In this document: positions 1 to 64,000 of the stretch, piece by piece
How positions within the stretch are numbered: position 1 is the first letter of the stretch
Layout of the letters: each line of letters begins with the position of its first letter
NCBI GenBank assembly: GCA_017619375.1
Contig: JAFZSL010000038.1
Location: forward strand, 111,389 to 175,388
Direction: 5' to 3'
Origin: Prevotella sp.
Lineage (GTDB): Bacteria; Bacteroidota; Bacteroidia; Bacteroidales; Bacteroidaceae
Length of the DNA stretch: 64,000 nucleotides
Program-made: the position numbers and the translations under genes
The notes under the pieces: generated by a model
Told to the model about the DNA's origin: nothing
The model's input: the letters and a program-made list of their open reading frames with translations, nothing else
Database searches by the model: none

Positions 1-1
1 T

Positions 2-241
2 CACATCAATGCGAAGAGTGAGCTTGACAACCAGGATTACGACATCATCAAGCACGTGCACAAGCGCTCTGCTCACGCCTTGTTTGGCGTAGGTTACGAG
101 AAAGACAAGATTTCCATCGAGGCCACTTATGGCCTTCCCTTGTCAAAGTTGGCCTCCACCAGCACGGGAAAGCGCGCCTTGGGCAATGCGAAATTCAATG
201 TATTCATGATAACCGTGGGATATCATATCAAGGTTTATTGA
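2..241 (+). CDS. Outer-membrane beta-barrel protein, C-terminal fragment (5' truncated)
   Basis: Only the last 79 codons are inside the window; the reading frame is open from base 2 and ends at a stop at 239-241. The visible part alternates polar and hydrophobic residues (HALFGVGYEKDKISIEATYG, then FNVFMITVGYHIKVY) and ends in an aromatic residue, as the last strands of outer-membrane beta-barrel proteins do. The family cannot be named from this piece. A porin-like or opacity-type barrel is a reasonable guess. A strong hairpin follows the stop. Confidence 0.6.
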   Translation, partial: HINAKSELDNQDYDIIKHVHKRSAHALFGVGYEKDKISIEATYGLPLSKLASTSTGKRALGNAKFNVFMITVGYHIKVY

Positions 242-282
242 TTCAGACAGGTCTGACAAGTCGGCCTTTCAACATACAAGGA

Positions 283-322
283 GAAGCCCCACTGCCAATA
301 GACTTTATGGCAATGGGGCTTC
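283..322. terminator. Bidirectional hairpin terminator
   Basis: Bases 283-297 pair with 308-322 (GAAGCCCCA against TGGGGCTTC, one mismatch, then six more pairs) around a 10-nt loop. It lies between the convergent barrel gene and the protease gene, so it can serve both. Confidence 0.7.
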
Positions 323-340
323 ATCATTTCCACCACCGGG

Positions 341-1456
341 TTATTTGAGGAATTCCTTGATTTTCTCCAATGGAATGCCAAAATTGAAGTTGTCGCTCCC
401 CATGAGTTTGGCGAAATTGACAGCCACGACGTTTCCTTTGTCATCGATGACAGGGCTTCCACTCGACCCCTGCACGGTGGGTATGCTGTAAGTGATCCTT
501 TCCCCGTCAGGAGTCTGGGTCACCCTACCGCTGGTCATTTGCACACTGATGCCCTTTTCCGTGTTGGCGAGCATGAGTCCGGCATTGTAACCTATCATAT
601 AGAGTTGCTGGTCGATTTTAATTTTCTCTTCAGCAGTCTTTCCGTTGAAATACTTCTTGTTGCCCTCTCCAGCGAACTTGAAGACATAAGCCCCCTTGGG
701 TGTTTTCTTACTATTGAGTTGAATGAGAGCGAGGTCTGTATCCTCCTTGTCCGACACTTTCACCACCTTGCACGGGTTCTTCACCAAGAAATCCGAAGGT
801 CCTGTGACTTTTTCCCCATCATAGGAGACACCGATGTTTGACACCGTGCTCACCTTGATGTTGTCCAGGCTGGCTCTCTGTAACTGACGAGCAGCATCAG
901 ACACCTCGTCATACATATTCTTCAAATTTCTCTGCTCCTCCACTATTCGCCTCAGCCGCGATTCGTCCCCGGCAACGACATTTCCGAAGAAGTCGTATTC
1001 CATGAACTGTGACTTCTGTGCCTCCAGCATATTGTATTTCGACTGTATCTGTCTGGCGGCCATGGCATATTGCACAAGCGACGCCCTGACGATATTCGCC
1101 AACTGCTCCTTTAGTTTCCTACCATCCACATCGGTGAGGGCCACATGCCTATTGGTGACGAACTCTCCCTCTTCACCGACGAAGAATCCGGTGCCATTGA
1201 GCATCTGCGCATTTGCCTTAGCCTCCGCCTCACTGGTGGTGAATCCCTGCAAATTTCCATTTTGGTCGATGCCGTTGAAGAAGAGTTGTTGTCCTCCCGG
1301 CATCTCCACCTTATAATAAAATTTGTTGAGCACTAACACTACACCACTTTTCTGTTCTTCGAAAATCTCATCGGCCGTTTTCTTTCCACACGATGAGAGG
1401 ACGGCGGCACACACACCGGCAGCCAACGCCATCCATTGCCATTTGAATATTTTCAT
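341..1456 (-). CDS. Trypsin-like serine protease lipoprotein with inserted helical segment
   Basis: This 371-residue protein has a lipoprotein signal peptide (lipobox ending LSSC, Cys23), so it is probably anchored to a membrane facing the periplasm. The trypsin-fold triad is visible: His104 in VTNRHVALT, Asp241 in DTDLALIQL and Ser332 in GSSGSPV. His104 and Asp241 are 137 residues apart, much more than in chymotrypsin. The extra segment, about residues 110-200, is rich in K, E, Q, R and L in helical spacing and looks like a coiled-coil insertion. A role in protein quality control or processing is inference; the substrate is unknown. The gene is a single unit, convergent with the upstream barrel gene. 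Confidence 0.85.
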   Translation of the reverse strand: MKIFKWQWMALAAGVCAAVLSSCGKKTADEIFEEQKSGVVLVLNKFYYKVEMPGGQQLFFNGIDQNGNLQGFTTSEAEAKANAQMLNGTGFFVGEEGEFVTNRHVALTDVDGRKLKEQLANIVRASLVQYAMAARQIQSKYNMLEAQKSQFMEYDFFGNVVAGDESRLRRIVEEQRNLKNMYDEVSDAARQLQRASLDNIKVSTVSNIGVSYDGEKVTGPSDFLVKNPCKVVKVSDKEDTDLALIQLNSKKTPKGAYVFKFAGEGNKKYFNGKTAEEKIKIDQQLYMIGYNAGLMLANTEKGISVQMTSGRVTQTPDGERITYSIPTVQGSSGSPVIDDKGNVVAVNFAKLMGSDNFNFGIPLEKIKEFLK

Positions 1457-1518
1457 CTCTTGTTGTTGGTTGTTTCAAGTCATAGGGCAAAATTCGTGCC
1501 CACCTTGCTTCACATCTG

Positions 1519-1526
1519 CAAAAGTA
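1519..1526 (-). promoter_or_regulatory. Promoter -7 box of the protease gene
   Basis: On the minus strand this reads TACTTTTG, matching TAnnTTTG of the Bacteroidetes housekeeping sigma factor. It predicts a leader of roughly 57 nt. No clear -33 TTG is seen at the usual distance. Confidence 0.45.
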
Positions 1527-1677
1527 GTCATTTTGGTTTGGAAATGTCATTTTTTTGCTTTTTTTTCAGACAGATTGACACAAAGCAACAAATTCCCAAA
1601 TTTTATGCCTCGAAAACGCAATAAAAAGGCTATCATGCAAGTTTGTATTAAAAAAAGTAAAAAAACAGTCAAATACA

Positions 1678-3534
1678 ATGTGTGGAATAGTAGGATACAT
1701 CGGCACTCGTGAGGCCTATCCGATGCTGATAGAAGGTCTCAAGCTTTTGGAATATCGTGGTTATGACTCCGCCGGCGTTGCGCTCATCAACGCATCCGGC
1801 ACCATGAATGTGTACAAGGCAAAAGGCAAGGTTTCCAACCTTGAGAGCCAAGCCGTCAGTCACGACACCAGCGGAAGCATTGGCATCGCCCACACGCGCT
1901 GGGCCACCCACGGCGAACCTTCTTCGGTAAACGCCCACCCCCACCTTTCGGAAAGCGGGCGCCTGGCATTGGTCCACAACGGCATCATAGAGAATTACGC
2001 CAACATCAAGGAATATCTCACCCACAAGGGCTATCACTTCAAAAGCAGCACCGACACCGAAGTGCTGGTCCAACTGATAGAATTCGTTCAGCAACGTTTC
2101 CATCTCGACCTTGGCATGGCTGTGCTCTATGCCCTTCGCCGTGTTGTCGGCGCCTATGCCATCGCCGTGCTCGACCGCGAGCATCCGGAAGAATTGATTT
2201 GCGCCCGCAAGAGCAGTCCTTTGGTCATCGGTGTTGGCGAGGGCAACAAGGAGTTTTTCCTTGCTTCCGACGCCCTACCCATCGTTGGTTACACCAAGCA
2301 CATGGTTTACCTGAATGACGAGGAGGTGGCCGTCATCCGTTGCGGCAAAGACATCACCATCCGCAACCTGTCGAATTCCCGTGACATCGTAGCCGCCGAC
2401 ATTCACGACGTGGACATGGACCTTGACAAATTGGAGAAGGGAGGCTATCCCCATTACATGCTGAAGGAGATCTTCGAGCAACCCCGCTGCATTTCCGACT
2501 GCATGCGCGGCCGCCTGCTACCCGACGAGCACCGCATCGTACTCAGCGCCATCCATCTGCACCGCGAGCAACTGTTGAGTGCAGGCAGGTTCATCATCGT
2601 AGCATGCGGGACATCGTGGCACGCAGGCCTCATCGGCAAACAGATGCTCGAGCAATTCTGCAAAGTGCCAGTGGAAGTGGAATATGCCAGCGAGTTCCGT
2701 TATCGAAACCCTGTCATCAGACCCGACGACATCGTGATTGCCATCTCGCAGAGCGGCGAGACAGCAGACACCCTTGCCGCCTTCAACCTGGCAAAGGAGA
2801 ACGGCGCCTTGTGCTTCGGCATTGTCAACTCCGTGGGCTCGAGCATCGCCCGTGCCTCCGACACGGGAGTCTACATCCATGTCGGCCCGGAAATCGGCGT
2901 CGCCTCGACGAAAGCCTTCACCGGCCAAGTAACGGTGCTGACACTCTTCGCCCTCGCCTTGGGCCACGAGAAAGGCACCATTCAGCAAGACGTGTATGAG
3001 CAGCACATCGACGAGTTGGCGCGTATACCGGAAAAGATCAACAAAATCCTTGAGCATAACGACAACATCCGTGACATCGCCCGCACCTTGACCTACGCCC
3101 GCAACACGCTCTACATGGGCCGAGGCATGAATTACCCTGTGGCCTTGGAAGGCGCATTGAAACTCAAGGAAATCAGTTACATACACGCCGAAGGCTATCC
3201 TGCCGCAGAGATGAAGCACGGCCCCATCGCCTTGGTCGACGAAAACATGCCGGTGGTATTTGTAGCCACCCACCACCGCCTCTACAAGAAAGTCATCAGC
3301 AACATCCAGGAGGTGATAGCCCGAAACGGGCGCATCATCGCCATCGTGAGCGAAGGCGACCAAGACGTGAAACGTCTGGCATCCTTTGTCATTGAGATTC
3401 CTGAGACATTGGAGACACTCGTTCCACTATTGTCCGTCATCCCGCTTCAACTGATTGCCTACCATGTGGCAGTGGTGAAAGGTCTCAACGTAGACCAGCC
3501 ACGCAACTTAGCAAAAAGCGTCACCGTGGAATAA
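1678..3534 (+). CDS. glmS: Glutamine-fructose-6-phosphate aminotransferase (isomerizing)
   Basis: GlmS makes glucosamine-6-phosphate from fructose-6-phosphate and glutamine, the first committed step to UDP-GlcNAc for peptidoglycan and surface glycans; it acts in the cytoplasm. The 618-residue length is normal. The protein starts MCGIVGYIG, placing the catalytic Cys2 of the Ntn glutaminase domain directly after the removable Met, which fixes the start. Two SIS domains follow (first around residues 290-420 with the SQSGETADT phosphosugar loop, second around 460-600), and the protein ends DQPRNLAKSVTVE as GlmS proteins do. The gene stands alone with a strong terminator behind it. Confidence 0.97.
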   Translation: MCGIVGYIGTREAYPMLIEGLKLLEYRGYDSAGVALINASGTMNVYKAKGKVSNLESQAVSHDTSGSIGIAHTRWATHGEPSSVNAHPHLSESGRLALVHNGIIENYANIKEYLTHKGYHFKSSTDTEVLVQLIEFVQQRFHLDLGMAVLYALRRVVGAYAIAVLDREHPEELICARKSSPLVIGVGEGNKEFFLASDALPIVGYTKHMVYLNDEEVAVIRCGKDITIRNLSNSRDIVAADIHDVDMDLDKLEKGGYPHYMLKEIFEQPRCISDCMRGRLLPDEHRIVLSAIHLHREQLLSAGRFIIVACGTSWHAGLIGKQMLEQFCKVPVEVEYASEFRYRNPVIRPDDIVIAISQSGETADTLAAFNLAKENGALCFGIVNSVGSSIARASDTGVYIHVGPEIGVASTKAFTGQVTVLTLFALALGHEKGTIQQDVYEQHIDELARIPEKINKILEHNDNIRDIARTLTYARNTLYMGRGMNYPVALEGALKLKEISYIHAEGYPAAEMKHGPIALVDENMPVVFVATHHRLYKKVISNIQEVIARNGRIIAIVSEGDQDVKRLASFVIEIPETLETLVPLLSVIPLQLIAYHVAVVKGLNVDQPRNLAKSVTVE

Positions 3535-3555
3535 GGAAATCAAAAAAGCATAGAG

Positions 3556-3588
3556 AAGGCATCGTGGGGTCTACGATGCCTTTCTTTT
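3556..3588 (+). terminator. Rho-independent terminator of glmS
   Basis: AAGGCATCGT (3556-3565) pairs with ACGATGCCTT (3573-3582) around a 7-nt loop and is followed by TCTTTT. It separates the convergent glmS and rfbC genes. Confidence 0.85.
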
Positions 3589-3620
3589 ATAAACAATGGT
3601 AGTCAAAACCGTACCATAAT

Positions 3621-4190
3621 TCAATAAAGGCTCACATTGAAATCAAACGGAGAATCGATATCCTTCAGCATGGGATGCACCTTGTCTTTCTGCGAAAGAA
3701 TGATGTCATTTTCCGGCAAACGCCAGTCAATGGCCAACTGCGGGTCATCCCATGCGATGCCTCCCTCGCTTTCTGGATGATAAAAATCGTCGCATTTGTA
3801 TTGGAAGACAGCTTCTTCCGAAAGGACAGCGAAACCATGGGCGAAGCCTCGTGGGATGAACAACTGTAGCCGGTTATCTCCCGAAAGTTCCACCGCGACA
3901 TGCTTTCCAAAAGTGGGTGAACCTTTCCTGATGTCCACGGCGACATCGAGCACCCTGCCCTTCAGCACCCTCACCAACTTGCTTTGTGTGAAAGGCCATT
4001 TCTGATAATGCAATCCTCTCAGCACGCCATACGACGACCTGCTCTCATTATCCTGGACGAAAGCTATTCCCCTCACTTGTTTATCGAAATCACGTTTGGA
4101 ATAGGACTCGAAAAAATATCCTCTTTCATCCTCAAACACGCGTGGTTTCACCACCACCACGCCTTCTATCTCTGTTTGTATCGTTTCCAT
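3621..4190 (-). CDS. rfbC: dTDP-4-dehydrorhamnose 3,5-epimerase
   Basis: RmlC/RfbC epimerises dTDP-4-dehydro-6-deoxyglucose at C3 and C5 on the way to dTDP-L-rhamnose for surface glycans. The 189-residue cupin protein begins METIQTEIEG and shows EDERGYFFESY, the RGLHYQ motif with catalytic His61, and FIPRGFAHGF, all typical. The frame is open further upstream, but the chosen ATG at 4190 begins the family homology and has a promoter box just ahead. The other rhamnose genes (rmlA, B, D) are not here; the polysaccharide operon 2 kb away is an obvious user of the product. Confidence 0.94.
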   Translation of the reverse strand: METIQTEIEGVVVVKPRVFEDERGYFFESYSKRDFDKQVRGIAFVQDNESRSSYGVLRGLHYQKWPFTQSKLVRVLKGRVLDVAVDIRKGSPTFGKHVAVELSGDNRLQLFIPRGFAHGFAVLSEEAVFQYKCDDFYHPESEGGIAWDDPQLAIDWRLPENDIILSQKDKVHPMLKDIDSPFDFNVSLY

Positions 4191-4208
4191 ATTTATCTGA
4201 ATAGAATG

Positions 4209-4216
4209 CAAAATTA
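4209..4216 (-). promoter_or_regulatory. Promoter -7 box of rfbC
   Basis: The minus strand reads TAATTTTG (TAnnTTTG) 18 nt ahead of the chosen ATG. This supports the short start and gives a leader of about 12-14 nt. Confidence 0.5.
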
Positions 4217-4264
4217 CAAAAAAAAGAGGACTTGGCGAAAGAGTTGAACCTTTTTCCTGTTTTA

Positions 4265-4296
4265 TTTGCGTATGAAAGTCAAGATTGCTATCTTTG
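4265..4296 (+). promoter_or_regulatory. Bacteroidetes promoter of the GDPD lipoprotein gene
   Basis: TTTG at 4265-4268, 20 nt, then TATCTTTG at 4289-4296: an excellent -33/-7 pair. Its position rules out the in-frame ATG at 4285 and supports the start at 4315. Confidence 0.8.
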
Positions 4297-4314
4297 CATA
4301 TCAATCTTTCGCAA

Positions 4315-5175
4315 ATGAAGCCTTTCCTCCACGCATCGCAATCACGACTGACAAGGGGCAGCAGCGGCATTTTCCTCATTGTCCTCCTGCTCCTTCTTCC
4401 GTCATTGCCCTCCTGTCTTCAAGAAGAATCCGATGACGATATCCCAGTGGTGATTCCAGAAGGGTTTGTCAGCGTGGCGCATAGAGGCTATTGCCCAAAA
4501 GGCGTGGCAGAAAACTCCGCTTTATCCTATCGTTATGCCAAGTTTGCCGGCTTCGACTATGGGGAGACCGACATCCAATGGACGAAAGACGACATCCCCG
4601 TGTGCTGCCATGACGAGTATTTTATCGACCAGTCCACGAAAGACAGCATTTTCATCAGAAGACACACCTTGGACGAATTGAAAGAATATGACTATTTCGG
4701 GACATCCATATCTTCCTTGCAAGAAGTGATGGACACCTGCAAGCACTATGGACTTGGCTTATATTTAGACAGATTCACCACTTTTGGAAAAGAGCGCAGG
4801 GAGCGCATATTCGAAATGATTGATGATTTTGGGAAGGGAAAAGTATGTTACATTTTCGGGAACAGGGAGTTGGAAGGCATCAAGCAAGTGTTGGAGTTCG
4901 ACTCCTGCGCCACCATCGCCCTTCTCCATTTCCAGAGCATTGACAAAGAATTAATTGATTTTGCCAATTCCATCAGCACTTCGACCAACCAAGTCATCTT
5001 GGACGTGGACCACACCACCAACCCCATTACTGTTCTACAGCAATTTGGGCAAGCGCTAAGACCCAATGTCCATTATAGCGTGTTCACTGTCAACAACAAA
5101 AGGACATACAAGGAATACCTCCCCTATGTCGTTTCCATCACATCAGACCTGTTGTCGACAGGGAATCTGAAATGA
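4315..5175 (+). CDS. Glycerophosphodiester phosphodiesterase family lipoprotein
   Basis: GDPD-family enzymes hydrolyse glycerophosphodiesters to glycerol-3-phosphate and an alcohol. The 286-residue product has a long hydrophobic signal segment with lipobox LPSC (Cys34). The catalytic signatures follow: HRGY (His56-Arg57), ENS, ETDIQWTKDDIPV (Glu84, Asp86) and HDE with the second catalytic His at 99. The C-terminal half is shorter and less typical than in GlpQ, so substrate and even activity are uncertain. It is convergent with the DUF4886 gene. Confidence 0.82.
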   Translation: MKPFLHASQSRLTRGSSGIFLIVLLLLLPSLPSCLQEESDDDIPVVIPEGFVSVAHRGYCPKGVAENSALSYRYAKFAGFDYGETDIQWTKDDIPVCCHDEYFIDQSTKDSIFIRRHTLDELKEYDYFGTSISSLQEVMDTCKHYGLGLYLDRFTTFGKERRERIFEMIDDFGKGKVCYIFGNRELEGIKQVLEFDSCATIALLHFQSIDKELIDFANSISTSTNQVILDVDHTTNPITVLQQFGQALRPNVHYSVFTVNNKRTYKEYLPYVVSITSDLLSTGNLK

Positions 5176-5232
5176 ATCAGGAAGCCAAGAGTCCCAAGGA
5201 AAGACCATGGTCTCCAGGAAAACCAGCGGCCA

Positions 5233-6195
5233 TCACTGTTCAACAGTTGTCTCGAAGGGTTTTTCAGCAGCCTGGAATGCACATTGCTTGCAAATCCTCG
5301 CGTTGTTTTCATCCAAGGCCATCGCTCCCTTTGCACTGGCCTCTTCGGGAGTCATCTCATAAATGACAGGATTGTCAAGGATGCTCCTTTTGGCAAATGA
5401 AGAAAGAAGTCCCTCATACAATGCAGAAGTGGCAACGAATTTCCCCACCCCGTTGCACATGTGCCAATTGTCTCTTGTGAGATACATCCCGTTGTCAAGT
5501 CCCTGGCATCTTGCATTCTGAACGGCAGTCCCCACGGGAATGACCCGTAAGCCATATTCTTTTGCAATCTTCCTGGCACACGAAATGTTTCCAGCCCATT
5601 CCTTTTCCGTTGTTTTTTTTGTATGCGTCCAAGGCAACATGTAAGCCAACTGCAAATGAGGATTGGGGCAATGGCTTCTGACGGCTTCCACCAATCTTGG
5701 CAGAGCGTGCTCAAAACTACCCCAGTTGTAGGAGGCATCACTATTTTGCAGCAACACGCATACGTCCCAAGGCTGGTTCAAGACATCTTCAAGAGGCCCG
5801 GAGACGTTCATCTTGATGGCCCCAGCCATGCGATAAATAGACCTTTCAACACCACTTTCCAAGGTTTTTATCCAATCATTCATTCCACCGCCACTGATCA
5901 TGCCATTATAGACACAAAAGCGGTCGCGGTCGAGTCCCGCACCGTCGGCCACCTCTTTCAAGTATGAGGTGGCGTCTCCGGAAAAGCTGTTGCCTAAGAT
6001 GAGGACACGCAAAGTGTCAGCATCAAAATCCAAGCGGCCGTGATAACCGATTTCAAAAGAGTCGTTTTCATCAGGTTCCTCTATCATCTCATCAGATGAA
6101 GAGGAAGAACACGCACACATCATCAACACTGCGACGAAAACAGGCGACAGCCACCCCAAGAACAATTTGGTAAAAGAAACAGGATGTATTTTCAT
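5233..6195 (-). CDS. DUF4886 (SGNH-hydrolase-like) lipoprotein
   Basis: The 320-residue protein has a lipoprotein-type signal peptide (VAVLMMCACS). It then shows RVLILGNSFSGDATSYL, the nucleophile block of the SGNH fold with Ser70, and near the C-terminus LTRDNWHMC, matching the Asp-x-x-His block. This organisation is that of DUF4886, an uncharacterised SGNH-like family common in Bacteroidetes. An esterase or acetylesterase role on glycans is inference. The frame extends upstream to 6528, but that part overlaps the divergent LicD gene. The ATG at 6195 is preceded by a good promoter only 5 nt away. Confidence 0.8.
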   Translation of the reverse strand: MKIHPVSFTKLFLGWLSPVFVAVLMMCACSSSSSDEMIEEPDENDSFEIGYHGRLDFDADTLRVLILGNSFSGDATSYLKEVADGAGLDRDRFCVYNGMISGGGMNDWIKTLESGVERSIYRMAGAIKMNVSGPLEDVLNQPWDVCVLLQNSDASYNWGSFEHALPRLVEAVRSHCPNPHLQLAYMLPWTHTKKTTEKEWAGNISCARKIAKEYGLRVIPVGTAVQNARCQGLDNGMYLTRDNWHMCNGVGKFVATSALYEGLLSSFAKRSILDNPVIYEMTPEEASAKGAMALDENNARICKQCAFQAAEKPFETTVEQ

Positions 6196-6200
6196 GGCTG

Positions 6201-6230
6201 CAAAGTTAACACAAATCGGTTTCAAATCAA
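6201..6230 (-). promoter_or_regulatory. Promoter of the DUF4886 gene (leaderless layout)
   Basis: On the minus strand TTG (6230-6228), 19 nt, then TAACTTTG (6208-6201). The start codon follows after 5 nt, so the predicted transcription start falls on or next to the ATG. Confidence 0.7.
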
Positions 6231-6316
6231 AATAAAATGGAATGTTATTGAAGATTATCCATCTCACCGCATAAGCAACCCACCCTTTGCCGTGCCATTG
6301 TTTTTGGAGCAATAAT

Positions 6317-6347
6317 TTGTGTATTTCCCATAGTTTTTGTACTTTTG
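6317..6347 (+). promoter_or_regulatory. Promoter of the surface-polysaccharide operon
   Basis: TTG at 6317-6319, 20 nt, then TACTTTTG at 6340-6347. This is the only good promoter seen at the head of the co-directional block ending at 17846. It is divergent from the DUF4886 promoter. Confidence 0.75.
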
Positions 6348-6419
6348 CATTCGCAAAAATACGAAATACTGCGGGAGGGTCATCCATTGTCCTCCTAAAT
6401 GTGGCTTTTTCCGTATGAT

Positions 6420-7331
6420 ATGCAACAACCCTATTTCCACAATCATCCTTTTTGCCCCTGCAAAGAGGAGGGATTTTTGTATGCATACGGCAAAGGCCAA
6501 CGGCTATCATTCTTGCAAGAAATGACATTCAACACGGGTGAAACCCCTGAAGAATTGCGAGCGGCCTACAACCCCGAAGGTTCCGTCCTCAGAAAAGTCC
6601 AGGAGCGTCTTTTGGAGATGTTGCTCTATCTCGACGAAGTCTGCAAGACCATCGATGTTCCCTACAGGTTGGATGGCGGCAATATCCTGGGCGCCATTCG
6701 TCATCAAGGCTTCATCCCTTGGGACGACGACATGGATGTCGTGGTGGAGTACAAATACTACGACAAACTATGCAACTACTTGGCCACACACCCCCATCCG
6801 CAATTCGCCTTCCAAAGTCCTGAGACCGACAAGGGTTATTTCCGTTTTTGGAACACGCTTCGTGACACGAAAAGTGAATACATCCACAAGAAGAAGAACG
6901 CCTTGAACGATGCCTTCGAGTACCGTGGCCTTCAAGTGGACATTTTCTGCTATCATCCGAGGATGATACCATTCCTTCATCGCATAGCCTCGCTCTTTTA
7001 CCAATACACGGTCATGAAGGGCATCAACCACTCCTTTGCTTTCGCCAAGTCCATGTTCTGGTTCCAACGGAGAATCATCAACCCCGTGTTCTATTTCATT
7101 TCCCGGCATTTTGGCAACAAAAACCTCTACATGCACAACTACGGGGTCACTTTCCCCTATAGGTACCCCAAAGAGGCATTGTTGCCACACAGTGAATTGG
7201 AATTTGAAGGCCATGTCTTTCCCGGCCCAGCCGATCCTGCAGCTTTTTGCAGGATACAATATGGCCATTTCATGGACTTGCCTCCCAAAGACAAGAGGAA
7301 GCACCATGATGTAGACTACGTGTTTTATTGA
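6420..7331 (+). CDS. LicD family phosphotransferase
   Basis: LicD proteins transfer phosphocholine or a related alcohol phosphate (for example ribitol phosphate) from a CDP carrier to cell-surface glycans, in the cytoplasm before export. The protein shows the family hallmark: a helical LRKVQERLLEMLLYLDEVC, then YRLDGGNILGAIRHQGFIPWDDDMDV with the Asp-rich catalytic motif. The start is uncertain. ATGs at 6399, 6420 and 6522 are all in frame downstream of the promoter; homology is clear only from about 6560, and 6420 is a compromise (303 residues). It is the first gene of the operon. Confidence 0.85.
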   Translation: MQQPYFHNHPFCPCKEEGFLYAYGKGQRLSFLQEMTFNTGETPEELRAAYNPEGSVLRKVQERLLEMLLYLDEVCKTIDVPYRLDGGNILGAIRHQGFIPWDDDMDVVVEYKYYDKLCNYLATHPHPQFAFQSPETDKGYFRFWNTLRDTKSEYIHKKKNALNDAFEYRGLQVDIFCYHPRMIPFLHRIASLFYQYTVMKGINHSFAFAKSMFWFQRRIINPVFYFISRHFGNKNLYMHNYGVTFPYRYPKEALLPHSELEFEGHVFPGPADPAAFCRIQYGHFMDLPPKDKRKHHDVDYVFY

Positions 7332-7369
7332 GACCTTCCCGAAGCGTCCCTCCCCACCAGCCCTCATAT

Positions 7370-8815
7370 ATGTCCAAACTGAAGCGAAACCTGGTCTGGA
7401 ACACCCTTCTGACCATTTCAGGATATATCTTCCCCCTTCTGACCTTTCCCTATGTCACCAGGGTGCTTGGGGCTGAGAATTTCGGAATGGCCAATTTCGC
7501 ACTCAGCGTGGTGGACTACGCCATTTTGTTCTCCATGTTGGGCATCACGGCCATCGGAGCGCGATACATCCCCCAATGCAACGAAGACAAGGAGAAGCGA
7601 GACGAGGTGTTCAGCCGTCTGGTCACCATCCACATCCTTTTGTCGGTGGCCATCCTTTTCATCTACACCGCTTGCGTCTTCCTCGTCCCTGAATTGGCAG
7701 GCCACAAGGTGCTGTATTTCGTTGGCGCCTCGAAAATCGTGGTGAACATATTCCTGGTGGAATGGTTGTTCCAAGGGATGCAGGATTTTCGTTACATCAC
7801 GTTGCGCACGCTGGTCATCCGTACGCTGTATGTAGCCAGTGTTTTCATTTTCGTAAGGAAGAGTGAAGACTACGACAACTATTTCTACGTCACCATCGCC
7901 CAGGTGGCCTTGAACGCAGCCATCAATTGGAAATACGCCCGCAAATATGTGACGTTCAAGTTTTCCCTCAAAGGTGTCAAGGAGTATGTCTTTCCCGTTT
8001 TCTCCATGGGCATCAACAGGATATTGTTGTCGTTTTATGTCACTTTCAATCCCATTTTCCTGGGTTTGCTGTGTGGCAACGAGGCAGTAGGCCATTTTTC
8101 AGTAGCCACCCGTCTTTATGGCATATTCCTGTCGTTTTTGGGTGCCTACAACGGGGTTTTCGTCCCACACCTCAACTCATTGTTGGGAAAGAACGACCTC
8201 CCGCAGTTTCGCAAGATGGTGGGTCTCTCTTTCGAAATAGTAAGTTTTGTAGCCATCCCCATCGTCATCCTGGGCACTTGCCTGGCCCCTGAAATCATCA
8301 GGTTGCTGGCAGGAGCAGGTTACGAGCGTGCCGTATTGCCCTTTCAAATCGTCCTATGGCAGGTGTTGTTCGTAGGACTGGCACAGATTTTGGAGAATCA
8401 GATACTGTTGTCCATGAAGAAATTCAAGGAGGTGTTGACTTGCACGGCCATTTGCACCACCCTGTCGGTATTGATCTTATTGTTTTTCACCCGCCGTTAT
8501 GCAGAGGTTGCTTCAGCCTACGCCGTCGCCATCCCCCATTTCCTGGAAGCCTTCTTGTTGTATTATTACGCACAGAAAGCCATTCCCATGAACTTCCCGG
8601 TAAGGCGATACGTCATCACCACGTTGGCATGCCTTCCCATGGCAGGCATATGTATTGCCTCAAAGACTATCTGGACCGACTATCGCTTGATACTTGCCAT
8701 CTGTCTCACCGCCTCCGTCATCTATTACCTGACAGTGATGTGTTTGGTGGTGAAAGACCAGTTTCTCATCAGCCAACTCAAGCGAATACCTATTCCAGGT
8801 ATGAAATCAACATAG
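7370..8815 (+). CDS. Polysaccharide flippase (Wzx-type, MATE/MOP superfamily)
   Basis: This 481-residue inner-membrane protein has about 12-14 hydrophobic helices and starts MSKLKRNLVWNTLLTISGYIFPLLTFPYVTRVLG..., the classic N-terminus of RfbX/Wzx exporters that move undecaprenyl-linked repeat units to the periplasm. The ATG at 7370 begins the homology and lies 38 nt behind licD; the frame upstream of it overlaps the licD end and is unlikely to be used. With the polymerase two genes later it defines a Wzx/Wzy-dependent pathway. Confidence 0.93.
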   Translation: MSKLKRNLVWNTLLTISGYIFPLLTFPYVTRVLGAENFGMANFALSVVDYAILFSMLGITAIGARYIPQCNEDKEKRDEVFSRLVTIHILLSVAILFIYTACVFLVPELAGHKVLYFVGASKIVVNIFLVEWLFQGMQDFRYITLRTLVIRTLYVASVFIFVRKSEDYDNYFYVTIAQVALNAAINWKYARKYVTFKFSLKGVKEYVFPVFSMGINRILLSFYVTFNPIFLGLLCGNEAVGHFSVATRLYGIFLSFLGAYNGVFVPHLNSLLGKNDLPQFRKMVGLSFEIVSFVAIPIVILGTCLAPEIIRLLAGAGYERAVLPFQIVLWQVLFVGLAQILENQILLSMKKFKEVLTCTAICTTLSVLILLFFTRRYAEVASAYAVAIPHFLEAFLLYYYAQKAIPMNFPVRRYVITTLACLPMAGICIASKTIWTDYRLILAICLTASVIYYLTVMCLVVKDQFLISQLKRIPIPGMKST

Positions 8816-8826
8816 CCCATCCAAAG

Positions 8827-9477
8827 ATGAACAGACTTCTTTCAACACTCATATATCAAGCATATCGAGCATGGTTTGCCTTGTTGAGAAGGTGCAAGAA
8901 GCACTTCCACCAAAGGGTATCCATAGGATATTGCTATGCACATCAAGTCAAGTTCAACCCTGACAAGATACGTTTCATAGGTAAAACAGATTTGTTTTTC
9001 CATCCTGGCAGCAAGGTCACCCTTGGCGACGGATTCATATGTAGAAGTGGAAGGACAAGTGGTGCGATAGACCATCACGTGATGTCGGTGTTAGAAGTAT
9101 TGCCTGGCGCGGAATTGTCCATCGGCGCTCATTCAGGCATATCCAACACGTGCATCCATTGTCATCAATCCATCACCATCGGCGAATATGTGAACATAGG
9201 TGCAGGCACCATGATTTTCGACACCGATTTCCATAGCCTTGACTGGAAGGACCGCAAGGAAGGAACAGACATCATCCACCGCAAATGCAAGCCAGTGGTC
9301 ATTAAAGACCATGCTTTCATTGGTGCAAATTGTCTTATTTTGAAAGGTTCCAGCATAGGACTTCATTCTGTTGTCGGCGCAGGCAGCGTGGTATGTTGCG
9401 ACATACCAGACAATGAGATATGGGCGGGCAACCCCGCTGTTTTCATCAAAAAGACAGACAACACAAAACAGCTATAA
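8827..9477 (+). CDS. Hexapeptide-repeat O-acyltransferase
   Basis: The 216-residue protein carries left-handed beta-helix hexapeptide repeats (ISIGAHSGIS, ITIGEYVNIGAG, VVIKDHAFIGANCLILKGSSIG, SVVGAGSVVCCDIPDNEIWAGNPAV), as in WbbJ/maltose acetyltransferase-type enzymes that acetylate sugars. The frame is open far upstream inside the flippase gene, but the ATG at 8827, 11 nt after the flippase stop, starts the family-like part. The acceptor sugar cannot be read from sequence. Confidence 0.88.
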   Translation: MNRLLSTLIYQAYRAWFALLRRCKKHFHQRVSIGYCYAHQVKFNPDKIRFIGKTDLFFHPGSKVTLGDGFICRSGRTSGAIDHHVMSVLEVLPGAELSIGAHSGISNTCIHCHQSITIGEYVNIGAGTMIFDTDFHSLDWKDRKEGTDIIHRKCKPVVIKDHAFIGANCLILKGSSIGLHSVVGAGSVVCCDIPDNEIWAGNPAVFIKKTDNTKQL

Positions 9478-9489
9478 GCGACTCAACAC

Positions 9490-10857
9490 ATGATAGGATA
9501 CATCCTTTTAGGCATCGCCATAATCACCTATATCATCGAACTGCGCAAAATCAGTTTGGTGATATTCTTCACGTTCATGTTGAATGGTTGGTGTGTATTG
9601 ACAGATGACGTATTAGGTTCAAAGAACTATGATTTGGCTTTGATCTATATCGTTGTCACTCTGGCTTTTTCGATTCTCTTTGAGAAGAGGTCACCACGCA
9701 TACCTGACGGAAAGCTCCAATTCTGGTTCTTTCTCTTTTTCCTGTTCATGGTCTTGGATATTGTCTTTTCCCTCAAACACTACAAATTTACTGGATATCA
9801 AGTAGTCCAAGGTTGCAGGACCTCCTTCTTGTTCCTATCCTATTTCATCCTCAAGAATATCGACAAAAAAGACTTCATCTGGGTTCACAAATTATTTTTC
9901 TACATCACCCTGGTGACCTCTGTCATGTACATCCTCGAGGTGATGTTCGACTGGCACATCCTGCCCTACGACTATGAGCACGTGAAAATCGATGATTTCA
10001 CGGGCATCAAGCGATACTACAATTCCCCGCCCCTCCTTTACTGGTATATCTTTGTCACCATCCTTGCCCCGAAGCAACTCAAATCCTATTTCACCTTTCC
10101 CGGCATCTTCATCTTGGTCATCGCGTTGATAGCCACATTGGGACGCACACAGATAGCCATGACAGGCATCGTGTTAATGCTTGGTCTGATCATCCAACAC
10201 AAAGCGAAGTCTCTATTTGTGGTGGCGTTTGTCACCTTGGTGCTTTACGCCCCCTTCGCAGGAATCATCGGCTTGCGTTTTGCGGGCAAATATGAGAAAT
10301 CAACGGGAAGTGAGATCAAATCCATCTTCTCCGGCGGTATCCAGGAAACGGCGTATTTCGGCGACACGAAAGACGTGGGAACTTTGACATATCGATTGGC
10401 ATGGATTTACGAGCGTGCTACATATCTGGCAAACCAGCCCCTCTCAGAGAACCTGATGGGTCTGGGATTGATTAGCGACAGCCAGACCATCACGGTGCAC
10501 CAAAGGTATAACTTCCTTTTAGGCCTACCCGACCAAGACGGTGATACCACACAGATGACCACGCCCGACATTTCCTATGGAAACCTGTTTTCCAAATATG
10601 GTTATTTAGGCAGTGCAATCTATTTGTGCATCTGGCTCCACCTGTTGTTCTTCTTCATCCGCCATAAGCGAGACAACGAATATTCATTCCTTGGGCTATT
10701 GATTGTCCTTGAAATGTTATTATTGTCCTTCTCCGGCACCTCGACCTCAGACCAAGGCAACCTTGTCTATCCATTCATGGTGTATCTGCTTGCCCATTAC
10801 AAGAACAAAGAGAATTCCAAGAAACTTTCCACCGCAGCCCATCCTAAAAGCGTATGA
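9490..10857 (+). CDS. O-antigen/EPS polymerase (Wzy-like)
   Basis: The 455-residue protein has around ten hydrophobic helices and a large periplasmic loop (residues about 270-370) near the C-terminus, the plan of Wzy polymerases and O-antigen ligases. Sequence in this family is poorly conserved, so the assignment rests on topology and on its place between flippase and glycosyltransferases. Polymerase is preferred over ligase for that reason. It overlaps the next gene by 4 nt (ATGA). Confidence 0.8.
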   Translation: MIGYILLGIAIITYIIELRKISLVIFFTFMLNGWCVLTDDVLGSKNYDLALIYIVVTLAFSILFEKRSPRIPDGKLQFWFFLFFLFMVLDIVFSLKHYKFTGYQVVQGCRTSFLFLSYFILKNIDKKDFIWVHKLFFYITLVTSVMYILEVMFDWHILPYDYEHVKIDDFTGIKRYYNSPPLLYWYIFVTILAPKQLKSYFTFPGIFILVIALIATLGRTQIAMTGIVLMLGLIIQHKAKSLFVVAFVTLVLYAPFAGIIGLRFAGKYEKSTGSEIKSIFSGGIQETAYFGDTKDVGTLTYRLAWIYERATYLANQPLSENLMGLGLISDSQTITVHQRYNFLLGLPDQDGDTTQMTTPDISYGNLFSKYGYLGSAIYLCIWLHLLFFFIRHKRDNEYSFLGLLIVLEMLLLSFSGTSTSDQGNLVYPFMVYLLAHYKNKENSKKLSTAAHPKSV

Positions 10858-11885
10858 AAATCATCCACATCGAGTCAGGGTTGGGCAATCAGATGCTTAG
10901 TTTCTGTGAATACCTGGCCATCAAATCAGTCAACCCTAATGACGATTGCTTCATAGAAACCATCGTGTACGACATCCCCGAATGCAACGAGGTCATCTGC
11001 CAATGGAACGGTTATGAATTGGACAAGATTTTCCGTCTTGAGGCACCCGACATCAAGTCTGCATTCACCCCCACCCAATGGGAATCGCTGATGTCATTCA
11101 TCCGTGAATCCCGTTTTTGGGAAAAGAACTGGAACTACCCGGTACACTTCACCCAAGCATTCGGCAAGGTGGGACTTGAGGTGAAGAACATGCGCGGGGA
11201 CTTCGAGGCCCCTGGCGCTCCCTACATGACCCCATTGAGCAAACCCGGATATAAGAAGACCTTCCTATTCCAATACCTGAATTATATCCGCAGGAAATAC
11301 ATCAAACGCCCCTCCACCCCAGCCTCGCCCGAACTCTTCATTCACACTGACGACAATGTCTTCACAGGCCAGCAATTGACATTCAAGAACAAGGGCACCG
11401 GCATTGAAAGAATAGACAAGGAGATAAGAGAGAGTTTCACATTTCCCGCCCTAACCTCGAAAGCGGACATGTCACTCGCTGAAGAAGTGCAATCTTGCCA
11501 ATCCATCGCCATCCATGCCCGCCGGGGCGACATGCTCAGCTACAATTTCGACTGCTATCATGGAGGCTATTTCAAACGAGCCGTGAAATATCTGAAGGAA
11601 TCGATTGCCTCCCCCCGGTTTTACATTTTCTGCGACCCAGGAAGCGTGGAATGGGCGAAGCACAACAGCAAGGTGTTTGGCTTGGACTTCAGGAAAGACC
11701 ATATCACCTTTGTCGATTGGAACAAAGGCGAGACCAGTTGGCGCGACATGCAATTGATGTCACTTTGCAAGCACCAAGTCATCACCCGCAGTTCGTTTGG
11801 CTGGTGGGGTGCCTACTTGAACTCGTACAAGGACAAGATAACCTGCTCGCCCGACGACATCACCAACACCACCCATCATTTCTGA
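10854..11885 (+). CDS. GT11 alpha-1,2-fucosyltransferase-like glycosyltransferase
   Basis: GT11 enzymes transfer L-fucose in alpha-1,2 linkage from GDP-fucose. Signatures seen are the N-terminal GLGNQMLSFCEYLA (G-x-G-N-Q type), the IAIHARRGDML motif used in GDP-fucose binding, and SSFGWWGAYL near the C-terminus. Length is 343 residues. It begins within the polymerase stop codon, implying translational coupling. The real donor may differ, but the three motifs make GT11 firm. Confidence 0.9.
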   Translation: MKIIHIESGLGNQMLSFCEYLAIKSVNPNDDCFIETIVYDIPECNEVICQWNGYELDKIFRLEAPDIKSAFTPTQWESLMSFIRESRFWEKNWNYPVHFTQAFGKVGLEVKNMRGDFEAPGAPYMTPLSKPGYKKTFLFQYLNYIRRKYIKRPSTPASPELFIHTDDNVFTGQQLTFKNKGTGIERIDKEIRESFTFPALTSKADMSLAEEVQSCQSIAIHARRGDMLSYNFDCYHGGYFKRAVKYLKESIASPRFYIFCDPGSVEWAKHNSKVFGLDFRKDHITFVDWNKGETSWRDMQLMSLCKHQVITRSSFGWWGAYLNSYKDKITCSPDDITNTTHHF

Positions 11886-11892
11886 AAACAAC

Positions 11893-12657
11893 ATGATACC
11901 CAAGGTCATCCATTATTGTTGGTTCGGACACGGAGAACTTCCAGAGTTGGCTGTGAAATGCATCAATTCGTGGAAGGAATACCTTCCCGACTACGAAATC
12001 AAGCGATGGGATGAAAGCAACTTCGACGTGAACATGATTCCCTATACGGCGGAAGCCTACGCTTTAAGGAAATATGCTTTCGTGAGCGACTATGCCCGTT
12101 TCTGGATTCTCTATCGCGAAGGAGGTTTGTATTTCGACACCGACGTGGAAGTGATCAAACCGCTTGACGACATTGTCGAGAAGGGTCCATTCCTTGGATG
12201 TGAGCAACCAGCGAATCCCGAAATGTCACCCGACTCCTCAGGCAAAGGTTTGTGGTGCGCCCCAGGATTGGGAATGGGCGCCACCCCCGGCCTCTCCTTT
12301 TACAAGGAAATGATGGACATTTACAAGGATTTGAAGTTTGAGAACAACGAGGGTGGCAAGAAGATCATGACGATAGTGAATTACACCACCAACTATCTGT
12401 GTGAGCGCGGCATGCTCAATTCACCATCCGTCCAAGAAATCGACGGCATCTTCATCTACCCCCACGACTATTTCTGCCCCATCCACCCGGTGACGAAACG
12501 GATGCACATCACGGAGAACACCCGCACCATCCATCATTATGCCGCATCGTGGATGGAACTTGGCACGAAAGACAAGGTGAAAAAGGCCATTCGTTCGTTG
12601 CTGCCCGAATTTGCGCTCTTGTGGTTCAACAAGTTGAAGAAAAGGAGAAAAAGATAA
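11893..12657 (+). CDS. GT32-type glycosyltransferase (DXD)
   Basis: The 254-residue protein starts MIPKVIHYCWFGHGELPE and has EYLPDYEIKRWDESNFD, KYAFVSDYARFWILYREGG and the metal-binding YFDTDVEV. This series is typical of GT32 mannosyl- or galactosyl-type transferases (OCH1/capsular synthesis). It lies 7 nt behind the GT11 gene. Substrate is not predictable. Confidence 0.9.
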   Translation: MIPKVIHYCWFGHGELPELAVKCINSWKEYLPDYEIKRWDESNFDVNMIPYTAEAYALRKYAFVSDYARFWILYREGGLYFDTDVEVIKPLDDIVEKGPFLGCEQPANPEMSPDSSGKGLWCAPGLGMGATPGLSFYKEMMDIYKDLKFENNEGGKKIMTIVNYTTNYLCERGMLNSPSVQEIDGIFIYPHDYFCPIHPVTKRMHITENTRTIHHYAASWMELGTKDKVKKAIRSLLPEFALLWFNKLKKRRKR

Positions 12658-12736
12658 AACGACACGTAAATTGTTGGTGCATCAGGATGCGGGAAGTCCT
12701 GTAAAAGATTAACAAATCAAACAAGTGAAAGTCATT

Positions 12737-14209
12737 ATGATGCTGAGAATACGCATGATGAGAATAATTGTACTTGTTTCCTTTTTCATTTTAGGAACAG
12801 GTGTTGCCCTGGCCGACGATGAGTATGTTTACAAAGAAGTGATTGCTCCAGATGAAGCCTATTCAGTAGGAGTTGGCGCGCCTCTTATAGCCTCAAAGCC
12901 ATGCAACCGTGCCGAAATGCTTTATAAAATAGAATATTTGAATTCCAATAGCGGGGATTTGGTCACACAACTGTCTTTTAAAGGTTACAATCCAGGCGAG
13001 GCCTTCACACGGCATTTTGTCGTGTGGATGTCGAATACAGAAAGTCGTAGAATTGAAGACACCTACTCGGAATCATTGACCAAGGTTTTTGAAGGCGATT
13101 GCACCATTGCTTCAGGTGGCAGTGAAGACGAGCGCATCCCCCTGTTGACCATTCCTTTGGAACACCCTTTGGTATATGAAGGCTCTTCGATACGAGTCAT
13201 CATAGAAAGCACAGGAGCCCCCGTACCCCAGGAAGTTTGTTTTGAACGATATCAATACCGATGGTATTGTTGCCATTCCACAGCAGAAAACACCGGCGAC
13301 GAATGGAGCGAGCCAGAATACGACTATTTTCCCATCACCACGCTTACTGTAGCCACCCCTGTCGTCAATATGACGGGTAAAGTATGCAACCAAGACAGCA
13401 TCCCCATCCCTGGTGCCACAATTCAGATGAAGAGTACGGATTGGCCGACACCACTCGTTTTTTCTGGTGAGACCGATGCCAACGGAAACTATTCCATCAG
13501 AATCGAGGAGGGGAACAAGGCTTATATGGCAACGGTGTCGGCCCCTGGCTGCGCCACATATACAGAGACCTACAAGGGTGACGTTGCAAAAGATGTATCG
13601 ATACGGAATTTCACACTCTATGACGCCGTGGAATACAAAACCGGACGCCGTGCCACAATCATAATGCCAGTCGCTCCGGACGCTTCGTTGGGGAAATACT
13701 ACAAGATGGACAGGACGGAAGAGCAACAACTCATCTTTGAGCGGGAGCCGTCACCTCAGGCCAACGTCCCATACGTCATCTTCCCTGACAAGGACTTCAC
13801 CATTGACCTGAAACTATTGAATCTGACCTTGGAGGCGGGAAAAACATCCATAGACGGAGTCGACTTTGTGGGCTCTTACATCAGTTATGATTTCCCGACA
13901 ACCGATAACCAGGAACTGTTCTTCTTTGATGAAACACCCGACTGCGGATTTGAATTTTACTACAGTGATTTTTGGAATATCTGGATTTTCTATGGTGGCC
14001 GGATTGGAGCACTCAAGGCTTGTATCATCCAGGATGGATGGTATGGCAATGAGGTGATATTCCACGATGGCACCGATGGCATCACGACACCAGGAAATGA
14101 TTCAACAGCAGATACTGTCGTTTATGACCTGCAAGGTCGGCCTGTCTCATCCCAGCATTTACGTCGTGGCATCTATATTGTTGACGGAAAGAAAAAGATA
14201 ATAAGATAG
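12737..14209 (+). CDS. Secreted protein with carboxypeptidase-regulatory-like domain and Bacteroidetes-type C-terminal tail
   Basis: The product (about 490 residues) has an N-terminal signal peptide (VSFFILGTGVALADD). A segment around residues 215-300 (GKVCNQDSIPIPGATIQMKS ... ETDANGNYSIRIEEGNKAYM) is the beta-sandwich carboxypeptidase-regulatory-like domain found in many Bacteroidetes exported proteins. The C-terminus, VVYDLQGRPV...GIYIVDGKKKIIR, resembles a short sorting-type tail. No enzyme motif was recognised. It sits inside the polysaccharide operon, which is unusual for a secreted protein; a role at the surface with the glycan is only inference. A GTG at 12725 and several nearby ATGs are alternative starts. 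Confidence 0.75.
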   Translation: MMLRIRMMRIIVLVSFFILGTGVALADDEYVYKEVIAPDEAYSVGVGAPLIASKPCNRAEMLYKIEYLNSNSGDLVTQLSFKGYNPGEAFTRHFVVWMSNTESRRIEDTYSESLTKVFEGDCTIASGGSEDERIPLLTIPLEHPLVYEGSSIRVIIESTGAPVPQEVCFERYQYRWYCCHSTAENTGDEWSEPEYDYFPITTLTVATPVVNMTGKVCNQDSIPIPGATIQMKSTDWPTPLVFSGETDANGNYSIRIEEGNKAYMATVSAPGCATYTETYKGDVAKDVSIRNFTLYDAVEYKTGRRATIIMPVAPDASLGKYYKMDRTEEQQLIFEREPSPQANVPYVIFPDKDFTIDLKLLNLTLEAGKTSIDGVDFVGSYISYDFPTTDNQELFFFDETPDCGFEFYYSDFWNIWIFYGGRIGALKACIIQDGWYGNEVIFHDGTDGITTPGNDSTADTVVYDLQGRPVSSQHLRRGIYIVDGKKKIIR

Positions 14210-14250
14210 ACATGGCAATCCGGAATGGCAAAGCAATACCATTTCCGTAG

Positions 14251-14847
14251 ATGGACAGTAAACAATATTATCAAACTACCGACCTCGTGAACATGATTAA
14301 GACGAAATCAGACTTGCAGGAATGGCTGGCTCATGACCTTGCCCGCTATGGTGATGAAAAGCCAACCATTGCCGACAGGATTCTCCACAATGAGAAATGG
14401 TATCTTTGGCAATATGTCAAGGCCTTGCGCCACGTGGAGTACCATATGAACAAAGGCCGGCGTGGCCTGTTGTTTTATTGGTGGTGGTATCGCTACAAGC
14501 ACCTGGGCGCACACACCCGCTGCAAGGTGAGCCCCAACACCACAGGGCCTGGTCTGGTAATTTTCCATATCGGCGATTACACGGGAGTCAAGCCTTCCGC
14601 CCGTATTGGCAAGAATTGCACCCTGCGAGCCGGCGTAGTCATCGGACGGCGGTTTGACGAGACGGGCGACGGACTGCCGATCATCATTGGCGATAACGTG
14701 AATTTTGGCCTGGGTGTCAAGGTGTTTGGCCAAATCACCATCGGCAACAACGTGTCGATAGGCGCCAATTCCGTTGTCACCCACGACATCCCCGACAACG
14801 CCGTGGTGGGCGGCATTCCCGCCAAGGTCATCAGAAAAGAGGAGTAA
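14251..14847 (+). CDS. Serine-acetyltransferase-like hexapeptide transferase
   Basis: The 198-residue protein has a helical N-terminus followed by hexapeptide repeats (TGVKPSARIGKNCTLRAG, IIIGDNVNFGLGVKVFG, ITIGNNVSIGANSVVTHDIP, AVVGGIPAKVI). The last part matches CysE-type transferases, but in a polysaccharide operon a sugar acetyltransferase is more likely than cysteine synthesis. Its stop codon lies inside the first copy of a repeat that continues downstream. Confidence 0.85.
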   Translation: MDSKQYYQTTDLVNMIKTKSDLQEWLAHDLARYGDEKPTIADRILHNEKWYLWQYVKALRHVEYHMNKGRRGLLFYWWWYRYKHLGAHTRCKVSPNTTGPGLVIFHIGDYTGVKPSARIGKNCTLRAGVVIGRRFDETGDGLPIIIGDNVNFGLGVKVFGQITIGNNVSIGANSVVTHDIPDNAVVGGIPAKVIRKEE

Positions 14848-14927
14848 AAGGGACAGATGTTCTTTTTTATTTGGAGTTAAAGAGGAGTTAAAGGGGAGTT
14901 AAAGAGGAGTTAAAGGGACAGATGTTC
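14841..14927 (+). repeat. 11-bp tandem repeat framed by a 22-bp direct repeat
   Basis: Four units of GGAGTTAAAGA/G occupy 14873-14916. A 22-bp sequence at 14841-14862 recurs at 14906-14927 with one mismatch, and the first copy overlaps the stop codon of the upstream gene. The repeats fill the 113-nt space before the GT4 gene and are rich in GGAG, so they resemble repeated ribosome-binding-like strings. Confidence 0.85.
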
Positions 14928-14960
14928 ATTTTGACAGTTATTTAGGAGAGAAATAACACC

Positions 14961-16070
14961 ATGGCTCGCAAACTATTCGTATTCGGCAACATCGGCGACC
15001 TCAGTCAATTACCCAAAGGCGGTGGCGGGCAGACCTCCTGCCGTCGCGTGATGCAAGGTTTCCAAGACGCCGGCCTTGAAATAGCCCATGTATCAAGGCA
15101 TTTTGCTGAATGGGAAGGCAAGTTGCTTCATGTGATAGAAGTGCTTTTCTTCGGTGTGACCGACCTGTTCAAGATATTCTTCCATCTTAGGAAGGAAGAC
15201 CCACACCACACCTTGTTTTTCCACATGACGTTCTCCGGCCCCCTCCTGCCCTATGAGTACATCGTGACGAAGTTGGTGAGGATGATGGGATTCAAGAGCG
15301 TGATGTACCTCCAAGGAGGTCAGTTCCTGCACTACTACAACAAGGGAGGGAAAAGGTATAGGAAACTGTTTGCGAAAGTGTTGAACATGCAAGCGACCGT
15401 GATGTTCGAGGGCAAGGAAGGCATCGACCTCGTCCGTCCGTTCACCACCGTCCCCCTATCCTATTTCCCAAGTTACACATTCAACAAAGACATCCCCGCA
15501 ACGCTTCCCAAACGTCCCACCGACACCATACGGCTGTTGTTTTTCGGTCGAATTGATGCCAACAAGAATATCGACGTGGTCATCAGGTGCTTCGAAAAAC
15601 TATGTGAGCGACATGACAACATTTGGCTGACAATCATCGGCGGTCCAGGCAACAGCAAGGCTTATGTATCCCAAATCGACCAGATGATTGCACAATCCCC
15701 TCATCACGACCATATCGAGCGCCACGGACTGTCGCCCTTCTCTTTCATCAAGGAGAAGATGCAAACCCATCATTTCTTCATCTTTCCCACCAGCGAACCA
15801 TGCGAGGGTCACAGCAACGCGCTCAGCGAGGCCATGAGCCAAGGCCTCATCCCCATTGTCAGCGACCATAATTTCAACCGCTCCATCGTAGGCGACGACC
15901 ACCTGGTGGTGAAAGACCTTTCGCCCTCTTCTTTTGCAGAAAAAGTGGAAGCCATCCTTGAAGAAGGTTCATACGAAGCCATCGCCAGCCAGATGCTGGA
16001 ACGGGAACGTGCGCTATATTCCTATGAGGCTGTGAACCCCCGTATCACCCAGGAACTGAAAGTGTTATGA
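14961..16070 (+). CDS. GT4-family glycosyltransferase
   Basis: The 369-residue protein has the two-domain GT-B plan. The C-terminal half shows IRLLFFGRIDANKNIDVVIRCF, LTIIGGPG and SEPCEGHSNALSEAMSQGLIPI, which are the nucleotide-sugar binding and E-x7-E regions of GT4 retaining transferases. It begins at ATG 14961 after the tandem repeat and overlaps the next gene by 4 nt. Confidence 0.92.
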   Translation: MARKLFVFGNIGDLSQLPKGGGGQTSCRRVMQGFQDAGLEIAHVSRHFAEWEGKLLHVIEVLFFGVTDLFKIFFHLRKEDPHHTLFFHMTFSGPLLPYEYIVTKLVRMMGFKSVMYLQGGQFLHYYNKGGKRYRKLFAKVLNMQATVMFEGKEGIDLVRPFTTVPLSYFPSYTFNKDIPATLPKRPTDTIRLLFFGRIDANKNIDVVIRCFEKLCERHDNIWLTIIGGPGNSKAYVSQIDQMIAQSPHHDHIERHGLSPFSFIKEKMQTHHFFIFPTSEPCEGHSNALSEAMSQGLIPIVSDHNFNRSIVGDDHLVVKDLSPSSFAEKVEAILEEGSYEAIASQMLERERALYSYEAVNPRITQELKVL

Positions 16071-16822
16071 GACTATCATCCCTGAACATCGTCCCCTCCA
16101 AAGAGGCCGTCGCCGCCATCCCTCCTGGCAAGGTGCTGATCAACACCATCAACGCGCACTCTTTCAACGTGGCCCAGAAAGATGCGGCCTTTGCAGAAGC
16201 CTTGTCCCACGGCGACTACCTGCTGCCCGACGGTGCAAGCATCGTGATGGCCTGCAGATGGTTGAAACACGCCGTGTCGCATCCAGTGGAGCGTGTGGCA
16301 GGCTGGGACCTTTTCGAAATAGAGATGCAACGTCTCAACGAACGTGGTGGCCGTTGCATGTTCATGGGGAGCAGTGAAGCGGTGTTGGCGAAAATCAAGG
16401 AACGCGCCTCGAGCGTCTATCCATGCATCGAAGTGACAACCTATTCACCTCCCTACAAGGCGGAGTTCTCGGCAGCAGACAACGCAGCCATCATCAGCGC
16501 CATCAACGAAGCCTGCCCAGACCTTTTATGGATAGGCATGACGGCTCCGAAACAAGAAAAATGGGCCTTCCAACACTGGGAAGAACTGCACATCAACTGC
16601 CACGTAGGCACCATAGGTGCGGTATTCGACTTTTTCGCCGGCACGGCGCGTCGCGCCCCCCGTTGGTGGCAGGAGCATTCTTTGGAATGGCTTTATCGGC
16701 TCTGCCTGGAGCCAGGCCGCATGTGGCGTCGTTACGTGGTGGGCAACCCGCTCTTCATCATGCACATCGTGAAGGAGATGATTCAGGGAAACAACAAACA
16801 ACAAGAAGAACAAGAAAAATGA
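16067..16822 (+). CDS. WecG/TagA/CpsF family (GT26) glycosyltransferase
   Basis: The 251-residue protein has the GT26 hallmarks LINTINAHSFNVAQKD, YLLPDGASIVMACRW, RVAGWDLFE, LLWIGMTAPKQEKW and GAVFDFFAGTARRAPRWWQEHSLEWLYRL. Members add ManNAc, ManNAcA or similar sugars to lipid-linked intermediates early in repeat-unit assembly. Both ends overlap neighbours by 4 nt (ATGA), so it is translationally coupled. Confidence 0.95.
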   Translation: MRLSSLNIVPSKEAVAAIPPGKVLINTINAHSFNVAQKDAAFAEALSHGDYLLPDGASIVMACRWLKHAVSHPVERVAGWDLFEIEMQRLNERGGRCMFMGSSEAVLAKIKERASSVYPCIEVTTYSPPYKAEFSAADNAAIISAINEACPDLLWIGMTAPKQEKWAFQHWEELHINCHVGTIGAVFDFFAGTARRAPRWWQEHSLEWLYRLCLEPGRMWRRYVVGNPLFIMHIVKEMIQGNNKQQEEQEK

Positions 16823-17550
16823 AGAACATCATCATTGCTGCAGGGTACGCCACGCGGCTCTACCCACTAACGGAGAATTTTCCCAAGCCATTGTTGAAAA
16901 TAGGAAATAGTTCCATTCTTGACCGTATGCTCGACGACATCGACGACATCGACGACATCGACGAACACATCATCGTGACCAACCACAAGTTCGCTCCCAT
17001 TTTCGAACAGTGGCTCTCCACCACAGCATACAAAAAGCCCATCCATATCATCGACGATGGCACAACAAGCAACGACAACCGCCTTGGAGCAGTACGCGAC
17101 CTGCTGTTAGCCTTGGAACGCTGTTCGATAGATGATGACATCATGGTGCTGGCAGCCGACAATCTGTTGTCGTTCTCCTTCCAAGGTTTTGTCGATTATT
17201 TCAAGACCTGCCAGACCTCGGTAATCATGTGTTACCATGAACCGGAATTGCGACGGCTTCAGCGCACCGGCGTTATTGCCGTGGACGATGAGATGCGTGT
17301 GCTTGAGATGCAGGAGAAGCCCGAGAAGCCTGTGTCGGAATTGGCTGTCCCACCATTCTACATCTACCGCCGTGCCGACCTTCCCCTCATCCGTGACTGC
17401 TTGTTGCATGGGTGCGGTTTCGACGCCCCCGGCAACCTCGCCCACTACCTCGTGGACGAGACGACAATCCACGCCTGGCCAATGCCTGGAGAACGCTACG
17501 ACATCGGTTCGTTAGACAGTTACGAAGAAGCACAACGGTTGTTTGGCTGA
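16819..17550 (+). CDS. Sugar-phosphate or choline-phosphate-type nucleotidyltransferase
   Basis: The 243-residue protein starts MKNIIIAAGYATRLYPLTENFPKPLL..., a variant of the G-x-G-T-R-x-x-P-L-T nucleotidyltransferase signature in which the usual G-x-G is AGYA. It would make an NDP-activated sugar or alcohol phosphate for the operon. Because LicD is the first gene, a CDP-alcohol product is possible but not shown. A 9-bp repeat (GACGACATC) in the coding region produces DDIDDIDDID around residue 40. The chosen start overlaps the GT26 stop by 4 nt; the frame extends upstream inside the GT26 gene. Confidence 0.82.
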   Translation: MKNIIIAAGYATRLYPLTENFPKPLLKIGNSSILDRMLDDIDDIDDIDEHIIVTNHKFAPIFEQWLSTTAYKKPIHIIDDGTTSNDNRLGAVRDLLLALERCSIDDDIMVLAADNLLSFSFQGFVDYFKTCQTSVIMCYHEPELRRLQRTGVIAVDDEMRVLEMQEKPEKPVSELAVPPFYIYRRADLPLIRDCLLHGCGFDAPGNLAHYLVDETTIHAWPMPGERYDIGSLDSYEEAQRLFG

Positions 17551-17552
17551 AA

Positions 17553-17846
17553 ATGGCTTGGAAAATCAAGTTCCGATGTGTGGACTGCAGTTACGAAGCA
17601 GCCATTTATAAGGGCAGGGGATTATTCCGTCAGGAAATCACGGCAGTGAGCTGCCCCGACTGCAAAACCATCCAACATCTCGTAGTGGGCGGCATCATCT
17701 CTGATGTCGCCCCTTCTTTTCGTAGCGAGGTGGGGCGGCTATGCCTGCGATGCGGTAGCGAGAACATCCGCATATGGGATAAGAAAACCTGTCCCCGATG
17801 CGGGGGAATAATGAAGGAGACGGGCGAGAAAGAGTTCTGGACATAA
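17553..17846 (+). CDS. Small zinc-ribbon protein
   Basis: The 97-residue protein has four CxxC pairs (CVDC, CPDC, CLRC, CPRC), enough for two zinc ribbons, and no enzyme motif. It starts 2 nt after the nucleotidyltransferase stop, so it belongs to the operon and is followed by its terminator. Function is unknown. Confidence 0.75.
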   Translation: MAWKIKFRCVDCSYEAAIYKGRGLFRQEITAVSCPDCKTIQHLVVGGIISDVAPSFRSEVGRLCLRCGSENIRIWDKKTCPRCGGIMKETGEKEFWT

Positions 17847-17870
17847 TCACGAATTTTACGATTTGTTCTG

Positions 17871-17902
17871 CCCGAGGGGTGGCCAGCCCCCTCGGGGTTT
17901 TA
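17871..17902 (+). terminator. Terminator of the polysaccharide operon
   Basis: CCCGAGGGG (17871-17879) pairs with CCCCTCGGG (17888-17896), followed by GTTTT. Confidence 0.8.
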
Positions 17903-18031
17903 ATGTGATGTAATCGGTTAGCAGGGGTTTCGTGCTTCGCACTCCACCACCTGCCTGTGGTCTTACCACCCCTTCGGGGGTCACTTATTCGCCAGGTGAC
18001 AAGATAAGGGAACGTAATAATCCTACAATTC

Positions 18032-19135
18032 ATGAAGAAATACATTGTGGCCATAGACTCATTCAAGGGATGCCTTTCATCAACGGAAGCCAATGCATCG
18101 GCGGTGGAAGGCATCCATCTTGAATATTCTGATGCAGAGATTGTACAAGTACCCGTCAGCGATGGCGGCGAGGGGTGGTTGGTGGCTTTTCATTCCGCCC
18201 TTGGTGGGGAGATGGTGGAAGTCGGCGTTCATGACCCTATGATGCGTCCCATCCGTGCTCATTATCTCAAGAAAGATGACACTGCAGTCATAGAGATAGC
18301 CCAAGCCAGCGGCCTGACCTTGTTGTCGTCAGAAGAGCGCAATCCCCTTCGCGCCACGAGTTACGGTACAGGTGAACTTATTGTTGATGCCGTCCGTCAA
18401 GGCAGCAAACACATCATCGTGGGTCTTGGCGGCAGTGCCACCAGCGACTGCGGCATCGGCATGCTTCGTGCCATCATCGACGTTTTCGCCAAACATGGGT
18501 CATGGGATGAGGTCACAGCCCTTCGCGATGTCAGGTTCACCATCGCCACCGACGTGAACAACCCGCTATGTGGCGAAAATGGAGCCGCCCATGTGTTCGC
18601 CCCACAGAAAGGAGCCACTCCGGAAATGGTGGAAATCCTCGACGCACGTGCCAAGCGCTTTGCTGAAATCTCAGCGCGACATTTCGGTTATGACAACCAG
18701 TACGTGCCCGGTGCAGGTGCAGCCGGTGGTTTAGGTTATGCCTTCCTTCAATACATGTGCTCTCCCAATAAGGACACACATCACTCCCCCGAAGCCGTTG
18801 AATGCCGTCCGGGGATAAACCTCCTCTTGGAAGCCGTCCATTTCGACAAAATGCTGGAAGACACCATCCTTGTCATCACAGGCGAAGGTTCAGCCGACCG
18901 CCAGACGCTGATGGGCAAACTGCCATACGGCATTCTCCAACGCGCCAAGTGTCACAAAGTGCCGGTGGCATTGATAGCCGGCCGCATCAAAGACAGGCAA
19001 TCATTGATCGATGCAGGATTCTCCAAGGTGGAATGTATCAATCCGCCAACTATTTCTCTCGAAGAGGCGATGAAGCCCGAAACCGCCAAGAGAAACATCA
19101 TCAAGACTGTTCGGTCTTTGCTTTCGGATTCGTGA
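18032..19135 (+). CDS. Glycerate kinase (GarK/GlxK type)
   Basis: This family phosphorylates D-glycerate to 2-phosphoglycerate in the cytoplasm. The 367-residue protein has the family N-terminus KKYIVAIDSFKGCLSSTEAN, VPVSDGGEGW, IIVGLGGSATSDCGIGML, VPGAGAAGGLGYAF and VITGEGSADRQTLMGK. The last ends about 100 residues before the C-terminus as usual. It stands apart from the polysaccharide operon behind a terminator, with a short GC-rich palindromic spacer and no clear promoter box. Confidence 0.95.
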   Translation: MKKYIVAIDSFKGCLSSTEANASAVEGIHLEYSDAEIVQVPVSDGGEGWLVAFHSALGGEMVEVGVHDPMMRPIRAHYLKKDDTAVIEIAQASGLTLLSSEERNPLRATSYGTGELIVDAVRQGSKHIIVGLGGSATSDCGIGMLRAIIDVFAKHGSWDEVTALRDVRFTIATDVNNPLCGENGAAHVFAPQKGATPEMVEILDARAKRFAEISARHFGYDNQYVPGAGAAGGLGYAFLQYMCSPNKDTHHSPEAVECRPGINLLLEAVHFDKMLEDTILVITGEGSADRQTLMGKLPYGILQRAKCHKVPVALIAGRIKDRQSLIDAGFSKVECINPPTISLEEAMKPETAKRNIIKTVRSLLSDS

Positions 19136-19337
19136 CCGGATGGCAAGAAAGACTCCTTTCAGGTATTTCTTGATGATGTATTTGAGCATAATGAGAAAAA
19201 AGGTGTTGAATGATTGCAGCAATCTTGTTTGTCATTTCTTCAATGCAAAAATAACAAAAAAAAGGACATGATTTAACAATAATGGTAGGAAAAGCGAAAA
19301 ATACCCACAAAAAGATGCGACATGTCGTTTTTTTTTC

Positions 19338-19345
19338 TAATTTTG
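19338..19345 (+). promoter_or_regulatory. Promoter -7 box of the 5'-nucleotidase gene
   Basis: TAATTTTG lies 5 nt before the ATG at 19351, which implies a leaderless transcript. No good -33 TTG is seen at 19-21 nt. Confidence 0.5.
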
Positions 19346-19350
19346 CGGTT

Positions 19351-20922
19351 ATGAAAAAGATTCTATTTACCATAGTCACATTAGCACTTTTTTGTGCTTG
19401 CAAAAACACCCAGTTGTTCAACATCAATAACAGGCCACAGCAACAGAAAAGCATTGTTGTCCTCTATGAGAACGATGTCCACTGCGGCATCGATGGCTAC
19501 TCCAAAATCGCAGGTCTTCGCGATGCCATCGTCAACAGCGACACCGCCTATGCCGCCGTGGTGAGTTGTGGCGACTACCTGCAGGGCGGTTCCAGTGGAG
19601 CCATCTCCCAAGGTCAGTACATCATCGACATCATGCGCAACGTCGGCTACACCGCCGTCACCTTGGGCAACCATGAGTTCGACTACGGCACACCGCGCAT
19701 GAAGGAACTTCAGCAGAAATTGCAAGCCCCCGTCGTCTGCGCCAATTTCTTCGACATGGGGGCGGAACAGTCTTATTACGCACCCTTCATCATCCGTCGA
19801 TACGGTAAAAAACGCGTTGCTTTCGTAGGTGCCTGCACCCCTGAGACCATGCGCGCCGAAAGTTATTCGTTTTACGACGAGGCAGGCAATCAACTCTACG
19901 ACCTACGAGAAAAGACGTTCTTCAAGGTCATCCAAAAGGCAGTGGACGATGCTCGCCTGAGAGGAGGTGCCGACTACGTCGTCTTGCTCTCCCACGTGGG
20001 TGAGGCATCAGACGCTATGAACATCGACTCCCACAAGTTGGTGGCGGCCACCCGGGGCATCGACGTGGTGCTCGACGGGCACTCCCACTCCACCATTCCC
20101 TATGACGAGGTGGCCAACCTCGATGGGAAGATAATCAAAATCACCCAGACCGGCACGCAGTTCAACAACATCGGAAAACTCCTCATTACAAATGACGGAA
20201 CCTTCTCCACCACCCTTCTCCCCACGGCCGACATTCCATTCACCAACGACCGCGTGACAAACACCACCGACAGCGTCAAGGCATTGTTGGAACAAGTGAC
20301 CACTCGCCAACTCTCCTCTTGCAACTACGCATTGGAAATCATTGACAAGAACGGCGTCCGTCAAGTGCGGCGCGCAGAGACCAACATGGCCGACCTCGTC
20401 ACCGACGCCTTCCGCCACAATGCCAGCGCCGACATCGGCCTGTACAACGGCGGCGGCATTCGCAACAGCATCTCAGCAGGGAACATCACTTACGGCGACG
20501 TGACCAACGTGCTTCCTTTCGACAACCGCTTGGTCGTGCTGGAGGTGCCGGGTAGCCTCCTCATCACCATGTTGGAGAGATGCACAGCGGCAGTGCCTGA
20601 GGAAGATGGCAATTTCCCACAGGTTTCGGGCCTTCGCTACACCATCCACAGCGTGAGCCATACCGTGAGCGACATCCAAGTCCTCGATGCCGCCACAGGC
20701 AAATACGTTGCCATCGACCCGAACAAGAAATACTCCGTCAGCACGACCGACTACTACAGCAGCGGAGGCTTCGACGGGATATTGAAAGACTGCACCGTGC
20801 TCAAAAACACGACATTGCTCAGCCGTGACGTCCTCTCCGACTACTTGGAACACACCATCGGCAGCACCATCGGCGATGCCTACAAACAGTCGCAAGGGAG
20901 AATCACAATTATTGAAGATTGA
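19351..20922 (+). CDS. 5'-nucleotidase / UDP-sugar-hydrolase-type metallophosphoesterase lipoprotein
   Basis: The 523-residue protein has a lipoprotein signal (LALFCACKN). It has an N-terminal calcineurin-like metallophosphoesterase domain (ENDVHCGIDGY, SCGDYLQGG, TLGNHEFDYG, LSHVGEASD, DGHSHS) and a C-terminal 5'-nucleotidase domain (AETNMADLVTDAFRH, YNGGGIRNS, YSVSTTDYYSSGGFDG). This is the normal two-domain plan. It should hydrolyse nucleotides at the periplasmic face. The start at 19351 is chosen because the upstream in-frame ATG precedes the promoter box. Confidence 0.93.
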   Translation: MKKILFTIVTLALFCACKNTQLFNINNRPQQQKSIVVLYENDVHCGIDGYSKIAGLRDAIVNSDTAYAAVVSCGDYLQGGSSGAISQGQYIIDIMRNVGYTAVTLGNHEFDYGTPRMKELQQKLQAPVVCANFFDMGAEQSYYAPFIIRRYGKKRVAFVGACTPETMRAESYSFYDEAGNQLYDLREKTFFKVIQKAVDDARLRGGADYVVLLSHVGEASDAMNIDSHKLVAATRGIDVVLDGHSHSTIPYDEVANLDGKIIKITQTGTQFNNIGKLLITNDGTFSTTLLPTADIPFTNDRVTNTTDSVKALLEQVTTRQLSSCNYALEIIDKNGVRQVRRAETNMADLVTDAFRHNASADIGLYNGGGIRNSISAGNITYGDVTNVLPFDNRLVVLEVPGSLLITMLERCTAAVPEEDGNFPQVSGLRYTIHSVSHTVSDIQVLDAATGKYVAIDPNKKYSVSTTDYYSSGGFDGILKDCTVLKNTTLLSRDVLSDYLEHTIGSTIGDAYKQSQGRITIIED

Positions 20923-20929
20923 AAAAATG

Positions 20930-20973
20930 ATAGGAGAAAACAGGGCATCCAGAAATGTCCTGTTTTCTCCTAT
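20930..20973. terminator. Bidirectional terminator hairpin
   Basis: A 15-bp perfect stem (20930-20944 with 20959-20973, containing GGAGAAAACAGG) surrounds a 14-nt loop between convergent genes. Confidence 0.75.
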
Positions 20974-20997
20974 ATCATCTTCTTGTATCTCCGAGTA

Positions 20998-21348
20998 TCA
21001 ATCCTGGTGTGACCGGTTGTTGAGGAATTGCGTATGGTTGAGCAATTTCCTTTCCTCCATGAAATCTCCCAGTCCCAATTTATCAAGATACTCGTTGGAG
21101 ATGAACTTGCTGTCATAGAGGTCATTGACCGTGTCGAGGAGATAAGCATATTTCATTTTCATCTTGTGCACCTCCTCGTCGGTAAACAAGCGTTCTGGTG
21201 AGGATAGTTTTTTCAACTCCTCATGAAACTTTTTGGCTCCTTGTGCACACCACTTTGCCTTTTCCTTCAGTTTTCTGTTATACCTGAAAGAAAGGACGGC
21301 AAGAGCCATCAATACGATAAACCCTGCAATCAAAATCTTCATATACAT
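20998..21348 (-). CDS. Small membrane-anchored protein of unknown function
   Basis: The 116-residue protein has one N-terminal hydrophobic helix (ILIAGFIVLMALAVLSF) followed by a basic, charged, helix-rich region, so it is probably a single-pass inner-membrane protein facing the cytoplasm. No family was recognised. A second in-frame ATG two codons in (21342) is an alternative start. A TAATTTTG box at 21382-21375 on the minus strand supports expression. Confidence 0.55.
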   Translation of the reverse strand: MYMKILIAGFIVLMALAVLSFRYNRKLKEKAKWCAQGAKKFHEELKKLSSPERLFTDEEVHKMKMKYAYLLDTVNDLYDSKFISNEYLDKLGLGDFMEERKLLNHTQFLNNRSHQD

Positions 21349-21374
21349 TTCCTTTCATTCACTTCTTCACGCTG

Positions 21375-21382
21375 CAAAATTA
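21375..21382 (-). promoter_or_regulatory. Promoter -7 box for the small membrane protein
   Basis: The minus strand reads TAATTTTG, about 26 nt ahead of the start codon. The rest of 21383-21640 is AT-rich and shows no gene. Confidence 0.4.
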
Positions 21383-21640
21383 TAAAAAAAACGAGAAATG
21401 CCTATCAAAAAACGGCTTTTTTGATGAATCATTTGTTTTATTTAATGCATTTTTTTACATATTTCACTCACAAGGACTTGAAACAACACATTTTTTGGGA
21501 AGAAATGAACTTTTTTTAGTGTATTTTTTAAACTTTTCATTTACATTACGTCTAATGGTAAATGAGAATCTGTTCAACTCGAACGAGGTTAAATTATAAA
21601 GTTATTCTAATATCTAATTTATTCATCAACTTAATTGAAC

Positions 21641-22138
21641 ATGAAAAAAGTATTTATGATGTTGGTACTGTTTGTAGTACCATTCGCAATGCAAGCACAG
21701 ACTTTCCACGATGTGGAGGCCAATGACGCCAAGGGTCCTGTCAAGTCGATCACCACTTCCATGATGGGTCAAAGCCAGACAATCACCTTCACCCAGGATG
21801 GCAAGCAGGAAGGGCTGAACAAAGCCGTTTACGACGACAATGGTTACCTACAGTCTGCAGAGCAGGACAATCAAATGGGAACCATAAAAGTCACCTACAA
21901 GTGGGAAAATGGCAAGATCAAGAGCCAGTCAATGGACATGATGGGTCAGCAAATGCCTATGAACTACGTTTATAACGAAAAGGGCGAACTTATCAAGCAG
22001 ACCATGAGCATGATGGGCCAGGATATGGTTATCGAGCATTCAGATTACAAGTATGACGACCATGGCAACTGGATCAGCCGCAAGACATCTGTGATGGGAC
22101 AATCCATGGAAAGCCCCCGTACCATCGTTTATTATTAA
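21641..22138 (+). CDS. Secreted protein with repeated MMGQ and YD-like motifs
   Basis: The 165-residue protein has a clear signal peptide (MKKVFMMLVLFVVPFAMQAQ). The mature part holds four copies of a methionine-rich turn (SMMGQSQ, DMMGQQM, SMMGQDM, SVMGQSM), alternating with YDDNG, YNEKG and YDDHG turns that resemble YD/RHS-type beta strands. No known function. ATG 21641 is chosen over the TTG two codons earlier. A clean terminator follows. Confidence 0.6.
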   Translation: MKKVFMMLVLFVVPFAMQAQTFHDVEANDAKGPVKSITTSMMGQSQTITFTQDGKQEGLNKAVYDDNGYLQSAEQDNQMGTIKVTYKWENGKIKSQSMDMMGQQMPMNYVYNEKGELIKQTMSMMGQDMVIEHSDYKYDDHGNWISRKTSVMGQSMESPRTIVYY

Positions 22139-22166
22139 TCATAATTCATAGTTTTTTAATTTGGTC

Positions 22167-22203
22167 ATCCCCACCATCTCCTGAGAGTTGGTGGGGATTT
22201 TTT
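22167..22203 (+). terminator. Rho-independent terminator
   Basis: ATCCCCACCA (22167-22176) pairs with TGGTGGGGAT (22189-22198), followed by a run of T. Confidence 0.88.
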
Positions 22204-22211
22204 AGATGATA

Positions 22212-22291
22212 GCGGAGGCAAAGCCTCCACCTACGAAGAACGGTTTTTTATTTGCGGAGGCGAAGCCTCCACCTACGAAGAACGGTTTTTT
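22212..22291 (+). repeat. Duplicated 38-bp palindromic element
   Basis: Two copies (22212-22249 and 22254-22291) differ at one base. Each has a small palindrome (GGAGGC-n-AAGCCTCC), then CACCTACGAAGAACGG and six T. They lie between convergent genes, so each copy could act as a terminator-like hairpin. Confidence 0.85.
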
Positions 22292-22305
22292 GCGATGGCA
22301 ATGTA

Positions 22306-24522
22306 TTAGATGTCGGCATCGGCCCTTAGGGGGAGGTTGTCAGAAGCCCCGCCTACGAGGAGAGCAATCCTGCCAGGTTCCAACATCCACGCCTGGGCAT
22401 TCTCATCCCAATGGCAGAGGTCTGCACGGCGCACGGTGATGGTGATGGTCTTCCTTTCTCCCGCTTTCAGTGCCACGCGCTTGAAACCTTTAAGTTCCTT
22501 GACAGGTCTATGGATATGGGAAGTCGGTCGTGACACATACACCTGAGCCACCTCTTCCGCATCGATGTCTGAAGTGTTGGTGATGGTGAATTTCACGTCC
22601 ACGCCCTCAGCCGTCGTCTTCACTTCGATGCCGCTGTATTGGAAATTCGCATAAGAAAGGCCGTATCCGAACGGGAACGCCACGGGAACACTCTTGCAAT
22701 CATACCACCGATACCCCACGAGGTCTTCCTCCGCATAGTTGGCTATGAGTTGCTGTCTTCTATCGTTGCTCTGGTTGTTGACCAATCCCACGAAGATGTC
22801 GCCCTGTGCATTGCCTTGCATGTTCTGAGGATAAGTACCCGTTGCATAAGCCGGCACATCCTCCAGTTTCAGAGGCCAACTCATGGGCAGTTTTCCCGAA
22901 GGCGACACTTTTCCTGTGAGCACCTCTGCTATCGCCTGTCCCCCCATGGAACCATTGAACCACGACGCCACCAGAGCCCCCGACGTTTCCTTGACCGTTG
23001 ACACATCAACAGGTCCACCCGACACGATGACGGTGACCAACCTCTTGTTGGCCTTTTCCAAAGCCTTGGCCAGTTCATCCTGTCCAGAAGGCAAGGTGAT
23101 GCTCTTTCTGTCTGAGCCCTCCGTTTCCACCTCGCGGTTGTCGCCAGCGAAGAAGATGACGAGATCGGCGCGTTTGGCCGCTTTCACCGCCTCCTTCATC
23201 AGTTTGGCGTCGGCGTCTTGCTGGGGGCTCATCCTCTTGCCACGCATCTCGCGGTCGAAACCCTTGTACCCCTGCACGTAGGTGATTTTCACCTTGTCGC
23301 CCAACACCTTCTGCAAACCTTCGAGCGGCGTGATTTCGCAACGAGTCTTCACCCCAGCACCCACGCCACCCAGTGCCATCTTGGCAACGGCGTTCTCACC
23401 GACGACGACTATGTTTTTGACGCGCTTGGTGTCGATGGGTAGCAAGTCTTTGTTCTTGAGCAAGACGATGGAACGCCTGGCCACTTCAAGGGCGATGTTC
23501 ATCTCTTCCGAGTTGCCCACCGGTCGTTTGTTGGCTTCTTCTTTCGCGATAGGCTTCACCGTCATCCTCACGCGAAGGTTTTCCCTGACACGCTCGTTGA
23601 TGACTTCCTCGCTCACCTTCCCAGCTTGCACCGAGTCGAGCAATGCCTTGCCCATGAAACGGCTTCCCGGCATTTCCACATTCAGTCCCGCCGTGACGGC
23701 ATCCACGGTGGAGTGCACCCCACCCCAGTCGCTGATGACCATCCCAGAGAATCCCCATTGCTTGCGCAGGATGGTGTTGAGCAACTCTTCGTTTTCCGAG
23801 CACCACCTTCCGTTGACCTTGTTGTAGGCAGCCATCATGCCCCATGCATCAGCCTCTCGCACAGCCATTTCAAATGGTCTGAGATAGATTTCATGCATGG
23901 CACGGTCGGAAATGCGCACGTCGACGAATCCACGATAGTCCTCTTGGTTGTTCAACGCATAATGCTTGAGGCACACCGCCGTGCCGTCGTCCTGTGCCCC
24001 CCGGGTGTAGGCCACCGACAACATGCCACTGAGCAACGGGTCCTCGCTGAGGTATTCGTATGTCCTTCCTCCAGTGGGAATCCTCTGAATGTTGATAGCC
24101 GGTCCGAGGATCATATCCTTGCCACGCAATCTTGCCTCATGGCTCATGCCCTTGCCATAGGCATATGCCCATTCCGTGCTCCAAGTAGCAGCCAACGCCG
24201 AACCTGTGGGGAAGAACGTGGCGGAATCCGTTGTCAGATGGAGTGAGTTCCATGAGTGTGGTTCCATCTCCTCACGAATGCCAAAAGGTCCGTCTGCATA
24301 TTCCACATCGGCAATCCCCAATCTCGGTATGCCCGCCGATGAGAACATATTTTTGCCATGCAGCATATCGATTTTTTCTTCAAGGGTCATGCTTCTGATG
24401 ATGTCTTCTATCTGCTGCTCATGTTGCATGAGACGAGAGAGATAGGTCTGTGCCATCGTCGTCGTGGCAGGAGCCAAGACTATAGTGATGACGATGGCTA
24501 TGGATTTAAGCGATTTTTTCAT
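22306..24522 (-). CDS. GH3 family beta-glycosidase
   Basis: GH3 enzymes remove beta-linked glucose, xylose or arabinose from oligosaccharide ends. The 738-residue protein has a signal peptide (APATTTMAQ), so it is periplasmic or surface-exposed. The N-terminal TIM barrel shows VEYADGPFGIREE, ALNNQEDYRGFVDV and the nucleophile region VISDWGGVHS. The alpha/beta sandwich (IVLLKNKDLLPID) and a fibronectin-III-like C-terminal domain (VKFTITNTSDIDAEEVAQVYV) follow, the BglX layout. It is third in a leftward run behind the regulator gene. Substrate (cello- versus xylo-oligosaccharide) is unclear. Confidence 0.94.
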   Translation of the reverse strand: MKKSLKSIAIVITIVLAPATTTMAQTYLSRLMQHEQQIEDIIRSMTLEEKIDMLHGKNMFSSAGIPRLGIADVEYADGPFGIREEMEPHSWNSLHLTTDSATFFPTGSALAATWSTEWAYAYGKGMSHEARLRGKDMILGPAINIQRIPTGGRTYEYLSEDPLLSGMLSVAYTRGAQDDGTAVCLKHYALNNQEDYRGFVDVRISDRAMHEIYLRPFEMAVREADAWGMMAAYNKVNGRWCSENEELLNTILRKQWGFSGMVISDWGGVHSTVDAVTAGLNVEMPGSRFMGKALLDSVQAGKVSEEVINERVRENLRVRMTVKPIAKEEANKRPVGNSEEMNIALEVARRSIVLLKNKDLLPIDTKRVKNIVVVGENAVAKMALGGVGAGVKTRCEITPLEGLQKVLGDKVKITYVQGYKGFDREMRGKRMSPQQDADAKLMKEAVKAAKRADLVIFFAGDNREVETEGSDRKSITLPSGQDELAKALEKANKRLVTVIVSGGPVDVSTVKETSGALVASWFNGSMGGQAIAEVLTGKVSPSGKLPMSWPLKLEDVPAYATGTYPQNMQGNAQGDIFVGLVNNQSNDRRQQLIANYAEEDLVGYRWYDCKSVPVAFPFGYGLSYANFQYSGIEVKTTAEGVDVKFTITNTSDIDAEEVAQVYVSRPTSHIHRPVKELKGFKRVALKAGERKTITITVRRADLCHWDENAQAWMLEPGRIALLVGGASDNLPLRADADI

Positions 24523-24750
24523 AATAGGTGATAGGTGATTATTGGAGGATATAGGTGATTATAGGTGGATATAGGTGGATATAGGTGGATATAGGTGGAT
24601 ATAGATGCTATAGTGATTATAGGTGATTATAGGTGATTATAGGTGGATATAGGTGGATATAGGTAGATATAGGTGGATATAGGTAGCTATAGGTAGATAT
24701 AGGTGATTATAGGTGATTATAGGTGATTATAGGTGATTATAGGATTATAG
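24523..24750 (-). repeat. 10-bp tandem repeat in the GH3 upstream region
   Basis: About 22 units of ATAGGTGATT or ATAGGTGGAT, with a few AGGTAGAT variants, fill the whole space between the secreted-protein gene and the GH3 start codon. The unit equals about one helical turn. No coding potential and no promoter box were seen. Confidence 0.95.
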
Positions 24751-24764
24751 GGGGAAGAGACATG

Positions 24765-26648
24765 TCAATAGCCAAGGGCGATGTAGCTGTGGGCCGGCAG
24801 TTGCAAATCGAAGGCCGCCTGATTGTCGGAATAGCCGAAAAAGCGGTAGCGGCTCACCGTCACCTCGGCCGGTTTCAACTGCTCCCCGGTCATCAGGTTG
24901 CGCAAGACGTTCACCTTGGTGTTGACCACCACGCGCAGCGAAACGGCATTGTCGTTGAAATTCTCCACCACCATGGTCTTGTTGTCATAGGGGAAGAGCG
25001 CCACCTTCGAGGGACCTTCCACATAGGCTCCCACATCCTTGCTCATGACCTTGCGTATGACATTGAGTGCCGGAGCGGGGAAGTCGTACAGGTTGCCGAA
25101 ATCATCGGGAATGGTGAGCACGAAGAGTGTTCCCTTTGAGTAAGTGTCGCGCAAGAGGATGGGATAACCCGATACGCCTCCTGTTAGCGGTCGTCCCGCA
25201 CTTACCACCTCCCAAGCGTCGTTGGTGAAGTACTTCACTTGAGGGATGATGAACTCCCGTTCCGACTTTCCCAACATCCCGAAATCGTTGACGATGGCCT
25301 TCAGGTCTCCGCAATAGAGTTCCACCACGTCGGCGAGTTGTTCCTTGATGGCCTTGAGCAGTCCTGTAGTGATGATGACATCGCCGCCTTTTTTCAACTG
25401 TCCTTTGATTTTCTCCACAATCTGTGGGTCTTTTGCCGCCTGCTGGGTGAGGAGTATCTGCTGTCTTCCCTCCACCCATTGCGGATGCATGTCCATGGGC
25501 AGGCCTATCATGCCAAGGTAGTTCTGCAGGAAATCCTCACCGGAGGAGTGGTATGGCTTGTAGGAAGCCAAGCCTACCGGCTTCCCCAACTTCCCCATCA
25601 ATTTGTCGGTCTGGTGCAAGGTTTGGTTGGCGAACCTTGCCATGGTGGTAGGCGTGATGGTCTTCCCGTCCTTGGTGAACGGAGCCACCATTTCGTCGTA
25701 TCTGAAACTATTGCCTCCCGCATCCTGCCACGGAGCACGCATGGAAGGTGTGATTTTCACATCATTCAGTTGCATATAGTTCCAGAGGATGATTTCGGGC
25801 GTCTTGGCCAACATGGTCAGGTGGAGTTGTTCGGCATAGCGGTCCATGCTCATATGTATGCCACCTGCATCCACCCATCCACCATAGTTGCGTCCAGGTG
25901 CTATATTGTCGAAGTAGCGTATAATATTATAACTCAAATAGTTCTGCAAGTGTTGCGCCGAAGCGGGGTCTCGTGTCTCCGTTCCTGTCCATATCCCGTC
26001 GAAATAGGTGGGTTCTTCCTCGATATTGAATCCCAGTCCGTGGAAATGGTCATACCAGTTAGGATATTTCACGATGACCTTCACCTTGGGGTTGACCGCC
26101 TTGGCGGGGTTCACCACCAATTCCCTGCCGGCATCAGCCATAAGCCTGAGCCGATAGTCCGTCCAACTTTTGTCCCCCTTGGCGGCTATCTCGTCATCAT
26201 TTTTCAAGTCGATGAAAAAGAAGTCGTCGAGGATGAAATCATCAAAGTGCTTGGCCGTGAATTCCGAGATGGCCTTCACCTGCTGTCGTTCTTCCTCGCG
26301 AGCATAACTGTAGGTTTCGAAATCAGTAGGTTCCGACCTGGTGAAAGTGATTCCCCCTCCTACTTCGAGGCCTTTGGAAAGGAAGAACTTCTTCACCTTG
26401 AGGAGCGTTTTTTCCGGAACGGTGAAAGCATCACGGTGTGTCTCGAGGTAGATTTTGTCGAGGTCCACCTGGCTGCTCACGGTTTCCCATGTGGATTTCA
26501 GGAACTTGTCATCCTCCATCCTTGCCACGTCTTGTGCCCTGATGTAGGTTGACACCTTGAAATGTTCAAACTTGCCCGCATGGGCGGCAGCAGCGGTCAT
26601 CAACGCCACCGCCAGCAGCAGGATGTTTTTTGGTTTGATAGTAGTCAT
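24765..26648 (-). CDS. Uncharacterised secreted protein of a carbohydrate operon (possible TIM-barrel glycosidase)
   Basis: The 627-residue protein has a signal peptide ending ALMTAAAAHA. No family was recognised. The first 270 residues alternate strands and helices in a barrel-like way and place acidic residues at likely strand ends: FILDDFFFIDL (Asp141/142), KVIVKYPNWYDHF and FDGIWTGTETRD (Glu224). A Rossmann-like segment (KGGDVIITTGLLKAI) and a beta-sandwich-like C-terminus (VTVSRYRFFGYSD...AHSYIALGY) follow. This is how several carbohydrate-active barrels are built, so a glycoside hydrolase is plausible but unproven. It starts 18 nt after the regulator stop and precedes GH3, so all three may share a transcript. 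Confidence 0.7.
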   Translation of the reverse strand: MTTIKPKNILLLAVALMTAAAAHAGKFEHFKVSTYIRAQDVARMEDDKFLKSTWETVSSQVDLDKIYLETHRDAFTVPEKTLLKVKKFFLSKGLEVGGGITFTRSEPTDFETYSYAREEERQQVKAISEFTAKHFDDFILDDFFFIDLKNDDEIAAKGDKSWTDYRLRLMADAGRELVVNPAKAVNPKVKVIVKYPNWYDHFHGLGFNIEEEPTYFDGIWTGTETRDPASAQHLQNYLSYNIIRYFDNIAPGRNYGGWVDAGGIHMSMDRYAEQLHLTMLAKTPEIILWNYMQLNDVKITPSMRAPWQDAGGNSFRYDEMVAPFTKDGKTITPTTMARFANQTLHQTDKLMGKLGKPVGLASYKPYHSSGEDFLQNYLGMIGLPMDMHPQWVEGRQQILLTQQAAKDPQIVEKIKGQLKKGGDVIITTGLLKAIKEQLADVVELYCGDLKAIVNDFGMLGKSEREFIIPQVKYFTNDAWEVVSAGRPLTGGVSGYPILLRDTYSKGTLFVLTIPDDFGNLYDFPAPALNVIRKVMSKDVGAYVEGPSKVALFPYDNKTMVVENFNDNAVSLRVVVNTKVNVLRNLMTGEQLKPAEVTVSRYRFFGYSDNQAAFDLQLPAHSYIALGY

Positions 26649-26666
26649 ATGATGAATGATTTGAGG

Positions 26667-29600
26667 TTATTTCCTACGTTTCTTCAGATATTCAGACGGT
26701 GTTTCATGATACATCAACTTGAAGTAATGGGCGAACTGTTTGGGAGAGAAGCCCACCATGTCGGCCACTTCGGAGATGTTGGTCTTTCCTTGGTCGAGCA
26801 AGCTCTTCCCCCTCTTCAACTTGATAATTCTGATGAATTCCAAAGGAGGCTTCCCGGTGATGGCCATCAGTTTCTTGTACAGATGTCCACGTGTCAATCC
26901 GACAGCGCTACTGAGTTGGACCACAGAGTAGTCCATATCTTGGATGTTTGCCTCGACATTGGCAATGACATTGCTGATGAATTCTTCATCCAAGGAACTC
27001 ACCGTGATGTCACTTGGTTTTATTTCAATTCCATTTGCCACCTTGTGATGTGCGTTTTGCGTCCATTCCAACACTTTTTGTATGCGCAACTTCAGTACGG
27101 CGAGGCTGAAAGGTTTGGTGATATAGTCGGCCGCACCTTCCTTGAGCCCTTCCACGATATTCTCCTCGCCGCTCTTCGCTGTCAACAGAATGACCGGTAT
27201 GTGAGAGAATTTTATATTGCTCTTGATATGCCTGAAGAGGGTGATGCCGTCCATGACGGGCATCATCACATCGCTGACCACGATGCCTACCTTGTCGTTC
27301 TCTTCCAAGATGGCAAGCGCCTCCTTCCCATTCGCCGCCACGAGCACATCATATTCATCGTCCAGGCTGCGTTGCAGGAACAGTCGTGCGTCCATGTTGT
27401 CGTCAACCACCAAAATGACAGGCTTTTCTTGCAAAGCATCGTTGGGTCCTGTCTCGTTTTCCTCCATGAAGCCATCCGCAGCAGGCAATTCCTCGATACT
27501 GGCATCGCGAACGTCATTCACTGGCAACGTCACGGTGAAGACCGTCCCTTGGGGGTTGTTGTCGGTCACGGAGATGCTGCCCTCCATCATTTCCACATAA
27601 TGCTTGACGATATGCAACCCGAGTCCACTGCCCTCCTGTTCTTGCCCGTGGGTCTCCTGCGTGAAACGTTCGAAGACGTGCCGTTTGTCCTTGATTCCGA
27701 TGCCGGAGTCAGCGACACTGATCACCATTTTTCTCTGGCTTTCCTCCCCCTGGATGTCGAGAGCAACAACCACGCTGCCATTGTCGACATTGTATTTGAA
27801 GGCATTGGACAGGAGGTTTGTGATGATTCTGCGAATCTTTTGCTCATCGAAGTTGATTTCCACGGCAGAGAGCGGCAGTCGCGTGTCCAATAGGATGTTC
27901 TTCCTTGTCGCATAATATGAGAATTCCTGCACGGTCTGCCTGATGAACCCCACGATGTCGCCATGCTTGAGATTCAGTTTCTCCGCCCCCACGTCCAGTC
28001 TGCGGAAGTCGAGCAACTGAAGAACCAAATCATACAGTTGCCGTGCATTTCTCCATGCCACCTCCACCTCAGTCTTGATAGGCGCAGGCAGATTAGTTTG
28101 TCGGATTTTTTCCAAGGGAGCGACAACGAGGGTCAGAGGCGTCTTCAAATCATGGCTGATATTAGTATAAAACATGATTTTCTCCTCTTCCATTTCATAC
28201 TTTTTCAGGTTGACTTCCATTTGCTTGATGGCAAGTTCCCGCTTCTGCCTTTTTCTTGCAGCCCTATGGTTGAGATACAAGATGCATGCGATGGCAAGGA
28301 AATAAAGGAGAAACGCCGTCTTGGTCAACCAAAAGGGCGGTGACACATAAATGGGCAACTCGGCTACCTGGCTCTCGCCCATCCCCGGCATCACTGCTTT
28401 CACCTGCAACACATGGCTTCCAGAGCCCAATGTTGCGAAATAAAGGACGTTTTCAGGAGCCTTCATCCACTCATCTTCCCCCTTGAAACGATAATAATAT
28501 CTTACTATCTTTCCGTGCGTGGGCACCATGGCCGATACGGCAATGCCAAGATTGTCATGATAGTGGATGGTGAGATTGTCTAATGATTTCTGTTCCGACT
28601 TTCCATTGATTCTAAAGTCGGTGAACCTCACTTGCAGTTTCTGGCCTGGAGCGCAGATGTTTTCAGGCAAGATTCTTACATATCCCGTGAAACTACCCAT
28701 CAAAGCCGTCCCGTCCGAAGTGGTCAACGCCGCATCATCAGAGAACACCACGCCGTGCAATCCATCATTATCGAAAAACGGATGACATTTGCACGCCAGT
28801 TTCCCATCACCGTCATCCTGCATGGTGACGGAGGTCAACCCGTTGTCCGTACTCACCCACACCTGATTTCCACTTTTCGCCAATGCCCTGACTACATTGT
28901 GCGACATTCCCTGTTCGGTGGTGACATGGCCTACACTCCCATCTTTGGGACGATAAAACCATAGTCCGTTTCTCGTACCGGCAAACAGGATGTCGTCATT
29001 GCCCACCATCAAGGAGGATACATATGACCCTTTCAATCTTTCCAACGGCTTGATGGTGATGAATTGCCCTTTGGCGCAGTCGTATGCCGACACACCGGTC
29101 GAAGTGCCGACATACATGATGTTTCGTGACGAATCATAAGCCAGGCAAAGGACGCCATTGGACTGGAGCGAAGAATTCCGAGAGGTGTAATTCTCCATCT
29201 TGCCGCCCAGGTCTATTTTGACCACGCCCTTGTCAACCGTGGCCACCCACAGGTTTCCTCGCGTATCCGTCGCAAGGGCTTTGACGTATTGCAAGAGAGG
29301 TACATCGGGGTAGAGTGGAACAAACTTGCTCCCATCAAACCTGGCGATGCCATTCCCATAGGTGCCGGCCAAGACTGTGCCATCGGGAAGTGTGACAAGG
29401 GAGGTGACGATATTGGAAGGCAACTGCTGCTTCAAGGCGGAGAAATGCGTCTCGCCCCCCGCGGCATATTTCACCATGACGCCTCCGCCGTCGAATCCTA
29501 TCCATAAATTGCCTTTGGCGTCTTCCATCATGGAACTCACCTCTTCCAGTTCACCAGTCGACACCAAATTGAAACTTGGTTGGTTCAGGTCGGTAAAAGC

Positions 29601-30572
29601 GACCCCGTGCTTGGCAGACCCCACCCACATGGTGTTGTTGTCATCAAGATAGAAACAGGAAAAGTGACTGCTTCGATGCAGGAAGGGATTCACATCCATC
29701 ACCTTTGCGCCAAGTCCCTGTTCTTTATAGGAGAAGACATGGATGCCATCATTCAACGTTCCCACCCACAAGTTACCCTCATTATCTTCAGCGATGGTGT
29801 TCACCACGACGTTGCCCACCTGCCTTAAATCCACCATTTGCCGCAATTGGCGTGTCTTGATGGAGAAAAGCCATTGCGTGCCAGCCAACGAGTGCGAATT
29901 GTATATCCACAAGTTCAAGTGATTGTCAAGATATACGCGATTGTCCCGGTCGAAAGCCATTCCTTCCACCTGTCCCACGGGAAGCAGTCGTTTTTCGCGC
30001 ATCGCCACCATATATATTTTATAGTCATTGGTGACAACAACGGTGTTGCCATCCTTTGATACGATGTGTGCGAAAGTGGACTTGCTGTAATTGGGGAATT
30101 GTTGAACCTCGCGCTTGGAATAGTCATAATGGAACAATCCATTGTCGGTAGTCACCCACAAGTCATGCTTGTCGTCCACATAGAACAAATCCCAAGAACC
30201 AGGAAGTCCCAGTTTCCCCATTCGCGCCACGCCATCGGCCTTCCAACAGTCGGAGGCCCGGTCGTAGGTCAACAACTCATGCTCGCAAATCATCCAAAGA
30301 GTATGGTCGGCAGTCTCCCTCACCAAATGAATGTCATTGGCATGTCCCGACAGAGAAGGCGTGTAATTCTTGAACCGATACCCATCGTATCGACTCAACC
30401 CATTGATGGTGGACAACCACATGTACCCTTGACTATCACGTATGATGTCCCTCACGAAATTATCTGCCAAGCCATCCTTCACATTCACGGTATGGAAATA
30501 AAAGGAAGAGGCATGACATGTGAGAAGAGGTGCCAACACCAACAATAGCGCCAAAGGGCATAACTTCTTCAT
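26667..30572 (-). CDS. Hybrid two-component system regulator (HTCS)
   Basis: HTCS proteins sense a released oligosaccharide in the periplasm and activate glycan-use genes from the same polypeptide. The 1301-residue protein has a signal peptide, about 14 Reg_prop beta-propeller repeats (residues about 25-650), a Y_Y_Y domain (about 660-740) and a membrane helix (about 750-768). Then come HisKA with FYTNISHDLKTPL (His near 807), HATPase (NLLSNAFKYN, DSGIGI, GSGLGLHIV), a receiver with SDVMMPVMDG (Asp near 1100) and a C-terminal AraC-type domain. All catalytic motifs look intact. The start at 30572 begins the signal peptide; the frame extends 19 codons upstream. Paired ATGTATC repeats upstream may be its targets. 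Confidence 0.96.
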   Translation of the reverse strand: MKKLCPLALLLVLAPLLTCHASSFYFHTVNVKDGLADNFVRDIIRDSQGYMWLSTINGLSRYDGYRFKNYTPSLSGHANDIHLVRETADHTLWMICEHELLTYDRASDCWKADGVARMGKLGLPGSWDLFYVDDKHDLWVTTDNGLFHYDYSKREVQQFPNYSKSTFAHIVSKDGNTVVVTNDYKIYMVAMREKRLLPVGQVEGMAFDRDNRVYLDNHLNLWIYNSHSLAGTQWLFSIKTRQLRQMVDLRQVGNVVVNTIAEDNEGNLWVGTLNDGIHVFSYKEQGLGAKVMDVNPFLHRSSHFSCFYLDDNNTMWVGSAKHGVAFTDLNQPSFNLVSTGELEEVSSMMEDAKGNLWIGFDGGGVMVKYAAGGETHFSALKQQLPSNIVTSLVTLPDGTVLAGTYGNGIARFDGSKFVPLYPDVPLLQYVKALATDTRGNLWVATVDKGVVKIDLGGKMENYTSRNSSLQSNGVLCLAYDSSRNIMYVGTSTGVSAYDCAKGQFITIKPLERLKGSYVSSLMVGNDDILFAGTRNGLWFYRPKDGSVGHVTTEQGMSHNVVRALAKSGNQVWVSTDNGLTSVTMQDDGDGKLACKCHPFFDNDGLHGVVFSDDAALTTSDGTALMGSFTGYVRILPENICAPGQKLQVRFTDFRINGKSEQKSLDNLTIHYHDNLGIAVSAMVPTHGKIVRYYYRFKGEDEWMKAPENVLYFATLGSGSHVLQVKAVMPGMGESQVAELPIYVSPPFWLTKTAFLLYFLAIACILYLNHRAARKRQKRELAIKQMEVNLKKYEMEEEKIMFYTNISHDLKTPLTLVVAPLEKIRQTNLPAPIKTEVEVAWRNARQLYDLVLQLLDFRRLDVGAEKLNLKHGDIVGFIRQTVQEFSYYATRKNILLDTRLPLSAVEINFDEQKIRRIITNLLSNAFKYNVDNGSVVVALDIQGEESQRKMVISVADSGIGIKDKRHVFERFTQETHGQEQEGSGLGLHIVKHYVEMMEGSISVTDNNPQGTVFTVTLPVNDVRDASIEELPAADGFMEENETGPNDALQEKPVILVVDDNMDARLFLQRSLDDEYDVLVAANGKEALAILEENDKVGIVVSDVMMPVMDGITLFRHIKSNIKFSHIPVILLTAKSGEENIVEGLKEGAADYITKPFSLAVLKLRIQKVLEWTQNAHHKVANGIEIKPSDITVSSLDEEFISNVIANVEANIQDMDYSVVQLSSAVGLTRGHLYKKLMAITGKPPLEFIRIIKLKRGKSLLDQGKTNISEVADMVGFSPKQFAHYFKLMYHETPSEYLKKRRK

Positions 30573-30591
30573 AGCATAACTGTTTTGCAAA

Positions 30592-30599
30592 CAAAAATA
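30592..30599 (-). promoter_or_regulatory. Promoter -7 box of the HTCS gene
   Basis: The minus strand reads TATTTTTG, 19 nt before the HTCS start codon. The -33 element is not clear. Confidence 0.45.
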
Positions 30600-30677
30600 G
30601 TAAAAAAAAGTAAGGAAATCGTCTATCAAGTATTTTTTTTTGATGGTTTGGTGTTTTTTTCATATTCAACACCCTGG

Positions 30678-30705
30678 ATGTATCGTTTATTGTCCAAGAT
30701 GTATC
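30678..30705. promoter_or_regulatory. Paired ATGTATC direct repeat, site 1 (candidate HTCS operator)
   Basis: ATGTATC at 30678-30684 and again at 30699-30705, spaced 21 bp start to start. It lies 79 bp upstream of the HTCS -7 box. Confidence 0.6.
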
Positions 30706-30800
30706 TGAGTCACGACCACTCCCACCCTGCTCCTTGTCAAAGAAGCCCACACCCGGCTCTGGAGGGGAATAATGCTTTTTTTGGAATAATCAGATTTTTC

Positions 30801-30890
30801 TGACGGGTCAGACTAATCGGACGGGGTGGATTAATTGGACGGGGTGCACTGGTTGGACGGGGTGGATTTGGCGGACAAGGCAGACTAATC
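30801..30890. repeat. 18-bp imperfect tandem repeat
   Basis: Five units of 18 bp, starting at 30801, 30819, 30837, 30855 and 30873, with core GGACGGGGTGGATTAATT. The outer two units share AGACTAATC ends. It lies between the two candidate operators and has no coding potential. Confidence 0.85.
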
Positions 30891-30907
30891 GTACCAATCG
30901 GACTGTA

Positions 30908-30935
30908 ATGTATCACATTTCACCCGAAATGTATC
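30908..30935. promoter_or_regulatory. Paired ATGTATC direct repeat, site 2 (candidate HTCS operator)
   Basis: ATGTATC at 30908-30914 and 30929-30935, again 21 bp apart. It lies about 60 bp upstream of the plus-strand TATCTTTG box at 30996. Confidence 0.6.
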
Positions 30936-30995
30936 CACGATACAAATCAGCGTAAAACCAATCGATTTCGGGACGATTATATTCGCGTGAATTCC

Positions 30996-31265
30996 TATCT
31001 TTGCACCATGATTCAAGTTTCCCCTATAGCGAAAGATTATTGTTGAAATACGCAATCCAAATGCACAGAGACAGCCATTAGGTGTCAGAAATAAATAATT
31101 ACAATCTACAAAAAGGTAATTGAACCATAGTTTAGTTAAATAAATGAGTTATAATTAGGTATTTAGAAGTTAATTTTTTATCAAACGTGATTCGAGAAGA
31201 ATCGAAATTGTTAAGAATGATTAACTTAAAGGGCATGGATAATTTTCCATGCCCTTTATTTGTTT
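30996..31265 (+). other. Gene-less promoter-to-terminator unit (candidate small RNA or orphan leader)
   Basis: A TATCTTTG box at 30996-31003 is followed 4 nt later by an ATG that opens only a 12-codon frame (MIQVSPIAKDYC). About 220 nt of AT-rich sequence with no longer frame then runs into a strong terminator at 31228-31262. Either a small RNA is made here, or this is the leader of a lost operon such as a susC/susD pair. No -33 TTG is seen at standard spacing. Confidence 0.4.
31228..31262 (+). terminator. Strong terminator hairpin
   Basis: AAAGGGCATGGA (31228-31239) pairs perfectly with TCCATGCCCTTT (31246-31257) around TAATTT, followed by ATTTG. The T-rich side suits plus-strand transcripts, but the palindrome may also stop the leftward transporter transcript. 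Confidence 0.85.
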
Positions 31266-31347
31266 TCAAGCGACAATGCCTATAAAACAAGCACCTGACG
31301 TGGCCGATGCGGCCTGATGGGCCAGGTGGTCCACATAGACTGTCTCG

Positions 31348-32895
31348 TCAACACACTTTCTCGAGTCGTTTCATCATGGCGAACATGAAAATGGCAGCCA
31401 ACAAGCAAACCAGCATGAACACGCCCCAGCACAACCAGAGCGGCACAGTACCCCAAAGAACGCCGCCCACAAGCACCAACTGGTTGCCTATGGCAGTGGA
31501 GACGAACCATCCTCCCATCATCATGCCCTTGTATTTGGGCGGTGCCACCTTGGACACAAACGATATGCCCATCGGAGAAAGCAACAACTCTCCAAAAGTC
31601 AAGATAAGATAGACCCCTATGAGCAAATTGGGTGTCACGTCGGCGACATGCTTACCCACAGGATTGCCATCAGCATCCATCACCGTCTGGGGTATGGGCA
31701 GGTCGCATGAGTATATGGCCATCAAGGCAAAAGCCAAGGCGGCAACAATCATTCCATAGGCTATCTTCCGAGGTGCGGAAGGTTCCTTCCCCTTGGCGGC
31801 AAGCGACCCGAAAATAGCCATCGAGAAAGGAGTCAACGCTACGACATAGAAGGGATTGAACTGCTGGAAGATGGGTGCGGAGACGTCAGCCTTGCCACTA
31901 AACACGCCATAGCGCCAACAAAGGATGCCCGCAGCGACGACTATCACAAGGGCGGAAATCATCTTTGCCTTGCCAGTCTTCGATTGGAAAAGCGAGAAAC
32001 AAGCATAGACAATGATGATGAGCATGGTCAGTGTGAGCAAGTTCCAAGGCACGTCGAAGGCCATGGCCTGCACCCCGGAAGAGGTCTTCGAGGTGAACTC
32101 GTCTGCGAAATAAGTGAGCGACAAACCATTCTGGTGGAAAGCCATCCAGAAGAAAATCACCACGGCAAAAACGAGGCAAAGTGCGACGATGCGCTGCTTG
32201 GTCTCCTCCTTGGTCAGTTCCGGTTCGTTGCTTGCAGAAGTGTCCTTCACCTCTACCTTCTTCCCACCTTCCGCATGCCTGAAAGTAGGACGGAACAGAT
32301 AATAGATGGCAATGGACAGGATGAGCGAGGCGCAAGCGACGGCGAAGGAGAAATGATAGGCGTCGTTGGAGGAATATCCTAACGATTTTTCCGCCCACTC
32401 CTTGATCATGATGGCCGCCGTCGGAGCATAGAGGGCACCAATGTTGATGGCCATGTAGAAGATGGAGAATCCCGCATCACGTTTGTCGGCATATTTCGGG
32501 TCATCGTAAAGATTTCCCACCATGACCTGCAGGTTTCCCTTGAAAAGACCCGTGCCGAAGCCGATGAGCAACAATGCCGCGAGCATGGCCACCAACGCCA
32601 CCTTGTCGCCTCCAAGAGGTACGGAGAGCAGCACATAGCCAGCGAACATGATGATGATGCCCGTCGTCACCATCCGTCCGAATCCGAACTTGTCGGCCAT
32701 GATTCCACCTATCAAAGGCAGGAAATACACAAGCATGAGAAATGAACTGTAGATGGCTCCCGCCACACCCGGCGAGAGTCCAAAGTTGGCTCTTAAGAAC
32801 AAGGCGAAGACGGCTATCATGGTGTAATAGCCGAAACGCTCTCCCGTGTTGGCCAAAGCCAATGCGAATAGTCCTTTTGGTTGTCCTTCAAACAT
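31348..32895 (-). CDS. POT (PTR2) family proton-dependent oligopeptide transporter
   Basis: The 515-residue inner-membrane protein has about 12-14 helices and the POT signature NTGERFGYYTM (an E-x-x-E-R-F-x-Y-Y variant) near the N-terminus, then FLPLIGGIMADKFGFG and KGNLQVMVGNLY. POT proteins import di- and tripeptides with protons. It starts 21 nt after the GH27 stop on the same strand, so the two are probably co-transcribed. This pairing is not an obvious metabolic one. Confidence 0.93.
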   Translation of the reverse strand: MFEGQPKGLFALALANTGERFGYYTMIAVFALFLRANFGLSPGVAGAIYSSFLMLVYFLPLIGGIMADKFGFGRMVTTGIIIMFAGYVLLSVPLGGDKVALVAMLAALLLIGFGTGLFKGNLQVMVGNLYDDPKYADKRDAGFSIFYMAINIGALYAPTAAIMIKEWAEKSLGYSSNDAYHFSFAVACASLILSIAIYYLFRPTFRHAEGGKKVEVKDTSASNEPELTKEETKQRIVALCLVFAVVIFFWMAFHQNGLSLTYFADEFTSKTSSGVQAMAFDVPWNLLTLTMLIIIVYACFSLFQSKTGKAKMISALVIVVAAGILCWRYGVFSGKADVSAPIFQQFNPFYVVALTPFSMAIFGSLAAKGKEPSAPRKIAYGMIVAALAFALMAIYSCDLPIPQTVMDADGNPVGKHVADVTPNLLIGVYLILTFGELLLSPMGISFVSKVAPPKYKGMMMGGWFVSTAIGNQLVLVGGVLWGTVPLWLCWGVFMLVCLLAAIFMFAMMKRLEKVC

Positions 32896-32916
32896 AATTG
32901 ATTGGTTTAATGATAA

Positions 32917-35424
32917 TTATTTAATTATTTGTTTCTTTCCATCCTTGATGTAGATGCCTTGCGACGGCGACTTGACAGGGATGCCTTGCAAGTTGTAGTA
33001 TATGCCATCATCCTTATGGAAGTTGGCGTTTCCCGGTTCCAAAGGGTTGGTTGAGATGCCGTCAGGTTGCTTGTCGCCCAAGCGGAAGAGTTTGACGCCA
33101 TGGCTGGGGACATCCGCCTGCAAGAAGCCGGCCGCTTCGCCTTTTGGCTGTTTCTCCCAGATGTCATAGACCGGCACGGCCTCGTCGGCGCCATAGCCCA
33201 GAAGGGTGAGGTCGAAGTTGAAGGGTTCCTTTTTGGAGACATAGACAATGAATTCCATGGTGGTGCCCGTCGACGACGGGTTGTCCTGGTCACAACTGGA
33301 GTCGTAGCCACACAAGGCTTTGAAACTGGTGTAGGAATGACCTTCGGGCAGGTCATAGACGAGCGTGCATTGGGCGTTCATACCCAGTCCTGTAGTGTAG
33401 GCCTGTCCATCGACACGCAGCGTGCCCCCCTCCACGTTCTGGTTGATGTGAAGCGTCCCCCATTCCGAGGAGTACGAGGAAGCGGTGAGCGTGGTCAGCG
33501 AAGTCTCATTGCCTTCAGCGTCCACCAACACGGGATTGACGAGGTCGGCGCGGTCGTAAGCAAAGCCGTCGCCATAGTTGCTCACCACGATTTTCAGTTG
33601 CTGTGCCTCGGTGACATCGGCCTCCAACCATTTCGAGCGTGTTCCCGTCCGTGAGATGAGTCCCGACCTTGCCGCATAGTCATCCTGTTCATCTGTCAGG
33701 GGATTGCAGTCGAAGACCATGAAGCGCATGGTGGTCGTCGCCCCCGTCTGGCCTATGCCCGAGTCGTCGGCAGCCGCCATCGCCTTGAATCGCACGACAT
33801 CCATCTCCTCGGGTATCTGGAAGAAGATGGCGGCATTGGCATCGGCGGAGAAGCCCCTGTCGTAAACCTGCCCCATCACCTTCATCTTTCCCCCGTGGTC
33901 CACGTTGCGGTTCTCATAGACGCGGTTGAAATAGGACTTGGTATAGTCGCGGGTCTTGTAGGCGCCGGTGAGTGCCACCTCCTCGCCGTTGCTTAGAACA
34001 AGCGTGGGGTTGATCCAGTCGCCATGGTCGTAATTGTAGTTGTCTCCCCCGTCGTCGATGACGAGGACGAGCGTCTTGCTTCCCTCCGGCCAGTCGATAT
34101 CCACGTCCACGGCGTGTCCGGTAGTCGTGTAGGAAACGGTTTCCGAACAGTAGAGCGCCTTGCTTCCCACCACCCATCGAGTGTTGTCGCGGTTGAACAA
34201 GGCGAGGTATTTGTTTCCCGTCGCCGGGTCGGTGGAAGTCCACGCCACGTGTCCGTTGTCCTCGTCCTTCATCACCTGACGGGCATTCTCACCGTACTTG
34301 TGCATCTGATGGTATTCCTCATTGGTGAGCAACGAGAGGGTGAACTCATCATTCCTGGTCATCTCCCCGCCGAAGAAGAGCGGCGAGTGGCAGATGCCCC
34401 AAAGGGTCATCATCGAGCGTTGCTCTTGCTGTGTCAGCCTCGTCCAACGTCCACTTTGCGCGGCAGTGTATCCAGGGTCCGCGATGGTCATGGAAATCTG
34501 CCCCAAAGGCAGCATGTCGCAATCGGCGAAGTTGCCCGGACGTGTATATTGGCTCCATACGTCCGCCTCGTTGAACACGGCGTCCACGTCGCTCCAGTTG
34601 TCCCACAGGTCATCCATCATACGCCACATGTTGGCATTCTCCAAACACTCCTCGGCATACACATACTGCGTCTTCCCCGGACTAAGCGACAGGACGATGG
34701 GCCGCCCCGTCTGGTCGATGGCCTTGCGAATCATGTGTATTTCGTCGGTATAGAACGGCCGCGAGAGGTCGTCCACCTTGAGGAAGTCCACGCCCCATTC
34801 GGCATAGAGGTCCATGATGCTGTTGTAATAGAGTTGTCCGTATTCATTGTTTCGCACCAGCAGGTTGTCTTTCAACCAGGTGCAAGGGGAGGTCGTGCCA
34901 TTGTACACTTGGTTCCATGCAACGCTTTCAGCACCTTTTAACTTGTAATTGCCGCTCACGACAGACTTCGGCACACCGCGCATGATGTGGATGCCCAGTT
35001 TCAGGCCCATCTTGTGGAGACTGTCAGCAATGGCCTTGAAGCCTTTGTTCACCCCACCCACCATGGCCGACGGGAAGCGGGTGGGCGAAGGCAGGTAGCG
35101 TCCGTACTCATCGAGCACATAGTCCTGGTTGCCTTGCTGGTTGTAGTTGCCGCCACCCAAAGAGGGGTGGTTGCAATACCATCTGATGTCGATGACAACA
35201 TATTCCCAACCATGCTTGACCAAGTCGTTTTCCACGAGATACCTGGCATTTTGCATCACTTCCTTCTCGGTGACCGAGGAGTAGTAGCAGTCCCAGGAGT
35301 TCCATCCCATGGGTGGTGTCATTGCCCAAGTGCGGAAAGTGGCCACGTCGGATTGTGCACGAAGCGGCAGGCCATACCATGCGAGCAGGATGGTAAGCAA
35401 TGATGCAAATATCGTTTTTTTCAT
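32917..35424 (-). CDS. GH27 alpha-galactosidase-like enzyme with NPCBM-type domains
   Basis: The 835-residue secreted protein has a signal peptide (PLRAQ) and then the GH27 barrel (MTPPMGWNSWDCYYSS, GLKLGIHIMRG, FLKVDDL with nucleophile Asp218, and WRMMDDLWDNW with likely acid/base Asp272). Two galactose-binding-like NPCBM-type domains follow (about residues 440-560 and 570-720), with DHGDWINPTLVLSNGEE and YDRADLVNPVLVDAEGNE as matching openings. The C-terminal tail YNLQGIPV...GIYIKDGKKQIIK is shared with other exported proteins here. Alpha-galactosidase or beta-L-arabinopyranosidase are both known in GH27. It is divergent from the GH43 gene. Confidence 0.9.
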   Translation of the reverse strand: MKKTIFASLLTILLAWYGLPLRAQSDVATFRTWAMTPPMGWNSWDCYYSSVTEKEVMQNARYLVENDLVKHGWEYVVIDIRWYCNHPSLGGGNYNQQGNQDYVLDEYGRYLPSPTRFPSAMVGGVNKGFKAIADSLHKMGLKLGIHIMRGVPKSVVSGNYKLKGAESVAWNQVYNGTTSPCTWLKDNLLVRNNEYGQLYYNSIMDLYAEWGVDFLKVDDLSRPFYTDEIHMIRKAIDQTGRPIVLSLSPGKTQYVYAEECLENANMWRMMDDLWDNWSDVDAVFNEADVWSQYTRPGNFADCDMLPLGQISMTIADPGYTAAQSGRWTRLTQQEQRSMMTLWGICHSPLFFGGEMTRNDEFTLSLLTNEEYHQMHKYGENARQVMKDEDNGHVAWTSTDPATGNKYLALFNRDNTRWVVGSKALYCSETVSYTTTGHAVDVDIDWPEGSKTLVLVIDDGGDNYNYDHGDWINPTLVLSNGEEVALTGAYKTRDYTKSYFNRVYENRNVDHGGKMKVMGQVYDRGFSADANAAIFFQIPEEMDVVRFKAMAAADDSGIGQTGATTTMRFMVFDCNPLTDEQDDYAARSGLISRTGTRSKWLEADVTEAQQLKIVVSNYGDGFAYDRADLVNPVLVDAEGNETSLTTLTASSYSSEWGTLHINQNVEGGTLRVDGQAYTTGLGMNAQCTLVYDLPEGHSYTSFKALCGYDSSCDQDNPSSTGTTMEFIVYVSKKEPFNFDLTLLGYGADEAVPVYDIWEKQPKGEAAGFLQADVPSHGVKLFRLGDKQPDGISTNPLEPGNANFHKDDGIYYNLQGIPVKSPSQGIYIKDGKKQIIK

Positions 35425-35454
35425 ATATTTGAGGTTGTAAATGGTTAGATATGG

Positions 35455-35462
35455 CAAAGATA
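35455..35462 (-). promoter_or_regulatory. Promoter -7 box of the GH27-POT operon
   Basis: The minus strand reads TATCTTTG, 30 nt ahead of the start codon. No consensus -33 TTG was found, which fits an activator-dependent promoter. Confidence 0.5.
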
Positions 35463-35564
35463 AAGAAAAAACAAGGAATATGGAAATAATTGAACATTTT
35501 TTCTCAACATTACAACTTTGTTGGTCCCATCACTCTTCATTGAATAAAAAAGGAATCGTTTCAT

Positions 35565-35595
35565 TTTGTTCTGCTCCCGCTTTTTCGTAACTTTG
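35565..35595 (+). promoter_or_regulatory. Promoter of the GH43 gene
   Basis: TTTG at 35565-35568, 19 nt, TAACTTTG at 35588-35595; the start codon is 26 nt downstream. Confidence 0.75.
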
Positions 35596-35621
35596 CCCCA
35601 TCGGATAAGCAAACTACATAT

Positions 35622-38600
35622 ATGAAACTACTGACAACCCTGCTGACGGCCACGTTGGCCATCCTCTCCGCCACTGCACAGACACAGTTGACCACCACCG
35701 AGGCACAGTCCCTCTTCCAAACCACGACGAAGGCGCGGGTGAGCATCCACGACCCCTCAGTTGTCTTCCATGAAGGTCAGCAACGCTATTACATCTTCGG
35801 TTCGCACAAGGTGGGAGCCTACACCCGCGACATGAAAAACTGGACCGTGGCCAACCCCATCTGGCGCACCGCCACCACCTATAACGCCTCCAATGCCGAC
35901 GCCTTCGTCACACCCGCCGTCAAGCAAGTGACCAAAGGTGGACAAATGGTGACCTTCCCGGCCTTCAACGCCCTGGACTGGTCAGCCCGTCATGACAGTA
36001 GTTACGACATCAATGGCAACATGTGGGCACCCGACGTCGTCTACAACCCCGTGATGAAGAAATGGTGCTACTATCTCAGCATCAATGGCAACGACTGGCA
36101 TTCGAGCATCATCCTGTTGACCTCCGACAACATCACCGGTCCCTACCTCTACCAAGGTCCGGTGGTCACCTGCGGGTTCAAGGATTCACAACATTCCTAC
36201 AAGGAGACCGACCTCGAACTTGCCATCGGCACACAGTCGTCCCTCCCCAGCCGCTACAACGTAGGGAGCAACTGGGGAAAGCGGTGGCCCCACACCATCG
36301 ACCCCGCCGTGTTCTACGATGGCGACGGCAACCTATGGCTCACCTACGGTTCATGGTCGGGCGGCATCTGGATGCTCCAACTCGACGAGAACACCGGCCT
36401 TCGCGACTACGACGTGACCTACCCTTCCATCAACGGCTCCAGCGACCAAGTGACCAGCGACCCCTATTTCGGCAAAAAGGTGGCCGGCGGCATCTATGTC
36501 AGCGGCGAAGGCCCCTACATCGAACGCATCGGCAACTATTATTATCTGTTCGTGAGTTATGGATTCTACTCCCCCGACGGCGGGTATGAGATGCGCGTCT
36601 TCCGCTCTACACAGCCCGACGGTCCCTACACCGATGCCAACGGCACAAGCGCCATCTTCCCCACATATAAGATGAACTACGGCAGAAACGGCGACACGCG
36701 AGGCGAGAAAATCATGGGCGCCTACAACCACTGGGGCGACATGACCGTTGGCGAATGCGCACAAGGCCACAACTCCATCATCGCCGCCAACGACGGAAAG
36801 ACCTACCTGGTGTATCACACCAAGTTCAATGACGGCACCATAGGTCACCAAGTACGTGTCCATCAGGTGTTTGTCAACACGGACGGATGGCTCGTGGCCG
36901 CTCCCTTCGAATACAACGGCGAGGCGGTCACCGACACGGACATTGCCACGAAGCAGCCTTTCTCCACGGAGGAGATAGCGGGAACCTACGACATGCTGCT
37001 GCACAAATATGGCATGGACTACGCCCACTACGAGGAAGTCACACCCCAGCGCATCAAACTCGGCAGCGACGGACAGGTGACGGGCAGCCTCAATGGTTCG
37101 TGGGCCATCGAGACGGGGACGGGATACATCACCCTCACCCTCGGCGGCGGCACCTACAAGGGCGTGATGCTCGAGGAGGAGATGGACGGCAGCACCACCC
37201 GGACCGTCTCCTTCACTGCCTGCAGCCAAGGAGGAGTCAACATCTGGGGATACAAGCGCCATCCCAAATACGAACTGGCGTGGCAGGTGCTCCACCTTTC
37301 AGCACCCGTCAGCGACGGACAAGCCATCATGGGCGACATCGACCTCCAAGGCTTTGCCGACGGCCTTGAAAACGTGACCGTTACGTGGACAAGCAGCAGG
37401 CCGGACATCATCTCTGACGAGGGGGTGTTCGACCCAGTGGGACTGACCGAAGACACACCCGTGACGCTCACGCTGAGGATGGAGACGCCAGGATACTATT
37501 GGACGGAATCCTACACTGTGACGGCACTTTCCGAGACGAACTCCCTGCCCGAAGCCGACTGGATGACAGGATTGCTGGCACACTATGGCTTCGACAACAC
37601 CCCCTTGGCCAACTCCTACAACGCCAACGAGGTGGCTGTGTTGAAAGCCAACGGCACCGCCACGATTCCCACCCTCGACACGGGCAGGCTGCAAGAGGGG
37701 AAGTCGGTTCATCTCTATTTCGGCATCAACGGCAACGAGAGTCATGTGCAAGTGCCCAACCCGCTTTTGGGGCAGACGCTCGAGGAAGGCGCCACCATCT
37801 CGATGTGGGTGAACCGCACCGACAACAACCTCTGGGACGCGCTCTTTGGTTTCGTGGATGGCAACAGCCGCTTCTACATGACAGGCAACACCTACGTGGG
37901 CTATAACAACGGCGCGGGCAACTGGATAGACCTCAACCATCCCAACAGTGTGGATACAGGCCACCTCTCACCGGGGGAGTGGCACCTCGCCACCCTCGTC
38001 GTTGCAAGAGGTGGCATCACGCTCTACGTAGATGGTGAGCAAAAGGTGTTTGGTGCATGCAACGGGTCCTGCAACGGCAGCGACGTGAGCAACGCCAACG
38101 CCTTTGATTACACCCTCATCGTCGACCACCTGGCCCGGGCCACAGAGTTCTATCTGGGCCGTGGGTCGTTCTGGGGTTCGGCCGACGCACGCATCGACGA
38201 CCTCCTCGTCTATAACCGACCGCTGTCGGCTGACGAAGCCTCCGCCCTCTATCAGATGGAGAGCCGCACATCGTTTGACTTCGCATCGGTACCGAGCGTG
38301 GAAAGGGAGATGTTGAGCAGCAAACTCGCCCTCATCAGAGCATTGAATGCCATCCCACATTCCGAGGACGTTGCAGGAGTGGACAACGCCCTCGACACCA
38401 GCCTCAGCAACATCGAGGCACAGATGGCGGGCAACGGACTACTCCCATTGGCCACACTCCTCAGCGAGGCAGAGCAAGCAGCCTTCACCTTCCTCAGCCA
38501 AGCGACACCGATAGACCCGGAGCAGCCGTTCGACCTCACCTTCCTATTGCGCAACCCCGACATGGAGAGCACCGAAGGATGGTCGAACTCCCCCACCCTC

Positions 38601-39242
38601 GACTTTTCCTGCGCGGAATACTACCAAACCGATTTCGACTTCCACCAGACGGTGTCTAAACTGCCCGCCGGCACCTACCAGTTCAGGAGCAACGCCTTCC
38701 AACGTCCGGGAAGGCCTGAGAACTGCACGTCGGCACCTGTCACGGCAGACATCTATTTAGGCAACGACAGCCGACAACTGGCTCACATCACCGCCGGCGC
38801 ACAAGCACAAAGCCTGGGCGGAGGGGAATCTTATGTCAACGGCAAATACATCCCCAACAACATGGAGGCCGCGAGCATCTATTTCGGCAAAGGACTATAC
38901 GAGAACAAAGTCACCTCTTCGCTCCTCACAGACCGAGGCCAACTGACCATGGGCATCCGCGGCACCAACCACGATGCCTTCCATTGGTGCATCTTCGACC
39001 ATTTCCGCCTGCATTATTTCGGTTCGCTCGACCCGCAATGGGTGGATGGAGTCGAGTTCAAGATGGGCGACGTCAACTGCGACGGCGACATCACCATCAC
39101 CGACGTGACATGCCTCGTGTCATATCTGTTGGGCACACCACAGCACATCTTCTGCCACCGAGCCGCCGACCTTGATGGCAGCGGACAGCACACCATCACC
39201 GACGTGACATGCCTCGTGAACCTCGTGCTTAATGCGAGATGA
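35622..39242 (+). CDS. Modular GH43 endo-arabinanase-like enzyme with dockerin-like C-terminus
   Basis: The 1206-residue secreted protein begins with a signal peptide (TLAILSATAQ) and a GH43 five-bladed propeller (residues about 38-430). Its acidic residues are visible: Asp44 in SIHDPSVVF, Asp138 in NMWAPDVV and Glu296 in SGEGPYIE. A C-terminal arabinanase-type beta domain (about 445-545), an Ig-like domain (about 560-640), a LamG/concanavalin-like domain (about 645-870) and a galactose-binding-like region (about 960-1140) follow. The last 60 residues hold two Ca-binding EF-like repeats (GDVNCDGDITITDVTCLVSYLL and LDGSGQHTITDVTCLVNLVL), the dockerin type I pattern. The likely substrate is pectic arabinan or arabinoxylan. 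Confidence 0.9.
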   Translation: MKLLTTLLTATLAILSATAQTQLTTTEAQSLFQTTTKARVSIHDPSVVFHEGQQRYYIFGSHKVGAYTRDMKNWTVANPIWRTATTYNASNADAFVTPAVKQVTKGGQMVTFPAFNALDWSARHDSSYDINGNMWAPDVVYNPVMKKWCYYLSINGNDWHSSIILLTSDNITGPYLYQGPVVTCGFKDSQHSYKETDLELAIGTQSSLPSRYNVGSNWGKRWPHTIDPAVFYDGDGNLWLTYGSWSGGIWMLQLDENTGLRDYDVTYPSINGSSDQVTSDPYFGKKVAGGIYVSGEGPYIERIGNYYYLFVSYGFYSPDGGYEMRVFRSTQPDGPYTDANGTSAIFPTYKMNYGRNGDTRGEKIMGAYNHWGDMTVGECAQGHNSIIAANDGKTYLVYHTKFNDGTIGHQVRVHQVFVNTDGWLVAAPFEYNGEAVTDTDIATKQPFSTEEIAGTYDMLLHKYGMDYAHYEEVTPQRIKLGSDGQVTGSLNGSWAIETGTGYITLTLGGGTYKGVMLEEEMDGSTTRTVSFTACSQGGVNIWGYKRHPKYELAWQVLHLSAPVSDGQAIMGDIDLQGFADGLENVTVTWTSSRPDIISDEGVFDPVGLTEDTPVTLTLRMETPGYYWTESYTVTALSETNSLPEADWMTGLLAHYGFDNTPLANSYNANEVAVLKANGTATIPTLDTGRLQEGKSVHLYFGINGNESHVQVPNPLLGQTLEEGATISMWVNRTDNNLWDALFGFVDGNSRFYMTGNTYVGYNNGAGNWIDLNHPNSVDTGHLSPGEWHLATLVVARGGITLYVDGEQKVFGACNGSCNGSDVSNANAFDYTLIVDHLARATEFYLGRGSFWGSADARIDDLLVYNRPLSADEASALYQMESRTSFDFASVPSVEREMLSSKLALIRALNAIPHSEDVAGVDNALDTSLSNIEAQMAGNGLLPLATLLSEAEQAAFTFLSQATPIDPEQPFDLTFLLRNPDMESTEGWSNSPTLDFSCAEYYQTDFDFHQTVSKLPAGTYQFRSNAFQRPGRPENCTSAPVTADIYLGNDSRQLAHITAGAQAQSLGGGESYVNGKYIPNNMEAASIYFGKGLYENKVTSSLLTDRGQLTMGIRGTNHDAFHWCIFDHFRLHYFGSLDPQWVDGVEFKMGDVNCDGDITITDVTCLVSYLLGTPQHIFCHRAADLDGSGQHTITDVTCLVNLVLNAR

Positions 39243-39320
39243 GCACAGCCATTCATGTCGTTTTTTGCAGACATACATAAAGTGTAACTTTTTGACTTCA
39301 AGGCCACACTTCAATACAAT

Positions 39321-42300
39321 TTACGCCACTCCGCCAAAATGCTGACTGACGTAGTTATATACAGCGTCACGGTAGTAGTTGATACTTTCGTCAGAATAAC
39401 TTTCAGGGAGTTCTTTCCAAAGCATATCACGAATGGTGATAATGATGGAAGCCCTTGTTTCTTGCTTGTCGAACGGATGATCCATCGTGGCCAGAAGAGT
39501 TTTTATCTTCTCCAGCAAATCCTTGGCTACAGTCTTGATTTTCTTGATGTCTTCTTTCGAAAGGTCATCCTTCATCAACACATCATACATGGACAGTTGT
39601 TCGTCATTCTCAAAACCCTCTCGGATATACCGTTTTTCCTCTTCTGTCAGTTGGTGTGAAAGGTTCATCAGTTCCTCAAAGGTCTTTTCTATCGTGACAC
39701 GGTTCTGCTCGTTGTTATAGTTCTGAATGATTTCCTGGTATTTTTCGTAGAAATTGATGCGTGAAGGATTTGCTGCCAACAATTTTGCAATACGTTCTTG
39801 CAATAGTTCTTGTATATCTTTCAACACAAGGTTCTTCTCCTTGCTCTTGGCAAACTCACGTCGGAGCAAGTCAAAGTCAATGCCACTGATGTCAAAACGC
39901 CGACTGTCTTCAGCCACCATTGTTGCATCAATCTCCAGATGTTCGTTCACTATCTCATTGATAGCTACACTAAGGTCTGTGATGTCGGCATGCTTGCGCT
40001 TCTTCTGCAATTCCTTGTAGATGGCCTCAATGGCATCCTTCTGTTGCTTCATTTCAGAAGCAATGTCTTCACGGTCGAGGTATTTCCAGTAATTCAGGAG
40101 TGTTGTCACAAAGGTACAATATGACTTCCTGATTTCAAGTGTTTCGCACATTGCATTGGCGGCCTTTTTCAACAATGACAATTTCTCAAAGTTTTCAGCC
40201 TTGATTAAATCGTCCAAATCAAAGCCATGTTCCTTCAAAAAGTCAATGGTGGTGGCTATTGTTTCCAGCACACGCTTGATGAGTTCCTTTTTGTCAATCG
40301 TAGGGTCGTTGCCTGCGCCTCCTTCTGGGTTGGCAGTATAGTCGGCCAGAGCCTGTCGCAGTGCTTTCACAATGCCGATATAGTCAATAATCAGCCCATT
40401 CGTCTTCCCTTCCGACACACGGTTGGCACGGGCAATGGTCTGCATCAGCGTATGGGCCTTCATCGGTTTGTCGATATAGAGACAAGAGAGTGTCTTTACG
40501 TCAAAGCCTGTCAGCCACATGGCACAGACAAAAACGATGCGCAACTTTGAATCGCCATCTTTGAACTCCTTGTCCAGCTCTCGCTTCTCCATCTTCTCAC
40601 GGTGTGGCTTGATGTCAAGTCCCCACTTCTGGAATGTCTGTATCTCGTTTTGTTCCTGCGATACCACAACAGCCATTTCCGTTTCCTTCATCCACTCCAG
40701 TTTACGCTTCATCTCCTGCGTTTCTTGTTGAGAAGAACAGGTGGCAATCTGCGTTTCAAGGGCCTTGATTTCTTGTTGCCAATATTCCTGCACATAGTTG
40801 TACATCCGCACACAGGTCACCTTGTTATAGCCTACCATCATCGCCTTGCCTGATGTCCAAAGGTCACTATAATGCTTGACAAAGTCTTTGGCCACAATAC
40901 GCAGACGTTTCTTGGCGGTCAACAGGTGTACTTCCTTGGCAAACTCTCGTTCCAACTTTATCAATTGCGATGCATCCATGTCGCCAGCCTGTTCCAGTGC
41001 TGAAGCAATTTCCTCGTTAATCTCTGGATTCTTCAAGTCCTGCAACTTCTCGCCCCGATTCTCATAATAAAGCGGCACGGTGGCTTTATCCTCCACAGCC
41101 CGTTTGAAATCATAGATACTCACATAGCCACCAAACGTTCGGGCAGTGATATTATCGTTCGAGAGAAGCGGCGTACCTGTAAAACCAATACGATTTGCCG
41201 TAGGCAGAAGGTGCATCAGGTTATCGGCAAAGATACCGTTTTGAGTGCGGTGAGCCTCGTCGCTCATCACGATGATGTCGTGGTCGGGATAGATGGGTTC
41301 TGCCTTCGGGTCGTTGAACTTCTGGATGAGCGAGAAGATGAATGATGGATTTCCCTTCAGTTTTGTCTTCAAGTCTTCGCCGCTGCTGGCAATGAATTTC
41401 TTTGCCTTTACGTTCCCCAAAAGACCGCAGTTCTCGAATGTATCACTGATTTGCTTGTTCAGTTCGTCGCGGTCGGTGAGCACAACGATGGTGGGAGAGC
41501 CTTCAAACTTTCTGCGAATCTTCTGTGCCAAAAACAGCATTGAATAACTCTTGCCACTACCTTGCGTATGCCAGAACACCCCTAACTTTCCTTTTACGCA
41601 TTCACGATTGCGATACATCTCCACTGCCTGATTCACCCCCAAGTATTGGTGGTTGCGAGCCAGAATCTTGGCCGTAGTGCCTCCGCTGTGGTCGTAAAGA
41701 ATGAAGTTCTCCAAAAGGTCGAGGAAGTTTTCTTTCTTGCAAATGCCTCGCAGCATGGTTGGCAGTTCTATATTGCCAGATTCCTGTTCTGTCAGTCGTT
41801 TCCATTCGTGGAAAAACTCCCTTTTGGATTCGATGGTGCCCACACGAGCCTCCAGCCCATTGCTGAACATGATAAAGGCATTGTGGTAGAACAATTGCGG
41901 GATGGTGTCGAGATAGTCGCGGTAGTTTTGGTTGAAGGCATCCTGCACCTCCACATCATGATTCTTCAGTTCCATGAATAGCAAAGGCAGGCCATTCACG
42001 AAGCCTACGATGTCTGCCCGGCGATGATACAAGGCTCCATACACCCACATCTCGCGGACACACAGGAAATCATTTTTCTCCGGTGAAGCGAAGTCAATTA
42101 CCTTGGCACGCACTTCATCCGTTTCGCCGTTAGGCTTCACACGAGTCACAGGCACACCGTCCTTGATGTATTGATACTTCTGCTCGTTGATTTGCATCAG
42201 CGTCTGACTGCTCATGTGCTCCGTCATGCGCTCTACAGCTTCCGCCAGTTGCTTTTCCGTCATCCACGGATTCAGCGTCTTCAGAGCCATGCGGAAACGC

Positions 42301-42461
42301 CCCGTCAGCAATACCTCGTGATAACTGCTACGTCCTAACGTGCTATTGACACCTAACAACTCATTGTCATAGGCATATATGCTCGTCCAACCCAGTTCTT
42401 TTTCCAGCAACTCGGCTGCACTCCGCTGTATCAGTTGGTCTTCGCTATAGTCCTTTGCCAT
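39321..42461 (-). CDS. hsdR: Type I restriction enzyme R subunit
   Basis: HsdR is the translocase and nuclease subunit that cuts unmodified DNA. The 1046-residue protein has the N-terminal nuclease region (ADIVGFVNGLPLLFMELKN, PD-ExK type), a helicase with Walker A HTQGSGKSYSM, the DEAH box MSDEAHRTQ and FTGTPL, a second RecA domain with IARANRVSEGKTNGLIIDYIG, and a long helical C-terminus. It is intact and last in a five-gene leftward operon, 13 nt behind the small VbhA-like gene. Confidence 0.96.
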   Translation of the reverse strand: MAKDYSEDQLIQRSAAELLEKELGWTSIYAYDNELLGVNSTLGRSSYHEVLLTGRFRMALKTLNPWMTEKQLAEAVERMTEHMSSQTLMQINEQKYQYIKDGVPVTRVKPNGETDEVRAKVIDFASPEKNDFLCVREMWVYGALYHRRADIVGFVNGLPLLFMELKNHDVEVQDAFNQNYRDYLDTIPQLFYHNAFIMFSNGLEARVGTIESKREFFHEWKRLTEQESGNIELPTMLRGICKKENFLDLLENFILYDHSGGTTAKILARNHQYLGVNQAVEMYRNRECVKGKLGVFWHTQGSGKSYSMLFLAQKIRRKFEGSPTIVVLTDRDELNKQISDTFENCGLLGNVKAKKFIASSGEDLKTKLKGNPSFIFSLIQKFNDPKAEPIYPDHDIIVMSDEAHRTQNGIFADNLMHLLPTANRIGFTGTPLLSNDNITARTFGGYVSIYDFKRAVEDKATVPLYYENRGEKLQDLKNPEINEEIASALEQAGDMDASQLIKLEREFAKEVHLLTAKKRLRIVAKDFVKHYSDLWTSGKAMMVGYNKVTCVRMYNYVQEYWQQEIKALETQIATCSSQQETQEMKRKLEWMKETEMAVVVSQEQNEIQTFQKWGLDIKPHREKMEKRELDKEFKDGDSKLRIVFVCAMWLTGFDVKTLSCLYIDKPMKAHTLMQTIARANRVSEGKTNGLIIDYIGIVKALRQALADYTANPEGGAGNDPTIDKKELIKRVLETIATTIDFLKEHGFDLDDLIKAENFEKLSLLKKAANAMCETLEIRKSYCTFVTTLLNYWKYLDREDIASEMKQQKDAIEAIYKELQKKRKHADITDLSVAINEIVNEHLEIDATMVAEDSRRFDISGIDFDLLRREFAKSKEKNLVLKDIQELLQERIAKLLAANPSRINFYEKYQEIIQNYNNEQNRVTIEKTFEELMNLSHQLTEEEKRYIREGFENDEQLSMYDVLMKDDLSKEDIKKIKTVAKDLLEKIKTLLATMDHPFDKQETRASIIITIRDMLWKELPESYSDESINYYRDAVYNYVSQHFGGVA

Positions 42462-42474
42462 AATACATCTTAAT

Positions 42475-42783
42475 TTATATTGGTCGTCCTTTCTTCGCCT
42501 CGATGGGGTCAGCCTCTCTATCTACTTGTGTGTAGGTTTCGTATTCTTTCCTTTCTTCCTTGTGCTTATGCTTTTCGTCATAATACTGATCTAAAAGCTT
42601 ATTAACCTCTGTCATTGACAGTTCTCCTTCGATATTTTTGCGGGCTAATTCTTTCAGATAGTCAGATACTGTCAGCAAGTCCACCTGTTGCATACCGATA
42701 GCAATGCTCCAGTTTCTTGCTCGTTCTATTTGCTCTGGAGTACCATTTTGTATATAATCATCAAACAGCCCTTTTTGATTCAT
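42475..42783 (-). CDS. Small VbhA-like (Fic-antitoxin-like) protein
   Basis: The 102-residue protein has a helical core, EQIERARNWSIAIGMQQVDLLTVSDYLKELARKNIEGELSMTEV in two adjoining stretches, that resembles VbhA antitoxins of Fic proteins (helix, turn, then x-x-x-Y-I-x-G-E-I-S). The inhibitory S/T-x-x-x-E-G/N motif expected of class I Fic antitoxins is not present; the equivalent stretch reads AIGMQQVD. The C-terminal 35 residues are highly charged. It lies between hsdS (19 nt) and hsdR (13 nt), while the Fic gene is on the other side of hsdS. The function is inferred from weak resemblance and context. Confidence 0.6.
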   Translation of the reverse strand: MNQKGLFDDYIQNGTPEQIERARNWSIAIGMQQVDLLTVSDYLKELARKNIEGELSMTEVNKLLDQYYDEKHKHKEERKEYETYTQVDREADPIEAKKGRPI

Positions 42784-42802
42784 TTTTTCAATTTAATTAG
42801 GG

Positions 42803-43966
42803 TCATACTAATATTTCTCCACTCATCAGTTTGGGAAGCAAGCGGTCGCGGGCTTCGGCAAGGAGGCGGATTTGAGATTGGAGATGCCTTAGTCTCTTAA
42901 ACATTGGCATAACTATTTTTGAGAACTTAGCTTGTAAGTTCATAGGAGGCTCCATAACAGAAATGTTTGAAAGAGTATTTCTATTAAGCGAAGGTATGGC
43001 ACCGCCACTGTTCAAAGTCGTAAAGTCTACTGTTTTAAGCAGGCAGTAGATGTAAAACACGTTATGTCCTTTAAAGTCACTTATGTAAAGTGAAGTGTTA
43101 TGTGGCCAATAATTATCCCAAATAAGTTGGTAAACGCCTAAACTACCAGACCTACCCGTTACAATACCAGGTCCTTCAATCTTGTATTTGTTGTGATTTC
43201 CTATTATTGAAGTAGAACCAACGACAGGATAAGGTCCATCAACAAACTCCTTATGTGTTAGGTCATACCCTCTATGGAAGGTAAGAATGTTATTTACATT
43301 TTTCTTCTCCCAACCCTCCGGCACACCATCGACGATCTTTGTGTTTTCGTGTCCAGGGAAGCGGAGGTCAACGAACCATTCCTTATAGAGCCGCTGCGCT
43401 GCCTCCTCCAATAGCTTTATCTGCTTTTGATAGTTTTCTATCAAAGAGTCGTAGCGGGAAAGGATGGTGGCGATGCGGTGCTGAGTCGACTTCTTTGGAA
43501 CGAAACACTCATAGTCACAGATTTTTGTAGGTGAAGTATGATGAACTGTTGAACCTGTGGAAGTGTTTGCAATTGTACGCTGATAAGCACGAGTTCGCAT
43601 CAACCAATATATATAACCTCTATCACACTCGTCATTTTTGAAAGACACCAAACCTATTCGTTGGTTGTGAAGGTATATCCTTTTGTCGGATTTTGGTATA
43701 TAGGCACTAAAACCAAGAGTGTCTATAGTTTTGCTTAAATCAGTCATAGTAACAATGAAGTCCCCTTCTTTCAAGATGTAATCCTGTGGTATCTCTCCAT
43801 CAAAGAATTTGCACTTCTTTTCTTGGAAGCCTCCACCTATCCTGAAATTTCCAGGGGTAACGAGAACAATATTATTATCATCTTCGATAATATGTTCCCC
43901 ACTAAAAGCAAAGCCATGCTTAATTTCGAGGATATCTCCCAACTTAACTTTCTTCCACTCACTCAT
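42803..43966 (-). CDS. hsdS: Type I restriction-modification specificity subunit
   Basis: HsdS recognises the bipartite DNA target. The 387-residue protein has two target-recognition domains, each starting W-(E)K-K-V/N-x-x-(I/L) (residues about 4 and 219). The first is followed by a conserved helical spacer LLEEAAQRLYKEWFVDLRFPGHE, the second by a similar helix RLLAEARDRLLPKLMSGEI at the C-terminus. This is a normal full-length HsdS with no truncated second copy or inverted repeats nearby, so no shufflon. It overlaps the Fic gene by 4 nt (ATGA). Confidence 0.95.
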   Translation of the reverse strand: MSEWKKVKLGDILEIKHGFAFSGEHIIEDDNNIVLVTPGNFRIGGGFQEKKCKFFDGEIPQDYILKEGDFIVTMTDLSKTIDTLGFSAYIPKSDKRIYLHNQRIGLVSFKNDECDRGYIYWLMRTRAYQRTIANTSTGSTVHHTSPTKICDYECFVPKKSTQHRIATILSRYDSLIENYQKQIKLLEEAAQRLYKEWFVDLRFPGHENTKIVDGVPEGWEKKNVNNILTFHRGYDLTHKEFVDGPYPVVGSTSIIGNHNKYKIEGPGIVTGRSGSLGVYQLIWDNYWPHNTSLYISDFKGHNVFYIYCLLKTVDFTTLNSGGAIPSLNRNTLSNISVMEPPMNLQAKFSKIVMPMFKRLRHLQSQIRLLAEARDRLLPKLMSGEILV

Positions 43967-44961
43967 TCCTCGTCCTCCTTTCTAATGACTTTCCAATGTC
44001 CTGTCTTGTCAGAACCAATACGACAAATGTACTTGCGACTTTGTAGAGTTTTAATGGTTCTTGCAACAGTGGGGCGAGAGAGTTGACAGTATTCTGCCAA
44101 CTTCTCATAAGAATAATCAGGGAATGAACTGATAGCAGCCAATACAGCTCGCTCTGACTTAGACAAAGCAGACACATTAGATTTTACAGTATCATTTACA
44201 GTATCATTTACAGTATCATCGTCCCTCATCAGTCTTAGCAAATCGAGTTGGGTGGCTATTACACAGTCAGCGATAAATTCCGTGAACACCTCTGGACGCG
44301 TATGGGCAGTTTCGAGTGAATAGAAATAATCATGACGCAGAATAGCGGGTATAATAGCTATGGTAAAACCATTACGCAACAAAGCAAGGTTCATCAACAA
44401 ACGCGCCACACGACCATTGCCATCTATAAAGGGATGAATGAAGACAAAACGCTGATGCAACGTGGCAGCCAATTCTATAGGGTGCAGTTTTTTCTCATTC
44501 CCATTATACCATTTGACGAGTTTCTGCATCTCTTCAGGAATCTTTGATACAGCCGATACTGCATAACGACTACCACTGATATATACCTTTACGTTACGGT
44601 AGTGGCCTGCCTTCTCGGCATCAATCTGCTGGTAAAACAAGCGATGAAGATTTAGGATATCCTCTTCTGTCAGTCTTTCTTTCTCCGTAATCTGATATAC
44701 GTAGTCGTATGCTTTGGCATGACCCACAGCCTCGTAATGGTCTCGCAGGGGTTTGCCTTCTATCGTCAGCCCATCTTCTATCACCACTTTTGTTTCCGAT
44801 TCCGTCAGGCTGTTGCCTTCAAGGGCATTGCTCGTATAGGTTAGCCCCACACGATAGTACTCCCTCAACGACTTAAGCGTTTCAGGGGGCAAGGGCCTGT
44901 TTGCAGATAACAAACGGTTGTTTTCGTCAGCTTTTTTATATTTAGAAATTAATGCATCCAT
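43963..44961 (-). CDS. Fic-domain AMP-transferase with winged-helix C-terminus
   Basis: Fic proteins usually AMPylate target proteins. The 332-residue protein has an intact catalytic motif HPFIDGNGRVAR (residues 176-187, His176). Near the N-terminus it has TSNALEGN, matching the inhibitory S-x-x-x-E-G motif of class II, self-inhibited Fic proteins (Ser44, Glu48, Gly49). After the Fic domain a linker of three DTVN/DTVK repeats (residues 249-260), coded by a 12-bp tandem repeat at 44186-44220, joins a winged-helix segment (YSYEKLAEYCQLSRPTVARTIKTLQSRKYI). It lies between hsdM and hsdS with a 4-nt overlap, so it is built into the restriction operon. A TTG at 44976 is the alternative start. Confidence 0.92.
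   Translation of the reverse strand: MDALISKYKKADENNRLLSANRPLPPETLKSLREYYRVGLTYTSNALEGNSLTESETKVVIEDGLTIEGKPLRDHYEAVGHAKAYDYVYQITEKERLTEEDILNLHRLFYQQIDAEKAGHYRNVKVYISGSRYAVSAVSKIPEEMQKLVKWYNGNEKKLHPIELAATLHQRFVFIHPFIDGNGRVARLLMNLALLRNGFTIAIIPAILRHDYFYSLETAHTRPEVFTEFIADCVIATQLDLLRLMRDDDTVNDTVNDTVKSNVSALSKSERAVLAAISSFPDYSYEKLAEYCQLSRPTVARTIKTLQSRKYICRIGSDKTGHWKVIRKEDEE
44186..44220. repeat. 12-bp in-frame tandem repeat in the fic gene
   Basis: Three units of ACAGTATCATTT on the plus strand (the third cut at its end) encode DTVN-DTVN-DTVK on the minus strand. Unit gain or loss would change linker length without a frameshift. Confidence 0.85.
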
Positions 44962-44976
44962 CTCATTAAGTATCAA

Positions 44977-46791
44977 TCATTTATCTTTCAGTTCCTCCCA
45001 TGCTTTTTGTATTTCGTCCATCAATACGTTGGCCTCCGCATTCAGTTTTGCTAACTCTGCATGAATCTCATTCATACGCTCATGGAAGTCCACGCCGTCA
45101 TCTTCCTTTTCTGCTACGCCGACGTAAGCACCAGGAGTCAACGAATAGTTCTTTTCTTCAATCTCCTGAATGGAGGCAATCTTGCAAAGACCGAGGACAT
45201 CTTGGTATTCTCCATTCTCGCCAAACTTTGAAACAAGCCATTCACGTTGGCGAGCAGTTTCGAGGACGTCTTCCAGTTCTGCTATTAATGCGTTCTGCTC
45301 TGACTCAATGCGCTTTTTGTCCTTACGCTGGGCGTTGGCAATGAGTTGCTTAGCCTCTGCCTTCCGTTTCTGAATGGCTTCCTCTAAAGCAGGAATGGTT
45401 TGGCCTTGTAGTGCTTTGTCATAATCTGCTATCAGTGCCTTATACTTCTCCTTCTCTCCCCGATACAGATGCACGATGGCTTGCAGGTTGCGGAGTTGCC
45501 ACTCTGTCCATTCATTCAGCGTACGGTCAACCACTGTATAGTAATTGCGGGCATCAATGAAAAGCACCTTGTCACGGATGTCTGCGTTCTTGTTCCTATC
45601 AAAGAACCACAGCGAACAGGGCAGCGAGAGCGTGTAGAAGAAATTATTACCCACACTCACCATCACATCCACATCGCCCGTGCGCACCAATTTTTCACGG
45701 ATGTCACAGTCTTTGTTGGCACTGTCTGTCGCCGAACTGGCCATTACGAAACCAGCGCGACCATGGTCGTTCAGGTATGCATGGAAATAGCTTATCCAGA
45801 GATAGTTGGCATTGCCGATTTCTTTGGTCTTCTGATTCACACCCGGCAAGCCAAAAGGCAGACGACCAGCAGCAGATGCAGACTCTGCTTTCACCTTATC
45901 AACATTGAAAGGAGGATTGGCCATCACATAGTCACACTTACCTGCAAGGTTATGGGCATCGTGGTAGAAGGTGTTGGCTTCATCGCCGGAGATGATTTTT
46001 CCGTTGAGTCCATGCACTGCCATATTCATCAGACAGAGTTGGGCATTGTATTCCACCTTTTCCTGGCCGAAGAAGGTCATGTTGGTGTTGGCGTTCAGTC
46101 CCGCCTGATTCACAAAATCACCCGTCTGCACAAACATACCGCCACTGCCACAGGCCGGGTCGAGCATCACCCCTTGTGTGGGTTCCAGCACATTCACCAG
46201 CATCTTCACCAACGACTTGGGAGTGAAGAACACACCGTCGTCTGAGGCAACGGCTTTGGCAAACTTGGAGAGGAAATACTCATAGATACGGCCTATGATG
46301 TCACCGCCCACTTCGTCTATGGTCTTGTTGTTGAAGATGCGAAGCAACTCGCGCAAGAGGTCATCGGCAAACATCGTATAGGTCTTGGGGAGCACACCCG
46401 TCAGCTGTTCGCTTTGTTCCTCGACCAATTGCATGGCATTGTTCACGGCTTCGCCCAGCGAGTTGATGTCCTGTCCGTCCTTAGTCTTCAAATGAGCATC
46501 GAAAATATTATCTGGGAGATTCACCAAATAGTCGAACTGAGCCTCACGAGGCAGATAGAGCGCACTCTTGGCGGCAAAGTCGCTCGGCTCCACCGGCATC
46601 ACACGCCCACCACGACTCGGGCGGTTTTCCAGAATCTCAGCCTCCACCATCTTATATCGGCTATAGGCATATCGCAAGAAAAGCAACGCCAATACAGGCA
46701 TGCAATACTGGCTGCTTGTCAACTTACTTCCTTGTCTTAGAAGATCTGCCGATTCCCAAAGTTCGGCTTCGAGTTTTCGTATATTAATCAT
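44977..46791 (-). CDS. hsdM: Type I restriction-modification DNA methyltransferase subunit
   Basis: HsdM methylates adenine in the HsdS target. The 604-residue protein has the SAM-binding motif LDPACGSGGMFVQ and the catalytic N-P-P-F motif in YVMANPPFNVDK, an N-terminal helical HsdM domain and a C-terminal coiled-coil region. It is the first gene of the operon hsdM-fic-hsdS-vbhA-like-hsdR. Stop codon 44977 and the following fic gene are 15 nt apart or contiguous, depending on the fic start. Confidence 0.96.
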   Translation of the reverse strand: MINIRKLEAELWESADLLRQGSKLTSSQYCMPVLALLFLRYAYSRYKMVEAEILENRPSRGGRVMPVEPSDFAAKSALYLPREAQFDYLVNLPDNIFDAHLKTKDGQDINSLGEAVNNAMQLVEEQSEQLTGVLPKTYTMFADDLLRELLRIFNNKTIDEVGGDIIGRIYEYFLSKFAKAVASDDGVFFTPKSLVKMLVNVLEPTQGVMLDPACGSGGMFVQTGDFVNQAGLNANTNMTFFGQEKVEYNAQLCLMNMAVHGLNGKIISGDEANTFYHDAHNLAGKCDYVMANPPFNVDKVKAESASAAGRLPFGLPGVNQKTKEIGNANYLWISYFHAYLNDHGRAGFVMASSATDSANKDCDIREKLVRTGDVDVMVSVGNNFFYTLSLPCSLWFFDRNKNADIRDKVLFIDARNYYTVVDRTLNEWTEWQLRNLQAIVHLYRGEKEKYKALIADYDKALQGQTIPALEEAIQKRKAEAKQLIANAQRKDKKRIESEQNALIAELEDVLETARQREWLVSKFGENGEYQDVLGLCKIASIQEIEEKNYSLTPGAYVGVAEKEDDGVDFHERMNEIHAELAKLNAEANVLMDEIQKAWEELKDK

Positions 46792-46851
46792 TCCTTATAT
46801 GTTTAAAGGATCTTCCTTCAACCAAAAGATTTCATAGTCTTGATTCTGTTA

Positions 46852-46859
46852 CAAAGGTA
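46852..46859 (-). promoter_or_regulatory. Promoter -7 box of the restriction operon
   Basis: The minus strand reads TACCTTTG with TTG about 18 nt further upstream (46880-46878), giving a leader of about 55 nt before hsdM. Confidence 0.55.
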
Positions 46860-46950
46860 GTCATTTTGTTTCACAATCAACGGTTCATCTATTGAAATCT
46901 TTCTTTGAACGGAATAAAAATATTGAAATCCGCATTTTTTTCACCCATTC

Positions 46951-46982
46951 GGTACATTGTACCAAATATCTTTGTATCTTTG
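46951..46982 (+). promoter_or_regulatory. Palindromic operator next to a doubled -7 box of the xylanase gene
   Basis: A perfect 13-bp palindrome GGTACATTGTACC (46951-46963) lies 3 nt ahead of two back-to-back TATCTTTG boxes (46967-46974 and 46975-46982). The palindrome occupies the usual -33 zone. The start codon of the GH10 gene is about 100 nt downstream. Confidence 0.6.
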
Positions 46983-47085
46983 CAAAGCAAAAACAGGGGG
47001 CATCCCGGTTGTTGATTTCCGTTTGGCAGCAATCGGCATGCGCCACCTTGGAGATTAAGAAAACTATTATCAAACTATAACACTT

Positions 47086-49773
47086 ATGAGAACATTTTTT
47101 ACTCACTTCACCAACCTCAAGTTAAGAAGGCTTGTGCCAGTAGGTCTGTTGCTGGCGGCAACCCTCACACCCTTGACGGCAGACGCACAGTTGTCGTCGA
47201 ATCCCGACAAGTTTTTGGGCAACATCACGACAAGTTATTCCGTGGACTACGGCAATGAGAAGTTCTACCAACTGTGGAACCAGATCACCCCAGAGAACGA
47301 ATCGAAATGGTCGTCGATTGAAGGTTCACGCAGGGGCAGTTTCAGTTGGGGCGGCTGCGACAACGCCTTCAACTACGCCAAGAACCACAATTTCCCATTC
47401 AAGTTCCACTGCCTCATCTGGGGTGCACAGTATCCCAACTGGCTCAACAGCCTCTCCACCGAGGAACAGTACAAGGCCATCGAAGAGTGGATGGACGCCA
47501 TCAAGGCACATTATCCCGAACTCCCTTTGATTGACGTGGTCAACGAGGCCGTTGCAGGCCACCAACCCGCCCCCTACAAGGCAGCCCTTGGCGGTGACGG
47601 TGCAACAGGGTTCGATTGGATCATCAAGGCCTTCGAGATGGCCCATGAGCGTTGGCCGGACGCCATCCTCATCTACAACGACTACAACACGTTCCAGTGG
47701 CAGCGCCAGCAGTTCATCGACCTTGTCAAGACGCTGCGCGACGCCGGCGCCCCCATCGACGCCTACGGCTGCCAATCGCACGACCTCACCGACATGAGCC
47801 TGAGCAATTTCAAGGCCGCCATGGTGGAGATTCAGAACGCACTGAAGATGCCAATGTACAGTTCAGAATATGACATCGGCACGTCCGACGACCAACTCCA
47901 GTTGCAGCGTTACAAGGAGCAGATTCCATACATGTGGGAAGCCGACTACTGCGCTGGCATCACCCTGTGGGGATACATCTACGGCCACACCTGGACCACC
48001 GACGGCAACTCCGGCCTGATTCGCGACGGAAAGGACCGTCCCGCCATGACTTGGCTACGCGAATACATGAAGAGCGAAGCCGCACAAAACGCGAAGAGTC
48101 CCTTCCCCGGCATGGTGAAGGAAGCATCTGTCTATGTCAAGGCAGCATCCCTCGCCGTCACCAAAGGTGAAGAGGTGCCCATCACCATCAACGCACGACT
48201 GAAGACCAAGACGATAGACCATATCGACCTCTATGTCAACAACCAATTGGTATGCACGTTGACAGAAGCCCCATACAAAGCCTCATATACACCCGAGGAA
48301 ACCGGCAAGTACGACATCAAAGCTGTTGTCACAGCTACCGACGGTGCTCAGTTCGAACGTTGGTCAGGGTTCACCGCCTACAACCCACGCTCACCCTTCA
48401 AGGGAGAGATTGAACTCCCCGGCACCCTCCAGGCAGAGGACTTCGACATGGGCGCAGAGGGCATGACCTACCATGACTCCGACACGCAGAACGAAGGCGG
48501 CACCAACTACCGCAACGACGGCACCGGCGTGGACATCGTCACTGGCAACGGCGGCTACGCCATCGGTTACACCAACTCCGGCGAATGGCTGGAATACACG
48601 GTGAACGTGAAGGAAGCCGGTGTCTACTCCTATGAAGCATACGCCTCATCGGGTGTCACCAACTCCTCCTTCAACCTCGCCTTGCACACCCAGGACGGCC
48701 TTGTCCCGCTCACCAACAACATCGCCGTTCCGATGGTGACCTCCAACAGTTGGAGCACCTACAGGGCACTCTACGGCAGACTCCTCGTCCCGCTGGAGGA
48801 AGGCAAGCAAATCATCCGCATCAACATCACCGGCAGCAGTTGCAACATCGACAAGGTCGTGTTCAAACACGTCGATGTGAATCCCGACATACAAATCGCC
48901 ATCTCCGCCGACCCGTCGCCGGCCACCATCAACGAGAACACCACCATCAAGGTGGATGCCTCGTGCGAGACCAGCCCTGTCAAGAGCGTGAGAATCTACC
49001 AGGGCGACGTGCTGATGAAGACCCTCACGGAAGCACCATACGAGACAACCTACAAGCCAACGGCGAAAGGCACCTACAACTTCACCGCCGTGGCAGAGAC
49101 CGAAGACGGCAAGGAGTCGGAGATTGCCAAATTCACTTTGACAGCCAACCCGAGGCGCACAGCCTACAAGGGCATCATCACCTTGCCCGGCATCCTTGAA
49201 GCCGAGAACTTCGACAAGGGTGGCGAGGGCTTCACCTACCATGACTCCGACTCCCAGGATGAGGGCGGCGCCAACTACCGCTCCGACAGCGAGGGCGTGG
49301 ACATCGTGAAGTTCAACAGCAGTTACGTCATCGGCTACACTGCCGCCGACGAGTGGTTGGAATACAGCGTCAACGTCACCTCGGCCGGCAAGTACTCCTA
49401 CGTGGCCACCGTCTCCTCCGGCTCCACCGGTTCCGGCTTCTCCATCGGTCTGTCGGATGGCAGCACAGTGACCAAACTTGCCCAAGTGAACGTGCCGCAG
49501 ACGGCCAACAACAGTTGGGACACCTACAAGACGGTGACCGGCACGCTCAGCAAAGAACTTGAGGAAGGCCAGCAAATCCTGCGCATCACCATCACCGGCC
49601 CGTACTGCAACATCGACAAGATTGAGTTTATCAACACAACGGGCATCGAAGACGCCATCGTCAACGAGGACAACAACCGCTTCAGCAACATCTACAACCT
49701 CTGGGGCGTCCGCGTGGACAACAACTACAAGGGCATCGTCATCAAGAACGGCAAGAAGGTCATCCAGCGATGA
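47086..49773 (+). CDS. GH10 endo-1,4-beta-xylanase with two CBM6 modules
   Basis: GH10 enzymes cleave the xylan backbone. The 895-residue secreted protein has a signal peptide (LTPLTADAQ) and a GH10 barrel (residues about 38-345) with acid/base Glu154 in DVVNEAV and nucleophile Glu261 in YSSEYDI. Two Ig-like plus CBM6 pairs follow (Ig about 355-445 and 600-690; CBM6 about 450-595 and 695-840), the CBM6 copies sharing AEDFDMG/AENFDKG, YHDSD, EGG-x-NYR and GEWLEY/DEWLEY. The C-terminus YNLWGVRV...GIVIKNGKKVIQR is the local exported-protein tail. It has its own palindrome-bearing promoter and terminator. Confidence 0.96.
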   Translation: MRTFFTHFTNLKLRRLVPVGLLLAATLTPLTADAQLSSNPDKFLGNITTSYSVDYGNEKFYQLWNQITPENESKWSSIEGSRRGSFSWGGCDNAFNYAKNHNFPFKFHCLIWGAQYPNWLNSLSTEEQYKAIEEWMDAIKAHYPELPLIDVVNEAVAGHQPAPYKAALGGDGATGFDWIIKAFEMAHERWPDAILIYNDYNTFQWQRQQFIDLVKTLRDAGAPIDAYGCQSHDLTDMSLSNFKAAMVEIQNALKMPMYSSEYDIGTSDDQLQLQRYKEQIPYMWEADYCAGITLWGYIYGHTWTTDGNSGLIRDGKDRPAMTWLREYMKSEAAQNAKSPFPGMVKEASVYVKAASLAVTKGEEVPITINARLKTKTIDHIDLYVNNQLVCTLTEAPYKASYTPEETGKYDIKAVVTATDGAQFERWSGFTAYNPRSPFKGEIELPGTLQAEDFDMGAEGMTYHDSDTQNEGGTNYRNDGTGVDIVTGNGGYAIGYTNSGEWLEYTVNVKEAGVYSYEAYASSGVTNSSFNLALHTQDGLVPLTNNIAVPMVTSNSWSTYRALYGRLLVPLEEGKQIIRINITGSSCNIDKVVFKHVDVNPDIQIAISADPSPATINENTTIKVDASCETSPVKSVRIYQGDVLMKTLTEAPYETTYKPTAKGTYNFTAVAETEDGKESEIAKFTLTANPRRTAYKGIITLPGILEAENFDKGGEGFTYHDSDSQDEGGANYRSDSEGVDIVKFNSSYVIGYTAADEWLEYSVNVTSAGKYSYVATVSSGSTGSGFSIGLSDGSTVTKLAQVNVPQTANNSWDTYKTVTGTLSKELEEGQQILRITITGPYCNIDKIEFINTTGIEDAIVNEDNNRFSNIYNLWGVRVDNNYKGIVIKNGKKVIQR

Positions 49774-49795
49774 CCCACTTGTGATTGCAATATTG

Positions 49796-49834
49796 AAAAA
49801 AGGTTGGCTTGGGTTTTCAAGCCAACCTTTTTTT
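49796..49834 (+). terminator. Rho-independent terminator of the xylanase gene
   Basis: A 16-bp perfect stem (AGGTTGGCTTG against CAAGCCAACCT plus A:T pairs) with a 6-nt loop and a T tail. Confidence 0.9.
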
Positions 49835-49895
49835 CCAAGGAATCGGATTAGTCAGAATTAGGGTGTCCTTTTGCAGTATTAACTTTTTAGCACTA

Positions 49896-50200
49896 TTAAT
49901 CAAAATGATTATCCGCTATTTGCCGTAAACCCATAAAGGTCATCTTTCTGTAGCCGGAGCGCACGGGACCCTGGAAGGGTCACCTTTCAGTAGCCGGGGT
50001 GTGCGTAGCACCCCTGGATGGAAATGCGATAGAGGGGCTTCGACCCTGAAGGGGTCGCCCAAACGTTGATGAGGGGGCACTCTTTCAGAGTGCAGAAAAT
50101 CCCTTCTGACATGCCGCAGGTCCTACGGACACTACGGTTATTGAAAGGTGACGCTTTCAGCGTCATATACGGATAGATGCGGATAATCATTTTAATCAAA
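49896..50200. mobile_element. MITE-like non-coding element, about 292 bp
   Basis: AAAATGATTATCCGC at 49902-49916 is repeated in perfect inverted form at 50179-50193. The 9-bp TTAATCAAA flanks both ends as a direct repeat (49896-49904 and 50192-50200, overlapping the inverted ends by a few bases). The interior has no gene but several short palindromes (GCACTCTTTCAGAGTGC, GACGCTTTCAGCGTC, ACCCTGAAGGGGT) and a partly repeated TAGCCGG motif. Confidence 0.65.
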
Positions 50201-50306
50201 GACCCCACCCCATCCCCTCGAGGGGAGGGGATATGCGCACCGCCATTCTTGTCGTTTTTGGCACACGAACAATTATCATGATAGAAAAAAAAGGACAGCC
50301 TAATTC

Positions 50307-50414
50307 CGATTACTCTGAATACTCTGAATACTCTGAATACTCTGAATGCTCCGAATGCTCTGAATGCTCTGAATGCTCCGAATGCTCCGAATACTCTGAA
50401 TACTCTGATTACTC
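50307..50414. repeat. 9-bp minisatellite
   Basis: Twelve units of CTGAATACT or CCGAATGCT follow each other without interruption. It lies between the MITE-like element and the end of the DUF5715 gene. The plus-strand reading (SEYSEC repeats) is not a credible gene because it runs on antisense into DUF5715. Confidence 0.92.
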
Positions 50415-50436
50415 ATGTCCCTCCCTTTCTGCAAAA

Positions 50437-51141
50437 TCACTTCCTCGATGTAATGTGGAAGCAATGCTGTTTTTGTTCATATTTGACATAGCAACGCTTT
50501 TCGTTGCGAAGTTGTTCCAGCACTTCTCCCAAGATGTTGGCCAGTAGTTTGGTGCTCGCCGCATTCCCCTTCAACGATTGGCGGTCGAAACGAACATAAG
50601 TGATGTCGAACGTCGTGGCATATTGGTGGGCCGAGTTTGGCGAAGCATTACCATTGACTTTTCGAAGGCTTTCAACATCATCCCCGGTGCGGAGAAGGGA
50701 AGTGACGATGACCCGATGTTTCCTGAGTTCCTGATTCTCCAAGGTCGCTTGGAAACGAGAGCCAATCTCATCAAGCAGGTCTGCAGCAGCAGGTGTCAGA
50801 TAGGCGACAGAGTGTGTCAGGCGATCCACCTTGTATTTGTCGCAGGTCTCTATCTTTGTCAGTTTTTCCTTTGGCAGCAAATCTTTATGGTCAACCGGTT
50901 GGATACCATACTTCTTTGCTGCCTTCAATTGAGTGGTGTTGACATCACCAAAATGATACTTACTTTTCACGATATCAGCCGAAGGCCTTGGCTGATAGGA
51001 ATAATGGCGATAGACACGCCACGCACCGTAAGCGAAAACGATAAAAGCAGCAAACAGGATAATGAGCACTTTCCCATGTTTTGAAAGGAGGGTTTGCTGT
51101 TTCTCGACCGTCTTCTTTTCCTCAATTGTTTTCTCTTCCAT
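50437..51141 (-). CDS. DUF5715 family membrane-anchored M15-like peptidase
   Basis: The 234-residue protein has one N-terminal membrane helix (VLIILFAAFIVFAYGAW) and a periplasmic domain. Its motif TSLLRTGDDVESLRKVNGNASPNSAHQYATTFDITY and final CFHIT resemble the S-x-H-x-x-G-x-x-x-D and H-x-x zinc-binding pattern of VanY/DacB-type D,D-carboxypeptidases, the basis of DUF5715. A role in peptidoglycan trimming is inference. It starts 38 nt after the GH125 stop on the same strand. Confidence 0.8.
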   Translation of the reverse strand: MEEKTIEEKKTVEKQQTLLSKHGKVLIILFAAFIVFAYGAWRVYRHYSYQPRPSADIVKSKYHFGDVNTTQLKAAKKYGIQPVDHKDLLPKEKLTKIETCDKYKVDRLTHSVAYLTPAAADLLDEIGSRFQATLENQELRKHRVIVTSLLRTGDDVESLRKVNGNASPNSAHQYATTFDITYVRFDRQSLKGNAASTKLLANILGEVLEQLRNEKRCYVKYEQKQHCFHITSRK

Positions 51142-51179
51142 ACTGATTCACAAAATAAAGGGAACAATTTTTTATCACA

Positions 51180-52649
51180 TCAATGTTTTTGTATCTTCCT
51201 CAACAAGTCCACCTTTCCGTCGTCAATCAACTTGAGGATCAATTCTCCGAAGAGCGTGTTTTGCCAAGCGAACCAGGAGCGGGTGTATTTCGAAGCATCA
51301 TCCTTGTGGAACGACTCGTGCATGAACCCCGTGCCGTTGTCGGTATCGACGAGCATCTGGAGGCATTGTGTAATCTCGTTGTCATCCCGACTGGTGAAAG
51401 CCCTCATCATGATCGACATCGGCCACACCATGTCATGACCGATATGCGGGCCACCGATGCCCTCCCCCACCTTTCCACGGAAGAAATAGGGATTGTCCTC
51501 GCTCCAAACGAAACGGCGCGTGTTCTGATAGACAGGGTCATCGATATCCACATCACCCAGATATGCCATGGCGAGCAGACTGGGCACATTGGCGTCGTCC
51601 ATCAAAAGTTGGTTGCCGAAGCCATCCACCTCAAAGGCATAAACGGGGCCATATTTCGGATGCTGATAAACAGCATACTTCTTCAAGGCAGCCTCCACCT
51701 CATCGGCCAGAAGGGTGAAATCAGCAGCCGCCACAGCATCGTGGTTGACTTTCGTCAGCACCTCTGCTATCTTGCGCAAGGAGGTCACGGCGAAGAAGTT
51801 GGAGGGCACGAGATAGAGGAAAACGGTGGCATCGTCGGAGGGTCTGAATACCGATGCGATGAGGCCCACGGGTTTGACGGGGTTGCCGTAGCCATCGTTA
51901 CACACCGTGTCATACTGCCTGTTGGTGGTGCGCATGAAACGATATGGTCCCTTGTTTTCCTTGCGCTGCTGCTCACGGAAGGTTTTCAAAATCTTTGAGA
52001 CGGCCTCGCGCCACAAATCGCCGAAAATCGTGTTGTCGCCCGTCACCTGCCAATAGTAGTATGCCAGACGGATAGGATAGCACAAGGAGTCGATTTCATA
52101 TTTCCTTTCGTGGAGGAAAGGATTCATGTCGGTATAGTCCGACTCCCATTCGCTGCCGGTAGGCCCCATGTTGAACGCATTGGCATAAGGGTCGAGGCAG
52201 ATGCACTTCAACTGCCTGAGTATGGTGCCCCTAACCATGCGGCGTATCTTCTCGTCTTTTTTGGCAAACTGCACATAGGGCCATACCTGTGCACCCGAGT
52301 CGCGCAGCCACATGGCATGGATGTCGCCGGTATAGACGAAGGTGTCATCCTCCCCATCCTCGGTCAGACTGTAATGCACGGTGGTGTCCAACGTGTTTGG
52401 GAAGCAGTTCTCGAACATCCACGCCAGATAGGGCGCACCATTCAGCAATTTCTTAACCTCCGTGATTTTCTTCTCGATGGTTTCGGAGGTGAACAGTCTC
52501 TCGTCGACAGGAGGGCGGCGCGAGACCCTGATGTTGTCGGTAGGAACAGCAATCGACTGGGTGTAAGACTTCCGGGAGGGTTCCTGGGCATTTACATTTC
52601 CCGCCATGCCAAGCAACATGGCCACAAGAATTATTTTTTGCTTAGACAT
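51180..52649 (-). CDS. GH125 exo-alpha-1,6-mannosidase
   Basis: GH125 enzymes remove terminal alpha-1,6-mannose without a metal ion. The 489-residue secreted protein (signal MSKQKIILVAMLLGMAGNVNAQ) has the (alpha/alpha)6 barrel marks of the family: ENCFPNTLDTTV, VYTGDIHAMWLRDSGAQVWPY, SEWESDYTDMNPFLHERKYEIDSLCYPIRLAYYYW, FRPSDDATVFLYLVPSNFFA and MDDANVPSLLAMAYLG. It is divergent from the GH127 gene and upstream of DUF5715. Confidence 0.94.
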   Translation of the reverse strand: MSKQKIILVAMLLGMAGNVNAQEPSRKSYTQSIAVPTDNIRVSRRPPVDERLFTSETIEKKITEVKKLLNGAPYLAWMFENCFPNTLDTTVHYSLTEDGEDDTFVYTGDIHAMWLRDSGAQVWPYVQFAKKDEKIRRMVRGTILRQLKCICLDPYANAFNMGPTGSEWESDYTDMNPFLHERKYEIDSLCYPIRLAYYYWQVTGDNTIFGDLWREAVSKILKTFREQQRKENKGPYRFMRTTNRQYDTVCNDGYGNPVKPVGLIASVFRPSDDATVFLYLVPSNFFAVTSLRKIAEVLTKVNHDAVAAADFTLLADEVEAALKKYAVYQHPKYGPVYAFEVDGFGNQLLMDDANVPSLLAMAYLGDVDIDDPVYQNTRRFVWSEDNPYFFRGKVGEGIGGPHIGHDMVWPMSIMMRAFTSRDDNEITQCLQMLVDTDNGTGFMHESFHKDDASKYTRSWFAWQNTLFGELILKLIDDGKVDLLRKIQKH

Positions 52650-52719
52650 TATTTACTAGCTGTCATTATGTGATGATAAAATAACATTTTGATTTCTGTT
52701 CCCATTTTTTGAATATGAA

Positions 52720-52727
52720 CAAAGATA
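52720..52727 (-). promoter_or_regulatory. Promoter -7 box of the GH125 gene
   Basis: The minus strand reads TATCTTTG with a predicted leader of about 65 nt; no -33 TTG at standard spacing. Confidence 0.45.
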
Positions 52728-52838
52728 GTGCAAATATAATCAAAAAGTGGCATTTATGAGTAAATCCACCTCTGAAACGTTTGACACATCTATTTTTTTT
52801 GCAAATATGAACTCATAACCATATCAATATCGTCCAAA

Positions 52839-52893
52839 AGATGTAAATATAGAACATCTCCCTTGCGGGCTTTCTGTTTTTTTAATAACTTTG
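52839..52893 (+). promoter_or_regulatory. Promoter of the GH127 gene with adjacent inverted repeat
   Basis: TTG at 52863-52865, 20 nt, TAACTTTG at 52886-52893. Just upstream, AGATGT (52839-52844) and ACATCT (52854-52859) form an inverted repeat that could be an operator. Confidence 0.7.
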
Positions 52894-52920
52894 CATCACA
52901 CCAAAAACCCTACAACAATC

Positions 52921-55347
52921 ATGAAAAGAACAACAATGATGTTGCTGGCAGCAGTGATGCTCCTGCCTGCAATGGCCCAGAAGAAACAAACCCCGGCACA
53001 AGGCTACCCCATCACCCCCGTGCCCTTCACCTCGGTGAAAGTGACCCCCGGCACCTTCTGGGGCCAACGTTTGGAAGCAAGCCGCAAGGTGACCATCCCC
53101 TTGGCCTTCTCCAAGTGCGAGGAGACCGGTCGTTACACCAACTTCTCCAACGCCGCCGCCCATTTGAAAGACCCGTCGAAGGTGTTCAAGGTAGGAGGTC
53201 TGGCCTTCGACGACACCGACCCCTACAAGACCATCGAAGGTGCCAGTTACATCCTGCAGACCTATCCCGACAAGAGACTCGTGCAGTATATCGACTCCGT
53301 GCTCGACGTGATTGCCTCGGCCCAGGAGCCCGACGGATATCTTTATACCTCGCGCACGCAAAACCCACAGCACCCACACGAATGGGCGGGCGACAAGCGT
53401 TGGAGCAAAGAAGAGGACCTGAGCCATGAACTGTACAACCTCGGCCACATGGTGGAAGGGGCCATCGCCCACTACCAGGCAACGGGCAGCCGCAAATTCC
53501 TCGACATCGCCATCCGCTACGCCGACCTGGTGTGCAAGGAAGTGGGTCCCAATCCCGGACAGGCCTGCGTGGTGCCGGGGCATCAAATCGCAGAAATGGC
53601 ACTTGCCAAACTCTATTTGGTGACGGGCGACAAGAAATACTTAGACGAAGCCAAGTTCTTCCTCGACTACCGTGGCAAGACCACCATCGTGCATGACTAC
53701 TCCCAGGCGCACAAACCCGTGGTGGAACAAGCCGAGGCGGTGGGACATGCCGTACGTGCCGCTTACATGTATGCCGGAATGGCAGACGTGGCGGCCCTCA
53801 CCGGCGACAAGGGCTATATCAATGCCATCGATGCCATCTGGGACAACATCGTCACCAAGAAACTCTACATCACAGGCGGCATCGGAGCCACGAGCAACGG
53901 CGAGGCCTTCGGCAAGAACTACGAACTGCCCAACATGAGCGCGTACTGCGAGACCTGCGCCGCTATCGGCAATGTCTATGTGAACTACCGTCTGTTCCTG
54001 CTCCATGGCGAATCGAAATACTACGATGTGCTGGAGCGCACGCTATACAACGGCCTCATCTCGGGTGTCAGCCTCGAAGGCAACGGTTTCTTCTACCCCA
54101 ATCCCTTGGAGTCGATGGGGCAGCACCAGCGCCAGGCGTGGTTCGGCTGCGCCTGCTGTCCATCAAACATCTGCCGCTTCATCCCCTCGCTCCCCGGCTA
54201 CATCTACGCCGTGAAGGACCGCGACGTGTATGTCAACCTTTTCCTCTCCAACTCCAGCCAACTCAGCGTCGGCGGCAAGAAAGTCGCCCTGAGCCAAAGC
54301 ACGGACTATCCATGGAACGGCGACATCACCTTGACTGTAGACCAGAATGCCGCAGGACAGTTCGCCTTGAAAATCCGCATCCCCGGGTGGGTGCGCAACC
54401 AGGTGGTGCCTTCCAACCTCTATCAATTCACCGACAACAAGCGTCTGGGGTACAGCATCTTGGTGAACGGCCAAAAGACCGATGCCATCATCACAAAAGA
54501 CGGCTACCACACCCTCGACCGCAAATGGAAGAAGGGCGACAAGGTGCAAATACATTTTGACATGGAAGCGCGCACCGTGCGTGCCAACAACAAGGTGGAG
54601 GCCGACCGCGGCATGGTCAGCGTGGAGCGTGGCCCACTGGTCTATTGCGCCGAGCACCCCGACAACCAGTTCGACATCATGGGCGCCCTCATCAACCAAT
54701 CTCCCAAGTTCTCTCTGGGCAAGACCGAGATTGCAGGCACATCGGTGCAGACCCTCGTCACCCAAGCCCAAACGCTGAAGTTCGACCAGGAAGGCAAACT
54801 TCAGGCCGAGGACCAGACGCTTACCCTCATCCCCTATTACGCCTGGTGTCATCGCGGGAGTGGAAAGATGCGGGTATGGCTACCTCAAGACCTCAAGGCC
54901 ACCAACCCTTCGCAACCCGCCACCCTCGCCTCGGAGAGCAAGGTAAGCAGTTCGTCGTCCGTGCCAGCCCTATCTTCCATCAACGACCGTCTGGTGCCGA
55001 AGGACGAGAACGACCGCAACATCCCCTACACCCACTGGTGGCCGAAGAACGGCACCACAGAATGGCTCGCCTACGAATTTCCGCAGGAGACCACCATACA
55101 AAGTTCGACGGTCTACTGGTATGACGATGGTCCGTGGGGCGGCTGTCGCGTACCTCAATCATGGCGCATCTTGTACCAAGACGCCCAAGGTCAATGGCAG
55201 CCAGTGGCAAATGCCGATGGCTATCCCACCGACAAGGGAACGGCCTGCACCGTCAATTTCGACCCGGTCAAGACCAAGGCCGTCCGCTTGGAAGTCGTCT
55301 TGCCAAGCGATAATTCCGCCGGCCTGTTTGAATGGGAGGTGAGGTAA
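52921..55347 (+). CDS. GH127 beta-L-arabinofuranosidase-like enzyme
   Basis: GH127 removes beta-L-arabinofuranose from plant glycans and glycoproteins with a zinc-bound cysteine nucleophile. The 808-residue secreted protein (signal LLPAMAQ) keeps the key residues: Glu344 and Cys346 in YCETCAAIGN, and the adjacent Cys412-Cys413 in FGCACCPSNI. The barrel spans about residues 25-440 and beta domains follow to about 650. The last 160 residues (NGTTEWLAYEFPQETTIQ, SWRILYQDAQGQWQPV) form a discoidin-like module. An ATG 10 codons earlier lies inside the promoter box and is rejected. Confidence 0.94.
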   Translation: MKRTTMMLLAAVMLLPAMAQKKQTPAQGYPITPVPFTSVKVTPGTFWGQRLEASRKVTIPLAFSKCEETGRYTNFSNAAAHLKDPSKVFKVGGLAFDDTDPYKTIEGASYILQTYPDKRLVQYIDSVLDVIASAQEPDGYLYTSRTQNPQHPHEWAGDKRWSKEEDLSHELYNLGHMVEGAIAHYQATGSRKFLDIAIRYADLVCKEVGPNPGQACVVPGHQIAEMALAKLYLVTGDKKYLDEAKFFLDYRGKTTIVHDYSQAHKPVVEQAEAVGHAVRAAYMYAGMADVAALTGDKGYINAIDAIWDNIVTKKLYITGGIGATSNGEAFGKNYELPNMSAYCETCAAIGNVYVNYRLFLLHGESKYYDVLERTLYNGLISGVSLEGNGFFYPNPLESMGQHQRQAWFGCACCPSNICRFIPSLPGYIYAVKDRDVYVNLFLSNSSQLSVGGKKVALSQSTDYPWNGDITLTVDQNAAGQFALKIRIPGWVRNQVVPSNLYQFTDNKRLGYSILVNGQKTDAIITKDGYHTLDRKWKKGDKVQIHFDMEARTVRANNKVEADRGMVSVERGPLVYCAEHPDNQFDIMGALINQSPKFSLGKTEIAGTSVQTLVTQAQTLKFDQEGKLQAEDQTLTLIPYYAWCHRGSGKMRVWLPQDLKATNPSQPATLASESKVSSSSSVPALSSINDRLVPKDENDRNIPYTHWWPKNGTTEWLAYEFPQETTIQSSTVYWYDDGPWGGCRVPQSWRILYQDAQGQWQPVANADGYPTDKGTACTVNFDPVKTKAVRLEVVLPSDNSAGLFEWEVR

Positions 55348-55371
55348 TTAATAATTAATAATTTATAATTA

Positions 55372-55596
55372 ATAATTTACAATTTGAGTCCACTTGAAAA
55401 AATGGACAGTGAGCAAAAGGGCTGTGCGCATCTCCCCTCCCCTCAAGTAGGGGGAGGAGATGGGACGGGGTGAACACACTTGGAAATCAATAAGTTACAG
55501 ACCCCACCCATGCCCCTCCCCTTGAATGGGAGGGGATACCATTCGGCTCACGGCTATCTTATTCCACTTTTTAAAGTGGACTCATAATTTACAATT
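55372..55596. mobile_element. Second inverted-repeat element, 198 bp, with flanking direct repeats
   Basis: GAGTCCACTT with its continuation (55386-55406) is matched by an inverted copy at 55563-55583, 19 of 21 positions identical. A 13-bp direct repeat ATAATTTACAATT flanks it exactly (55372-55384 and 55584-55596). The interior carries two GC-rich purine/pyrimidine palindromic stretches (CCCTCCCCTCAAG... type) and no gene. A similar string occurs at 50201-50231. Confidence 0.6.
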
Positions 55597-55639
55597 AATA
55601 ATTGGAAGACGCGGAGGATGTTTTAATTCGTGAAAAAGA

Positions 55640-55671
55640 AAAATCGCCCTTGACGAGGGCGATTTTTTTTG
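55640..55671. terminator. Bidirectional terminator
   Basis: AAAATCGCCCT (55640-55650) pairs with AGGGCGATTTT (55656-55666) around a 5-nt loop with A and T runs on either side, between convergent genes. Confidence 0.85.
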
Positions 55672-55689
55672 TGGATATGAAACTGAAAA

Positions 55690-56448
55690 TCACCAGTCGT
55701 CGTCTTCGTTGCCGACGATTCCATTCTTGATAGCCTCTTCCACCTTGTCGATGATGGCGTTGGAGTAGGCGTGAGTCATGACGAGCGCTTTGGCGCAAGT
55801 GCGCTTTTGCGGGTCTTTCTCCACGAAAGGATAATGGTGTGCTATCTCCCATGACTCGTCATAAAGGTTGGCATTTGTGGTGTCATCCTTTTTCCTCTTG
55901 GAGTCTCCATAAGTCCTTTGGTCAGGGTCAGAAAGGCTGAGCCATCCACCACTGACATCAGCCAGGATGTCGTAATTTTGCACGGTGTAGGTGACACGCA
56001 CCTTGCCATCCTTGATGTCAAGGCGAATGACCGGCGTGATGCTCACGGAGTATTTGTTGATGGTGCCAGTATGCTCAACGATGTTGGGGATGGTCGAAGA
56101 GATGATGATACAGCCGGCATCCTTGTCATTGAGGGAGATGGCCTGCTTGTCCTTGAACGTAGCAGTAGCCCAATAGTTGAGCGCCACATACAGTTGTTGC
56201 TTGGTCTTTCCCGGTGCTTCAATCACCTGCTGGTAGGTGAGCGACTCATTCTTGTCCAATGTCATCCCCGAAGCGAGGTTCATGGCGGCATCGAGCCATT
56301 TGTCACCATAACGTTGCTTGGCATATTTCTCCAGGTCGGCAGCTTTCATCACCTGTGCCTGAGCACTGATTGTTCCGCAAATGAAAGCGATAATGGCAAA
56401 AGCCTTGAATAAAATGGCGGAATACATCCTTGTTTTAGTTTGTTTCAT
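55690..56448 (-). CDS. Exported DUF4468 domain protein
   Basis: The 252-residue protein has a signal peptide (FICGTISAQAQ). A segment with KTKQQLYVALNYWATATFKDKQAISLNDKDAGCIIISST, then a beta-rich stretch (YSVSITPVIRLDIKDGKVRVTYTVQNYDI), matches the DUF4468 (TBP-like fold) pattern of Bacteroidetes exported proteins. The function is unknown. A TACCTTTG box at 56516-56509 on the minus strand serves as the likely promoter. It is convergent with GH127. Confidence 0.75.
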   Translation of the reverse strand: MKQTKTRMYSAILFKAFAIIAFICGTISAQAQVMKAADLEKYAKQRYGDKWLDAAMNLASGMTLDKNESLTYQQVIEAPGKTKQQLYVALNYWATATFKDKQAISLNDKDAGCIIISSTIPNIVEHTGTINKYSVSITPVIRLDIKDGKVRVTYTVQNYDILADVSGGWLSLSDPDQRTYGDSKRKKDDTTNANLYDESWEIAHHYPFVEKDPQKRTCAKALVMTHAYSNAIIDKVEEAIKNGIVGNEDDDW

Positions 56449-56508
56449 CTCTATTGTTTTTTACTGATATCCCAAAGGGAAATACAATCATATTGTAGAA
56501 TAGGACTG

Positions 56509-56516
56509 CAAAGGTA
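56509..56516 (-). promoter_or_regulatory. Promoter -7 box of the DUF4468 gene
   Basis: The minus strand reads TACCTTTG, 60 nt ahead of the start codon. Confidence 0.4.
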
Positions 56517-56669
56517 GTGCTATTTTCACAAAAAGAGATAAAACAAGGATATTTTTAAAGGTTTTTATGCGTGAGCCAGGATTCAGGCATTGTGGTCACC
56601 GCAGCCCCCATGCGCGACGCAGAAACGGGAAGAATCCCATCTCTACGACTTCAAGGCATCAACGCAGCA

Positions 56670-57626
56670 TCACAGCCTTACGCTGGAGATGTCCACCAGG
56701 TGGTTGACAATGGCATAGATGGTCAGTCCTGCCGGACTGTGAATCTGCAGTTTTCTCGCGATGTTTCTCCGATGGGTGATGACGGTGTTGACGGAGATGC
56801 AGAGATGGTCGGCGATTTCCTTGTTGGACATTCCCTGTACGAGACTGACGACGACATCCTTCTCCCTTTCGCTAAGCGTCTCGTTGTTTTCTCCGTTTTG
56901 GCTGATCATGCTCGAGATTTTTGCCGACACGTCGCTTTGTTTCATCTTTTTCTCCAGCCAACGGATGGCGGGGATGAAAATCGACTCTTCGACATCGGCA
57001 TGGAGGGAGAGCCACTCCTCATTGTTGTAGATGTCATAGAGACAGGCTGTGAGTTGGTTGTTGTGCAGTCCGTCGCTGGGCAGGTATTTGATGATGATGC
57101 TTTTCAGTTCACGCAACAGGCTGTCGGTTTGTCCATGGTGCTTCGAATAGGTCTCGATGTCATAATTGGCCATCTGTTCACCTCTGAGCAATTCCTCCAC
57201 ATAGGGGAACACGGTCTTTTCCTCATACTTCATATGCGAACGGATGGCACGGGCATAGTCGTCGTAGAGTTTGAGAATCAACCTGGCCAGGTTGTCATTC
57301 TCGTCTAATGCGGCCACCAGTTCTTTCCTGATGGCAGGCAATTGGAATTCAAGGAAATACTCATGGCTTGCCCTGAGGTATTGCATGAGAGTGGGAATGG
57401 AGAGTTTAGACACGTCGTCGAAATCCCGATACCCATTTATGGTGAAGTTGACCACTGCCAGGTAGGTGTAGGTGTCCACTCCTTGCTCTTTGCACACCTC
57501 CCTCACGGTCTTGTCGCCAAATCCAAGGTTGATACCAAAACATCCCAGGCTCTGCAAGAGGCTGTAATTGTCGCGTATCAGCGAAATCATGCTGTCGTCG
57601 GCCTCATACATCTTCTGATTCTTCAT
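56670..57626 (-). CDS. Hemerythrin-like, LuxR-type DNA-binding regulator
   Basis: The 318-residue protein has an N-terminal ScdA/DUF542-like segment (SLGCFGINLGFGDKTVREVCKEQGVD, residues about 26-50). A hemerythrin-like four-helix domain (about 80-230) follows with candidate di-iron ligands His88, His131, Glu135, His163/164, His209 and Glu213. The C-terminal LuxR-type helix-turn-helix (LSEREKDVVVSLVQGMSNKEIADHLCISVNTVITHRRNIARKL in sequence, residues 251-293) binds DNA. It should link iron, oxygen or nitric oxide sensing to transcription; the targets are unknown. The ATG at 57626 is chosen by the promoter position. Confidence 0.88.
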   Translation of the reverse strand: MKNQKMYEADDSMISLIRDNYSLLQSLGCFGINLGFGDKTVREVCKEQGVDTYTYLAVVNFTINGYRDFDDVSKLSIPTLMQYLRASHEYFLEFQLPAIRKELVAALDENDNLARLILKLYDDYARAIRSHMKYEEKTVFPYVEELLRGEQMANYDIETYSKHHGQTDSLLRELKSIIIKYLPSDGLHNNQLTACLYDIYNNEEWLSLHADVEESIFIPAIRWLEKKMKQSDVSAKISSMISQNGENNETLSEREKDVVVSLVQGMSNKEIADHLCISVNTVITHRRNIARKLQIHSPAGLTIYAIVNHLVDISSVRL

Positions 57627-57652
57627 CTCATTTACATTTTTGCTTTCGGCTG

Positions 57653-57683
57653 CAAAAATACGATTTTTCGCCCAATCATGCAA
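57653..57683 (-). promoter_or_regulatory. Promoter of the hemerythrin regulator gene
   Basis: On the minus strand TTG (57683-57681), 20 nt, TATTTTTG (57660-57653); leader about 22 nt. Confidence 0.7.
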
Positions 57684-57761
57684 TCATCATAATTAGGTAT
57701 TTTGAAGAGGAAGAACGAAGATAGGCGACTGTGACATACCATCCTTTGCTGAGTTCCTCCA

Positions 57762-59555
57762 CTAAGGTGATACAATCTGAGTTCCTGTCAACTTCACGAT
57801 GGCGTATGAGGTGGCCGGCATGTTGATGGTCACATTACCCGTCTTGTTGTCACGGCTGATAGGGAACGAGTCGCCAGCGAGGACTTTTGTTTTCTTGAAT
57901 TTGACATTGATGTTGAATGTGGCTTGCGATGCCTCCGCCCTTGGGTTGAGCATCACAAGCACCACGTCGTTCCCTGCGGCCCTTGCATAGACGAAAGGAT
58001 AGAGAGAGGACGGCAGTCCTTGTGGCGTAGCGTTGTAAACGTCGGCGGAAGGATACACCGGCACGAACTCGGCATAATTGGCGAGAGCGGGTTCAGAATG
58101 GCGTAATGCGATGAGTTTCCGAGTTTTATTAAGGAGAGAGTTGGGGTCTTTCTCCTGCGTCTCCACGTTGGGTGCGTTTTCCGATGGGTCAACGGGCAGG
58201 TAGAGTTTTTCAGGGTTTGCAGAGGAGAAGCCGAGATTCTTTCCCCTGCTCCATTGCATGGGCGTGCGCGCCCCGTTTCTGGGTTGGTATGCTCCCTCCA
58301 CCTGCGGCCAGTCGTTTGGCAACTGCTTCATGCCTATTTCATTGCCGTAATAGAGGAAAGGCACCCCGGGCATGGTGAATCCGAAGGCGTAGATGATTTC
58401 CAGTTCTTTGTCCGTGCGCTGGTTCCCAAGTCGGGCGTTGTCATGGTTGCCCAACGGGAGGCTGATGTATCCCTTGCCCATGGTCTTCTCATACTGGTCC
58501 ATGTAACTATGGAGGAAGGCGGTGATGTCGCCCTTTCCTTCTGCATCGAAATAACTATGACCCTCGCTGACTCCGTTGAGTATCCTCCAACTCTCCTTCT
58601 GGAAGAGGTCGTTGTATCCGTTGAACCAATGGAAGAAGTCGACATGGAAACAGTCATCGAGTGCGTCGGCGGGATAAGACCATTCCGCCACCATGAATCC
58701 CCTCGGGTATTCCTTCTCAAGCAGTTGGCGTATCTCCCGCCAGAAAAGTTTCGTCTCGTTCTCGTTGGTGTTGAAGAACTGTTCGTTGCCTCTTACACGC
58801 CGTGTCTTCACCAATGCTCCCGCCATGTCGGCACGGAAGCCGTCCGCCCCCATGTCCATCCAGAATCTCAAGACATCCTTCAGGTCCTCACGCATGGCCA
58901 TCACGTCGGGGTGGTTGGTGGGCAACTGCCACGGTTGCTCGGGGTCAGGATTGGAGAAGCCGAAGTTGAGCGCCGGCTGGCACCAGTAGAAGTTGCGCAT
59001 AAACTGTCCGTTGCGCTGTCCATAGCCTTTGATGAACGAGCCGGCGAACTCTCGTGGAGGATCCACCCAGTTGGTCTCCGTCCAGATGTAATAGTTGGAG
59101 TATTTGTTTTTCTTTTGTTTCGCCGACTCCACGAACCAGGGATGGTCGATGGCGGTGTAACTGATTACATAGTCGAAGATGACATGCATGCCGCGTTTGT
59201 GCGCTTCCTCAAAGAGCAGCCGTGCATCCTCATTGGTGCCGTAGCGCGGCGCTATCTTGTAATAGTCGCGGATGTCATAACCCGCATCATTGAAGGGAGA
59301 GTCGAAAAACGGATTAAACCAGATGGCATCGACGCCCAGGCTCTTCACATAGTCGAGTTTGCTGATGATGCCCTTGAGATCTCCGATGCCGTCGCCGTCG
59401 GAGTCGCAGAAGGTCTGCGGATAGATTTGGTAGAACACGGCATTCTTCGCCCAGTCAGGCACCTTGGGAATCTCATACTTGCCTGTGATGGTCTGTGCCG
59501 AGGCAGCAAGCGACAACGCTGCGGCGAAGGTCAGAAGGGATGTTTTGATACTCAT
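57762..59555 (-). CDS. Secreted GH13 alpha-glucosidase/alpha-amylase family enzyme
   Basis: The 597-residue protein has a signal peptide (SLAASAQ) and a GH13 barrel similar to oligo-1,6-glucosidases and trehalose synthases: VFYQIYPQTFCDSDGDGIGDL (Ca-binding-type loop), nucleophile Asp243 in GFRADMAG, acid/base Glu291 in MVAEWSYP and Asp372 in LPLGNHDNARLG. Conserved region I, normally D-x-V-x-N-H, here reads DYVISY (residues 128-133), so the usual Asn-His pair is missing. The C-terminal beta domain is present. The upstream in-frame extension to 59582 lacks support. A TAAATTTG box lies at 59587-59580 on the minus strand. Confidence 0.92.
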   Translation of the reverse strand: MSIKTSLLTFAAALSLAASAQTITGKYEIPKVPDWAKNAVFYQIYPQTFCDSDGDGIGDLKGIISKLDYVKSLGVDAIWFNPFFDSPFNDAGYDIRDYYKIAPRYGTNEDARLLFEEAHKRGMHVIFDYVISYTAIDHPWFVESAKQKKNKYSNYYIWTETNWVDPPREFAGSFIKGYGQRNGQFMRNFYWCQPALNFGFSNPDPEQPWQLPTNHPDVMAMREDLKDVLRFWMDMGADGFRADMAGALVKTRRVRGNEQFFNTNENETKLFWREIRQLLEKEYPRGFMVAEWSYPADALDDCFHVDFFHWFNGYNDLFQKESWRILNGVSEGHSYFDAEGKGDITAFLHSYMDQYEKTMGKGYISLPLGNHDNARLGNQRTDKELEIIYAFGFTMPGVPFLYYGNEIGMKQLPNDWPQVEGAYQPRNGARTPMQWSRGKNLGFSSANPEKLYLPVDPSENAPNVETQEKDPNSLLNKTRKLIALRHSEPALANYAEFVPVYPSADVYNATPQGLPSSLYPFVYARAAGNDVVLVMLNPRAEASQATFNINVKFKKTKVLAGDSFPISRDNKTGNVTINMPATSYAIVKLTGTQIVSP

Positions 59556-59587
59556 GATGAAGGGTTTTGATGGTTGCTGCAAATTTA

Positions 59588-59900
59588 AATAAAAAATCCA
59601 ACATATGGTCTATCTTTCAGATAATTTTGGTTCTTCGCTCACTTAATCGTAGTTCCGTTCGGAAAAACTCAATCCGCAAGATGCCCAAATGGATTTCCAG
59701 CAATTGCCGGCCAACCAGCAAGGTCGCAATGTCATCTGCCCATCAACTTTTCCTTAAACATAATGCAAGGGAAAACGAATCATTCTCAACGACCACCCCC
59801 ATTGTGACAGGTCGGTAGGAGAATCAATGAAAATACACCAGCGACGAGGTCGCCATAGACAGCATCCTTCCAGTGCCAGGCACAAGGTCTTTTTCACTAA
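59588..59900. other. Gene-free junction between host genes and mobile remnant
   Basis: No credible gene, RNA or terminator was seen. Short frames here have no family features. The phage-type frame begins just after a TAA at 59898-59900, so the insertion boundary probably lies in this stretch. Confidence 0.5.
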
Positions 59901-61115
59901 CTGTCGATAGACTACAACGACAAGGTGCGTGAACTGAACAGCGACTATGGTTACAAGGAGGCTGCGGACTACTATGTCAGCACGCTCCGCAAGATCGGAT
60001 TGATTCCCAGATTTGATTTCACCGTTCCAGAAGAAGTGTTCCTTGAGATGTGCAAGGCTGCGAATGTAGACCCCAATCATCCCAAAATTGGATGGAAGGG
60101 GAAGGGCAACGACTGGAATCCCGTGGACAGCGACGCCTATTATTCCATGTGGTGCGACTACGGGATGACCGACCCGGCGACGGGCAAGTGGTCCCCTCAC
60201 CGTCCTGTCGGTTTCATCAACGAGAGAGGCGAGCGTGAATTCCGTCTTCCTGACAATGTCGTTGAAATAGCCAAGGAGGGAATGGAGAGGTACAGCTCCA
60301 GGAGGGATGTTGAAAGTTCTCGCACTAACGAGGCTGTGTTGGAGTATGTCAAACGCAGCATTGCAGACCACAGAATGGATGCAGACAAGGCGAAGGAGAT
60401 CCTTCAGCGTTACGGCATCGACATGGAAGGGGAAGTGGAAGGCAAGAATGATGGTGTAAGATTCAGCATCTCACCAGAAGAAAAAGAGGTGCAGCAAAAG
60501 GCCATAGATGGCAGATATATCGGAAGAGCGCCCAACGGAAAGGTATCCAATCTCAAAGAAAGGAGACAATGGCTTCAAGTACGGACAGAAGGTTTCAAGA
60601 ACTTCTTCGGCGAATGGGAGACTGCCGCCTTATACAAGATGGCTCAAGATGCCATCGCCACAAAGAAACATGTGGGTACATATCGGTTCGCTCCATCTGA
60701 TAGACTTAAAACAAAGTTAGAGGGGTTGGCAGGACATCCTGTCGAAAGAGTTGTAATAGATGCCGGCCACATTGTGCATACAGATAAAAAACATGGGAAA
60801 AACGAAGCATTGCGAGGGCAAATAGACATAACTGCTGAAGACATTGCCCTTATCCCTTATTACATGAACAATTATGATGACATTGTTCCCAATCCGAAAT
60901 ACGACCAGCCAACCGGCAGGGCGTTTGATGTATACAAAAGAATAAATGGTGTTGCTGTTGTTGGAACAATAGAGGTAGGGAAAGACGGAGTGGCAATAGC
61001 CACAGAGTTCAAAACAAAAACGGCAGGTGTCCAGATGCTAAAAGCAGCCCCCGGACTCAACGCCCTAGACGTCTCTGCCCGCGCAAAGATAGCTCTATTG
61101 TGGAAGAAACGTTAA
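59901..61115 (+). pseudogene. Phage-type polyvalent protein remnant, part 1 (PBECR-like nuclease domain)
   Basis: The frame is open from 59901 but has no start codon with homology ahead of it, so the 5' end is lost (a GTG lies at 59925). Around residues 245-345 it carries VVIDAGHIVHTDKKHGKNEALRGQIDITAEDIALIP and YDDI, the pattern of PBECR (barnase-EndoU-colicin E5/D-RelE-like) nuclease domains found in large polyproteins of Bacteroidetes phages and integrative elements. A VRFSISPEE linker precedes that domain. The frame runs into a stop at 61113-61115 a few residues after it should have switched to the next frame. Confidence 0.7.
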
Positions 61116-62584
61116 AAGATTCTAACGGGAATGTCATTAGCCGAGAAAAATCAATATCTTCGCATGATGAGGCCGTGAATGTTATCAATGCCGTTCAAAC
61201 TGAGGTTGAGAATGAGATACAGGCCAAGCCTACACACCTCATTTCAGATGAGAGTCAAATAGATGCTTTTGAGAAGGCAGGAGCACACAAGATGTATGTC
61301 GACCATCTTAGGGACGTTTACCAAGAGCCTAACACAATAGCTTATTACTCCCATCTACTTGATGAAGTATTTGTTTTCCCTAAAAAAATGGCGAATCTAG
61401 GAGTAAATGCGCGAGAGGCAAAGGCATCTATTTTTCATGAGAACACGCACCATGTGCTATTTAAGAACTTCTCCGACGAGGAGGTGGCAGAGACAGCGAA
61501 ACTTATCGAGAAGTATTTCCCTAGAATTAAGAAATCCATTGAAGAACGTTACAAAGATAGAGTTGACGAAAGGGTTTTCAACGAAGAAATCATATGCAAA
61601 TTAATACAGAATGAAATAGAGAACGGAAGATATGGTTTCTTAAATCATGTAACGTCTTTCAAAAACAAAGACTTGACAAGGAGAATTGACATTATAGCAG
61701 AACATCTTAAAGATAATAATTATGGACAAAAAGGAAAATTGTTACGAAGCACAAGATTTAACAGAAGAGCAGTTGGAGCGTTGGATGAAACGCCCACCAC
61801 AAATGCACGAGGAGAGGCGGGAACTGACTCAAGAGGAAGAGGAGTACTGGGCGAAAGTGAGGGAACACGTCAAGGAAATGCGGGAGAAGGGAGAAATCTA
61901 ATCGATTTCTCCATCTCCCCCCAAGAAGATGCCCAAATCAAGTCGGCCGACCCGATCACCCGTGATGACAACGGCAACGTGATTCCTTTGAGTGAACGCT
62001 TCAACCCCGATAACGATGACATCCGCTTCTCCATTGATACCGATGATCAGGGACAGCCATACGACAACGGCGACATGCCTTTCGACGAGATGATATCCAA
62101 GGGACTGGCAGACCTGGCGCAGAAGAACAAGGACAACGTAGAGCTACGCGTCAGGGCAATGCGCGGCATTGGCGGCAACCTTGCCAAGCTGAGGCAGGCG
62201 ATGTCGCTGCAGCGCACCTACGACCGTGGCATGGTGGACAGCATCGTGCGCATGGCCAACATGATGATGGGCAGTGGCATCTATTCCGGCTTCACTCCCT
62301 ATGAGGTGAGGAGGCTGATGGGCATGGTCAACCGCGCAGCCGGTCGCGAGGACATCACCAAGGAGGCCGACAAGGTGGTAGACTTGATGCTCAATCACCA
62401 GCTCAAGGAACTTGACGGTATGTTCAAGAAGCAGCTGAAGACGAAGGGCACGAAGATTGACAACAACGGCGTGGAGGTGCAGGCTGGCCTGGACATCGCT
62501 GGACAACGCTCTTGCATAGGCGTTGAAATTGTTGTATCTTTGCAACTGTCATTAATTGTAATTTTGAATACAATAATTTTATAG
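61100..62584 (+). pseudogene. Phage-type polyvalent protein remnant, part 2 (HENTHH metalloprotease-like)
   Basis: This frame continues part 1 after a one-base shift near 61083-61090: part 1 reads ...DVSARAK and part 2 reads KDSSIVEETLKDSNG. It holds a metalloprotease-like FHENTHHVLF motif and an FSISPQED linker, then RFNPDNDDIRFSI and a helical segment. The last 25 codons (RSCIGVEIVV...) look out of character and pass through a promoter, so the true 3' end is lost near 62510. The GTG at 61100 is not a real start. Confidence 0.7.
62512..62542 (+). promoter_or_regulatory. Consensus promoter at the 3' edge of the phage-type remnant
   Basis: TTG at 62512-62514, 20 nt, TATCTTTG at 62535-62542. 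No gene follows in 62585-62820, which faces the hicB terminator, so it may be the orphan promoter of a lost gene. Confidence 0.55.
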
Positions 62585-62758
62585 CGGGGTTGTGAGATTC
62601 TGCTATATTTTATACTGTTTGAAACGGCCCCAAATTGTATTTATTTTAAGGTATCTATCCAAGTCAACTTAATGGCAACCAATCATTTAACATCGGTCCA
62701 CATTCGCACATGCAGTCCAGCCGCTTTTTGTGTTGTTTTGGGTAGGCGGTTTAGCCAT

Positions 62759-62788
62759 AAAAAAGCCGGAGCCTTGTAGCCCCGGCAC
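62759..62788 (-). terminator. Terminator of the hicAB region
   Basis: On the minus strand a GCCGG...CCGGC hairpin (GCCGGGGCT, ACAA, GGCTCCGGC) is followed by six T, 30 nt after the hicB stop. The remaining 62585-62758 shows no gene. Confidence 0.8.
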
Positions 62789-62820
62789 GCCGTTGACAGC
62801 GATGTCGTCAAACAATAAAA

Positions 62821-63240
62821 CTATTCAACGGTGAGTAATTCACGCCCGATTTTGTGAAGGCCGTCCACGATACGCTGCCGTTGTTGCGCACGTGGTCGCT
62901 TGATGCCGTTCGCGTAATGAGACAGTTGTCGTTGGTTTATTCCGGTCGCACGGCTTATGGCGGCAAGCGTGACAAACGGCCCGTAGACATGAAGCAGGGT
63001 CGGAACGTCTACAAGGTTGTATTCAAGCTCATATTCTCCGTCACGCAACCACTGAGGGACATCATCGCCATCCTCAATCATGCCTTCTATATGGAAGCGC
63101 AGGGTCTCTGGAACCTCCCGCTGGAGTTCCTCATATGTACCGGCGGTGAGCACCACTGCCCCGGGCACATTCTCGCCAAGTGATGCGCCAAAGTTCTTGT
63201 CACACCATTGCACGTTAACTATAATCTTTTCCATCTTCAT
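62821..63240 (-). CDS. hicB: HicB-type antitoxin with C-terminal helix-turn-helix
   Basis: The 139-residue protein has the HicB fold at the N-terminus (KIIVNVQWCDKNFGASLGENVPGAVVLTAGTYEELQREVPETLRFHIEGM, residues 5-54), with the usual two-strand then long-helix order. A Xre-like DNA-binding end follows (ISRATGINQRQLSHYANGIKRPRAQQRQRIVDGLHKIG). It should bind and neutralise HicA and repress its own operon. It is intact and lies 48 nt behind the broken hicA. Confidence 0.88.
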   Translation of the reverse strand: MKMEKIIVNVQWCDKNFGASLGENVPGAVVLTAGTYEELQREVPETLRFHIEGMIEDGDDVPQWLRDGEYELEYNLVDVPTLLHVYGPFVTLAAISRATGINQRQLSHYANGIKRPRAQQRQRIVDGLHKIGRELLTVE

Positions 63241-63288
63241 TGTAGGTTAAAGGTTTTATTGTCTTTCTGTTTTTGAAGGAAAGGGCGG

Positions 63289-63479
63289 TCATTTCCACCC
63301 TGCCTGTTTCCATATGCTGTTCAGTAAAAATTGGCTTAACACTTCGTTGTCGTGGCCTCTCACTGTCACCTTGCCTGGCTTTGTCGGATGCTTGAACTGT
63401 CGGTGGATTTCCTCTTTTGTTCCACCCATCCGTCCTTGATGAACATCCTTATCACCTCTATCACTTTGTATCTTCTCAT
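63289..63479 (-). pseudogene. hicA: HicA mRNA-interferase toxin, frameshifted
   Basis: Read leftward from the ATG at 63479, frame 1 gives MRRYKVIEVIRMFIKDGWVE, the start of a HicA toxin. The rest of the toxin (GTKEEIHRQFKHPTKPGKVTV, then NSIWKQAGWK and a stop at 63289) is in another frame. The span is 191 nt, not a multiple of three. The catalytic His of HicA (HRQFKHP region) is preserved in the second frame. Frame 1 alone ends early at SQAR. Confidence 0.75.
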
Positions 63480-63600
63480 TGTTGTTATGTTTTATTGTTT
63501 GACTATGTAAAGGTAGTAAAAATAATACTATTATCCAAATATTTCGCCACTTTTTTTATAAGAAAATGCAACTCTTACAGCAAAATGTCGACACCTTCAA

Positions 63601-63681
63601 TCAAATTGACGACTCAAATCTGGTCATCGCGTCCACCACCGTCTCGTCGAGCAACTTGGCGTAAACCTGGCGCATGATCCG
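63601..63681 (-). pseudogene. Tyrosine-recombinase C-terminal scrap
   Basis: The minus strand reads IMRQVYAKLLDETVVDAMTRFESSI then stop. The V-Y-A-K-L-L-D pattern just after the catalytic Tyr region is typical of the last helix of Bacteroidetes tyrosine integrases. A stop lies just upstream (TGA-AGC-CGG-ATC), so only about 25 codons remain. It may be the leftover integrase of the element to its left. Confidence 0.55.
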
Positions 63682-63722
63682 GCTTCAAAAGCAGGAACGT
63701 TTGCTCATGATTTTAACATTTT

Positions 63723-63805
63723 GGTAATACTATCTATGTCTTATGGGTAATACATGGTAATACTTTTTTAACGTATGATAACGCACAAAAACGCGTGATA
63801 ACGCA
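63723..63805. repeat. Short direct repeats near the IS end
   Basis: GGTAATAC occurs at 63723-63730, 63746-63753 and 63756-63763. TGATAACGCA occurs at 63776-63785 and 63796-63805, 20 bp apart. The rest of 63482-63889 shows only the integrase scrap and no gene. Confidence 0.7.
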
Positions 63806-63889
63806 TCACTTCGGAACCATCACCTCCCCCTAATAGGGTGATTAACAAGTATTTACAAAGGGTCAGCGGATAAACCTGGTTGGCGGTGC

Positions 63890-63920
63890 TTGCATGGTCA
63901 AGAGTTATTTGTTACCTTTG
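63890..63920 (+). promoter_or_regulatory. Promoter of the IS transposase gene (leaderless layout)
   Basis: TTG at 63890-63892, 20 nt, TACCTTTG at 63913-63920, then only 4 nt to the ATG at 63925. Confidence 0.75.
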
Positions 63921-63924
63921 TGGC

Positions 63925-64000
63925 ATGAAATCAGAAACCTTATTGCGTGCCATCCTCCCCGATGTTCTTATAGACAACTTTGACGTGGTTAATTTCGAGA
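63925..64000 (+). CDS. Insertion-sequence transposase, N-terminal fragment (ISAon1-like)
   Basis: Only 25 codons are visible (MKSETLLRAILPDVLIDNFD and so on) before the window ends. The opening L-L-x-x-x-L-P-x-x-[LI]-x-x-x-F resembles the N-terminal region protein of ISAon1-type elements of Bacteroidetes, but the piece is too short to be sure. The promoter is typical and gives a leaderless transcript. The left inverted repeat of the IS could not be defined. Confidence 0.5.
   Translation, partial: MKSETLLRAILPDVLIDNFDVVNFE

Follow-up and report, generated by a model that had tools for sequence, protein, structure and literature searches.

Why would a type I restriction operon carry, between its own subunit genes, a Fic AMP-transferase and a small protein resembling VbhA, when VbhA-type proteins are Fic antitoxins? 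The question arises from a contig of Prevotella sp. (GCA_017619375.1, JAFZSL010000038.1), in a window, by which we mean the whole stretch of 64,000 nucleotides analysed, where the ORF calls give the minus-strand order hsdM–fic–hsdS–small gene–hsdR:

44977..46791, minus strand: hsdM, type I methylase subunit, 604 aa (N6_Mtase 4e-75, HsdM_N 4e-13, PADLOC MTase_I 1e-268)
43963..44961, minus strand: fic, occupying the hsdM/hsdS slot; a Fic AMP-transferase assigned to class II by its motifs, with a winged helix at the C-terminal end (Fic PF02661 6e-26, HTH_36 2e-7)
43963..43966, minus strand: fic/hsdS overlap of 4 nt, fic stop and hsdS start (ORF coordinates)
42803..43966, minus strand: hsdS, specificity subunit, 387 aa (Methylase_S 1e-28, in two stretches)
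42475..42783, minus strand: stand-alone VbhA-like gene, 102 aa, in the hsdS/hsdR slot, 13 nt before hsdR (PDC-S72 3e-22, residues 4-82)
39321..42461, minus strand: hsdR, type I restriction subunit, 1046 aa (TIGR00348 4e-146, HSDR_N 1e-41, SWI2_SNF2 3e-66)

With HsdM, HsdS and HsdR encoded together, as their profile matches show, the locus is a type I restriction-modification operon of the kind found in Bacteroidales. The gene order and the 4-nt overlap proposed in the first-pass annotation agree with the ORF coordinates, and the gaps it put at 13-19 nt measure 15 nt between hsdM and fic, 19 nt between hsdS and the small gene and 13 nt between the small gene and hsdR. The genes form a tight operon, putatively read as a single transcript, and a sequence scan placed no terminator-like site on the minus strand within these gaps. 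Across 39200-47100 there are 18 promoter-like and 11 terminator-like sites, against 12.2 and 6.4 in shuffled sequence and under a sigma-70 consensus that may not suit these bacteria, and they do not separate the operon's genes; 5' of hsdM there are just short or imperfect repeats, for which we claim no operator.

Is the embedded Fic an intact enzyme? By its motifs it is a canonical class II enzyme, for which AMP-transfer is predicted:

44812..44832, minus strand: SNALEGN, N-terminal inhibitory motif of Fic, residues 44-50 (read from the sequence)
44401..44436, minus strand: Fic active-site motif HPFIDGNGRVAR, residues 176-187, R2 present (sequence and alignment)
44026..44166, minus strand: winged helix-turn-helix of Fic, residues 266-312 (HTH_36 match, 2e-7)

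The intact active site, the protein's own SNALEG motif and the winged helix had all been noticed at first reading, and all three hold: SNALEGN fits the N-terminal class II pattern [S/T]xxxE[G/N], HPFIDGNGRVAR fits HxFx[D/E]GNxRxxR, and the helix is recovered by its profile. The product has 332 aa from its ATG, with an alternative TTG start possible at 44976. Its best PDB match is to FICD chains (5e-35), and in PADLOC the Fic region matches SoFic (1e-34) and PDC-S04 (1.5e-34), PDC being, we take it, short for 'phage defence candidate'; the embedded Fic is already catalogued as PDC-S04. The gene shows dN/dS of 0.03-0.09 against three of its four 82-83% orthologues, with dS above 1. Among the 21 embedded class II Fics surveyed from the best 80 of 139 HsdM places, one of them a 111-aa fragment (L173), 19 have [S/T]xxxE[G/N] in the same alignment column.

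The small protein is harder to place, and two of its features matter most:

42679..42681, minus strand: D35, an Asp where VbhA presumably has its inhibitory Glu; the local sequence reads MQQVDL, not [S/T]xxxE[G/N] (alignment)
42478..42546, minus strand: conserved C-terminal tail of the stand-alone form, YETYT...DP..AKKGRPI (alignments of orthologues)

It passes no Pfam or NCBIfam cut-off (GEMIN8, EF-hand_2 and luciferase_Beta appear sub-threshold) and has no match in PHROGs, where a sister gene has one weak match (3e-4). Two profile searches of the PDB found no VbhA chain, and the protein's own structure model, built without an alignment, has a pLDDT of 55, too poor to use. That it is VbhA-like, as had been claimed, is seen through its kin: it matches the N-terminus of PDC-S72, a family that joins VbhA and a VbhT-type Fic in one chain, and 18 of 20 aligned kin match Pfam VbhA (PF18495) at E<=0.1, the best at 1.6e-6, these being E-values rather than passes of the curated cut-off, with no match for the window protein itself. 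Only positions 3-81 of the 377-position PDC-S72 profile are covered, leaving out the Fic half. The reported absence of S/T-x-x-x-E-G/N is likewise confirmed, and at the position presumed to be that of the Glu, 44 of the 45 VbhA-like domains in the alignment have an Asp; because of this replacement we call the protein VbhA-like and not VbhA. No class I Fic adjoins it, since its neighbours are hsdS and hsdR and the operon's sole fic is class II. The 45 rows were cut around an xLQ anchor with at least 70 residues required, which by design skews the counts of L/M and Q among them.

The fusion family to which this domain belongs is itself unusual. VbhT is its closest solved chain by profile (9e-10), and in a structure model of one fusion (pLDDT 74) the VbhA-like domain superposes on the N-terminal region of class II Fics, with helix 21-40 ending at the Asp equivalent to D35, before Gly41. 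In the VbhA-like domains [LM]QxVD[GL] stands in place of [S/T]xxxE[G/N], and all 15 fused Fics (ORFs above 150 bits to one fusion) have Ala at R2; the known lock is therefore missing on both sides, which makes this a VbhA–Fic family whose inhibitory contact, Glu to R2, has changed in both partners. On viral contigs, all 8 loci have a fusion-type Fic part in the same or next frame, and the tailed stand-alone gene occurs at none of the 8. The VbhA-like search gave 3 records in plasmids and 1 in phages, all short matches.

Is the stand-alone form anything more than a broken fusion? It could be an orphan, left after loss of the fusion's Fic half, that does nothing in the operon and persists either as immunity against fusions or just because it has yet to disappear. 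It does sit in the slot that fusions use, and, compared as DNA, its 5' half is shared with that of fusions (L208/L187 and L175, L201/L202), and the two genes recombine; in L126 a VbhA-like domain is joined to an apparent fusion C-terminal part with the Fic domain missing. The tail speaks against such an origin: these ~25 aa are absent from 10 aligned fusions, yet they are conserved in orthologues from type I, type III-like and further contexts that are 52-60% identical to the window protein. A search with the tail, not exhaustive since it missed the copy of G633 (L105) with its more divergent tail, gave matches in 4 of 251 genomes, all of them at stand-alone VbhA-like genes. The small gene is also under purifying selection by dN/dS, an argument carried by six closer pairs because in comparisons with the window dS is close to saturation or beyond it; the pair L175–L201 stands at only 0.43. 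Selection and tail together disfavour a decaying remnant, and we consider the orphan reading unlikely. A second stand-alone group with a different tail, YEIVP...RRPELYK, is located in other settings. The tailed stand-alone gene looks new; Pfam, NCBIfam, PADLOC and PHROGs have no separate family for it.

How general is the arrangement? The HsdM scan retained the best 80 of 139 confirmed places. The two genome sets used in the analysis overlap (L110 and L182 have an identical VbhA-like protein, on contigs of equal length). Operons that showed no HsdS or HsdR downstream were left out: for the first slot this removed 11 of 80, and for the second 21 of 80, of which 18 have less than 6 kb after hsdM. 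ORFs were called greedily by length together with phmmer matches to the window proteins, so the calls omit residents below 60 aa that lack a phmmer match and may include some false small ORFs, such as one of 102 aa in L153. In the 59 orthologous operons of this best-80 set with both slots resolved, a class II fic occurs in 19, a VbhA–Fic fusion in 7 and a stand-alone VbhA-like gene in 4. Class II fic matches number 20 in the slots versus none in 601 kb of flanks of the same orthologous operons, and chance placement of fic is rejected on that ground. The two slots, hsdM/hsdS and hsdS/hsdR, exchange contents among these operons; on a 70-row HsdM tree, where each label is the first resident with a length of 75 aa or more, the contents of the hsdM/hsdS slot change at least 27 times. 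The 4-nt overlap with hsdS is kept in 54 of 64 occupied hsdM/hsdS slots from the best 80 places, and six of the seven surveyed fusions sit in the hsdS/hsdR slot, where the window has its small gene.

The operon, then, has two fixed accessory slots into which defence-type genes are swapped, with the 4-nt hsdS junction mostly kept. The first-pass annotation had allowed that the link might be chance, should the small protein show no VbhA relation and fic occur in this one operon alone; neither came true, and the embedding recurs widely. Embedded defences are reportedly treated by Payne et al. 2024 (bioRxiv 10.1101/2024.01.29.577857, as cited in PMC12255303). One could see the residents as selfish hitch-hikers, profiting from joint expression with an addictive restriction operon while contributing nothing to defence, and their fast turnover and their spread over 35 clusters of many unrelated residents would fit. 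The commonest of them, in contrast, come from a few families (YhcG, Fic, Bro-N-like Fic, VbhA–Fic and RhuM) that PADLOC lists under PDC names, and we find hitch-hiking quite unlikely. The pattern suggests slots at which back-up defence genes dock, and not a special partnership between Fic and the small protein. One odd operon thereby becomes a general pattern, in which orthologous type I operons of Bacteroidales are two-slot cassette holders, often filled from a few candidate defence genes, and the idea that such residents guard the restriction enzyme becomes testable within one system through exchange of residents.

Do Fic and the VbhA-like protein nevertheless form a dedicated toxin-antitoxin or regulator pair, in which the small protein would add a second brake, working in trans, to the class II Fic, much like AS1 with EcSofic? 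The window's gene order recurs in L208, both genes are present among others in L175 and L181, and L128 has a class II fic with a VbhA-like gene immediately after it and no match to a type I subunit in the vicinity; AS1 and Fti3 offer precedents. Of the 4 operons that carry the stand-alone gene, 3 have a class II Fic in the first slot, versus 7 of 55 others, with a Fisher p of 0.013 that is naive because the rows are related. Controlling for phylogeny on the HsdM tree leaves 1-2 pairs in the same direction and 0 opposite, from at most 2 informative pairs (median p 0.5, not significant), and each gene occurs in related operons without the other, RhuM-type genes replacing the class II Fic in L105 and L223 and a YhcG nuclease doing so in L201. 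With no inhibitory Glu in the small protein and no R2 in its fused relatives, the fold looks tuned to another type of Fic; the Fic to which the small protein's closest family members are fused is VbhT-like and has no R2 arginine, and so differs from class II. The dedicated unit proposed at first reading is thus not borne out: a special Fic and VbhA-like pairing is not established, and we regard it as improbable.

The small protein might instead act on the restriction enzyme, as a control or alleviation factor for HsdR unrelated to Fic. In the window and in L208, L175, L181 and L201 it immediately precedes hsdR, and a shortened gene has this position in L222. But other genes separate it from hsdR in L105 and L223, it also occurs beside other systems, and proteins of the VbhA type are known for silencing Fic; we give this possibility little weight. 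More daring is the thought that the stand-alone protein is a repurposed antitoxin, which would have swapped its toxin for a conserved C-terminal tail and become an exchangeable adaptor that couples effectors of the Fic or RhuM type to the restriction enzyme; once HsdR was inhibited, the effector would go free. If true, this would be a restriction-guard module made from the antitoxin half of a toxin-antitoxin fusion, but we consider it a long shot.

We lean, with modest confidence, towards an embedded back-up effector of the PrrC kind, here a Fic, accompanied by a VbhA-derived accessory protein, the effector role and the partner being what we infer. The overlapping junction would keep Fic output in step with HsdS, and Fic would be held inactive through its own inhibitory helix, perhaps also through operon proteins or DNA. 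When the restriction enzyme is inhibited or fails, Fic would be released and AMPylate a host target, and growth would stop, by analogy with PrrC and EcoprrI. The first-pass annotation's idea that Fic may modify a host or restriction protein once the HsdM/HsdS balance is upset is a conjecture. The small protein is kin of the antitoxin half of the VbhA–Fic fusion seen in the same slot elsewhere, with the Fic half absent and a conserved tail of its own. Most likely it still binds a Fic-type fold, acting in trans as immunity or regulator, with VbhA–Fic fusions, and possibly the resident Fic, as putative partners.

How does this compare with known systems? The accessible text of PMC2610378, PMC12707154 and PMC12255303 describes growth-arresting genes embedded between hsd genes, namely the anticodon nuclease PrrC in EcoprrI, RloC, and DarTG2 in a type I operon, and restriction-linked genes are treated by Miller et al. 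2005, as cited through the part of PMC2610378 available. The window shares the effector gene between hsd genes; unlike PrrC, that effector is a Fic protein and not an anticodon nuclease, and its silencing by the restriction enzyme is putative. The arrangement was not found in print in a literature collection that lacks a bioRxiv section and the majority of subscription journals, and PMC5379612, in its available portion, mentions VbhA and Fic genes but not in this arrangement. Sofic/AS1 and Fic3/Fti3, compared by description only, share a small protein that neutralises a Fic toxin: AS1 has 47 aa and is encoded downstream of its Sofic (PMC12249575), and Fti3 is said, in the abstract of PMC5651007, to appear unrelated to known Fic antitoxins. 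To the class I modules VbhT/VbhA and EcFicT/EcFicA the locus is related through the fusion family, nearest VbhT, and through the small protein's kin that match Pfam VbhA, whereas the motif of the VbhA-like domains and the Ala at R2 of the fused Fics set it apart. With PDC-S72 it shares the hsdS/hsdR slot and homology to the N-terminal 80 residues, but the window gene lacks the Fic half and has its own tail. PDC-S04, a set of defence candidates, and the defence protein Sofic are likewise class II Fics with an N-terminal inhibitory motif, an intact active site and a C-terminal winged helix; what distinguishes the window is that its fic, a candidate for a defence gene, overlaps hsdS by 4 nt within a type I operon, with a VbhA-like gene one gene on.

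The placement of fic and a VbhA-like gene inside a type I restriction operon is real and recurrent. In the window, hsdM, fic, hsdS, the small VbhA-like gene (102 aa) and hsdR follow one another on the minus strand, as the first-pass annotation had claimed; fic overlaps hsdS by 4 nt, and the three other junctions are spaced by 15, 19 and 13 nt. Profile matches bear out the identities it gave to HsdM, HsdS, HsdR and Fic, and no terminator-like site was found in the operon gaps on that strand. Two large genes flank the operon, both resembling, by eye, secreted polysaccharide-degrading enzymes:

window 35622-39242, plus strand, first flanking gene
window 47086-49773, plus strand, second flanking gene

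What occupies the operon's two internal slots? An HsdM scan (best 80 of 139 confirmed places, 77-94% identity) resolved the hsdM/hsdS, or first, slot in 69 loci and the hsdS/hsdR, or second, slot in 59, and their 149 proteins formed 35 clusters.

Residents of the two slots
YhcG/DUF1016 nuclease: 39, all first slot
class II Fic (own N-terminal inhibitory motif): 21; 11 first slot, 10 second
Bro-N-like Fic: 18; 16 first slot, 2 second
VbhA-like: 11 (7 VbhA-Fic fusions, 4 stand-alone); 1 first slot, 10 second

Bro-N-like Fic is our name for a cluster whose representative matches Pfam Fic and PADLOC PDC-S04 and PDC-S13. The survey establishes the embedding, the exchange of slot residents, a mostly conserved hsdS junction and intact Fic motifs. 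Of the 59 operons resolved at both slots, 34 carry YhcG, 19 class II Fic, 13 Bro-N-like Fic, 7 the fusion, 4 the stand-alone VbhA-like gene and 3 RhuM; class II Fic matches number 20 within these operons versus 0 in 601 kb of flank, and VbhA-like matches 11 within versus 3 outside. Five of 69 first slots are empty, and in 54 of the 64 occupied ones the last gene shares exactly 4 nt with hsdS. HP[FW]xDGNGRxxR is kept in 20 of the 21 class II Fics and [S/T]xxxE[G/N] stands in the aligned place in 19, the exceptions being a 111-aa fragment and a protein with His after Glu. First-slot content is mildly clustered on a 70-row HsdM tree, since it needs 27 changes against a shuffled mean of 32.0 (as low in 3/200); the window's nearest HsdM among these best 80 of 139 (94% identical) has a different first-slot resident.

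The first slot houses all nine HPW-type Fics, and the second all ten of the SSLAIE type. In this survey subfamily SSLAIE occurs only between hsdS and hsdR and subfamily HPWVDGNGRMSR only between hsdM and hsdS, a split entered for L140, L143, L149, L159, L163, L164, L170, L180, L204 and L210, the last locus holding one of each. The best solved relatives of the window Fic are, by sequence, FICD-type class II Fics (5e-35). Judged from coding sequence, window fic is under purifying selection relative to 82-83% identical orthologues, with dN/dS of 0.03, 0.09 and 0.06 in three of four pairs (dS 1.2-3.7), the fourth being saturated. Members of the window Fic's subfamily also occur in L094, between hsdM and hsdS of a type I operon that is only distantly related, and in L096, within a type III-like operon; beside two further members (L093, L095) no restriction subunit was recognised. 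In L099 and L100 the match to the window Fic is confined to its C-terminal third (residues 203-331, 72-84% identity).

L208 shows the gene order of the window again, with an HPW-subfamily Fic, and L175 and L181 hold both class II Fic and the stand-alone gene among other genes. First-slot class II Fic is present in 3/4 operons with the stand-alone gene versus 7/55 others (p 0.013, a naive count). The stand-alone gene requires five changes on the HsdM tree, and tree-based independent pairs give one or two in the same direction and none opposite (median p 0.5).

Through its relatives, the small protein is recognisable by sequence as VbhA kin. It has matches in 100 of 399 genomes of the same family, and about two thirds of the places, among the matches listed, are fusions, lying in open frames 326-419 aa long. 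Rarer is the stand-alone form with the conserved tail TYT....D....K.GRP, located in ten places, with dN/dS of 0.04-0.43 across six closer pairs.

Settings of the tailed stand-alone gene
window, L175, L181, L201, L208: the window's type I family
L105: another type I operon, RhuM/Fic gene in the hsdM/hsdS slot
L101: type I-like system, RhuM alongside
L104: type III-like system, RhuM-type genes flanking both sides
L102: RecQ helicase gene on one side, a product scoring against RhuM on the other
L103: contig edge

Ahead of hsdR, L222 has a gene with the N-terminus and tail and without the VbhA core; L223 retains the core and lacks the tail. A second stand-alone VbhA-like group ends in YEIVP..S....NK.RRPELYK (L108-L115, L128, L182, L190; L110 and L182 denote one locus). 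Its gene lies upstream of hsdM on the opposite strand in L182 and L190 and directly after class II fic in L128, and a 141-aa protein in L114 carries this tail without a VbhA match.

DNA comparison finds the 5' end common to fusion and stand-alone genes, and the two forms therefore recombine. Identical bases per 30 run 28, 29, 28, 27, 25, then 17, 20, 11, 12, 10 between L187 and L208, and 27, 25, 29, 30, then 19, 18, 12, 7, 8, 10 between L202 and L175. Two unusual genes were also seen:

L126, 4267-4608, minus strand: VbhA-like domain joined straight to the apparent C-terminal part of a VbhA-Fic fusion, Fic domain missing
L001 (window's own genome, contig C1), 1498-2319, plus strand: second PDC-S72-type gene, 273 aa, its Fic motif degenerate with Asn for the catalytic His (NAFQYANSRTT)

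By analogy with PrrC, as described in PMC2610378 and PMC12707154, Fic would be a back-up effector released upon restriction failure. The small protein, with less support, could be a trans-acting immunity protein or regulator; AS1 (PMC12249575) and Fti3 (PMC5651007) offer precedents.

We found no description of the tailed stand-alone gene or of the two-slot exchange pattern in the searchable literature. PADLOC already lists the embedded Fic under PDC-S04 and the VbhA-Fic fusion under PDC-S72. A published parallel is DarTG2, which in an E. coli type I operon occupies the hsdS/hsdR site, a "potential recombination hotspot" in its authors' words (PMC12255303).
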